DNA of 32,443 nt, taken from contig JACRBX010000282.1 in NCBI GenBank assembly GCA_016219225.1, positions 1 to 32,443 of the forward strand, read 5' to 3'. Numbering within the stretch: position 1 is the first letter of the stretch; every line of letters begins with the position of its first letter. Position numbers and translations under genes: made by a program. The notes under the pieces are model-generated. The model saw only the letters and a program-made list of their open reading frames with translations. It was not told the origin of the DNA and made no database searches. This document shows, one piece after another, positions 1 to 32,443 of this stretch. This DNA comes from Deltaproteobacteria bacterium. GTDB lineage: Bacteria > Desulfobacterota > RBG-13-43-22.

Positions 1-120
1 GATTATTATGAGCAAAGATATAAAAATCGCCTTTATGAAAATCTAAAACGGAGAGCCAAGCAGTTAGGCTTCGAATTATCAATTATCAAAGAGCAACAAT
101 TAGTTATGCAAACTGTATAA
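1..120 (+). CDS. 3' end of an interrupted-by-window ORF, possibly a transposase C-terminus
   Basis: The first 39 codons read open from the window edge to a TAA at 118-120. The peptide is basic and contains YYEQRYKNRLYENLKRRAKQ followed by LGF. I associate this pattern of an aromatic/basic helix followed by an RRA-LGF turn with the extreme C-terminus of some transposases, but that is recollection rather than proof. The upstream part lies outside the window, so neither the family nor completeness can be judged. A palindromic intergenic repeat starts 37 bp after the stop. Confidence 0.45.
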   Translation, partial: DYYEQRYKNRLYENLKRRAKQLGFELSIIKEQQLVMQTV

Positions 121-156
121 GGTTAAGTTATTTGGAAGTCCAAAAGCGCCGATTTA

Positions 157-274
157 CGTCATTCCCGTGAAAACGGGTCCCGCCTTTGGCGGGATTAATT
201 AGTTACATATAGTCTGGATTCCCGTCTGCGCCCTCCGGGACGGAGTCCCCAACGGGACGGAGTCGGGAATGACG
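157..274. repeat. 118-bp palindromic intergenic repeat element
   Basis: The element is bounded by perfect 11-bp inverted repeats, CGTCATTCCCG at 157-167 and CGGGAATGACG at 264-274. Inside are two further hairpins (CCCGT-gaaa-ACGGG at 164-177 and CCCGCC-ttt-GGCGGG at about 180-194) and a direct repeat GGGACGGAGTC present twice between about 238 and 264. Elements with CGTCATTCCCG ends are common dispersed repeats in proteobacterial genomes. It lies between the stop of the edge ORF and the 3' end of the TraB-like gene, so it could act as a bidirectional transcript end, but no T-tract is seen. Confidence 0.75.
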
Positions 275-378
275 AGTTTTTACGAATCCATCAATTTTCA
301 TATTTCGTGGCGACCCTGCATTACTCTGAACTTTTCTATCTTATCAGTCTTTTTTAACAATTACTTTAGAAATTTTAT

Positions 379-2226
379 TTATCGAATATAATGATGGGCT
401 ACTTTGCGGAGATCCGGGCTTTCCAGGACATGAAAAAACCGGATCTTGGTCAGGAGTACCGGCGAAAACTGCCCCAGGGGGAGATAAATGACCTTCCGCC
501 CCTGGTTGTGGGCAAAGGTGTGGCAGAAGGATCGGGGCGGCCGGGCGGCGATATAGGCTACCAGCCGTTCTTCACTATAATCTATGCCGGCTAATAGCAG
601 CCGCTCGGCCTTGGAACGGGCCGTATGGAAAAAGCGGTCTTTCCAGATATCAACCATCCGGTAAGGGGGATAGCTTAAGACAAAACCGCCGTATTCACAG
701 CGGGAGATGCCCGGGCCGACGACCTCTTCCCCGGCGGGCGTGGCATAGAAAGCCATGTCCGATTCCTGATTGTGTTCCCCGAGCCAGGTCAATTTCCAGG
801 GGAAGCGCTCGGGATTTTCCGGCGCCGGTTCATCCTCCTTAAAAATAAAAACCACCGAGCCTATTTTGCCGCGCACCTGGACCTCTTCCCGGACATAAAT
901 TTTTTGTTCGACGACCTGCCGCAGGGTTTCCCGGATATCCAGACCGTCTAACAGGGAGGTGGTAAAAGGGACCACCCGGACCTGTTCCTGGGATAGAACG
1001 CCCCGGACCTTTTTCTTGACGTAGTCCCCTAAGCCCTCCACCCGGATATCCTCCGGGGGATAGGAACAGATATAAGCCCCGGTCCACTGCTTTTTGTATG
1101 CCTCTTTTTCTGCAGGGGAAGGGCGTTTCCTTAGAGGAATCGGCACCAGGCGTCGTCGAAAGGTCCGAAAACGGCGGTAAAATCGAATCTTTCTTTGATT
1201 CAGGCGCAGGTCTTCGGCAGTTACCTCGACCTCCGGTAAATCCTGGGCGGCCTCCTGAAAAGGATACTTGGAACCAATTTCCCAAACCTCATAAGCAAAA
1301 TTGTCATTGACGATTCCCCGTGAGGCCATCAAGAGCTGGTAAAAATCCGGGGTTAAACCCCCCTGAAGCAAGGCCATATTACGGGCAAATTTCCGGATCA
1401 AGGGAATTTGATTGCCCTCCACCTTTTCGCGGCTGTTTTTTAAGTGCTGTTCCTTGGCCCGGTTCAGCAGATCTTCCTGGATGACCAGACGGTTAAGCTG
1501 TAAAAAATGGGCCTCCGGGGAACCGGCCTGGGCCCGTTCTTCTTCATAGCGTCTTTGTATAAAAGGCGTTTCCGAAAGAATTTCCCGGCTGGACGATTCC
1601 TTCAGATACCCTACGATGACACCGGATCGTCGCTGCCTTCCCAGAGGCAATTCCGGCTCGGTATCCAATTGTTGATAAATTCCCGGCCAGTGGGCCAGGC
1701 CGCAAACCAGAAGGACTCGTTGATAGACCTTATTGAGCCCGAGGGCCTGATGGGCCATGGTCCGTTCCCTCAAGGAATCATCGGAAGCAGGGGATTCCTG
1801 CCCCCGTTCCTTTTGATAGGCCAGGCAATAGGCCGGATAGCCGATCCGGGTGACGGCATAGGGATCGGGCATGGGATCGGACCTCTGAGGATAACCTTCG
1901 GTGTCACGGTCGACAAAAAAAACCGGAAGATCGTTTTCCAATCCCAACCGGACGGCCTCGATGATTCCGTCAACCGGCTCGATGGGAAGATAGATATGGT
2001 TGCCTGATTTTTCCTGATAAAGGACTACGGAGAGAAAAGGGAGTCTCTTGACCGCGGCCAGGACCGGGGCCTCCAAAGTCGGGGGAAGCTCCACGGCCAC
2101 AGCCTCGGGCTTAAATTCCAGGAATTGACGATGGACCTCCAGGGCAAACTCCAGGCGGTTGTGCAGGATAGGCAGGAAGCGGATATTTTGATATTGGAAG
2201 GGTCTGTTTTCCATAAAAAGGATCAT
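379..2226 (-). CDS. TraB/TIKI-like N-terminal domain protein with large unknown C-terminus
   Basis: 615 residues. The first ~190 residues carry the three spaced signatures of the TraB/PrgY/TIKI (erythromycin-esterase-like) fold: a histidine early on (LHNRLEFA, H22), the strand-acid motif AVAVELPP (E46), and a late GLAHWPGIY (H179) matching the family's G-x-x-H motif. This family includes putative metalloproteases and pheromone-shutdown proteins; activity here is inference. The remaining ~420 residues, including an Arg-rich stretch near 345-365, are not recognised. No signal peptide or membrane segment is obvious, so it is probably cytoplasmic. The start is uncertain: ATG at 2226 has a GGAAGG 17 nt upstream, and a second in-frame ATG lies at 2214 (Met5) with no clear ribosome site. 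It is divergent from phoU. Confidence 0.7.
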   Translation of the reverse strand: MILFMENRPFQYQNIRFLPILHNRLEFALEVHRQFLEFKPEAVAVELPPTLEAPVLAAVKRLPFLSVVLYQEKSGNHIYLPIEPVDGIIEAVRLGLENDLPVFFVDRDTEGYPQRSDPMPDPYAVTRIGYPAYCLAYQKERGQESPASDDSLRERTMAHQALGLNKVYQRVLLVCGLAHWPGIYQQLDTEPELPLGRQRRSGVIVGYLKESSSREILSETPFIQRRYEEERAQAGSPEAHFLQLNRLVIQEDLLNRAKEQHLKNSREKVEGNQIPLIRKFARNMALLQGGLTPDFYQLLMASRGIVNDNFAYEVWEIGSKYPFQEAAQDLPEVEVTAEDLRLNQRKIRFYRRFRTFRRRLVPIPLRKRPSPAEKEAYKKQWTGAYICSYPPEDIRVEGLGDYVKKKVRGVLSQEQVRVVPFTTSLLDGLDIRETLRQVVEQKIYVREEVQVRGKIGSVVFIFKEDEPAPENPERFPWKLTWLGEHNQESDMAFYATPAGEEVVGPGISRCEYGGFVLSYPPYRMVDIWKDRFFHTARSKAERLLLAGIDYSEERLVAYIAARPPRSFCHTFAHNQGRKVIYLPLGQFSPVLLTKIRFFHVLESPDLRKVAHHYIR

Positions 2227-2258
2227 ATCATTATTTTGCCGATCCTTCCAAATTAAAC

Positions 2259-2287
2259 TTGTCAGGTGGTATCAAAACTGGGATAAT
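2259..2287 (+). promoter_or_regulatory. sigma-70-type promoter for phoU
   Basis: A -35 box TTGTCA at 2259-2264 and a -10 box GATAAT at 2282-2287 are separated by 17 bp, which is optimal for the housekeeping sigma factor. Transcription would begin near 2295, leaving a leader of about 80 nt before the phoU ATG. No inverted pho-box-like repeat was recognised. Confidence 0.55.
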
Positions 2288-2377
2288 AGTAACAATTTAG
2301 GTGTTTGAAAATAGTATCAGCGGCTATCGGCCAGAATCTTCGTCCTAAACCCGGCAACCGGAGGTTAAAAAAATACC

Positions 2378-3040
2378 ATGACCGTCTTTGAAGAAGAATT
2401 GAAGGACCTGAGGGTTAAAATCCTCAAAATGGGCTCCCTGGTGGAAGAGGCCATTGGTAAAGCGATACAGGCCCTGGTGGACCGGGACAGCGAACTGGCC
2501 AACAAGGTGATTGAAAGTGATGACCGGATCAACACCCTTGATGTGGAAATAGACGAAGAATGCATCCGGCTCATTGCCCTCCGGCAGCCCACGGCCGGGG
2601 ATTTGCGGTTCGTCACCATGGCCATGAAGATTACCACCGATCTGGAACGGATCGGTGATTATGCCGTCGATATCTGTGAACGGGCCTTGGAGCTCAACGA
2701 GGAACCACAACTCAAGCCCTATATCGATCTTCCCCGTATGGCCGATATCGCCCAGGGCATGGTCCATGATGCCCTGCAATCCTTTCTGGATCGGGATACC
2801 GCCCTGGCCTATGGAGTGGTCAACAGGGACGATGAGGTCGATCAGCTTACTGTGCAGATCTTCAATGAACTCCTTTTTTTCATGATCAAGGACAATACGA
2901 CCATCAGCCGGGCCATTAAGATTTCCTACATCTCCAAATATCTGGAACGGGTTGCCGACCACGCCACCAATATCGCCGAAATGGTGGTCTATATGACCGA
3001 GGGCCGCATGATCCGCCACACCCAACCTCCGGAAGCCTGA
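2378..3040 (+). CDS. phoU: PhoU phosphate signalling protein
   Basis: 220 residues, the normal length for PhoU, the cytoplasmic regulator that links the Pst phosphate transporter to the PhoR/PhoB two-component system and restrains phosphate uptake. Two PhoU helical-bundle repeats are visible: the first contains DLRFVTMAMKITTDLERIGD (residues ~76-95), the second KISYISKYLERVADHATNIA (~181-200). The paired ExxxD/LERxxDxxxxI signatures bind metal clusters in the family. A GGAGG at 2360-2364 lies 13 nt before the ATG. No pst or pho kinase genes are present in the window, so it is separated here from its usual operon, and its immediate neighbours are unrelated. Confidence 0.95.
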   Translation: MTVFEEELKDLRVKILKMGSLVEEAIGKAIQALVDRDSELANKVIESDDRINTLDVEIDEECIRLIALRQPTAGDLRFVTMAMKITTDLERIGDYAVDICERALELNEEPQLKPYIDLPRMADIAQGMVHDALQSFLDRDTALAYGVVNRDDEVDQLTVQIFNELLFFMIKDNTTISRAIKISYISKYLERVADHATNIAEMVVYMTEGRMIRHTQPPEA

Positions 3041-3042
3041 TC

Positions 3043-3074
3043 CCGTCATTAGACGGTTCCCCCTTTATTTTTTT
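3043..3074 (+). terminator. possible weak intrinsic terminator after phoU
   Basis: A short GC hairpin CCGTC-ATTA-GACGG (3043-3056) is followed after a C-rich spacer by a T-rich run at 3064-3074. The stem is only five pairs, so efficiency is doubtful. Its position, three bases after the phoU stop, supports the call. Confidence 0.35.
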
Positions 3075-3075
3075 C

Positions 3076-3115
3076 TTGACAAGGTTTTTCCTTCATTGTA
3101 AGTAAGTACTTACTT
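3076..3115 (+). promoter_or_regulatory. tetR promoter region with perfect 16-bp operator palindrome
   Basis: A consensus -35 TTGACA lies at 3076-3081. Starting 18 bp downstream, where a -10 box should sit, is a perfect palindrome AAGTAAGTACTTACTT (3100-3115). The -10 itself is poor (TAAGTA at 3099-3104). The TetR-family gene begins 41 bp after the palindrome. TetR proteins bind such palindromes as dimers, so autoregulation by blocking this promoter is the natural reading; control of the downstream acyl-CoA cluster is inferred. Confidence 0.65.
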
Positions 3116-3155
3116 TCAAATAGACCAACCCAAAGCAAAAAGAGGAGAGGCCGTC

Positions 3156-3758
3156 ATGTCCAGCCCGCCCCCCAAAACCCGGATGGGTTCCTCGGAGCGC
3201 CGTCAGCATTTAATCGATGTTTCCATCGAACTGTTTGCCCGGCGGTCCTATGCCACGGTGACCACCGCCCAGATCGCCGAAAAAGCCGGGGTTTCCGAGG
3301 CCATCATCTACCGTCATTTCAAAAGCAAAAAAGCCCTTTTTCTGGCCTGCTTCCAGGAAGGGATCGCCGACTATCTGATCGGGCGATATCGAAAACTCTG
3401 GGTCACATTAAAAGACGATCCCAGGGGTTATCTGAGGGCCGTGGGGCTGGAGTATTTTCGGTTTGTCGTCGAACGCCCCATGCAAGCCCGCTTCCTGGCC
3501 CTGACGCTGACGGCCTCCTACGACGCCGATATCTCTCGGGCCCTGCACGATTTTCTGGAGATCAATGTCAAAACCGTAGCCCAGGTCTGTAAGCGGATCT
3601 TCAAAGACAGCCCACCCTCCCCCCCCATCCATCCCCGCCGGGCGGCCTGGCTGTTTGTGGGACATTATTACACCATGGTGGTCCTGAAAGAACTTTTCCC
3701 AAAAGATGCCGGAGTCAAGACCGTCAAAGAGATGATCGATTTTTCTTTGCGTCCTTAA
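3156..3758 (+). CDS. TetR/AcrR family transcriptional regulator
   Basis: 200 residues. The N-terminal DNA-binding helix-turn-helix covers about residues 18-63, with the recognition region TTAQIAEKAGVSEAIIYRHF at 37-56, a textbook TetR signature. The C-terminal ~135 residues form the ligand-binding and dimerisation domain, whose sequence does not reveal the ligand. A GAGGAG-type ribosome site lies before the ATG. It is preceded by its own palindromic operator and followed by the SCP2-like gene and acyl-CoA metabolism genes on the same strand. By analogy with FadR- and PsrA-like TetR regulators of fatty acid oxidation, an acyl-CoA ligand is plausible but unproven. Confidence 0.9.
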   Translation: MSSPPPKTRMGSSERRQHLIDVSIELFARRSYATVTTAQIAEKAGVSEAIIYRHFKSKKALFLACFQEGIADYLIGRYRKLWVTLKDDPRGYLRAVGLEYFRFVVERPMQARFLALTLTASYDADISRALHDFLEINVKTVAQVCKRIFKDSPPSPPIHPRRAAWLFVGHYYTMVVLKELFPKDAGVKTVKEMIDFSLRP

Positions 3759-3820
3759 ATGGAAACGGTATCAGGTGATATGAAAAATTTTAATCTAAAC
3801 CATTCTCAAAGGAGGAAATG

Positions 3821-4216
3821 ATGGCTGTCTTTCAAAACACGGAACAGATGTATGACGTCCTGGGGACCCTGTTTAGAACCTTGGAGGCCGATCCCGGGTT
3901 CGGACCTAAATTCAAACAGGAAAACATCAATATCCACTTTATCATCAATGATCCCGAAGGCGAGATCTGGATCACCCCGAAAGAGGTCATCTGCGGTCCG
4001 GCCGATTTGACCGCCCAGGTCCAGATGACCCTCTCCGGCGACACCTGCCACCTTTTCTGGCAGAAAAAAATCAACCTGCCCATCGCCCTGGCCAAGGGAA
4101 AGATCAAGGCCAAAGGCTCCATGCCCAAGATCATGAAGCTGTTGCCCATGCTCAAACCGGCCTATGAAATGTATCCGGATTTGGCCCGGGGCAAAGGCAT
4201 ACCCTTAGATGTTTGA
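3821..4216 (+). CDS. SCP2-type sterol-carrier domain protein
   Basis: 131 residues forming a stand-alone SCP2 domain, a small lipid- or acyl-CoA-binding fold. The middle part (IHFIINDPEGEIWI and LSGDTCHLFWQKKINLPIAL) and the C-terminal GKIKAKGSMPKIMKLLPML match the family pattern in which the second half forms a lipid tunnel. Tandem ATGs occur at 3818 and 3821; the second is preferred because the GGAGG at 3811-3815 is only 2 nt from the first and 5 nt from the second. It stands directly behind the TetR gene and ahead of the Fe-S and acyl-CoA enzymes, suggesting it presents hydrophobic acyl substrates to them. Confidence 0.85.
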   Translation: MAVFQNTEQMYDVLGTLFRTLEADPGFGPKFKQENINIHFIINDPEGEIWITPKEVICGPADLTAQVQMTLSGDTCHLFWQKKINLPIALAKGKIKAKGSMPKIMKLLPMLKPAYEMYPDLARGKGIPLDV

Positions 4217-4272
4217 GTGAGAAAAGCTGAAAGTGGATAGGTGGAACTTGAAAAGCACAAAGGAGAAGATCT

Positions 4273-4944
4273 ATGGAACGAGCCCTTCAGCACTATGAAC
4301 AGGAGCGCCGGGCCGGGGCCTTGGAGGCCGCCCGTCTGCTCCTGGCCTCGGCTGTCACCTCCCCCAGGCTGGGCGGCGTGGGTGAGGTCGTCATCAACCT
4401 GATCCAGGACCCGGCCGAATTGGAAGACCTGGCCTTGACCATGGAGGACCTGGCCAAGGAAAATCAGGCCTGGTCCTTTTTCACCCGCGACGCCGCCATG
4501 CTGCGCAGCGCCGATGCCGTCCTGGTCATGAGTTCCATGCGCAGCCTGGATGATCCGGCCGATATTAATTGCGGCTACTGCGGCCTGGTGACCTGTGAGA
4601 ATTTCCGGGCCCGGGAGAAATTGCCCAATGAACCGGGGGTGGCCTTTACCGGTCCTCTCTGTTATCTTCGGGTCTGCAATGTGGCTTACGCCTTAGGGGG
4701 AGCAGCCTCCCTGGCCGAGCAATTGGGAGTCGATTACACCATCCTGTTTTCAGCCGCCCTGGCCGCCCGCCGAAACGGCCATACTCCTCGCCGTTCTGGT
4801 TTCAGCCTGGCCATCGCCATTTCGGTAACGGAAAAAAGTCCCTTCCGGGATATGCCGAAAAAATCAGGAGAAATCAATGAACGCACTATGCAGGACCGTA
4901 TCATCAACCGGCTGTGGCCCCAATTCCGGTCCATTTACAGTTAA
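4273..4944 (+). CDS. DUF2148 ferredoxin-like Fe-S protein (copy 1)
   Basis: 223 residues. The conserved cysteines C100-x2-C103-x4-C108 (NCGYCGLVTC) and a distant C130 (GPLC) make a likely [4Fe-4S] ligand set typical of DUF2148 proteins, which are found mostly in strict anaerobes and whose biochemical role is not established. The C-terminal half contains an Ala-rich helix (YALGGAASLAEQLGVD) and a strand-turn ending ISVTEKSPFRDMP. No membrane segment is seen. It is followed 17 bp later by a second DUF2148 gene. Position inside an acyl-CoA degradation cluster suggests electron transfer or an auxiliary redox role, which is inference. Confidence 0.85.
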   Translation: MERALQHYEQERRAGALEAARLLLASAVTSPRLGGVGEVVINLIQDPAELEDLALTMEDLAKENQAWSFFTRDAAMLRSADAVLVMSSMRSLDDPADINCGYCGLVTCENFRAREKLPNEPGVAFTGPLCYLRVCNVAYALGGAASLAEQLGVDYTILFSAALAARRNGHTPRRSGFSLAIAISVTEKSPFRDMPKKSGEINERTMQDRIINRLWPQFRSIYS

Positions 4945-4961
4945 AAAAGGAGGCGATTGTA

Positions 4962-5606
4962 ATGTCTATTAGAGAATTCGAAGAATTGAACCCCGCCGTC
5001 CTGGACCGGGTCATTGAGCAGATGGCCGTGGTGGCTAAAACCCGATTTCATTTCGGCAAGAATCAAACCAAACTGATCATCGTCGGTGATGAGGAATTAA
5101 ACGAAATGGGGGACTATTGCTGGTCCCTGGCCGACATGAGCCCGTTGGCCGCCCGGGACGGGCGGATGATCCGGGAACTGGTCAAGGAAGGTTGCCGCGT
5201 TCTGGTTATCGGAGAAAAGCGCCGCTCGGTTTTGAATTGGAATTGCGGGGCCTGCGGCTTTCGAACCTGCAAGGAACTCAACACGGCCGAAACCCAGGAA
5301 ACCTTGATCGGTCGGGGGCCCTGTTGCGTTTTTAAACTGATGGATATGAATCTGGCCGCCAATGCCGCTGCCGCGGTCGCCCATCGCCAGGGGATGCATT
5401 GCCGGGTTTTTACCACCCTGGGCATGTCGGCCTTGAGTCTGGAAATTATCAAGGACGTCGATATTTCGGTGGCCGTCTTGATCTCGGCAGCCGGGAAGAA
5501 TCCCTTCTTTGATCGTCATCAGTACTGGACCGATGAACATTGGGATGAGACCTTTAAAAAGGAATTCCCCACCTACGAGCGGGGCTTCATCGGGGCATTT
5601 GAATAA
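4962..5606 (+). CDS. DUF2148 ferredoxin-like Fe-S protein (copy 2)
   Basis: 214 residues from the ATG at 4962, chosen because GGAGG at 4949-4953 sits 8 nt upstream; an earlier in-frame start at 4914 would overlap the previous gene and lacks a site. It is a diverged paralogue of the preceding gene with the cysteine set C95-x2-C98-x4-C103 (NCGACGFRTC) and a C121-C122 pair (GPCC). The tail VDISVAVLISAAGKNPFFDR parallels the ISVTEKSPFRD segment of copy 1. Two non-identical copies in tandem suggest a heterodimeric Fe-S protein. Gap to the next gene is 111 bp and contains AGCGATC twice in tandem (5613-5626). Confidence 0.85.
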   Translation: MSIREFEELNPAVLDRVIEQMAVVAKTRFHFGKNQTKLIIVGDEELNEMGDYCWSLADMSPLAARDGRMIRELVKEGCRVLVIGEKRRSVLNWNCGACGFRTCKELNTAETQETLIGRGPCCVFKLMDMNLAANAAAAVAHRQGMHCRVFTTLGMSALSLEIIKDVDISVAVLISAAGKNPFFDRHQYWTDEHWDETFKKEFPTYERGFIGAFE

Positions 5607-5717
5607 AAAGGCAGCGATCAGCGATCAGTATTCAGCGGTCGGTAAAAACAATATTCATGCTTCCAGGAAACCTCAAAATCCTGAATTTGTCTCATTGATT
5701 AGAGAGAGGAAAGACTT

Positions 5718-7325
5718 ATGTCCAAAGCCCATCTGAATCCGGTCATCCCCGGACACTTATTGGAAATCAAGGCCGAAGATAATCCGGATAAGGAGGTCTT
5801 CATTTTTGAAAAAGGGGACCGTGGGGAGGATCGCCTGACGTATAAAGATCTTTATGTAAAATCCAATCGTTTTGCCGCCTATCTAAAATCCCTGGGAATC
5901 GGGAAAGGGGATACCTATGCCATCTTCTCCCGCAACCATCCGGAGTTTGTCTATAGTATGCTCGGCGGCACCTATTCAGGGGCTATTGCCGTTCCGATTG
6001 ATCCCCGCTCCAAAGGAGACAAACTGGTCCATTTCCTTAAAGACAGCCGGACCAAGTTGGTCATTACGACCGGGGATCTCCTGCCGGTCCTGGAAGAAAT
6101 CAGAAATCAGGTGCCCGAAGTGCGGGAAGTGGCCGTGGCCTGGCGGGAGGAGTTAGGGATCAGCCCTTTCGGGAATTACACCTCTTTAAGCCAAATCCTG
6201 GACCAGGCCTCACCCATTGTGGAAAATGAAATCTTTGATGTCAAACACCCCATGGAGATCATTTATACCAGCGGCACTACCGGCACCCCCAAGGGGGTGA
6301 TCATCAAGATGAACCGCACCGGTGCCATCCTGATCATGACCCGTCTCGTCTGGAAATATACCCCCAGGGATATCCTTTATACCGGGCTCTCCCTGACCCA
6401 TGGGAATGCCCAGGCCGTGACCATGATTCCGGCCCTGGCCCTGGGGATCAAGGCCGTGATCAGCCCGCGCTTTACCAAAAGCCGGATCTGGGCCATCTGC
6501 CGCAAATACGGCTGTACCACCTTTTCCTTATTGGGGGGCATGATGTCCGCCATTTACAACGAGCCGTCCAAGCCTGACGATGCCGACAATCCGGTTAAGA
6601 TGGTTGTTTCCGCCGGCACACCCCGGGCCATCTGGGAGGCCTTTGAGAGACGGTTCGACCTCAAGATCCTGGAGTGGTACGGGGCGGTTGAAGGCGGATT
6701 TGCCTACAAACCGATTGATCAAGGCCCCATCGGTTCCTTTGGTAAAACCCTGCCGGGGGTTATGGAACTGAAGGTAGTCGATGAACAGGGCGGTGAACTC
6801 GGCCCGAACCAGGTCGGAGAGCTCCTGGTCCGCATGATAAAAGGAAAAACCGAGGTCAATTATCTGGGTCTTAAAGAAGAGTCGGAGGAAAAGACCAGGG
6901 GCGGCTGGCTCCATACCGGGGATATGGTCCACAAAGATGAAAAAGGCTGGTATTTTTTCGATTATCGAAAAGGTACGGCCCTGCGCCGGGCCGGCGACTT
7001 TATCCAGCCCGACCTGGTGGAAAAGGTCATCGGCGAACATCCGGATGTTTCCGAGGTTTGTGTCTACGGGATTCCGGCCGCCTCCGGGTCCCCGGGAGAA
7101 TCGGACCTGGTGGCGGCCGTAAGCCCTTTTGAGGGACGAACCATAGATCCGACTGATATCTTTAAGGCCTGTTTTAAAGGTCTGGAGGCCAATGCCGTGC
7201 CTTCTTATCTGCAGGTGGTCGCGGATATTCCTAAAACCATATCCGAAAAGGCCATGGACCGGATTCTAAGGGAGGAATTCGATCCCCAAGCCCCGAACGT
7301 TTATCGGGTCGAGGATTATAAATAA
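5718..7325 (+). CDS. AMP-forming acyl-CoA ligase (ANL superfamily)
   Basis: 535 residues, full length for an ATP-dependent acyl-CoA synthetase that activates a carboxylic acid to its CoA thioester through an acyl-adenylate. Visible motifs are the P-loop-like A3 motif YTSGTTGTPKGV (183-194), the A5-like EWYGAVEGG (319-327), the A7 motif GWLHTGD (396-402) and the hinge/A8 region RRAGDFIQP (423-431). A Lys in the late PKTISEKAMDR segment is the expected adenylation lysine. The A8 wording resembles the CaiC-like and long-chain branch, but substrate cannot be told. GAGAGAGGA precedes the ATG. Cytoplasmic; the entry step of the pathway encoded downstream. Confidence 0.92.
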   Translation: MSKAHLNPVIPGHLLEIKAEDNPDKEVFIFEKGDRGEDRLTYKDLYVKSNRFAAYLKSLGIGKGDTYAIFSRNHPEFVYSMLGGTYSGAIAVPIDPRSKGDKLVHFLKDSRTKLVITTGDLLPVLEEIRNQVPEVREVAVAWREELGISPFGNYTSLSQILDQASPIVENEIFDVKHPMEIIYTSGTTGTPKGVIIKMNRTGAILIMTRLVWKYTPRDILYTGLSLTHGNAQAVTMIPALALGIKAVISPRFTKSRIWAICRKYGCTTFSLLGGMMSAIYNEPSKPDDADNPVKMVVSAGTPRAIWEAFERRFDLKILEWYGAVEGGFAYKPIDQGPIGSFGKTLPGVMELKVVDEQGGELGPNQVGELLVRMIKGKTEVNYLGLKEESEEKTRGGWLHTGDMVHKDEKGWYFFDYRKGTALRRAGDFIQPDLVEKVIGEHPDVSEVCVYGIPAASGSPGESDLVAAVSPFEGRTIDPTDIFKACFKGLEANAVPSYLQVVADIPKTISEKAMDRILREEFDPQAPNVYRVEDYK

Positions 7326-7332
7326 TAGAGGG

Positions 7333-7418
7333 GGCTATAGGCAATGGGCCAGAGGCAATAGGTAAAACGATTTTAAGGTTTTTCTTTGCCCATAGCACAT
7401 AGCCTATTGCCCATAGCC
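7333..7418. repeat. imperfect inverted repeat of CAATAGGC-type units
   Basis: The arms GGCTATAGGCAATGGG (7333-7348) and CCTATTGCCCATAGCC (7403-7418) are reverse complements at 14 of 16 positions. Between and inside them the short theme GGCAATAGG/CCCATAGC is repeated several times. The stretch lies in the 243-bp gap between the ligase and the dehydrogenase, and can fold into a long hairpin in the transcript. Confidence 0.6.
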
Positions 7419-7512
7419 ATTTTGCGGGAAACTCTATTATCGAACTAAACCCTCATGCCCCAGGGGGCACCAAGAAACATGAAAATGCGGATGATTTTTG
7501 CTAACTTCTCAT

Positions 7513-7544
7513 ACTTGAAACTTGGGACTTGAAACTTGAAACTT
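7513..7544 (+). repeat. 7-bp tandem repeat (ACTTGAA)
   Basis: Four complete units ACTTGAA, ACTTGGG, ACTTGAA, ACTTGAA and a partial ACTT stand head to tail, ending in a T-run just before the ribosome site of the acyl-CoA dehydrogenase gene. Slippage could change copy number close to the translation start. Confidence 0.8.
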
Positions 7545-7568
7545 TTTTTCTGTTAAAGGAGAGAACTC

Positions 7569-8789
7569 ATGAGCTACCTGGATTTAAATATAAATTTGAC
7601 TGATGAGCAGATGGCCTTGAAAGAAAACATTCACCGTTTTGCCAAGGAGGTCCTACGTCCGGCCAGCATCGAATTGGATGCCTTGGCCACGCCCGATGAA
7701 GTCCTTAAATCCGAGACCTTTAGGCGGGTCTTTCGCCAGGCCTACGAATTGGGCTATCACACCGTATTAGTGACCGACGGTTATGGGGGCCTCGGACTGG
7801 AACCTCTGGAAGTACACATCGCCCTGGAAGAGATGGGCTGGGGTTCGGCCGGCTGGACCGTCGGTATCGGCGTGTCCTGTTTTCCGGCCTTCATGGGCGG
7901 TGTGCTGCCCGAACCCCGGGTCATCGATGAAATCATCGTCCCTTTTTGTGAATGTAAGGACGCCTCGATCATCGGCTGCTGGGGGATCACCGAGCCGGAC
8001 CACGGATCGGATATGCTGATGGGCGGCACGAGCTATTTCAATGATCCGGCCTGCTCCGGCCGGGTCCGGGCCAGAAGGGATGGGGATGAATGGGTGATCA
8101 GCGGTCAGAAGGCGGCCTGGGTCTCCAATGGGACCATTGCCACCCACGCCCTGGTTTATCTGAATATCGAACCGGATAAAGGGCCGGCCGGAGGGGGTAT
8201 TGCCATCGTGCCCTTGAATTCCCCTGGGGTCAGTAAGGGCAAACCCTTAAATAAAATGGGCCAGCGGGACCTCAACCAGGGAGAGATCTTCTTCGAGGAA
8301 GTCCGTATTCCGGCGGAGTTTATGCTCTCCGATCCGGAAAGCTACCCGGCCATGCTGGACATCACCATGGCTACGGCCAATGCCGCCATGGGGGCTATTT
8401 TTACCGGTGTGGCCCGTTCGGCCTATGAACTGGCCCTGGATTACGCCAAAGAGCGCATCCAGGGTGGCCGGCCGATCTTTCAACATCAGGCGGTTCAACA
8501 GAAACTATTCCATATGTTCACCAAGGTGGAATCGGCCCGTCAGTTAAGCCGGGCGGCTTTGATCTATAATTACAATACGACCCCTCCGGCCACCCAGTAT
8601 TCCATAGCCTCCAAGGTCTACTGCACCAATGCGGCCTTTGAAGTGGCCTCCGAGGCCATACAGCTCTTTGGAGGAAACGGCCTGAGCAAGGAATACCCGA
8701 TAGAAAAAATCTTCCGCGATGCCCGGGCGGCCATGATCGAAGACGGCTCCAATGATATTTTGGCCATTACGGCCGGGGCGATGCTTTAA
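7569..8789 (+). CDS. acyl-CoA dehydrogenase family protein
   Basis: 406 residues, normal for the FAD-dependent acyl-CoA dehydrogenase superfamily, which introduces the alpha-beta double bond into acyl-CoA. The N-terminal helical domain is followed by the middle beta-domain (GCWGITEPDHGSD at ~138-150, where the TEPxxGSD signature binds flavin/substrate; SGQKAAWVSNG), and the C-terminal helical domain with AIQLFGGNGLSKEYPIEK and FRDARA. Glu391 in IEDGSNDI occupies the place of the catalytic base of medium-chain type enzymes (usual motif YEGT). An AAAGGAG site precedes the ATG. Electron acceptor genes (etfAB) are absent from the window; the DUF2148 proteins upstream are possible partners. Confidence 0.93.
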   Translation: MSYLDLNINLTDEQMALKENIHRFAKEVLRPASIELDALATPDEVLKSETFRRVFRQAYELGYHTVLVTDGYGGLGLEPLEVHIALEEMGWGSAGWTVGIGVSCFPAFMGGVLPEPRVIDEIIVPFCECKDASIIGCWGITEPDHGSDMLMGGTSYFNDPACSGRVRARRDGDEWVISGQKAAWVSNGTIATHALVYLNIEPDKGPAGGGIAIVPLNSPGVSKGKPLNKMGQRDLNQGEIFFEEVRIPAEFMLSDPESYPAMLDITMATANAAMGAIFTGVARSAYELALDYAKERIQGGRPIFQHQAVQQKLFHMFTKVESARQLSRAALIYNYNTTPPATQYSIASKVYCTNAAFEVASEAIQLFGGNGLSKEYPIEKIFRDARAAMIEDGSNDILAITAGAML

Positions 8790-8795
8790 AAAAAG

Positions 8796-8880
8796 GGTGC
8801 AAGGCATAAGGCTCAAGGCTCAAGGTTTAAAGTCAAGTAATGTGGTTTTTCCTTGAGCCTTGTGCCCTGTGCCTTGTGCC
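8796..8880. repeat. inverted repeat of AAGGCTC-type units
   Basis: Perfect 12-bp arms CAAGGCTCAAGG (8814-8825) and CCTTGAGCCTTG (8851-8862) are extended outward by imperfect copies of the same theme (AAGGCATAAGGCT on the left, TGTGCCCTGTGCCTTG on the right). The hairpin fills almost the whole gap between the dehydrogenase and the thiolase. It is a different unit from the ACTTGAA and GGAGTTC repeats next door. Confidence 0.75.
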
Positions 8881-8901
8881 TTTATATTCAAGGAGTTTTT
8901 T

Positions 8902-10140
8902 ATGAATAATGTTTATATCATCGGTGTGGGGATGATCCGCTTCGGGAAATATCCCGATGAAACGGTCCGCACCATGGCCGAGAAGGCCGTCAACCTGGCC
9001 CTGGAAGACGCCGGCCTTCAAAAAAAGGATTTGCAATCGGCTTATTTTTCAAACACCTTCTGGGGCATGTTTGACAACCAGCACTCCATCCGGGGTCAAG
9101 TGGTCTTAAGGGGCATGGGGATTGACAAGATCCCGGTGGTCAATGTGGAAAACGCCTGTGCCGGGGCCTCAACGGCCCTGCACCTGGCTTATACGGGCAT
9201 CAAGGCCGGGATGTTCGATGTGGCTCTGGCCGTAGGTTCGGAAAAGATTACCAGCCCGGACAAGGCCAAATCCTTGAGCGCCTATGCCTACTGCATGGAT
9301 GTGGAAAACCTGGCCCGGCACATCGGCATGATCATGCAGGTAGGCCATTCTTTTAAGCTCGATCTGCCCGAGGGGGAGGCCGCTCCCGGGGAAGGCAAAA
9401 GCATCTTCATGGATGCCTATGCCATGGGGGCCCGCTGGCACATGGCCCGCTTTGGTTCCACTCAGAAACAACTGGCCGCCATTTGTTCCAAAAACCATTT
9501 TCATGGTTCCCTCAATCCCATGGCCCAATATCAAATCCCGATGACGGTGAAAGAGATATTGGCCGATAAGTCCATCGCCTACCCCCTGACCCGGGCTATG
9601 TGCGCCCCGGTCGGCGATGGGGCAGCCGCGGCCATTGTCTGCTCGGAGAATTTTTTAAAAAAACTCTCCGTCCCGTGGGCCATAAAAATCAGGGCCTCGG
9701 TCTTGGGGCAGGGTTCGGACCGCGATTTGGACGGCACGGACATCGGAGAAAGGCTTTCCAAGGAGGCCTATGCGGCGGCCGGAGTCGGTCCGGAAGCTAT
9801 CGATCTGGCGGAAGTGCATGACGCTACGGCTTATGGCGAACTGCATCAGACCGAGGTGATGGGTTTTTGCCCGGCCGGGCAGGGAGGACCCTTTGCCGAA
9901 TCCGGGGACACCACCCTGGGAGGATCGAAACCGATCAACACCAGTGGCGGTTTGGAATGCCGGGGACACCCCATCGGTGCTTCGGGCCTGGCCCAAATCT
10001 ACGAACTGGTCGAGCAGCTCCGGGGCCGGGCCGGAAAACGCCAGGTAGACAAAGCGCGTATTGCCTTAGCGGAAAACGGCGGCGGCAACATCGGAGTGGA
10101 AGAGGCGGCGATGTGCATCCATATATTGGAAAAGGTGTAA
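8902..10140 (+). CDS. SCP2-type thiolase / acetyl-CoA C-acyltransferase-like
   Basis: 412 residues from the ATG at 8902, which has AGGAG at 8891-8895; an upstream in-frame start at 8860 lies within the hairpin repeat and is rejected. The nucleophilic cysteine is C86 in ENACAGAS, and the basic histidines lie in AEVHDATAYGE and in GGLECRGHPIGASG (H356), the layout of SCP-x/lipid-transfer-type thiolases, which lack some residues of classical FadA thiolases. The reaction would be thiolytic cleavage of 3-ketoacyl-CoA, or the reverse condensation. It may use the SCP2 protein encoded at the start of the cluster, because in eukaryotic SCP-x these two domains are fused. Confidence 0.9.
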   Translation: MNNVYIIGVGMIRFGKYPDETVRTMAEKAVNLALEDAGLQKKDLQSAYFSNTFWGMFDNQHSIRGQVVLRGMGIDKIPVVNVENACAGASTALHLAYTGIKAGMFDVALAVGSEKITSPDKAKSLSAYAYCMDVENLARHIGMIMQVGHSFKLDLPEGEAAPGEGKSIFMDAYAMGARWHMARFGSTQKQLAAICSKNHFHGSLNPMAQYQIPMTVKEILADKSIAYPLTRAMCAPVGDGAAAAIVCSENFLKKLSVPWAIKIRASVLGQGSDRDLDGTDIGERLSKEAYAAAGVGPEAIDLAEVHDATAYGELHQTEVMGFCPAGQGGPFAESGDTTLGGSKPINTSGGLECRGHPIGASGLAQIYELVEQLRGRAGKRQVDKARIALAENGGGNIGVEEAAMCIHILEKV

Positions 10141-10153
10141 GCCGATAAACATT

Positions 10154-10178
10154 GGAGTTCGGAGTTCGGAGTTCGGAG
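10154..10178 (+). repeat. 7-bp tandem repeat (GGAGTTC)
   Basis: GGAGTTC is present three times head to tail, followed by GGAG, in the gap between the thiolase and SDR genes. It is another unrelated short-unit array in this cluster. Confidence 0.85.
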
Positions 10179-10261
10179 AAAAAATCACTTCTTAGCGGGG
10201 CTGTCAAGATTATCAAAGATTTCCATTCATTCGATGGGATTGTGTGGAGGTAAAAACAACT

Positions 10262-11050
10262 ATGGATAATCGAAAAACGATCTTTATCACCGGGGCCGCC
10301 TCGGGTATCGGAAAAGCGACGGCCCTGTTTTTCGCCCGGAAAGGCTGGTTTGTGGGGATCTTTGACCGGGACCAGGAGCGGTTGTTATCCTTGCAAGCGG
10401 ACATCGGTATCGACCATTGTCTTCTCAAGGTCATGGATGTGACGGATCCGAAAAGCGTGGAAAATACTATGGAGGCCTTTGCCGGGGCGACCAATGGGCG
10501 GATGGACGTTTTGTTTAATAATGCCGGGGTCCTGCAGATGGGGCCGAATGAAAATATTCCGTTGAAGGCCCAGCAAGAGATCGTGGACGTCAATCTCAAA
10601 GGGGTCCTGAACTGCACCCATTATGCCCTGCCCTGTTTAAAAAACACGGCCGGCTCCCGGATCATCAATATGTCTTCGGCCTCGGCCTTTTACGGCATCC
10701 CGGAGCTGGCCGTCTATTCGGCCACCAAACATGCCTTGAGTGCTTTAACCGAGGCCCTGGACCTTGAACTGGAGCCTTACGGTCTATCAGTCTGCGATAT
10801 CCAGGCCCCTTATGTCCAAACCCCCATGATCCTTAAGGCGGAGAAGAAAGCCTTCAGCGTCAACAAGATGGGCATAAAATTATCTCCGGATCAAATCGCC
10901 GCCGCCGTCTGGAAAGCGGCCCACCGGAAAAAACTGCATTGGAAATTAGGCGGTCCGGCCATTTATTTTTTACTTTTTTTATTTTGGGCCTTTCCTTTTT
11001 CCAAGCGGAGTCTGGTCAAATCCCTGGCCCTTTCCCCGGCTAAACCGTAA
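10262..11050 (+). CDS. short-chain dehydrogenase/reductase (SDR)
   Basis: 262 residues from the ATG at 10262; the GTG at 10244 overlaps the GGAGG (10246-10250) that serves the ATG 11 nt away. Classical SDR elements are all present: cofactor motif TGAASGIG (10-17), NNAG (86-89), catalytic Ser139, Tyr152 and Lys156 (YSATK). Asp35 after the second strand (FDRD) suggests preference for NAD over NADP. The last 30 residues contain a strongly hydrophobic stretch (AIYFLLFLFWAF) that could anchor it to the membrane. In this setting it would oxidise a 3-hydroxyacyl-CoA or a related alcohol, but the substrate is unknown. Confidence 0.9.
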   Translation: MDNRKTIFITGAASGIGKATALFFARKGWFVGIFDRDQERLLSLQADIGIDHCLLKVMDVTDPKSVENTMEAFAGATNGRMDVLFNNAGVLQMGPNENIPLKAQQEIVDVNLKGVLNCTHYALPCLKNTAGSRIINMSSASAFYGIPELAVYSATKHALSALTEALDLELEPYGLSVCDIQAPYVQTPMILKAEKKAFSVNKMGIKLSPDQIAAAVWKAAHRKKLHWKLGGPAIYFLLFLFWAFPFSKRSLVKSLALSPAKP

Positions 11051-11066
11051 TCCCAGAAGGAAGCTC

Positions 11067-11189
11067 ATGAAAATCCTGATTACCGAAGCAAATGGGTATA
11101 AACTGAAAAGGGAAACGGGCTTTGTTTTCAAATACGACAGTCGGATAGCCTTTATGGATTTTGTCAAGGCGGTAAAAAAGAGAAAATAG
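11067..11189 (+). CDS. small 40-residue basic protein of unknown function
   Basis: An ORF of 40 codons starts at an ATG with AAGGAAG at 11057-11063, 3 nt before the start, and begins 16 bp after the SDR stop. The peptide starts MKILITEANGYKLKRETGF and ends in a lysine-rich KAVKKRK tail; the middle alternates hydrophobic and charged residues as in a small beta-hairpin-helix fold. It is shorter than gene-callers usually accept. Good ribosome site and tight spacing support it; no family is recognised. Confidence 0.55.
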   Translation: MKILITEANGYKLKRETGFVFKYDSRIAFMDFVKAVKKRK

Positions 11190-11292
11190 TTGGATCGGGG
11201 ATCGGAATTTTTAGGGTTGCGCATTTCAGGCATATTCAGTATAAAAATCTTCGCCTCATTCATTTCCAAAATAATACACGGAAAGAACCGAC

Positions 11293-11862
11293 ATGCGCAC
11301 CTTGAAAGAACTGATCAAAGAAGCCCCGGTCCATGAACGAAAGCTCACGATCCATACCTGTCCTCTGGAAGATGGCCGGGTGATTGTAGAAGGCTGGCTC
11401 CGGGATGAACGGCTGGTATTCGGTTACCACCGCGATGGCAGTCCCCGGCCGGCGGGGGTGGTCCATTGGATGGGCGTTCGTTTGCTGATCGGTGACCGAC
11501 CGTTGACCATTCTCGAGGCCGAAGCGGAGATGCCCACCACTCCCCATGAGTTATGCCCGACCGTGGCCGAGACGGTCAAGAAGATAGTCGGTTTGCCCAT
11601 TGTCTCGGGATTCAGCGATCAGGTCCGCAAAAAGCTGGGCGGGGTGGAGGGGTGCAGCCACATGATGCACCTGGTCCTGGCCATGGGACCGGCGGCCTTG
11701 CACGGCTATTGGGCCGCCCAAAGCCGGGAGCCCTATCCGGTCCCCCGTTCCTTTGAAGAGATCCCCGGGCTCCCTTATCTGATCAATAGTTGTCAATTAT
11801 GGAAAAAAGACGGCCCCTTGATTCAGGAGATCCGGGAAAAATTCCGCAAACTGAAGGTTTAA
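11293..11862 (+). CDS. DUF2889 domain protein
   Basis: 189 residues matching the DUF2889 pattern: an N-terminal strand region with GWLRDERLVFGY, then VHWMGVRLLIGDRPLTILEAEAEM, then a PTTPHELCPTV Cys motif, and the near-invariant GVEGCSHMMHLVLAMGPAALHG. The conserved His and Cys residues (H459-type VHWM, C in HELCP, GCSH) hint at a metal or cofactor site, but function is unknown. Family members often occur with CoA-linked degradation of aromatic or fatty acids, consistent with its place at the end of this cluster. Its stop overlaps the stop of the convergent AAA+ gene by four bases. Confidence 0.8.
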   Translation: MRTLKELIKEAPVHERKLTIHTCPLEDGRVIVEGWLRDERLVFGYHRDGSPRPAGVVHWMGVRLLIGDRPLTILEAEAEMPTTPHELCPTVAETVKKIVGLPIVSGFSDQVRKKLGGVEGCSHMMHLVLAMGPAALHGYWAAQSREPYPVPRSFEEIPGLPYLINSCQLWKKDGPLIQEIREKFRKLKV

Positions 11863-12704
11863 TAAGGAAAATAAACCAGGGCCTTTTCTCCCAGGATCAT
11901 TTCAACGGACAGGCGCAGGGAAACGAGTTTTTGTTCATCTGAGGGGGAGTATCTGAGGGCCTTTTTACCTGCCAAAAGCTTCAAAGCATAGCGGCTGATG
12001 TTGATCCCGTCACGGACGGTATAGCGTTCGTGGGCTTGATGGGCCGTTTGTAAAAATTGGACCACATATTTGAGAATATCTTCCGATGCAAAGGGGAGGT
12101 TTCGTTTCAGGATCAGGTGTTCTTCTTCCGGTTCAGGGAAATCAATAAAAATCTGGGGCTGGAGCCGGGAATGGATATACTCCGGCAGTTCAAAGGTGCT
12201 GGCATCATCGTTCATGGTGGCACAGAAACGGAATTCCGGATGGGCCGGGATCTTGATGCCGGTCACTACCGACTCCACGTAACGGCGGTTGTCGAGTAAA
12301 GGGGCCAGAGAGGCCCAGCTCTTTTCGCTCATCCGGTTGCCTTCATCGAGGATCAGGACCCCGCCGCGGATCATGGCGGTCACCAGGGAGCTGGCCATAT
12401 AATGGATCTTCCCCTGGTCGGCAATCACCGGGGTGACAATCAGGTCTTCCGGCCGGGTATCCATGGTGGCCTGATAGAAATAGACCTCCCGCCCCAACCT
12501 CCGGGCCGCCGCATAGGCCAGAGTGGTTTTGCCGACTCCGGGTTTCCCGATCAAGCGGGGGTTCAAGGGCAGGTCTTTTTCTTCTACCACCAGCCAGGCC
12601 GCCAGGACCTGGTCGATCAGGTCCCGCTGACCCACCCAATCCAGGGGCAGGTCGTCCGGGTGACTCATATAAAGGGTGACCCCATCAATCATTACGGTTT
12701 CCAT
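11859..12704 (-). CDS. MoxR-type AAA+ ATPase
   Basis: 281 residues from the ATG at 12704; an in-frame upstream ATG at 12824 would add 40 residues unlike the family. Walker A is GKPGVGKTT (53-61), Walker B VLILDE (116-121), sensor-1 Asn165 in CATMND and a likely arginine finger R180 in HSRLQPQ. MoxR ATPases act as chaperone-like remodelers and usually work with a VWA-domain partner encoded next to them. No VWA gene lies in the window: its neighbours are a convergent DUF2889 gene and a toxin-antitoxin pair, so the client is unknown. No strong ribosome site precedes either ATG. Confidence 0.85.
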   Translation of the reverse strand: METVMIDGVTLYMSHPDDLPLDWVGQRDLIDQVLAAWLVVEEKDLPLNPRLIGKPGVGKTTLAYAAARRLGREVYFYQATMDTRPEDLIVTPVIADQGKIHYMASSLVTAMIRGGVLILDEGNRMSEKSWASLAPLLDNRRYVESVVTGIKIPAHPEFRFCATMNDDASTFELPEYIHSRLQPQIFIDFPEPEEEHLILKRNLPFASEDILKYVVQFLQTAHQAHERYTVRDGINISRYALKLLAGKKALRYSPSDEQKLVSLRLSVEMILGEKALVYFPY

Positions 12705-12874
12705 AAAAAGCAGGCTACCATAGTTTCCGGTTTCTTTCAACCAGAAGATGGAAAGGGGGACGGGGAAGTTCCTCGCTGGCTCGTGCCGGTTACGGCCAAC
12801 TAGCCCTACGTCGTGGTGTTTCAATCCTCAGCGGACTTTGGGGTCCGAGTCTTTCGAAGATTTCCATGGTGATT

Positions 12875-13282
12875 TTAGTCCTCTTGATAAAACAAATTTT
12901 TGGCTTTATCGACGAATTTCTTTATCTCAAGCACTTTGTTTTTAACCGTAACAATATTTTGCCAGTTCACCTTTAAATATTGGTGGACCATCTCGTTCCG
13001 ATGTTTTACGAGGGGTGCCACCTTCAAAACAGTCTCTCCCAAAAATTCGTAACAAGCCAGTATGGTGTCCTTATAGGTATCCGGTATCGTCCGTTTATTT
13101 TTTCTTAAACATTCTTCGGCAATATCCACCAGGCAGAGGATCAAATCATTAATGGTCTTATCGAGGATACTCCTTATGTCTCTATCGGCAAAGTATAAGT
13201 CTTTATCCACTTTCCCCAATTTTGAAAGAAAATACGGGATGGTATCCTCAATAAAACCCAAAAGCCTTTCAATTCGGTCCAA
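12875..13282 (-). CDS. hepT: HepT family toxin (HEPN RNase) of a HepT-MntA module
   Basis: 135 residues, all-helical HEPN (former DUF86) protein. The catalytic RX4HXY motif is intact: R95-N96, H100, Y102 (RNEMVHQY). Characterised HepT proteins are RNases that are silenced when the partner MntA attaches AMP groups to the motif tyrosine. The gene overlaps the end of mntA by 14 bp, so translation is coupled and the antitoxin is made first. The intact motif suggests an active toxin. About 170 bp separate it from the MoxR gene downstream. Confidence 0.88.
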   Translation of the reverse strand: MDRIERLLGFIEDTIPYFLSKLGKVDKDLYFADRDIRSILDKTINDLILCLVDIAEECLRKNKRTIPDTYKDTILACYEFLGETVLKVAPLVKHRNEMVHQYLKVNWQNIVTVKNKVLEIKKFVDKAKNLFYQED

Positions 13283-13658
13283 TGGAAATCTCCCTTCTAT
13301 TTCTTATCCCCTCACATTCATGGAGGATCTTATGGTTGAGTGCATAAAGGGTCTCCATATCCGGTTCTACCAGGTGTTCCCCTTTTAGGGCTTCCTGAAC
13401 CACAAAAGGGGATTCATCTTCCTCATCCAGCCGCAGGATAGAAATTTCTGCTTCCATGGACATCAAAATTTTATCCACAATTTCTATCTGTTGGCTTTCA
13501 TCCTGCGGAGTCAGGTAAATCGCAAGGTCAATATCCGAACGGGCGTGGCTGTCCCCTCGATGATAGGAGCCATAAAGGAGCGCTATCAGGATTTTTCCCT
13601 CCCTCCGCAAATCTTGCAGAACATTCTTGAGCAGATCCAGTGATTCCTTATTCTTCAT
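13269..13658 (-). CDS. mntA: MntA family nucleotidyltransferase antitoxin
   Basis: 129 residues, a minimal nucleotidyltransferase with the signature GSX10DXD: G30-S31 and D42-x-D44 (in GSYHRGDSHARSDIDLAI). In characterised modules MntA transfers AMP from ATP to the HepT tyrosine and so neutralises the RNase. It is the upstream gene of the pair, with AAGGAAG 7 nt before the ATG. Downstream hepT overlaps its last 14 bases. Its C-terminus (after ~residue 85) carries the usual helical region. Confidence 0.88.
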   Translation of the reverse strand: MKNKESLDLLKNVLQDLRREGKILIALLYGSYHRGDSHARSDIDLAIYLTPQDESQQIEIVDKILMSMEAEISILRLDEEDESPFVVQEALKGEHLVEPDMETLYALNHKILHECEGIRNRREISIGPN

Positions 13659-13831
13659 AATCTCACTTCCTTACGATATCCCTTTATAGGTAAATAGAGG
13701 TTAATGAGATTTGGAGTATTCTGACAAGATTATTACCAGATCAGCCGTAAAAAATCAATAATCCTTTAAAATCCGGTCTCCTTCGGCAGAACTACTTTTT
13801 AGGAATCAGGGAAGCATAATGTAATAGCAGG

Positions 13832-13871
13832 GCCTCTCAGTCGAGCAGGTTTCCCGGCTCGCCTGAGAGGC
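13832..13871. other. strong isolated hairpin in the gap between mntA and the carboxyltransferase gene
   Basis: GCCTCTCAG (13832-13840) pairs with CTGAGAGGC (13863-13871); after one mismatch CGAGC (13842-13846) pairs with GCTCG (13857-13861), leaving a 10-nt loop. That makes a 14-pair GC-rich stem. On the minus strand it lies about 40 nt beyond the carboxyltransferase stop, where a terminator is expected, but no T-run follows in either direction. It may be a transcript-stabilising hairpin or a small repeat element. Confidence 0.6.
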
Positions 13872-13913
13872 GGCGTTGGGTTAACGATGACAGGCAAAAA
13901 CCTATTGGGGGTT

Positions 13914-15311
13914 TTATTCTACCCCGTATTTCGATTTTAAAAATTGTTCGCCCGTAGTAGGATAAAGGGCATAGATCAGGAGATCAAAATCATCTTTGGC
14001 CAAGGTCCCTATTTTCTGTCTGGCCTCTTCCAGTTCCGGATCCAGATAATCGGCGGCCCGGCCGGTGACCGGGGTCTGTCCTCGTTTATAGTTCTTAAGG
14101 ACTATTTTCTGGATCTCGGGATCGATGGGGGTCGGGGTTTTTCCATAAAGTCCATAGACCATGTCTTTGACCTGATTGGTAATCATTTTATATTTGCCGA
14201 AAAGGACATTCATGACCGCCTGGACGCCGACGATCTGGGAGGTCGGGGTGACCAGGGGCGGTGTGCCCAATTCCTTGCGGGTGATAGGGATCTCGGCATA
14301 GACTTCATTCAGGCGGTGCAGGGCCTTGGCCTCTTTGAGCTGGCTGACCAGATTGGAGATCATCCCGCCCGGTACCTGATGGACCAAGACGGCCGTATCG
14401 ATAACGGACATCCGGTTGGTGGCCAGGAAATTGGCATACTTGGGGGCGATCGTTTCCAGATACTCCCCCATTTCCAGGAGGGCATTCAGGCTCAGGCCCG
14501 GATCACGGGAAGTCCCCCGTAAGGCGGCCACAATGGGTTCGATGGCCGGCATGGAAGTCCGCAGGGCAAAGGGGGCCAGGCAGGTGTCGATAATATCCAC
14601 CCCGGCTTCAATGGCCTTCAAGTAGGTCATGGAGGCCATACCGCTGGTATAATGGGTATGGAGATGGATCGGGATTTTGATATTTTTCTTCAGTTCCTGG
14701 ATCAACCAAGCCATGTCATAAGGGGCCATGATCCCGGCCATGTCTTTAATACACAGGGTATCGGCCCCCATGTTTTCCAACTCTTTGGCCTTAGTGATAT
14801 AATATTCCATATTAAAAACCGGGCCCCCCAGGGACCTTTCGGTTAAGGAATAACAAATAGCAGCCTGAAAATGTTTTCCATTCGCCTTAATCCTTTCCAC
14901 GCAGGTTTCAAAATTGCGGAAGTCGTTTAAGGCATCAAAGACCCGGAAGACGTCCATTCCGGCTTCACAGGACTTGTCCACAAAAAGCCGGCAGACATCA
15001 TCGGCATAATTGCGGTAGCCCACCAGGTTCTGGCCCCGCAGGAGCATGGTTAAGGGGGTCTTTTTGATATATTTCTTTAGTGTCTTCAGCCTTTCAAAGG
15101 GGTCCTCCCCCAGGAAACGGTGCGTGGTATCAAAAGTTGCTCCGCCCCAGACCTCCATGGCCCAGAAGCCCATTTCGTCCATCTTCTCGGCAATGGGCAG
15201 CATATCTTCGGTCCGCATCCGGGTGGCCAGTAAGGATTGATGGCCGTCTCGAAAGGTATTGTCCTGAACCTTAATGGGATTTTTAGGACCATCCAAAATA
15301 ACATCCTTCAT
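13914..15311 (-). CDS. carboxyltransferase subunit (oxaloacetate decarboxylase alpha / pyruvate carboxylase subunit B type), without biotin domain
   Basis: 465 residues. The TIM-barrel carboxyltransferase domain shows DNTFRDGHQSLLATRMRTED (17-36), Lys189 in CIKDMAG (the carbamylated lysine position) and the metal-binding HLHTH (216-220), followed by the conserved PC/OAD C-terminal region to YGVE. It moves the carboxyl group between biotin and pyruvate/oxaloacetate. Typical OadA or PycB proteins of ~570-640 residues end in a biotinyl domain with an MKM motif; this one stops before it, so biotin must be on a separate carrier not encoded here. GGAGG (CCTCC at 15318-15322 on the plus strand) precedes the ATG. 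Anaplerosis or methylmalonyl/propionate metabolism is plausible. Confidence 0.9.
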   Translation of the reverse strand: MKDVILDGPKNPIKVQDNTFRDGHQSLLATRMRTEDMLPIAEKMDEMGFWAMEVWGGATFDTTHRFLGEDPFERLKTLKKYIKKTPLTMLLRGQNLVGYRNYADDVCRLFVDKSCEAGMDVFRVFDALNDFRNFETCVERIKANGKHFQAAICYSLTERSLGGPVFNMEYYITKAKELENMGADTLCIKDMAGIMAPYDMAWLIQELKKNIKIPIHLHTHYTSGMASMTYLKAIEAGVDIIDTCLAPFALRTSMPAIEPIVAALRGTSRDPGLSLNALLEMGEYLETIAPKYANFLATNRMSVIDTAVLVHQVPGGMISNLVSQLKEAKALHRLNEVYAEIPITRKELGTPPLVTPTSQIVGVQAVMNVLFGKYKMITNQVKDMVYGLYGKTPTPIDPEIQKIVLKNYKRGQTPVTGRAADYLDPELEEARQKIGTLAKDDFDLLIYALYPTTGEQFLKSKYGVE

Positions 15312-15792
15312 AGATATCCTCCTTGATTATAATGACGATAGAATGGGATCTTTATTAATGCGTTTCAGGCACGAGAGTATCCCTCAAAATGGCTTCCCTC
15401 CGGTAAAGAGAATCGGCCGGTTTAAGGGGGCCGGTGAAGACACCATTATTAAAATCCAACGGTGGATCATATAACGAATAATAAAAAAGTCAAAGGGAAA
15501 ACCACTCCCGCACCCTATCCCTTTTCACAACTGTACCGAAAAGACTATCCAAAGCTATTTGAAATTTATCTGTTACTTGTTTCTTGTTTCTCGATACTCA
15601 TTTTAACGGGCAACCAGCAACGAGTAACAAACTCCTGTAACCCGTAACAGGAGTTTCTTTTTGTTTGCCAATTTTTTTCGTTAGGGTTATATTCGAATTT
15701 TCTTACAATTTCTTTTGGTTAACTTAATAAAAAGTCAGAGGACCTTTTGATGAAGGTCCGGGGAGGGAAAACCAAAATGGGGCGGGTAATAG
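15312..15792. other. 481-bp divergent intergenic region
   Basis: No convincing gene is seen. It holds the leader of the carboxyltransferase gene on the left, GTAAC-rich repetitive sequence around 15570-15650, a terminator-like hairpin at 15629-15656, and a leader hairpin plus mini-ORF just before the UbiA-type gene on the right. Short ORFs here lack ribosome sites and protein-like composition. Confidence 0.6.
15629..15663 (+). terminator. intrinsic-terminator-like hairpin
   Basis: AAACTCCTGT (15629-15638) pairs perfectly with ACAGGAGTTT (15647-15656) over an 8-nt loop and is followed by CTTTTTGTTT. The structure is terminator-like in the plus direction, yet no plus-strand gene ends here, so it may stop read-through or act as an attenuator ahead of the UbiA-type gene. 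It lies within a GTAAC-rich repetitive stretch. Confidence 0.45.
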
Positions 15793-15806
15793 ATGCCAAA
15801 AAATGA
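15740..15806 (+). promoter_or_regulatory. leader hairpin and 9-codon mini-ORF overlapping the UbiA-type start
   Basis: GGACCTT (15740-15746) and AAGGTCC (15753-15759) form a 7-pair hairpin. It is followed at once by GGGAGGG (15761-15767), whose spacing (9 nt) fits an ATG at 15777 rather than the main ATG at 15793. The ATG at 15777 opens nine codons ending in TGA at 15804-15806, inside the main gene in another frame. Translational coupling is the simplest interpretation. Confidence 0.4.
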
Positions 15807-16689
15807 AACCCTATTTACAGTTCTTAAAGGACTTTTCCTTTCCCTGCGCCCCAAACAGTGGATCAAGAACGGGGCCTTGTTCGCCCCCTTACTCTTTTCC
15901 CAAAACCTGTTCAATCGGCCATTATTGATTAAAACCCTGGAGGCCTTCGTCCTTTTTTGTCTGCTGGCCGGTTCGGTCTATATCATCAATGACCTGAAGG
16001 ATCTTAAAGAAGACCGCCTCCATCCGACGAAACGGAACCGCCCGCTGGCTTCCGGCAAGGTCCGGCCGGCCTGGGCACTGATATTCGCCGTCGTGATCAT
16101 GGCGGTCAGCTTCATAGGGGGCTGGGCCATCTCCCTTCCGTTCCTGGAAATTCTGGGGGCCTATCTCCTGCTCCAAGTCATCTATACTTTTTCCCTTAAG
16201 AATCAGGTCATCCTGGATATCTTTTCCATTGCCGCCGGATTTGTATTGCGGGTGGTGGCCGGCGGTCTGGCCATCGGGGTTCAATTATCCCCCTGGCTTT
16301 TTATCTGTACCACCCTCCTTTCCTTGTTTCTGGCCATGGCCAAAAGGCGACATGAGCTGGTCTTGCTCAAGGAAGATGCCACCGAACACCGGCAAATCTT
16401 GAAAGAATACTCCCCCTATCTTCTGGATCAGATGATGGGGGTGGTAACGGCAACAACGGTCATGAGTTATGCCCTTTACACCATCTCAGAAGAAACAATC
16501 GCCAAGTTCCACACCGCTAACCTGATTTTTACCTTGCCTTTTGTGCTCTATGGGATTTTCCGCTATCTTTATCTGGTCCATCAAAAAGTCGAGGGCGGCC
16601 GTCCCGAGGAGATCCTTTTGACCGATCGCCCGCTTCTTTTAACCATCCTGGGTTGGACTATTACCGTCTTGGTTGTACTCTATCATTGA
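15793..16689 (+). CDS. UbiA-family polyprenyl-phosphate phosphoribosyltransferase (DPPR synthase-like)
   Basis: 298 residues with about eight hydrophobic helices, an integral membrane prenyltransferase. The first Asp-rich motif N66-D67-LKD-LKED-R (66-75) and the following HPTKRNRPLASG are the hallmark wording of decaprenyl-phosphate phosphoribosyltransferases, which join PRPP to polyprenyl phosphate; a second polar motif YTFSLKNQVILD follows. In mycobacteria the product feeds arabinan synthesis; in Gram-negatives its use is less clear. It heads a three-gene same-strand cluster with a flippase-like membrane protein and a GT9 glycosyltransferase. The main ATG lacks a well-spaced ribosome site (see leader mini-ORF). 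Confidence 0.85.
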   Translation: MPKNETLFTVLKGLFLSLRPKQWIKNGALFAPLLFSQNLFNRPLLIKTLEAFVLFCLLAGSVYIINDLKDLKEDRLHPTKRNRPLASGKVRPAWALIFAVVIMAVSFIGGWAISLPFLEILGAYLLLQVIYTFSLKNQVILDIFSIAAGFVLRVVAGGLAIGVQLSPWLFICTTLLSLFLAMAKRRHELVLLKEDATEHRQILKEYSPYLLDQMMGVVTATTVMSYALYTISEETIAKFHTANLIFTLPFVLYGIFRYLYLVHQKVEGGRPEEILLTDRPLLLTILGWTITVLVVLYH

Positions 16690-16693
16690 AAAA

Positions 16694-17641
16694 ATGGCCG
16701 ATCCCCAATTTTCAATCCTCTCTAAACGCTTTTTCCTTTTTTTGGGTCTGGGCGTTGGGGTATTCTTAGGTCTTTCCTTTTATGGAAACTGGGGGGCGGT
16801 CAGCGGGGCCTTCAAACAATTTTCCTATTGGACCCTGCCCCTGATTTTGGCCCTGGCCTTTATGAATTATTTAAGCCGCTTCTGGCGCTGGGAGTTGTAC
16901 CTGAAACAGGTGAAAATCCCGTTGCCCCGTAAAGAAAGCTTCTATATCTTTATGAGCGGGTTGGTCATGACGGTAACCCCCGGGAAAATGGGTGAACTAT
17001 TGAAGTCCTATCTTCTTAAGGAAAGCCGGCAGGTGCCCCTGTCCCTTTCCGGTCCTGTTGTCCTGGCCGAACGGTTTACCGATCTATTGGCCGTCTATCT
17101 CCTGACCCTCTTGGGCTGTATCTCCTTTGCCTATGGAGCCAGGATTTTAATCCTGGGGTTGGTGGTCCTTTTAGTGGGTTTGCTTCCTTTTATATTTCCC
17201 AAATTATTCCAGGGCTTGCTCGGATTAGCAAAAAGGTTCTCCTGGGGGCAACGATTCGAACGCCCCTTATCGGAAGCCTTTTATACCCTCCATGACCTCA
17301 TGGGTCTTCGCCTCCTCATATTGGCCTCTATACTGGGAATGGGGGCCTGGTTTTTTGAATGCCTGGCCTTTCAGATGGTCTTTAAAGGCCTGGGGGTGGA
17401 GGTGCCATTGGTCAAGGCGGTTTTCATTTATGCCTTTTCGACCCTGGCCGGGGCCTTGAGCATGCTGCCGGGCGGGATCGGGGCGGCCGAAGGCAGTATG
17501 ACCAGTCTCCTGGTCCTGATTCAGTTGCCGAAGGCCCTGGCCACCACAGCCACCATTATTATCCGGGTCTGCACCATCTGGTTTGCCGTCTTATTGGGGT
17601 ATGGTTTTCTTAAATTGTATCAAAAGCAGAAAAGACTATGA
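16694..17641 (+). CDS. LPTM family (lysylphosphatidylglycerol synthase TM-region-like, UPF0104) membrane protein
   Basis: About 315 residues with 7-8 hydrophobic segments. The diagnostic pieces are SRFWRWELYLKQ, the TVTPGKMGELLKSYLL loop, PVVLAERFTDLLAVYLL, and a late SMLPGGIGAAEGSMTSLL, all conserved in the LPTM/AglD-like family of putative lipid-linked sugar transporters. Start uncertain: ATG 16694 lies 4 bp after the previous stop; a TTG at 16673 would overlap it by 17 bp. The last four bases are the ATGA shared with the next gene. Location suggests it moves or modifies the polyprenyl-linked sugar made by its neighbours. Confidence 0.85.
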   Translation: MADPQFSILSKRFFLFLGLGVGVFLGLSFYGNWGAVSGAFKQFSYWTLPLILALAFMNYLSRFWRWELYLKQVKIPLPRKESFYIFMSGLVMTVTPGKMGELLKSYLLKESRQVPLSLSGPVVLAERFTDLLAVYLLTLLGCISFAYGARILILGLVVLLVGLLPFIFPKLFQGLLGLAKRFSWGQRFERPLSEAFYTLHDLMGLRLLILASILGMGAWFFECLAFQMVFKGLGVEVPLVKAVFIYAFSTLAGALSMLPGGIGAAEGSMTSLLVLIQLPKALATTATIIIRVCTIWFAVLLGYGFLKLYQKQKRL

Positions 17642-18837
17642 ACATTGACCTGGTTAGAAAAATCGATTTCTGGGCCGGTATCCCGGCCTGCTGGTTTTTG
17701 ACCCTGGCGGGTTTCATTTTAAGACCCTTTAAAAAACAACTTGTGGGCTCCCCGCGAAAATTCCTTTTTATGGAGCTTTCGGAGATGGGAAGCGCCATCC
17801 TGGCCTATCCGACCATGAAAGCCCTTAAGAGGCAATATCCCTCAGCCGAACTGTTTTTCCTGATCTTCGAAAAAAACCGGGCCAGCGTGGACATCCTGAA
17901 CATCATTCCCGGGGAAAATGTCCTGGTTATTCGGGAAAAATCCCTGTCTTCTTTTCTGACCGATGTCTTTAAGGTCATTATCCGGATGCGTAGAGAGAAG
18001 ATCGATTGTGTTTTTGATCTGGAGTTGTTTACCCGGGTAACGGCCATATTAACTTTTTTAAGCCGGGCTCCCATCAGGATGGGTTTCCATAAATTTCGCA
18101 TGGAAGGTCTTTATCGGGGCAATCTCCATACCCATAAAATCCAGTATAATTATCAGCAGCATATCAGCAAATCCTTTATGTCCTTTCTCCAGGTCTTGAA
18201 ATACCCCGCCAAAGACTGGCCGGCCATGGATGATGCCATCCCGGATCAGGCCATTGAAAGGGCGGTTTATCAGGTCACGGAAAAAGGCCGGGACGGCTTG
18301 AGGACAAAATTAAAAGGCCTTTTCCCCGGGCTCAACGAAGGACACAAACTGGTTATTTTCAATCCCAGCGCCGGTGAAATACCCATACGAGCCTGGCCGG
18401 TGGAAAAATACATCGAATTAGGGAAACGGATTTTGGCCGATCCCCGGAATGTGATCATTTTGATGGGGGCCGGAGCGGACGTAGAGACGACTGAGCAGGT
18501 TCATCAGGCATTGAACCAGGAGCGTTGTATCCAGTTCACCGGCCGGACCACCTTCCCGGAATTGATGGATCTGTTCAGCATTTCCGATATATTGATCACC
18601 AATGACAGCGGCCCGGCCCATTTTGCCTCTATGACGCCCATCCGGAACTTTATCTTTTTCGGGCCCGAGACCCCAAGACTGTATGGCCCCTTAGGGGAAA
18701 ATAGCCGGGTCCTTTATTCCGATTTTCCCTGTTCCCCCTGCCTGACGGCTTACAACCATCGGAATACGCCCTGCCGGGATAATAAATGTTTGCAGGTTAT
18801 CACGGTGGATGAGGTCTATCGTTTAGTTCAAAAATAA
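17638..18837 (+). CDS. GT9 family (heptosyltransferase-like) glycosyltransferase
   Basis: 399 residues of the GT-B fold glycosyltransferase family 9, which includes LPS core heptosyltransferases. The N-terminal domain starts after a hydrophobic anchor-like segment (~15-32) with FLFMELSEMGSAILAYPTMKALK; the C-terminal nucleotide-sugar domain has FNPSAGEIPIRAWPVEKYIE and the donor-binding ITNDSGPAHFASMTP and FFGPETPRLYGP. A cysteine-rich tail (CSPCLTAYNHRNTPCRDNKC) is common in this family's longer members. It overlaps the upstream gene by ATGA, so translation is coupled. The sugar and acceptor cannot be deduced, but LPS or polyprenyl-linked glycan is likely. Confidence 0.88.
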   Translation: MNIDLVRKIDFWAGIPACWFLTLAGFILRPFKKQLVGSPRKFLFMELSEMGSAILAYPTMKALKRQYPSAELFFLIFEKNRASVDILNIIPGENVLVIREKSLSSFLTDVFKVIIRMRREKIDCVFDLELFTRVTAILTFLSRAPIRMGFHKFRMEGLYRGNLHTHKIQYNYQQHISKSFMSFLQVLKYPAKDWPAMDDAIPDQAIERAVYQVTEKGRDGLRTKLKGLFPGLNEGHKLVIFNPSAGEIPIRAWPVEKYIELGKRILADPRNVIILMGAGADVETTEQVHQALNQERCIQFTGRTTFPELMDLFSISDILITNDSGPAHFASMTPIRNFIFFGPETPRLYGPLGENSRVLYSDFPCSPCLTAYNHRNTPCRDNKCLQVITVDEVYRLVQK

Positions 18838-18973
18838 CGTTCAGGGTTCGGGGGCCGGGGTTTGGGTTTGGCAAAAGTCCGTCGTTCGTTGAAACTTATT
18901 GTATCTTAACCCCATTTTCATGCTTCGTGGTGCCCCAACGGGGCCTGAGGGCTTAATACGAAAATAAAAACCA

Positions 18974-19013
18974 GTAATTATTCCGGTAGAATAACCGGAC
19001 TTCGATCCGGATG
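18974..19013. other. paired small hairpins between the GT9 gene and mazF
   Basis: TTATTC-CGGTA-GAATAA is followed directly by CCGGA-CTTCGA-TCCGG. They stand between the convergent 3' ends of the glycosyltransferase and the toxin gene and could serve as a shared transcript end, although no long T-run follows. The rest of this 184-bp gap contains only a small GCCCC-AAC-GGGGC hairpin near 18931. Confidence 0.4.
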
Positions 19014-19021
19014 AGGTGCCT

Positions 19022-19333
19022 TTATAAATCCAGGGCGAAAAGAATCGCCTTACGAACCTGTTTCATGTTGTCTTTGGGGAGGGTAGTAATCAGTGCCCCT
19101 ATCTTCCCCTTTGATACTGTTTGAATATGATCGAAATTGACGGCGCATTCTTTGGGCATACCATCTAAGCCGGACAGGATCAATTCGCTGGGAATTCTCC
19201 TTATCGTTGTGGTGATGGGAGCAACCGTTACCTCACTGAGGTATCCAAGGATTGAATCCCTGGTCAGTATCATTACGGGTCGTTTTTTATCAGGGGATAT
19301 GAATTTGTACCATCTGATCTCACCTCTTTTCAT
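19022..19333 (-). CDS. mazF: PemK/MazF family mRNA interferase toxin
   Basis: 103 residues of the CcdB/MazF barrel fold. Visible family features are the opening MKRGEIRWYKF, KRPVMILTRDSIL (R-P-V strand) and VAPITTTIRRIPSELIL, followed by ECAVNFDHIQTVSKGKIG, in which the D-x-I-x-T-V segment is typical. Such enzymes cut mRNA at short motifs. Its ATG overlaps the stop of the upstream antitoxin gene by four bases (ATGA), the usual antitoxin-first coupling. The reading frame is full length and the motifs intact, so it is probably functional. Confidence 0.88.
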   Translation of the reverse strand: MKRGEIRWYKFISPDKKRPVMILTRDSILGYLSEVTVAPITTTIRRIPSELILSGLDGMPKECAVNFDHIQTVSKGKIGALITTLPKDNMKQVRKAILFALDL

Positions 19334-19563
19334 TCATCCCCCCATTTCTGTTCCCCTTCCCAGACACTAAATTCACCACTGGCGACCGGTTTTTGCTGGT
19401 AACCTTTTCGGTGCTGTTCTTCAAGAAGGCCGATACGGTATCGGGCAATAGCCTCCCGTAACGCCTTACGAGTGAATGAAGACCTGGTCGTTTTAAGTTC
19501 CTTGAGGTCCTTATCCACTTTTTCAACTAATTCATCATCAAGAGTCATCTGAATCGTCCGCAT
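19330..19563 (-). CDS. ribbon-helix-helix antitoxin partner of MazF
   Basis: 77 residues. The N-terminal ~45 residues (RTIQMTLDDELVEKVDKDLK, then TTRSSFTRKALREAIARY) are a ribbon-helix-helix DNA-binding domain: an alternating strand followed by two helices. The tail (EEQHRKGYQQKPVASGEFSVW) is a disordered toxin-binding segment of the type that sits in the MazF active site. GGGAGG lies 6 nt before the ATG. It likely represses its own promoter through the palindrome at 19586-19607. Confidence 0.87.
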   Translation of the reverse strand: MRTIQMTLDDELVEKVDKDLKELKTTRSSFTRKALREAIARYRIGLLEEQHRKGYQQKPVASGEFSVWEGEQKWGDE

Positions 19564-19585
19564 AGGTGCCTCCCAATTTCATGTG

Positions 19586-19627
19586 GATTTTAATAGCTAT
19601 TTTAATCAACATGATTGGGAATGTCAA
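19586..19627 (-). promoter_or_regulatory. toxin-antitoxin promoter with overlapping palindromic operator
   Basis: On the minus strand a perfect -35 TTGACA (plus coordinates 19622-19627) and a -10 TAAAAT (19599-19604) are spaced by exactly 17 bp. An imperfect 22-bp palindrome with AATAGCTATT at its centre and GATT/AATC ends (19586-19607) covers the -10. A second small palindrome AATCA-aca-TGATT lies at 19604-19616. This is the expected arrangement for autorepression by the ribbon-helix-helix antitoxin. Confidence 0.7.
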
Positions 19628-19644
19628 TAATTCGATCTATAGGC

Positions 19645-19674
19645 TTGACGTCGTTAATGAATATCTACTATAAA
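19645..19674 (+). promoter_or_regulatory. sigma-70-type promoter for priA
   Basis: TTGACG at 19645-19650 and TATAAA at 19669-19674 with an 18-bp spacer face priA. It is divergent from the toxin-antitoxin promoter, with the two -35 boxes only 17 bp apart. Transcription would start near 19681, just before the ribosome site of the leader mini-ORF. Confidence 0.6.
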
Positions 19675-19692
19675 ATAGAAGGGGGAACCATT

Positions 19693-19731
19693 ATGAAAAG
19701 TCCATTTTCTAAAATATTTATTCAGATGTAA
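19693..19731 (+). CDS. 12-residue leader ORF upstream of priA
   Basis: An ATG at 19693 with GGGGGAA at 19681-19687 opens twelve codons (MKSPFSKIFIQM) and stops with TAA at 19729-19731, two bases before the priA ATG and in a different frame. PriA itself has no ribosome site of its own. The arrangement suggests translation reinitiation rather than a functional peptide. Confidence 0.4.
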   Translation: MKSPFSKIFIQM

Positions 19732-19733
19732 TT

Positions 19734-22145
19734 ATGCCCTATTTTCAAGTTATCGTTCCCCCTTTAGATCACCTCCTGACCTACGAAATCCCTTCAGACT
19801 TATTTCCCGAACCCAAAATCGGCCAGCGGGTTCTGGTGCCCTTGAGAAAAAAATGGGTGACCGGTTATTTGTGGGAGGAAATCGGGCCGCCGGAAGCAGG
19901 GCCGGAGATCAAGGCTGTTTCGGAGATCCTGGACCCAAGCCCCATTTTTTCAGAGGACATGCGGCCTTTTTTTCTCTGGATCGCCCGGTACTATCTTTAC
20001 CCTTTGGGACAGGTTTTGAAGGCGGCCCTGCCTCCCGGTCTATCGGTATCCAGTTATCAGAGCGTTGAAATAACACCCCATGGAATATCGGTCTTACAGG
20101 AAGGCCGTCTCCCGGAAAAAGAAAAAATAATCCTTCAATCCCTCTTTTCGAAAGGCCAATCCTTATCCCGATTCCTGCCGGAAGAGAAATCGTCCCTCCC
20201 CGGCCTGGAAGCCATGGGTTTTATTCAACAAACCACCCTGTTGAAAAAAGAGTCCGCCCGTCCTAAAAAAGAAAAATGGATCTATCCAGGGGCCTGTTTT
20301 CAAAGAGACCTTTTTCCCGAAAAAGATCAGCCCCTGTTCGACCTTCTGTCGGCGTGTTCCTGCCGGTCCCTAAAAGATCTGCGGGTCCAAATCCCCTTAT
20401 CTCCCCAGCGTCTGGCCACGCTTGGACGCAAAGGGTTGGTTGAAATCCGGGAGCAAGTCTGCTGGCGGGATCCCTTTGGGGAAATCCTGGCCGTAGAAAA
20501 CGGCCCTCTTGAATTGACCGGTGAACAGGCACAGGCCTTAAACCGGATAAAAGAGGGGCTTGGGTCCGGGTCCTACCAGACCCTCCTGCTTCATGGGATT
20601 ACCGGATCGGGAAAGACGGAAGTCTATCTGAGGGCCGCGGCTGAAGCCTTAGAACAAGGGCGGCAGGCCTTGATTCTGGTTCCGGAAATCGGTTTGATCC
20701 CCCAGATGGAGGGCCGATTCCGCCTCCAGTTCGGAGAAAAAATCGCCCTTCTACACAGTGGTTTGAACCCGGGGGAACGCCTGGACCAATGGCGTCGACT
20801 GCAATCCGGATCGGCCATGATCGCCATAGGCACGCGCTCGGCCATCTTTGCCCCTTTGAAGGCTTTGGGTCTGATTGTTGTGGATGAAGAACACGATCCT
20901 TCCTATAAACAGACCGATTCCCTGCGCTATAATGCCCGTGATCTGGCTCTGGTCCGGGGGCAAATGACCCAGGCGGTGGTCGTCCTCGGATCCGCCACCC
21001 CTTCCATTTCAACTCTGTATCTACGGCGGCAAAAAAAAATCGGCTACCTGGCGATACATAAGCGGGTTCTGGAACAGAAGTTACCGGAAATACACCTGAT
21101 CGATCTGAAGAAGTATCGCCAGGGACGCCGGATTCCCCTTTTTTCTCCTCCCCTACAGGAAGCCATGGCCCGAAATCTGGATCAGGGAAAACAGACCCTC
21201 CTTTTTCTGAACCGCCGGGGATTTGACACCCTGATCTTATGCACCCTTTGCGGTGCGGCCATCAAATGCCGCAATTGTTCCCTGACCCTGACCTATCATG
21301 CCAGGGAAGGCCGACTCCAATGCCATACCTGCGGCTATCACCTTCCCCTGCCGGAGCGTTGTCCTGAATGCCATCAGGCGGGGATCAAGGCCCTGGGCAT
21401 GGGGACGGAGAAGGTCGAGCAGGAACTGCGCGCCCTTTTCCCGACGGCAGCCATCGACCGGATGGACCGGGATACGGTTACCCGGAAAAAATCCCATTTC
21501 GAAATCCTTAAAAAACTCAGGGATGAAAAAACCGATATCCTGATCGGGACCCAAATGATCACCAAGGGCCACGATTTCCCCCAGGTGACCTTGATCGGGG
21601 TTCTTTGTGCGGACCTTTCTCTGAACTGGCCCGATTTCCGGGGCGGCGAAAGGACTTTTCAACTTTTGGCCCAGGTGGCCGGCCGGGCCGGCCGGGGGAC
21701 CCATCCGGGGCAGGTCTTTATCCAGACCTATAACCCCGACCATTATATTTTTAAATATGTTTGTCTCCATGACTATATAGGTTTCTATAACCAGGAAGTC
21801 CATTTTCGCCGAGCCTTGAAATACCCACCCTTTTCCCGATTAATCAACGTCCTTTTTCAGGGAAACGTTGAAGCCCGGGTGGTTGAGACGGCGGGAAAAA
21901 CACAACGACTTTTAATGCAGGCCGTTAAGAAAAACCATTGGGACCCTTTCCTGGAATTGTTGGGGCCGGTCTCCGCCCCCATTGCCAAAATCAAAGGACG
22001 GTATCGCTGGCAGATGCTGTTAAAAGGAGAGAACAGCCGGATCCTGCATCAGGCGGCAATGATGATACGGCAGGCGGAAAAAGACCTTTCCCAGGGCAAG
22101 GGGGTCCAGATTATCCTGGATATGGACCCGGTGGATATGCTATAA
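19734..22145 (+). CDS. priA: primosomal replication-restart helicase PriA
   Basis: 803 residues. PriA reloads the replicative helicase at stalled forks. The N-terminal 3'-DNA-binding domain begins MPYFQVIVPP. Helicase motifs: Walker A GITGSGKTE (288-296), DEEH box (384-387), GSATPS (419-424), and later GTQMITKGHDFP and QVAGRAGR. Eight cysteines at 503, 506, 512, 515, 530, 533, 543 and 546 form the two zinc sites inserted between the helicase lobes. All key residues are intact. The start fits homologues exactly although no Shine-Dalgarno precedes it; a leader ORF ends two bases upstream. It is followed by def, fmt and rsmB, a common translation/replication block. Confidence 0.96.
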   Translation: MPYFQVIVPPLDHLLTYEIPSDLFPEPKIGQRVLVPLRKKWVTGYLWEEIGPPEAGPEIKAVSEILDPSPIFSEDMRPFFLWIARYYLYPLGQVLKAALPPGLSVSSYQSVEITPHGISVLQEGRLPEKEKIILQSLFSKGQSLSRFLPEEKSSLPGLEAMGFIQQTTLLKKESARPKKEKWIYPGACFQRDLFPEKDQPLFDLLSACSCRSLKDLRVQIPLSPQRLATLGRKGLVEIREQVCWRDPFGEILAVENGPLELTGEQAQALNRIKEGLGSGSYQTLLLHGITGSGKTEVYLRAAAEALEQGRQALILVPEIGLIPQMEGRFRLQFGEKIALLHSGLNPGERLDQWRRLQSGSAMIAIGTRSAIFAPLKALGLIVVDEEHDPSYKQTDSLRYNARDLALVRGQMTQAVVVLGSATPSISTLYLRRQKKIGYLAIHKRVLEQKLPEIHLIDLKKYRQGRRIPLFSPPLQEAMARNLDQGKQTLLFLNRRGFDTLILCTLCGAAIKCRNCSLTLTYHAREGRLQCHTCGYHLPLPERCPECHQAGIKALGMGTEKVEQELRALFPTAAIDRMDRDTVTRKKSHFEILKKLRDEKTDILIGTQMITKGHDFPQVTLIGVLCADLSLNWPDFRGGERTFQLLAQVAGRAGRGTHPGQVFIQTYNPDHYIFKYVCLHDYIGFYNQEVHFRRALKYPPFSRLINVLFQGNVEARVVETAGKTQRLLMQAVKKNHWDPFLELLGPVSAPIAKIKGRYRWQMLLKGENSRILHQAAMMIRQAEKDLSQGKGVQIILDMDPVDML

Positions 22146-22174
22146 TTTAATACAAAAATCGAAAATAAAAACCC

Positions 22175-22204
22175 ATTCAGAATCCTGGCTCCTGGATTCT
22201 GAAT
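22175..22204. other. perfect hairpin immediately before def
   Basis: ATTCAGAATCC (22175-22185) and GGATTCTGAAT (22194-22204) form an 11-pair stem with an 8-nt loop. The def ATG is 14 nt further on and shows no other ribosome site. The same TGGATTCTGAATA word recurs at about 25403 after rsmB, so this is probably a dispersed repeat that may act as a terminator or attenuator. Confidence 0.6.
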
Positions 22205-22217
22205 ACTTTCTTTTATT

Positions 22218-22736
22218 ATGGCTGTTTTAGAAATTTGCAAATACCCTGATCCGGTCCTGCTCAAAAAAGCCGAGACCATTAAGGACATCGATCCCTCATT
22301 ACAAAAGCTGATTGAATGTATGATCGAGACCATGTATCTGGCCCCGGGGATCGGGCTGGCCGCCAATCAGGTGGGAAGACCGATCCGGCTGATTGTCTTT
22401 GATGTAACCCCCAAGGATCAGGACCGGAAGCCGACGGTCCTGATCAACCCTGAAATTATCGAATCCGAAGGGGAGCAGACCATGGAAGAGGGCTGCCTGA
22501 GTGTGCCGGAGTATTTTTCGGATGTCAAAAGGAGTGCCAAAGTCAGGGTGCGCGGGCTGGATATCAAAGGGAAACCGTTGGAGATCTGCGGCGAAGGGAT
22601 CCTGGCCACGGTCCTCCAGCATGAAATCGACCATCTGGATGGAATCCTCTTTATCGATCGTATCAGTGCTTTGAAGAGGACCCTTTATAAAAAAAGGGTC
22701 CAGAAGAAGTTGAAGAAAGAAAAAGAAGAGGAATAA
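22218..22736 (+). CDS. def: peptide deformylase
   Basis: 172 residues, standard length. The enzyme removes the formyl group from the N-terminal methionine of new proteins. All three catalytic motifs are present: GIGLAANQ (44-51), EGCLS (91-95; Cys is a metal ligand) and QHEIDH (134-139; two His ligands and the catalytic Glu). The last ~20 residues are strongly basic/acidic (KKRVQKKLKKEKEEE), as in ribosome-associated forms. Pairing with fmt, which adds the formyl group, is the classic order. The upstream hairpin takes the place of a ribosome binding site. Confidence 0.96.
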   Translation: MAVLEICKYPDPVLLKKAETIKDIDPSLQKLIECMIETMYLAPGIGLAANQVGRPIRLIVFDVTPKDQDRKPTVLINPEIIESEGEQTMEEGCLSVPEYFSDVKRSAKVRVRGLDIKGKPLEICGEGILATVLQHEIDHLDGILFIDRISALKRTLYKKRVQKKLKKEKEEE

Positions 22737-22741
22737 AAAAA

Positions 22742-22806
22742 GACCGCTTCGCTTGGGGAGCGCTTTCGCTTGGGGACCGCTTCGCTTGGGAGGCGCTTTC
22801 GCTCAA
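22742..22806 (+). repeat. 33-bp tandem repeat built from 16-17 bp sub-units
   Basis: Two 33-bp units beginning GACCGCTTCGCTTGGGG (at 22742 and 22775) stand head to tail. Each consists of two related halves, roughly GACCGCTTCGCTTGGG and GAGCGCTTTCGCTTGGG, making four sub-units in all. The array starts five bases after the def stop and is followed by an AAGGCTCAAGGC word like the 8814 repeat. Confidence 0.85.
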
Positions 22807-22918
22807 GGGAAAAGGCTCAAGGCAATTGTATGGTCCTCAGGGAATGGCTCTTTAAATTCCGCTGACGGCGGAACGGTCCTTTAACCCTAAGGCAACATCC
22901 ACCATCGGATCCTGCACA

Positions 22919-23893
22919 TTGAATCCAACTTCTTTCACGGTCACCCATTCGCCCTATCCCCGTCTCATCTTTATGGGCACTCCTGACTTTGCCCTGCCCT
23001 CTTTAAAAGCCCTGATGGAATCCGGTGAAGAAGTGGTCTCCGTTTATACCCAGCCGGACCGGCCCAAAGGGCGGGGCCGGAAGCTCGCCCCCTCACCGGT
23101 GAAAGAGGCGGCCTTAGCCTTCCAATTGCCGGTCTTTCAACCTGTCTCCTTTAAGGAGTCCCCGGCCGTCGATCAGTTGGCCGAACAAAAACCGGATCTC
23201 CTGATCGTGGTCGCCTACGGTCTGATCCTTCCGCAAAAGGTCCTCGACATTCCCACCTGGGGAGCGGTCAATGTCCATGCCTCTCTCCTTCCCAGGTATC
23301 GGGGGGCGGCCCCCATTCAGAGGGCTATAATTTCCGGGGAAAAGGAAACCGGCGTAACGACCATGCGTCTGGATGCCGGAATGGATACCGGGGATATCCT
23401 GCTTAGGGAATCGGAGCCTGTTCTGGAGACCGACACGGCCCAGAGCTTACACGACCGTTTATCGGTTTTGGGAGGACGTCTGCTTCTTCAAACCCTGGAG
23501 CGCCTGCGCCAAGGCACTCTCCTTCCCCGACCCCAGGACCCTTCATTAGTCAGTTACGCCCCGCCCTTAAAAAAAACCGAGGGCGAGATCCGCTGGGATT
23601 TATCGGCCGCAGAGATCGACCGCTTAATACGAGGTCTGTCTCCCTGGCCGGGGGCTTTCACTTTTTTCCAGGGAACACGTCTCCTCATCCACCGGGCCGG
23701 GCCTGATTATGCGGAAATCACCGGGGCTCCCGGGACGGTTAATTCTTTGGAAAAGGGTGGAATACGGATCCAGACCGGCCAAGGCATACTGACCATTTTC
23801 GAAGCCCAGTTGGAAGGACATCGACGTATGTCCTCCGAAGAATTGCTCCGGGGTGTTTCGCTTAAGATCGGCGATCGCTTGGGACGCCCATGA
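22919..23893 (+). CDS. fmt: methionyl-tRNA formyltransferase
   Basis: 324 residues. Formylates initiator Met-tRNA with 10-formyl-tetrahydrofolate. The formyltransferase core has FMGTPDFALPSL (18-29), the catalytic N118-V-H120 followed by ASLLPRYRGAAPIQ, and MDTGDILL (155-162) with the third catalytic Asp. The C-terminal domain binds tRNA. No ATG exists before the core: the frame starts at a TTG (22919) giving an 18-residue lead, or another non-ATG codon is used; the only internal ATG lies inside the first conserved strand and cannot be the start. No clear ribosome site is visible. Confidence 0.94.
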   Translation: MNPTSFTVTHSPYPRLIFMGTPDFALPSLKALMESGEEVVSVYTQPDRPKGRGRKLAPSPVKEAALAFQLPVFQPVSFKESPAVDQLAEQKPDLLIVVAYGLILPQKVLDIPTWGAVNVHASLLPRYRGAAPIQRAIISGEKETGVTTMRLDAGMDTGDILLRESEPVLETDTAQSLHDRLSVLGGRLLLQTLERLRQGTLLPRPQDPSLVSYAPPLKKTEGEIRWDLSAAEIDRLIRGLSPWPGAFTFFQGTRLLIHRAGPDYAEITGAPGTVNSLEKGGIRIQTGQGILTIFEAQLEGHRRMSSEELLRGVSLKIGDRLGRP

Positions 23894-23922
23894 CTAACAG
23901 GATGCGGAAAAACCATTTTTTT

Positions 23923-24049
23923 GCAGGTTGCTCAAAAAGGTCCAGATACAAGGCGCCCGATACCCTGAGGAATGAGGCGTACACAAAAGTACGCCGCAAT
24001 GACGAAGGGTGAGGGGAACGCAGTAGATGGGCCTTTTTCAGCAACCTGC
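23923..24049. repeat. 127-bp inverted-repeat element overlapping the rsmB start
   Basis: The ends GCAGGTTGCTCAAAAAGG (23923-23940) and CCTTTTTCAGCAACCTGC (24032-24049) are inverted repeats with one mismatch. In the centre a smaller hairpin GGCGTAC-acaaaa-GTACGCC is present around 23973-23994. Elements with AGGTTGCTGAAAAA ends and a GGCGTAC core are dispersed repeats I know from Desulfobacterota genomes. The rsmB start codon used here (24027) lies inside the element. Confidence 0.8.
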
Positions 24050-25397
24050 TAATGCAAGGGCCATGGCCCTTCACGTCTTACTAACCTGGCAGCGCACCGG
24101 GACCTACCCGGACCAGCTTTTAAGGGACGTTTTGGAAAAAAATCCCCAAGGCAAACCTGCGGACCGGGCATTGGTGTACACCCTGGTTTATGGGGTCCTG
24201 CGCTGGCAGGGGAAACTGGATTGGGTTCTTCAACAATTTTCTCAGAGGCCTTTAGAAAAGCTTTCCGTAAAAACCCTCTTTATCTTAAGGCTGGGGGCCT
24301 TTCAACTCCTTTTCCTTTCCCGAATACCGGTTTCTGCGGCCGTCAACGAATCGGTGAGGCTGGCCAAATCCGGCCGAACCCCTTGGGCCGCCGGCTTCAT
24401 CAATGCCGTTTTGCGTTCCCTGGATCGGGGGAAAGAGGGCCTCTCCTTCCCTTTAAAAGAAGACCCTCTTGCCTATTTGGCGGTAAACCATTCCCACCCG
24501 ACCTGGCTGGTGGAGCGATGGCTTGAGTCCTGGGGTTTTGAAAAGACCGAGGCCTTGTGCCAGTATAACAATCAGATCCCGCCTCTAACCTTGCGGGTCA
24601 ATACCCTGAAAACCAATCGGCAGCAACTTATCGAAAGGCTCCAAACCGCGGTCCAACGGGCAGTCCCGGCCACCTTTTCTCCTGTGGGAATTCGGGTGGA
24701 AGAACCGGAGCGATCTTTGGTTCAAGACAAATTGTATCAACAAGGTTTATTCCAAATCCAGGACGAGGCCTCCCAAATGATCGCTCCGATCCTTGATCCG
24801 CAGCCCGGCGAGAGGATCTTAGACCTCTGTGCCGGAGCCGGGGGAAAAGCCGGACATCTGGCCCAATTGATGAAAAATCAGGGAAAGATAACGGCGGTCG
24901 ATCTTCATCCGAAAAAAATAAAGGACTTGCAGGGAAACGCCAGGAGACTGGGGATCACCATCATTGAGGGGCAGGTGGGTGATGCCTTGAAGGAGACCCT
25001 CTTCCCCAAAAAAATAGACCTTTTTGACCGGATCTTGATCGATGCCCCCTGTTCCGGCTGGGGGGTCATCAGCCGGAATCCGGACCTCAAGTGGCGACTC
25101 AAGCCGGAAGACAGCCCCCGGTTGTCCCGGATGCAAAACAAGTTCTTGCAAAATGCCGCCGGATGGCTAAAATCAGGGGGAGTTTTAGTCTACGTGACCT
25201 GTACCCTGAGCCGGGATGAAAATCAGGGGGTCATTGAAAAGTTTATTGACCAACACCCGGAATTTGTGGTGGATGATGCTTCGCCTTTCCTGCCGGAACC
25301 GGGCCGGATACTGGTCAACGATGACCGCTTCTATCAGACCTGGCCCCCGGTCCATGGGATGGACGGCTTCTTCGCCGCCAGGTTGAGAAAGAAATGA
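24027..25397 (+). CDS. rsmB: 16S rRNA (cytosine-967-C5)-methyltransferase RsmB
   Basis: 456 residues. An N-terminal NusB-like RNA-binding domain (about 8-135, ARAMALHVLLTW to AGFINAVLR) precedes the Rossmann methyltransferase domain. SAM motif DLCAGAGGK is at 266-274, the motif IV Cys342 in DAPCSGWG and the catalytic Cys392 in VTCTLSRDEN. Both cysteines of m5C methyltransferases are present. The frame starts at ATG 24027 inside a palindromic repeat, with GAGGGG 10 nt before it; the next in-frame ATG (24063) would clip the NusB helix. Thus residues 1-8 (MGLFQQPA) are encoded by the repeat. Confidence 0.94.
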   Translation: MGLFQQPANARAMALHVLLTWQRTGTYPDQLLRDVLEKNPQGKPADRALVYTLVYGVLRWQGKLDWVLQQFSQRPLEKLSVKTLFILRLGAFQLLFLSRIPVSAAVNESVRLAKSGRTPWAAGFINAVLRSLDRGKEGLSFPLKEDPLAYLAVNHSHPTWLVERWLESWGFEKTEALCQYNNQIPPLTLRVNTLKTNRQQLIERLQTAVQRAVPATFSPVGIRVEEPERSLVQDKLYQQGLFQIQDEASQMIAPILDPQPGERILDLCAGAGGKAGHLAQLMKNQGKITAVDLHPKKIKDLQGNARRLGITIIEGQVGDALKETLFPKKIDLFDRILIDAPCSGWGVISRNPDLKWRLKPEDSPRLSRMQNKFLQNAAGWLKSGGVLVYVTCTLSRDENQGVIEKFIDQHPEFVVDDASPFLPEPGRILVNDDRFYQTWPPVHGMDGFFAARLRKK

Positions 25398-25464
25398 CGG
25401 GTTGGATTCTGAATAATCGGGAAGATTGTATCTGTTTAGCTTTTGAAATTTAAAATCTTTTTTA

Positions 25465-25618
25465 GACAGGATTTACTGGATTACCTGGATTTTGCGCCTT
25501 TCCGGAAGAAAGGCACAAACCAAATGTCCTGCGGACAGAAGTCTTAGTCTCCGCTGGACGCGGATCGAGGTTGCTCAAGGTCCCCCGGAGCCTGAGCAAA
25601 ATACATGTAAATCCTGTC
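25465..25618. repeat. inverted GACAGGATTTAC repeat in the rsmB-rpe gap
   Basis: GACAGGATTTAC (25465-25476) recurs as its exact reverse complement GTAAATCCTGTC (25607-25618), about 130 bp apart. Each arm is extended by degenerate copies of the same word (ACTGGATTACCTGGATTT on the left, AATCCTGTCAG on the right). Inside, TTGCTCAAGG faces CCTGAGCAA. AGGATTTAC-type inverted repeats are widespread in environmental genomes. Confidence 0.7.
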
Positions 25619-25652
25619 AATCCTGTCAGACAATTTTTTTTGCGAGGTGATT

Positions 25653-26312
25653 ATGAAATACATTGCGCCATCAATACTATCATCGGATTTCGGCCGGCTG
25701 AAAGAGGAGGTCCAGGCCGTTGAAGCGGCCGGGGCCGATTATATCCATATCGATGTCATGGACGGCCATTTTGTGCCCAATATTACCATCGGCCCGGTGG
25801 TGGTAGAGGCCGTGCGTAAGATAACCAAACTTCCGTTGGATGTCCATCTGATGATTGAAAACCCGGATAGCTATATTCCGGACTTTGCCAAGGCCGGGGC
25901 GGATATCCTCTCCGTTCACTTCGAGGTTTGCCCCCACCTCCATCGCACAGTCTCCCTGATCCGGGAACATTCGGTTAAACCGGCGGTGGTTTTAAATCCT
26001 TCCACCCCGGTGGCCTTCCTGGATGATATTCTGGGGGACTTGGACTGGGTCTTGATCATGAGTGTCAATCCCGGATTCGGGGGGCAGAAATTTATTCCGG
26101 GTGCGGTGAACAAGATTATAAGTCTTAAAGAGATGATTGACCAGCGGGGGTTGGAGGTCGAAATCGAAGTCGACGGCGGAATCACCCCGAACAACGTGGC
26201 CCAGGTCTGCCAAGCCGGTGCCGATATCATCGTGGCCGGTTCGGCCATCTATCACACGCCGGATTACAAGAAAACCATCGATTTGTTTAGAAAAGAGATG
26301 GAGGGGTGCTGA
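25653..26312 (+). CDS. rpe: ribulose-phosphate 3-epimerase
   Basis: 219 residues from the ATG at 25653; the near-perfect extended Shine-Dalgarno GAGGTGAT (25644-25651) lies directly before it. The enzyme interconverts ribulose-5-phosphate and xylulose-5-phosphate. Metal and catalytic motifs of the TIM barrel are complete: SILSSDF (7-13), H32-I-D34-VMDGHFVPN, VHLMIENP (64-71), [12 protein letters not shown] (136-147) and EVDGGI (172-177). The 3' part from codon 125 has a second diverged copy 1049 bp downstream, suggesting that this locus has been an integration or recombination target. Confidence 0.96.
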
Positions 26313-26383
26313 AGAATTGATCTGATAGTTGATCAAATTATTAAACATCCAGGTGAGATTTTCCAATTTTACTGGAGCATAAA

Positions 26384-26644
26384 ATGCCCGAAATAAGTCG
26401 ATTTTATGGTATTATTATAGCTATGTTTTTCGATGACCATAATCCGCCCCATTTTCATGCTCGTTATGGTGGGGAAAAGATAGCAATAGAAATAGATTCT
26501 TTCCGTGTTTTGGAAGGAGGAATTCCTCCACGTGCTTTGGGTCTCGTGATTGAATGGGCCTCTCAGCACAAAAAAGAACTCCTGGATAATTGGGAATTGG
26601 CGAAAAACAATCATGTTCCCGCAAAGATTGAGCCATTGAAATAA
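26384..26644 (+). CDS. DUF4160 domain protein
   Basis: 86 residues. The N-terminal signature MPEISRFYGIIIAMFFDDHN followed by PPHFHARYGG is the hallmark of DUF4160 (conserved PPHxHAxYG). The paired histidines H26 and H28-type residues suggest a metal or nucleic-acid site. Biochemistry is unknown; members are usually next to a DUF2442 gene, and the pair has been regarded as toxin-antitoxin-like. The next gene begins 12 bp later, after an AAGGAGG site. Codon use is AT-richer than in rpe, consistent with transfer. Confidence 0.85.
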   Translation: MPEISRFYGIIIAMFFDDHNPPHFHARYGGEKIAIEIDSFRVLEGGIPPRALGLVIEWASQHKKELLDNWELAKNNHVPAKIEPLK

Positions 26645-26656
26645 GGAGGTAACGAT

Positions 26657-26968
26657 ATGCTTAAAGACGTAATCTCGGCCAGTTATAAGGACGGATATAA
26701 AATTGAAGTGACATTCGAGGATGGTGCTTCGGGAATTGTTGATTTTTCAAAATATTTGTCAAAAGGTGGTGTATTCGAAAAATTCAAGGATATTGAATTT
26801 TTCGAAAATTTCAAAATTAACGACGAGCTTGGAGTGCTTACATGGGGAGATGAAATAGATATTGCGCCAGAAACACTTTATGCTGAAGCAACGGGTTCTC
26901 CTTTACCCAACTGGACGGATCTCCGGGAAGTTCCTTCGACGAGCATGTCGCTTCAGCCGGCCTCGTAA
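26657..26968 (+). CDS. DUF2442 domain protein
   Basis: 103 residues. The pattern VTFEDGASGIVDFSKYL, GGVFEKFKDIEFFENFKIN and LGVLTWGDEIDIAPETLYAEA is the full DUF2442 fold (a small beta-rich protein). Function unproven; it is the usual partner of DUF4160. AAGGAGG at 26644-26650 lies 6 nt before the ATG. The tail after residue ~88 (DLREVPSTSMSLQPAS) is not conserved and may come from the junction. The pair lies between the intact rpe and a truncated rpe copy. Confidence 0.85.
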   Translation: MLKDVISASYKDGYKIEVTFEDGASGIVDFSKYLSKGGVFEKFKDIEFFENFKINDELGVLTWGDEIDIAPETLYAEATGSPLPNWTDLREVPSTSMSLQPAS

Positions 26969-27073
26969 ACTCAACGGCTGATCTCTGCGTTCGCCTTTCG
27001 TAGGTTATAGAAGGAACGAATGAATTTTAAAAGCATGGATAAAGAAATTCCCTGCTGATTAGAGAGAGGATAA

Positions 27074-27361
27074 GATATTCTGGGGGACGTTGACTGGGTC
27101 CTGATCATGAGCGTCAACCCCGGATTCGGGGGACAGAAATTTATTCCGGGTGCGGTGAACAAGATTATTAGCCATAAAGAGATGATCGAACAACGGGGGT
27201 TGGAGGTCGAAATCGAAGTCGACGGCGGAATCACCCCGAACAACGTGGCCCAGGTCTGCCAAGCCGGAGCCGATATCATCGTGGCCGGTTCGGCCATCTA
27301 CCACACCCCGGATTATAAGAAAACCATTGAGTCGTTTAGAAAAGAGATGGAGGGGTGCTGA
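27074..27361 (+). pseudogene. rpe: truncated second copy of the rpe 3' end
   Basis: These 288 bp align without gaps to the last 288 bp of rpe (26025-26312), starting at codon 125 (GAT ATT CTG) and ending at the same TGA. I count 19 base differences affecting 18 codons; 13 of those codon changes are silent and 5 change the residue (such as L130V, L158H, D162E). It lacks the N-terminal 124 residues and so cannot be an active epimerase. The excess of silent changes means the copy diverged while under selection, in another lineage, rather than by decay in place. Confidence 0.9.
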
Positions 27362-27424
27362 AGGGATTAAGCCGGCGGCGATCAAAGTTTTATACATCTC
27401 GTTCAACCTGATTGGTGGTCGTCT

Positions 27425-27459
27425 TATCTTTGGAGAAGGTAAAATTTATGCTCAACCTG
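27425..27459 (+). repeat. left copy of a direct repeat flanking the ATPase-nuclease/methyltransferase cassette
   Basis: TATCTTTGGAGAAG followed by an AT-rich spacer and TCAACCTG occurs here and again at 31396-31428. The core folds as CTT-TGGAG-AAG with extra flanking pairs (TTATCTT/AAGGTAA). In this copy GGAGAAGG acts as ribosome site for the ATG at 27448. TCAACCTG also occurs at 27403-27410. Confidence 0.65.
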
Positions 27460-27579
27460 GTACGTTGGCTCGACAACGAATTAAGTGACCTGTGTCATGT
27501 CCAGGCCAACGCCTCGGCACCGTCGTCACACTATCCCAAATTAGCAAAGGGTCCGAAGAATAATGAATCCATTAAATAG
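27448..27579 (+). CDS. 43-residue small ORF overlapping the start of the GHKL gene
   Basis: ATG at 27448 has GGAGAAGG (27432-27439) 8 nt upstream, a better ribosome site than that of the following large gene. It encodes 43 residues beginning MLNLVRWLDNELSDL and stops at TAG 27577-27579, 17 bp inside the large gene in another frame. The first 15 residues could form an amphipathic helix. It could be a coupling leader or a small antitoxin-like or regulatory peptide; no family is recognised. Confidence 0.4.
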   Translation: MLNLVRWLDNELSDLCHVQANASAPSSHYPKLAKGPKNNESIK

Positions 27580-30112
27580 AGATTTGTTCGAGATTGCTGG
27601 GAGCACAACTGACCAGATTGATGTCAAGATCAGTCACCGGATAATTCAGTTATTCTCTGAAGGTCTATACTCCAGCCCCAACAAAGCTGTAGAAGAACTT
27701 GTCTCCAATTCGTTTGATGCTGGCGCACAGAACGTCCACATCATCCTTTCTCCAGACCTGCGTGAAGCAAACGCAACCATCGTCGTCATTGACGATGGAG
27801 AGGGAATGAATAATGAAGGCCTCAAGAAGCATTGGATCATTGGCGAAAGTACAAGACGTAGAGTATCTTCCAGGAGAAAACCCATTGGGAAATTCGGCAT
27901 TGGCAAGTTGTCCACATATGTATTGGCTTCGAAACTCACTCACATCAGTAAGTTCGGTAACATTTACTATGCCGCAACAATGGATTATACGAATCTTACT
28001 GGTAGCGCTGAAAATGCCTCTAAGGGAGTTTTCGACGAGCAGACGATCCAAATACCCTTAAGGATACTTACGAAACAACAAGCGCAGGATGCGGTGCGGC
28101 CATGGACAAATGGAACCAAGGAAGGATATAAAGCGTTTCGCCTATTTGGTAAAAATGCGCCTTCATCTTGGACTGTTGCCATTATGTCCGGTCTCAAGGA
28201 AATGGGAAAGAAGATAAGTATCGGTCGTCTCAATTGGGTCTTGCGAACTGCCATGCCACAGCGCGGCGACTTCCATCTCTTTCTTGATGGGGATCCAATC
28301 ACTCCTCCCGAAACAGATGAGCCCTTGGCGAAACTGGTAATAGGCAAAGACGTGATCCAAATGCCAAAGCCCTGTCCTGAAGGTCTCATTGCGCGAGAGG
28401 ACACAAGCCAGTCAGGTGATTCTGTTTATCGATATGGCGTTTATCATGATAGATTATTAGGGCGAATCACGGGTTACATCGAAATATTCAAGGATGAAAT
28501 TGATGCGGGAAAGCCGAAATTCGAACAGAGCCACGGTTTTTTCGTTTATGTACATGGAAGACAGGTTAATGTAGACGATTTGGGATTCGGTATAGAACGT
28601 AATCTGCTTCGACACGGCACCTTCTCAAAGTTCCGGATGGTTGTCCACATTGACAGTTTGGATGAGGCGCTAAGGTCCTCCCGTGAATCTTTCCAACAAG
28701 GCGACCTACACCAAGAGGCTCAGAACTTTCTCCGGGCCTGCTTCAATCTTGCTCGCAACAAACTCGTTGAATATGAGCGTTCGCAAACTCCTGCTGCCCT
28801 GATCTCTGCACGCATCTCATCTGCGCCGGGAAGCATGACTCGAAAGCCGTTATTGTCGCTCGCTCAAATGGTTGCGGAGAAGAGGGCTACTCCTTTCTAT
28901 CTACGTTTTCCGTCCGGACTCTCCGCTACGGCACAGACCGAGTTCTTAGAGGAGCTGAAACAAAAAGCTGAAGAAGCCGATGGCTTGCTTCGTAGCACGG
29001 AATTGAGCGTTTTAGATTCGAAAGAGGGTTTGGCGATCCTTGATGTTCAGCAAGGCAAGTTGCTCATCAATACTTCTCATCCTTTTGTAGCTGCGTTTCA
29101 GGAGTTTTTCACCGATTCCCGAAGAAATCTTCCTCTCGAGATGTTGGCAATGTCGGAAATTCTTATGGAGGCCCATTTGTATCATATGGGTTTAGACGAG
29201 TCGGTGATTCGTGATGCAATCGGTAGACGCGATGAATTGTTGAGACAGTTCGTTAGATCTTCCGCACGTCGAACAGCTGGAATGATCGCACTTGCCCTTA
29301 CCGATGCCCGAAACGATGATAATAAACTGGAAGAGGAAATGCGTGCCGCTTTTGAGGCGATGGGATTCGCCAATGTAATTCGCATTGGTGGAAGCGGCAA
29401 ACCTGATGGCACTGCTGAGGCTCATCTTGCAGCGGCGGAAGACGGTAGAGCTCAACGATACAAAGTGGGCCTTGAGGCGAAGAGCGGTCAGCCTGTTTCT
29501 GCTCATCGCTTAAATGTGTCAGGAATCGCGAGACACATGCAAGATTACAATTGCAACCACCACTTAGTGATCGGCAACGGCTTTGCTACCTCCACCGGTG
29601 AGGATTCCGCTTCAGTACGAGAGATCAAGGATCTCATGAAAAATTCTGGTAAAACTATAACGCTGATGCATATTGATGACTTGGCGCGGTTGATTAGGAT
29701 TGCATCGGCAAAACGTGTTGGAGGTCTCAGCCGTCTTCGTGATCTCTTTAGGAGATGCGTGACTCCAGAGGAGAGCAAGGTGTGGGTGGATAACCTTGCG
29801 GCTGAAACGCCTGCAAATTGGCCGTACATGGAGATTTTGGAAACCGTTTGGCATTTGGCTGAAGAGCAGCCTAATGAAGTGGTGGAGTATGCTGCTGTAA
29901 TCACAGAACTCCGACATCGTACACCACCTGTAAGAATGAACAAACCGGATCTAATTGAGTGCTGCAAAGCTATGCAGGTCATGGCACGCGGCGTTGTATT
30001 CGCTCGAGAAAATACGGTAGAAATCGACCGGCGCCCGGACTTAATCCTGGAGGATATCAGGGCCGCAGTTGGCGAGTACCCCGAAGAGGAAAGAAGAACA
30101 ATTCACATATGA
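27563..30112 (+). CDS. GHKL (MORC/Hsp90-like) ATPase fused to a PD-(D/E)XK nuclease
   Basis: 849 residues. The N-terminal Bergerat ATP-binding fold shows the N-box E45-x3-N49 (ELVSNSFDAGA), G1 box DDGEGM (77-82) and G2 box GKFGIGKLS (109-117), the combination seen in MORC, MutL and Hsp90 proteins rather than histidine kinases. A second transducer-like domain follows to about 420 (FVYVHGRQVN, ESFQQGDLHQ). Near 598-670 there is a restriction-endonuclease-like domain: P614-D615, then E638-A-K640, followed by a helix with ARHMQDY. About 200 helical residues follow. Its stop overlaps the methyltransferase start by ATGA. I infer an ATP-gated DNA nuclease protected against by the methyltransferase. 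No signal or membrane segment. Confidence 0.8.
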   Translation: MNPLNRDLFEIAGSTTDQIDVKISHRIIQLFSEGLYSSPNKAVEELVSNSFDAGAQNVHIILSPDLREANATIVVIDDGEGMNNEGLKKHWIIGESTRRRVSSRRKPIGKFGIGKLSTYVLASKLTHISKFGNIYYAATMDYTNLTGSAENASKGVFDEQTIQIPLRILTKQQAQDAVRPWTNGTKEGYKAFRLFGKNAPSSWTVAIMSGLKEMGKKISIGRLNWVLRTAMPQRGDFHLFLDGDPITPPETDEPLAKLVIGKDVIQMPKPCPEGLIAREDTSQSGDSVYRYGVYHDRLLGRITGYIEIFKDEIDAGKPKFEQSHGFFVYVHGRQVNVDDLGFGIERNLLRHGTFSKFRMVVHIDSLDEALRSSRESFQQGDLHQEAQNFLRACFNLARNKLVEYERSQTPAALISARISSAPGSMTRKPLLSLAQMVAEKRATPFYLRFPSGLSATAQTEFLEELKQKAEEADGLLRSTELSVLDSKEGLAILDVQQGKLLINTSHPFVAAFQEFFTDSRRNLPLEMLAMSEILMEAHLYHMGLDESVIRDAIGRRDELLRQFVRSSARRTAGMIALALTDARNDDNKLEEEMRAAFEAMGFANVIRIGGSGKPDGTAEAHLAAAEDGRAQRYKVGLEAKSGQPVSAHRLNVSGIARHMQDYNCNHHLVIGNGFATSTGEDSASVREIKDLMKNSGKTITLMHIDDLARLIRIASAKRVGGLSRLRDLFRRCVTPEESKVWVDNLAAETPANWPYMEILETVWHLAEEQPNEVVEYAAVITELRHRTPPVRMNKPDLIECCKAMQVMARGVVFARENTVEIDRRPDLILEDIRAAVGEYPEEERRTIHI

Positions 30113-31326
30113 TATCAGCCACACAAAAAGCCCATATTCGCCCTGTTCATCCGTTTCCGGCTCGGATGGCGCCTTCGATTGTTTGGGACGCCCTTCCCAA
30201 GACAGACGATTCTTTGAATATCCTCGACCCTATGTCTGGTTCGGGTACAACATTGGTCTGCGCGAGGTCGATAGGGCATCGCGCCATTGGCTGCGATACC
30301 GACCCGCTTGCGCTTCTCATTGCGCGTGCGTGGTGCTCCAATGCTGAACCAGAAACTCTAAAGGTCCGGGCGGGGATTGTTTTGGAACGAGCAAGAACTC
30401 TAAGCAGAAGACTGATTTCTGAGAAATCATATCCGAAAAACACAGACGATGAGACTTGCCGATTTATTGATTTCTGGTTTGATTCTGAAAACCGCCGTGA
30501 ACTAACCGCGCTGGCAACATGCATATCAAGGGTTCAATCGCAAACCGAGAGAACTCTTCTTTGGTGCGCGTTCTCGCGAATGATTATAACCAAGACTACC
30601 GGCGCTTCCCTTGGGATGGATGTCTCTCATAGCCGACCCCATAAAGTCTATGGCGTCGCTCCGGTGAAGCCATTTGAAGCTTATTTCAAGGCTGTCTTAA
30701 CGGTGGCCTGCAATTGCCCTTTTCCAGGCAATGCGAGCAACGCTCCGGCCGCTGACATTCGGCATGGCGATGCCAGGGCATTGCCGATTGAGTCTGCGAG
30801 TGTGGACATGGTGATTACATCTCCTCCCTACCTGAACGCCATCGATTATCTTCGGGGGCACAAGCTGTCCCTCGTATGGATGGGGCACAGCATATCCGTG
30901 ATTCGTGCTATTCGGGCTGGCAACATCGGCTCGGAAGTTTCGGGAGGGTCCGCCTCAAATAAATCAATACAGGAAGCGATGAACGCCATGGCCGATTTTG
31001 AATCATTTGACAATCGACGTCTGGGCATGGTCCGGCGTTATGTCTGGGATATGGGTAAAGTAATGGGGGAATGCGCTCGGGTTCTTAAGCGCGCGGGACG
31101 CGCCGTCTTCGTTGTGGGCGATTCCACCATTAACGGCGTGTTTATTAAAAACTCAGAGGCCTTGATTCGACTTGCCCTTAGCAACCGCCTTTCCCTCGTT
31201 TCGCGCAATACACGTCCAATTGAAACAAAGCGGCGGTATTTGCCTCCTCCCGAATCCGAGAAGGCCGGAGACAATATGAAGGGGCGAATGAGAGAAGAAG
31301 TAATTTTAGAGTTTCGTGCTGATTAA
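30109..31326 (+). CDS. DNA methyltransferase (N4-cytosine/N6-adenine type, TSPPY)
   Basis: 405 residues from the ATG at 30109, which shares ATGA with the upstream gene; a longer frame from 29959 would run deep inside that gene and lacks similarity. The N-terminus has HPFPARMAP (14-22), common in this methylase class; SAM motif I is DPMSGSGTT (40-48), with the acidic CDTDP (62-66) after it, and the catalytic motif IV TSPPY (237-241). TSPPY is usual for N4-cytosine and some N6-adenine enzymes. About 190 residues, mostly helical, separate motifs I and IV and may hold target recognition. It would modify host DNA so that the coupled ATPase-nuclease spares it. Confidence 0.88.
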   Translation: MISATQKAHIRPVHPFPARMAPSIVWDALPKTDDSLNILDPMSGSGTTLVCARSIGHRAIGCDTDPLALLIARAWCSNAEPETLKVRAGIVLERARTLSRRLISEKSYPKNTDDETCRFIDFWFDSENRRELTALATCISRVQSQTERTLLWCAFSRMIITKTTGASLGMDVSHSRPHKVYGVAPVKPFEAYFKAVLTVACNCPFPGNASNAPAADIRHGDARALPIESASVDMVITSPPYLNAIDYLRGHKLSLVWMGHSISVIRAIRAGNIGSEVSGGSASNKSIQEAMNAMADFESFDNRRLGMVRRYVWDMGKVMGECARVLKRAGRAVFVVGDSTINGVFIKNSEALIRLALSNRLSLVSRNTRPIETKRRYLPPPESEKAGDNMKGRMREEVILEFRAD

Positions 31327-31395
31327 GAAAATTAAACCTCAAAGGTCGGGCTACGACCATTGTTGCCCCTAAAATGATATAGACCGTTAACAATC

Positions 31396-31428
31396 TATCT
31401 TTGGAGAAGTTAGATTTAAGTCAACCTG
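31396..31428 (+). repeat. right copy of the direct repeat flanking the cassette
   Basis: This 33-bp copy matches 27425-27459 at TATCTTTGGAGAAG and TCAACCTG with a 2-nt shorter AT-rich spacer. The hairpin is longer here: AATCTA and TAGATT close the CTT-TGGAG-AAG core (31393-31416). The ATG of the left copy is replaced by AAG. It lies 70 bp after the methyltransferase stop and upstream of the membrane protein gene. Confidence 0.65.
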
Positions 31429-31456
31429 TTACTATGGACGGAGGGCATATAAATTT

Positions 31457-32203
31457 ATGAATTCAAGAGAACAGAACGAAGAGTTGTCATATAACAAAGA
31501 AGGAATTTCTCCCGTTGAAACCGGCGACTTTGTTGCAATTTTATCTGCATTTTCAGAGCAAATAAAATTTTATGGTGAATTCTTAAGAGATAACGATAGA
31601 AAGAGGGATCAGTTCGTGAGATTTTACTTGTCAATCCTTCTCGCTACTGTTGGGTTTGGACTTTTATCTCTTAATTTAGAAAAAGGTTCTGGGGACAATT
31701 TAATTAGTTTATCCCAAAGGTTATTTGTAATATTTCCAGTGCTATTATCTGTTTCGTTAATCGTTGGTGTTTTAACGTTTAATGTAATTATAAAGTTCAG
31801 AAACCTTCATACCTATTATGTTAAGATGATTAATAGGAATAGGGGTTATTTAGTTAATATTGTAGCTAATAAATTGCCCGATATGGGTTCTCAAATGGCA
31901 GATGCTTGGGATGAACACATTCATGACGATTTTCCAAAGTTTCTTCAAACAAAAGGTCTCGAACATTCAATTGCACGTTTTCATGCGATAATAAATGCTT
32001 TTGTTTTTGGAACAATCGGCTTTCTTACTTCATTTTCGACTATTTCGGAGTTAAGCGTATCTGGGAAGTTTATTTCAGGAATTGTAAAATTCCTAACTTG
32101 GACGATAGTGATATTTATCGTGCATATGTTATGGCAACGCACATCACTAAAAGAACAAGATGATAATTATAAGCCTAAACTTGTAAGAAATCAAATATAT
32201 TGA
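31457..32203 (+). CDS. four-helix membrane protein of unknown family
   Basis: 248 residues. A soluble N-terminus of ~55 residues is followed by hydrophobic segments at about 56-74, 89-112, 174-195 and 205-226, with a ~60-residue charged cytoplasmic-type loop between the two hairpins. The layout resembles small SLATT-like and other membrane proteins that act as effectors or sensors in defence islands, but I find no diagnostic motif. GGAGGG at 31440-31445 is 11 nt before the ATG. The gene is markedly AT-rich compared with everything before it, so it probably has another origin. It is 130 bp from the methyltransferase and preceded by the right flanking repeat. Confidence 0.65.
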   Translation: MNSREQNEELSYNKEGISPVETGDFVAILSAFSEQIKFYGEFLRDNDRKRDQFVRFYLSILLATVGFGLLSLNLEKGSGDNLISLSQRLFVIFPVLLSVSLIVGVLTFNVIIKFRNLHTYYVKMINRNRGYLVNIVANKLPDMGSQMADAWDEHIHDDFPKFLQTKGLEHSIARFHAIINAFVFGTIGFLTSFSTISELSVSGKFISGIVKFLTWTIVIFIVHMLWQRTSLKEQDDNYKPKLVRNQIY

Positions 32204-32204
32204 C

Positions 32205-32221
32205 TTCATGACTTCATGACT
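32205..32221 (+). repeat. 8-bp tandem repeat (TTCATGAC)
   Basis: TTCATGAC occurs twice in tandem right after the stop of the membrane protein, giving two ATGs in different frames. The second ATG opens the small ORF at 32216. Confidence 0.6.
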
Positions 32222-32356
32222 CAAATGAAACAGTTTTATTCATTAAATTTAAATGGTTATACTGATTTCGGCACGTGGGATTCGATCAAAGTGCGCTGTA
32301 ATTTCAGATCTCCTGACATAGGGTATCAAAAACCTTATAAGATTGATGTTCTTTGA
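32216..32356 (+). CDS. possible 46-residue small ORF
   Basis: An ATG at 32216 opens 46 codons ending at TGA 32354-32356. A second in-frame ATG lies at 32225. The peptide (KQFYSLNLNGYTDFGTWDSI, then KVRCNFRSPDIGYQ) has a protein-like mix of residues, but no ribosome site is visible. The rest of the terminal 240 bp is AT-rich without other structure. It may be real or a remnant of a degraded gene. Confidence 0.25.
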   Translation: MTQMKQFYSLNLNGYTDFGTWDSIKVRCNFRSPDIGYQKPYKIDVL

Positions 32357-32426
32357 AAATCTACCAGGAAAAATTAATGTAACATTATTTCTTTATTTTT
32401 TATGTTTTTTGGGGTAATATACTCCC

Positions 32427-32443
32427 ATGAAAACACAGCAGAC
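32427..32443 (+). CDS. possible start of a gene running off the window
   Basis: The last 17 bases read ATG AAA ACA CAG CAG AC, preceded by TAATAT at 32415-32420 that could be a -10 box within an AT-rich tract. No ribosome site is seen. Only five codons are available, so the product is unknown. Confidence 0.25.

Follow-up and report, generated by a model that had tools for sequence, protein, structure and literature searches.

What might a locus do in which a GHKL (Bergerat) ATPase and a nuclease share a single polypeptide, encoded directly upstream of a DNA methyltransferase? Such a pair of genes lies in the stretch of DNA analysed here (the window, 32,443 nucleotides from a Deltaproteobacteria genome), and the initial annotation had read it as an ATP-dependent system resembling restriction-modification. 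We consider it probable that the pair is indeed a compact ATP-dependent restriction-modification system, in which a MORC/MutL-like, ATP-driven dimer closure would gate the cutting of unmodified DNA, and destruction of foreign unmethylated DNA is its most likely role. The open reading frames, the individual residues and the Pfam matches bear out the proposed fusion and its coupling to a methyltransferase of the TSPPY kind, Table 1.

Table 1 Features of the ATPase-nuclease and methyltransferase genes in the window
Feature	Position	Strand	Basis
GHKL ATPase / PD-(D/E)XK nuclease fusion gene	27563..30112	+	ORF, 849 aa, ATG start
GHKL (Bergerat) ATPase domain and surroundings, residues about 18-250	27614..28312	+	Pfam, conserved motifs
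Transducer / S5-like domain, residues about 251-406	28313..28780	+	Foldseek, BbrUII-type profile match
Linker region, residues about 407-565	28781..29257	+	Alignment; model secondary structure
PD-(D/E)XK nuclease domain, residues 586-717	29318..29713	+	Pfam, HindIII profile, Foldseek, conservation
C-terminal helical part leading into a winged-helix-like fold, residues 718-849	29714..30109	+	Model, weak Foldseek matches
ATGA stop-start overlap of both genes	30109..30112	+	Sequence
DNA amino-methyltransferase gene	30109..31326	+	405 aa; Pfam, PADLOC and PDB-profile matches

In the ATPase domain, the GHKL motifs are found at E45..N49, DDGEGM (77-82) and GKFGIGKLS (109-117), and Pfam HATPase_c_3 matches residues 37-154 (5e-21). 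The whole protein was modelled with AlphaFold (pLDDT 85.6), and by Foldseek this model resembles the ATPase modules of MORC2/3/4 as well as TRAP1/Hsp90. Within the transducer, R374 is invariant in all 67 aligned homologs and may contact phosphate, while the linker of the same alignment contains the invariant N503 and H506 and a near-invariant P507. The nuclease signature consists of E590, D615, E638 and K640, in a region matched by Pfam Mrr_cat (residues 586-711, 5e-5). A nuclease fold had been postulated around D615-K640; it is predicted here with a pLDDT of 93.6, and Foldseek relates the nuclease model to the restriction enzymes FokI, AspBHI, MspJI and HindIII. A sequence profile search, which is independent of Foldseek, identifies HindIII at 7e-5 and aligns its DAK with the [ED]AK of the family. 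For the C-terminal part, in which model m124b0993a6a0 places the elements H190-203, H211-219, H229-242, E247-249 and E253-256, the matches are weak and point to ORC/Cdc6/RuvB structures, in which we take the relevant part to be the winged-helix domains; judging from the model, this part is a tentative candidate for reading the DNA.

The methyltransferase likely starts at ATG 30109, giving a protein of 405 residues and the four-base ATGA overlap noted in the initial annotation, since four-base overlaps also occur in the homologous loci L029, L033, L038 and L078; the open reading frame listing of the window also contains a longer alternative, starting at GTG 29959. Motif I (D40-PMSGSGTT) precedes motif IV (T237-SPPY, in TSPPYLNAIDY), and the protein matches Pfam N6_N4_Mtase at 4.7e-13 and PADLOC MTase_II at 1.3e-27. 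Profiles of PDB entries match it to the cytosine-N4 enzymes 8s9n/8s9m and to the PvuII methyltransferase, and adenine enzymes match too. Given its [ST]PPY-type motif IV and its likeness to characterised N4C enzymes, the protein is, as far as sequence can tell, probably an N4-cytosine methyltransferase. It belongs to a co-occurring family of 59 members.

Homologs were collected by the ATPase motifs alone, and any link to methyltransferases is thus not built into the set. We obtained 69 full-length homologs, including the window protein, from many bacterial and archaeal phyla and from two phage contigs. In the phylum of the window, two of 395 genomes had a match, one being the window's own, and neither a scan of viral contigs with the single protein nor one with a first, two-member alignment found a relative there. 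The catalytic residues are conserved as anticipated: in the alignment of 67 homologs, E45 and N49 are present in 66 of 66 sequences (one has a gap), and D77, G79, G109, G112, G114 and K115 in all 67. Position 615 is always acidic (60 D, 7 E), as is position 638 (38 E, 29 D), K640 is invariant, and E590 is kept in 66 of the 67.

The association with a methyltransferase, likewise foreseen, extends to other genomes: one is encoded within three genes of the ATPase-nuclease for 63 of the 69 homologs, compared to only 2 of the 276 other genes nearby. A script located 61 of these partners, of which 58 are direct neighbours; 53 of the neighbours share the strand, the gap is at most 100 bp in 51 cases, and 27 overlap. 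The partners comprise amino-type enzymes in two motif variants, a beta-type amino class, an HLPYW type and C5 enzymes, and on the ATPase tree the class has switched at least eight times. Since a partner is nonetheless nearly always present, it seems that any methyltransferase that protects the site suffices, as in restriction. A deep haloarchaeal clade, which has no adjacent methyltransferase of these classes, counts against our explanation. Broken ATPase genes beside an intact methyltransferase (six cases) outnumber the reverse (two), an asymmetry that fits restriction but proves nothing, given the few cases and the twofold difference in gene length. Absence of the nuclease fold, of conservation or of the methyltransferase link had been named beforehand as grounds for abandoning the proposal; all three were examined, and none of these absences was observed.

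The locus thus combines a nuclease gene linked to a methyltransferase gene with an intact, conserved nuclease active site, as expected of restriction-modification. Our preference for this explanation follows from the conservation of both the GHKL and the nuclease active sites, the enrichment of methyltransferases next to the homologs, the resemblance of the nuclease domain to restriction enzymes in both profile and fold, the profile match of the ATPase module to BbrUII/HgiDII-type enzymes together with PADLOC REase_II matches in 52 of 57 members, and the patchy spread and phage carriage. It also draws on the precedent of VcSduA, a GHKL-nuclease in phage defence, where E27A and K557A each abolish defence (PMC12137116). 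Mechanistically, the methyltransferase would mark the host sites, probably as N4-methylcytosine, while the ATPase-nuclease would form a homodimer with the architecture of MORC, MutL or Hsp90. On ATP binding, the GHKL domains at the N-terminus would close, the transducer domains would form a cavity around the DNA, and closure or hydrolysis would bring together the two HindIII/Mrr-type nuclease domains, which could then cut DNA with unmodified sites. Recognition of the site would most likely reside within the ATPase-nuclease, the C-terminal winged-helix-like part being the candidate.

As for specificity, in pairs such as L072/L077 and L042/L043 the ATPase-nucleases are 76% identical along their whole length, with no collapse in identity of the kind that typically marks the exchange of a recognition domain, yet their methyltransferases share just 33-41%; together with the weak winged-helix match, we count this against our explanation. 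One could speculate that the methyltransferase serves as the specificity subunit, directing an ATPase-nuclease that by itself favours no sequence. These pairs would then be accounted for, but both methyltransferases of such a pair may share one site, and a conserved protein-protein docking is difficult to reconcile with unrelated partner classes, making this quite unlikely. When we looked for a recognition domain by co-variation, comparing local residuals of ATPase identity with those of the methyltransferases, no clear signal emerged. A bolder version of the restriction reading, which we find doubtful, would make this a distinct restriction type: a constant, methyltransferase-agnostic GHKL clamp-nuclease around which protective methyltransferases of unrelated classes were exchanged, the ATPase-driven cut being gated by methylation status rather than by a fixed recognition domain.

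Other readings dispense with restriction altogether. The protein could be a phage-defence nuclease like VcSduA (GHKL-type Shedu), sensing infection or DNA ends, with a methyltransferase that tunes or licenses it and masks no site. The order of GHKL and PD-(D/E)XK domains is the same, VcSduA defends alone without a methyltransferase (PMC12137116), and relatives of the nuclease and C-terminal parts occur on other N-termini (for instance Gordonia L013 and Priestia L014); however, a methyltransferase is nearly always there, and the eight Pfam families detected in 57 members (E up to 0.01) include Mrr_cat, in 16 of the members, but not the Shedu nuclease DUF4263. We therefore consider this reading unlikely, and for want of DUF4263 we rejected membership in Shedu. 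A MutL-like repair system using methylation as a strand mark would share the GHKL-transducer-nuclease order of MutL, and could claim genes next to L093 and L106, both with C5 partners, that were judged Vsr-like by eye, but the patchy distribution, the carriage by phages and the restriction-type nuclease render it very improbable. Least probable of all is a type IV-like enzyme cutting modified DNA in the manner of Mrr, MspJI and AspBHI; the Mrr_cat match and the Foldseek matches to AspBHI and MspJI are in its favour, but the methyltransferase of the operon would then mark its own host for cutting.

Restriction-modification as proposed here would connect restriction with ATP-driven DNA clamps of the MORC/MutL class; their involvement in prokaryotic restriction was put forward in 2008, and little experimental work on it was found in the literature. 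The system is small, widespread and easily cloned, its conserved residues offer clean mutants, and the natural pairs of similar nucleases with different methyltransferases allow a direct test of which partner determines specificity. Neither PADLOC 2.0.0 nor NCBIfam 20.0 has a model covering the whole ATPase-nuclease, and automatic annotation would therefore probably miss it. A literature search on a GHKL-Mrr-methyltransferase system found nothing specific.

How distinct, then, is the system? The initial annotation had called it possibly a distinct, compact system; the family is distinct, but its novelty was overstated, since restriction systems of this kind had been described before. In restriction operons, Iyer et al. 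2008 had recognised the paraMORC proteins, which join a GHKL ATPase to an RE-fold nuclease (PMC2292703). Compared by published description, the window protein has the paraMORC3 layout of GHKL, S5 and a C-terminal RE-fold nuclease with E-D-ExK, and shares the restriction context, lateral spread and proposed ATP-driven DNA manipulation; however, the paraMORC3 nuclease matched the RecB family and many members stand alone (PMC2292703), whereas in the present family the nuclease resembles HindIII and Mrr, and a methyltransferase almost always accompanies the gene. In the S5 domain, the motif of the MORC family proper, GhXhhpXXRhl, calls for a polar residue where the family consensus GFFVxVRGRLI has a hydrophobic one; otherwise the consensus fits. 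The eukaryotic MORC2/3/4 share the fold of the N-terminal half, but are chromatin proteins without a nuclease. BbrUII/HgiDII (NCBIfam NF050001) align with the window protein over the GHKL and transducer module (residues 18-409, hhalign probability 99.3) and are also paired with a DNA methyltransferase, theirs a C5 and the window's an amino enzyme; beyond residue about 409 nothing aligns, the nuclease differs in type and the C-terminus of the window protein is longer. Membership in that family was rejected, the window protein scoring 62.3 bits over residues 33-154 only, against a cut-off of 550, with L003 scoring 751 as positive control. VcSduA, which needs both its activities (PMC12137116), is a single gene with a DUF4263 nuclease, and HindIII, for all the likeness in the nuclease domain, is without an ATPase part. 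Types I and III, BREX and DISARM require a core SF2 translocase or helicase; the claim that none is present stands for the window pair, but not for the family, since in six relatives a Z1-type SF2 helicase is encoded no more than two genes away, a further point of likeness to paraMORC.

The initial annotation had read two overlapping genes as a restriction-modification-like pair, an 849-residue GHKL ATPase-nuclease followed by a methyltransferase, and both genes were confirmed in the window as it described them. According to Pfam, the first protein carries HATPase_c_3 at residues 37-154 (5e-21) and Mrr_cat at residues 586-711 (5e-5), and the second an N6/N4 methylase domain (4.7e-13). The methyltransferase most likely starts at the ATG at 30109, which gives a protein of 405 aa and an ATGA overlap with the ATPase gene. 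Across 67 aligned homologs of the ATPase-nuclease the GHKL motifs are complete, with E45 and N49 each present in 66 of 66 (one gap), and D77, G79, G109, G112, G114 and K115 in all 67. In the nuclease, E590 is kept in 66 of 67 and K640 in 67 of 67; position 615 is Asp in 60 and Glu in 7, and position 638 is Glu in 38 and Asp in 29. R374 (transducer), N503 and H506 (both linker) are invariant as well. At residues 503-507 of the protein, in the linker joining transducer and nuclease, an invariant NxxH(P) motif is present, which the MORC-like protein at locus L002 also shows, as NRDHP.

In a structural model of the full-length protein (pLDDT 85.6, pTM 0.51), the N-terminal half is similar to TRAP1/Hsp90 and MORC2/3/4. 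A 284-residue C-terminal model (pLDDT 93.6, pTM 0.88) matches FokI, AspBHI, MspJI, N.BspD6I and HindIII, although none but the two FokI chains passes an E-value of 0.001. Independently of these structure-based matches, the C-terminal sequence profile matched HindIII at 7e-5, aligning the DAK of HindIII to the [ED]AK of the family. The last 100 residues are tentatively considered a winged helix, given how helices and strands succeed each other and given weak matches to ORC/Cdc6/RuvB structures. Two plasmid proteins, from Gordonia (L013) and Priestia (L014), match the nuclease and C-terminal part of the haloarchaeal homolog L004 and have Mrr_N or winged-helix domains where the homologs have GHKL; judging from these two proteins, the nuclease module is mixed and matched.

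By scanning one genome per GTDB species and keeping the best 80 loci, a sample rather than a census, together with other searches, we obtained 69 full-length homologs, the window counted, labelled Nitrospirota, Planctomycetota, Chloroflexota, Bacteroidota, Bacillota, Actinomycetota, Pseudomonadota, Micrarchaeota, Halobacteria and others. Among 395 genomes of the window's phylum, a full-length copy was present in the window's genome only, which indicates a patchy spread; the gene is single-copy there. Close homologs, 77-82% identical where aligned, come from records labelled Nitrospirae, Planctomycetota and Competibacteraceae, a distribution consistent with recent lateral transfer. A scan of viral contigs with a single protein found no relative, and tblastn against plasmids gave distant matches only, including the full-length L004. 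Stepwise alignment searches yielded two homologs on phage contigs: at L029 the pair is flanked by other phage genes and the contig has, by reading, a MuB-like ATPase gene, and at L015 the methyltransferase of the pair is of an unrelated beta type.

Methyltransferase-like neighbours, flagged by a script on the basis of motifs, lay at most three genes away from 61 of the 69 homologs, and including two further ones recognised by eye or tblastn, a C5 methyltransferase at L087 and one that runs off the contig end at L045, raises this to 63 of 69. Of the 61 flagged partners, 58 are at plus or minus one (53 of these share the strand of the homolog), 51 are no more than 100 bp away and 27 overlap it; the same test was passed by 2 of 276 other genes at the same loci. 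Since the homologs were found with ATPase patterns only, the link is not circular. The majority of partners (59, taken from both full-length and partial loci) fall into a single group of related amino-methyltransferases, with a motif that is mostly TSPPYLNAIDY or TSPPYVTSYEY. Other partners belong to the beta type (L015, L104), to an HLPYW type encoded on the opposite strand (L069, L070) or to the C5 type (L087, L091, L092, L093, L101, L106). A haloarchaeal clade (L004, L102, L103, L105, L108) lacks an adjoining partner from any of these classes; a weak match to the beta type occurs several kilobases off in L004, L102 and L103, and at L105 an NPPY-motif gene adjoins the homolog. No methyltransferase was found near L066.

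On the ATPase tree, built by a quick method with no bootstrap and showing some long branches, partner class requires at least 8 changes (11 if 'none' is a state) and partner position 11. The ATPase-nucleases of L072 and L077 are 76% identical and their methyltransferases 33%, the corresponding values for L042 and L043 being 76% and 41%, and no ATPase region with a collapse in identity was found in such pairs. The sequences fit either of two readings: the methyltransferases of such a pair would share one site, or the nuclease would not fix specificity. If the methyltransferase protects and its nuclease partner cuts, then their linkage, swapped whole or in part, would amount to restriction logic. 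In MORC, MutL and Hsp90 the GHKL-transducer module shuts once ATP is bound, and because of this closure and the restriction logic, ATP-gated cutting of unmodified DNA would be the most likely activity of the ATPase-nuclease. ATP-driven DNA looping has been proposed for such proteins by Iyer et al. (PMC2292703), and VcSduA illustrates that a GHKL-PD-(D/E)XK protein can require both activities for phage defence (PMC12137116).

Features of the window, and related proteins at other loci
Feature	Location	Remark
rpe 3' end, 290 bp, original	26025-26314	93% identical to copy
DhiT/DhiA-like toxin-antitoxin pair, DUF4160/DUF2442	26384-26968	between the two rpe copies
rpe 3' end, 290-bp copy	27074-27363	between toxin-antitoxin pair and system
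ATPase-nuclease	27563-30112 (+)	849 aa
Methyltransferase	30109-31326 (+)	
248-aa protein	31457-32203	probable membrane helices by eye; no confident family match
BbrUII-family enzyme, Escherichia phage PhiR44_1	L003:3489-6537	
Plasmid protein, Gordonia	L013:4696-6930	
Plasmid protein, Priestia	L014:3723-5786	

The pair sits downstream of rpe, and the position of the copied rpe 3' end suggests an insertion hotspot at this locus; the duplication around the toxin-antitoxin pair (DhiT match 85 bits, cut-off 100) looks like an insertion scar. No further copy of the segment was found in the window's genome. GC is 33% from 31327 to the window end, against 50% for the whole window. Type I restriction genes, helicases and integrases are among the neighbours of the homologs, as in defence islands. 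At L061, L071, L077, L046, L082 and L037 the homolog has a Z1-type SF2 helicase gene at a distance of one or two genes, and SF2 helicase genes of one family lie near the haloarchaeal homologs L102, L103 and L108, adjoined at L102 and L103 by a P-loop gene that appears DndD-like by eye. In two Flavobacterium loci (L067, L084) a second GHKL protein of 741 aa, which seems to belong to the two-component-like type of PMC8011034, follows the nuclease, and in Allorhizobium (L007) a similar gene stands beside a related methyltransferase.

The kind of system is already known. The ATPase module of the BbrUII/HgiDII family (NCBIfam) is related to that of the window protein (hhalign 99.3% over residues 18-409), yet this protein reaches 62 bits with the family's model, whose cut-off is 550. 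A BbrUII-family GHKL enzyme of Escherichia phage PhiR44_1, annotated ParaMORC3, scores 751 bits, and this enzyme adjoins a Dcm-type methyltransferase. Membership of Shedu was considered and rejected by the DUF4263 test, since this nuclease domain was not found in 57 members. PADLOC gave only partial REase_II matches to the window protein, covering the ATPase domain. Because the BbrUII/HgiDII cut-off is missed, DUF4263 was not found and the PADLOC matches are partial, we class the window system, which may belong to paraMORC3, as a new variety among the GHKL restriction systems.
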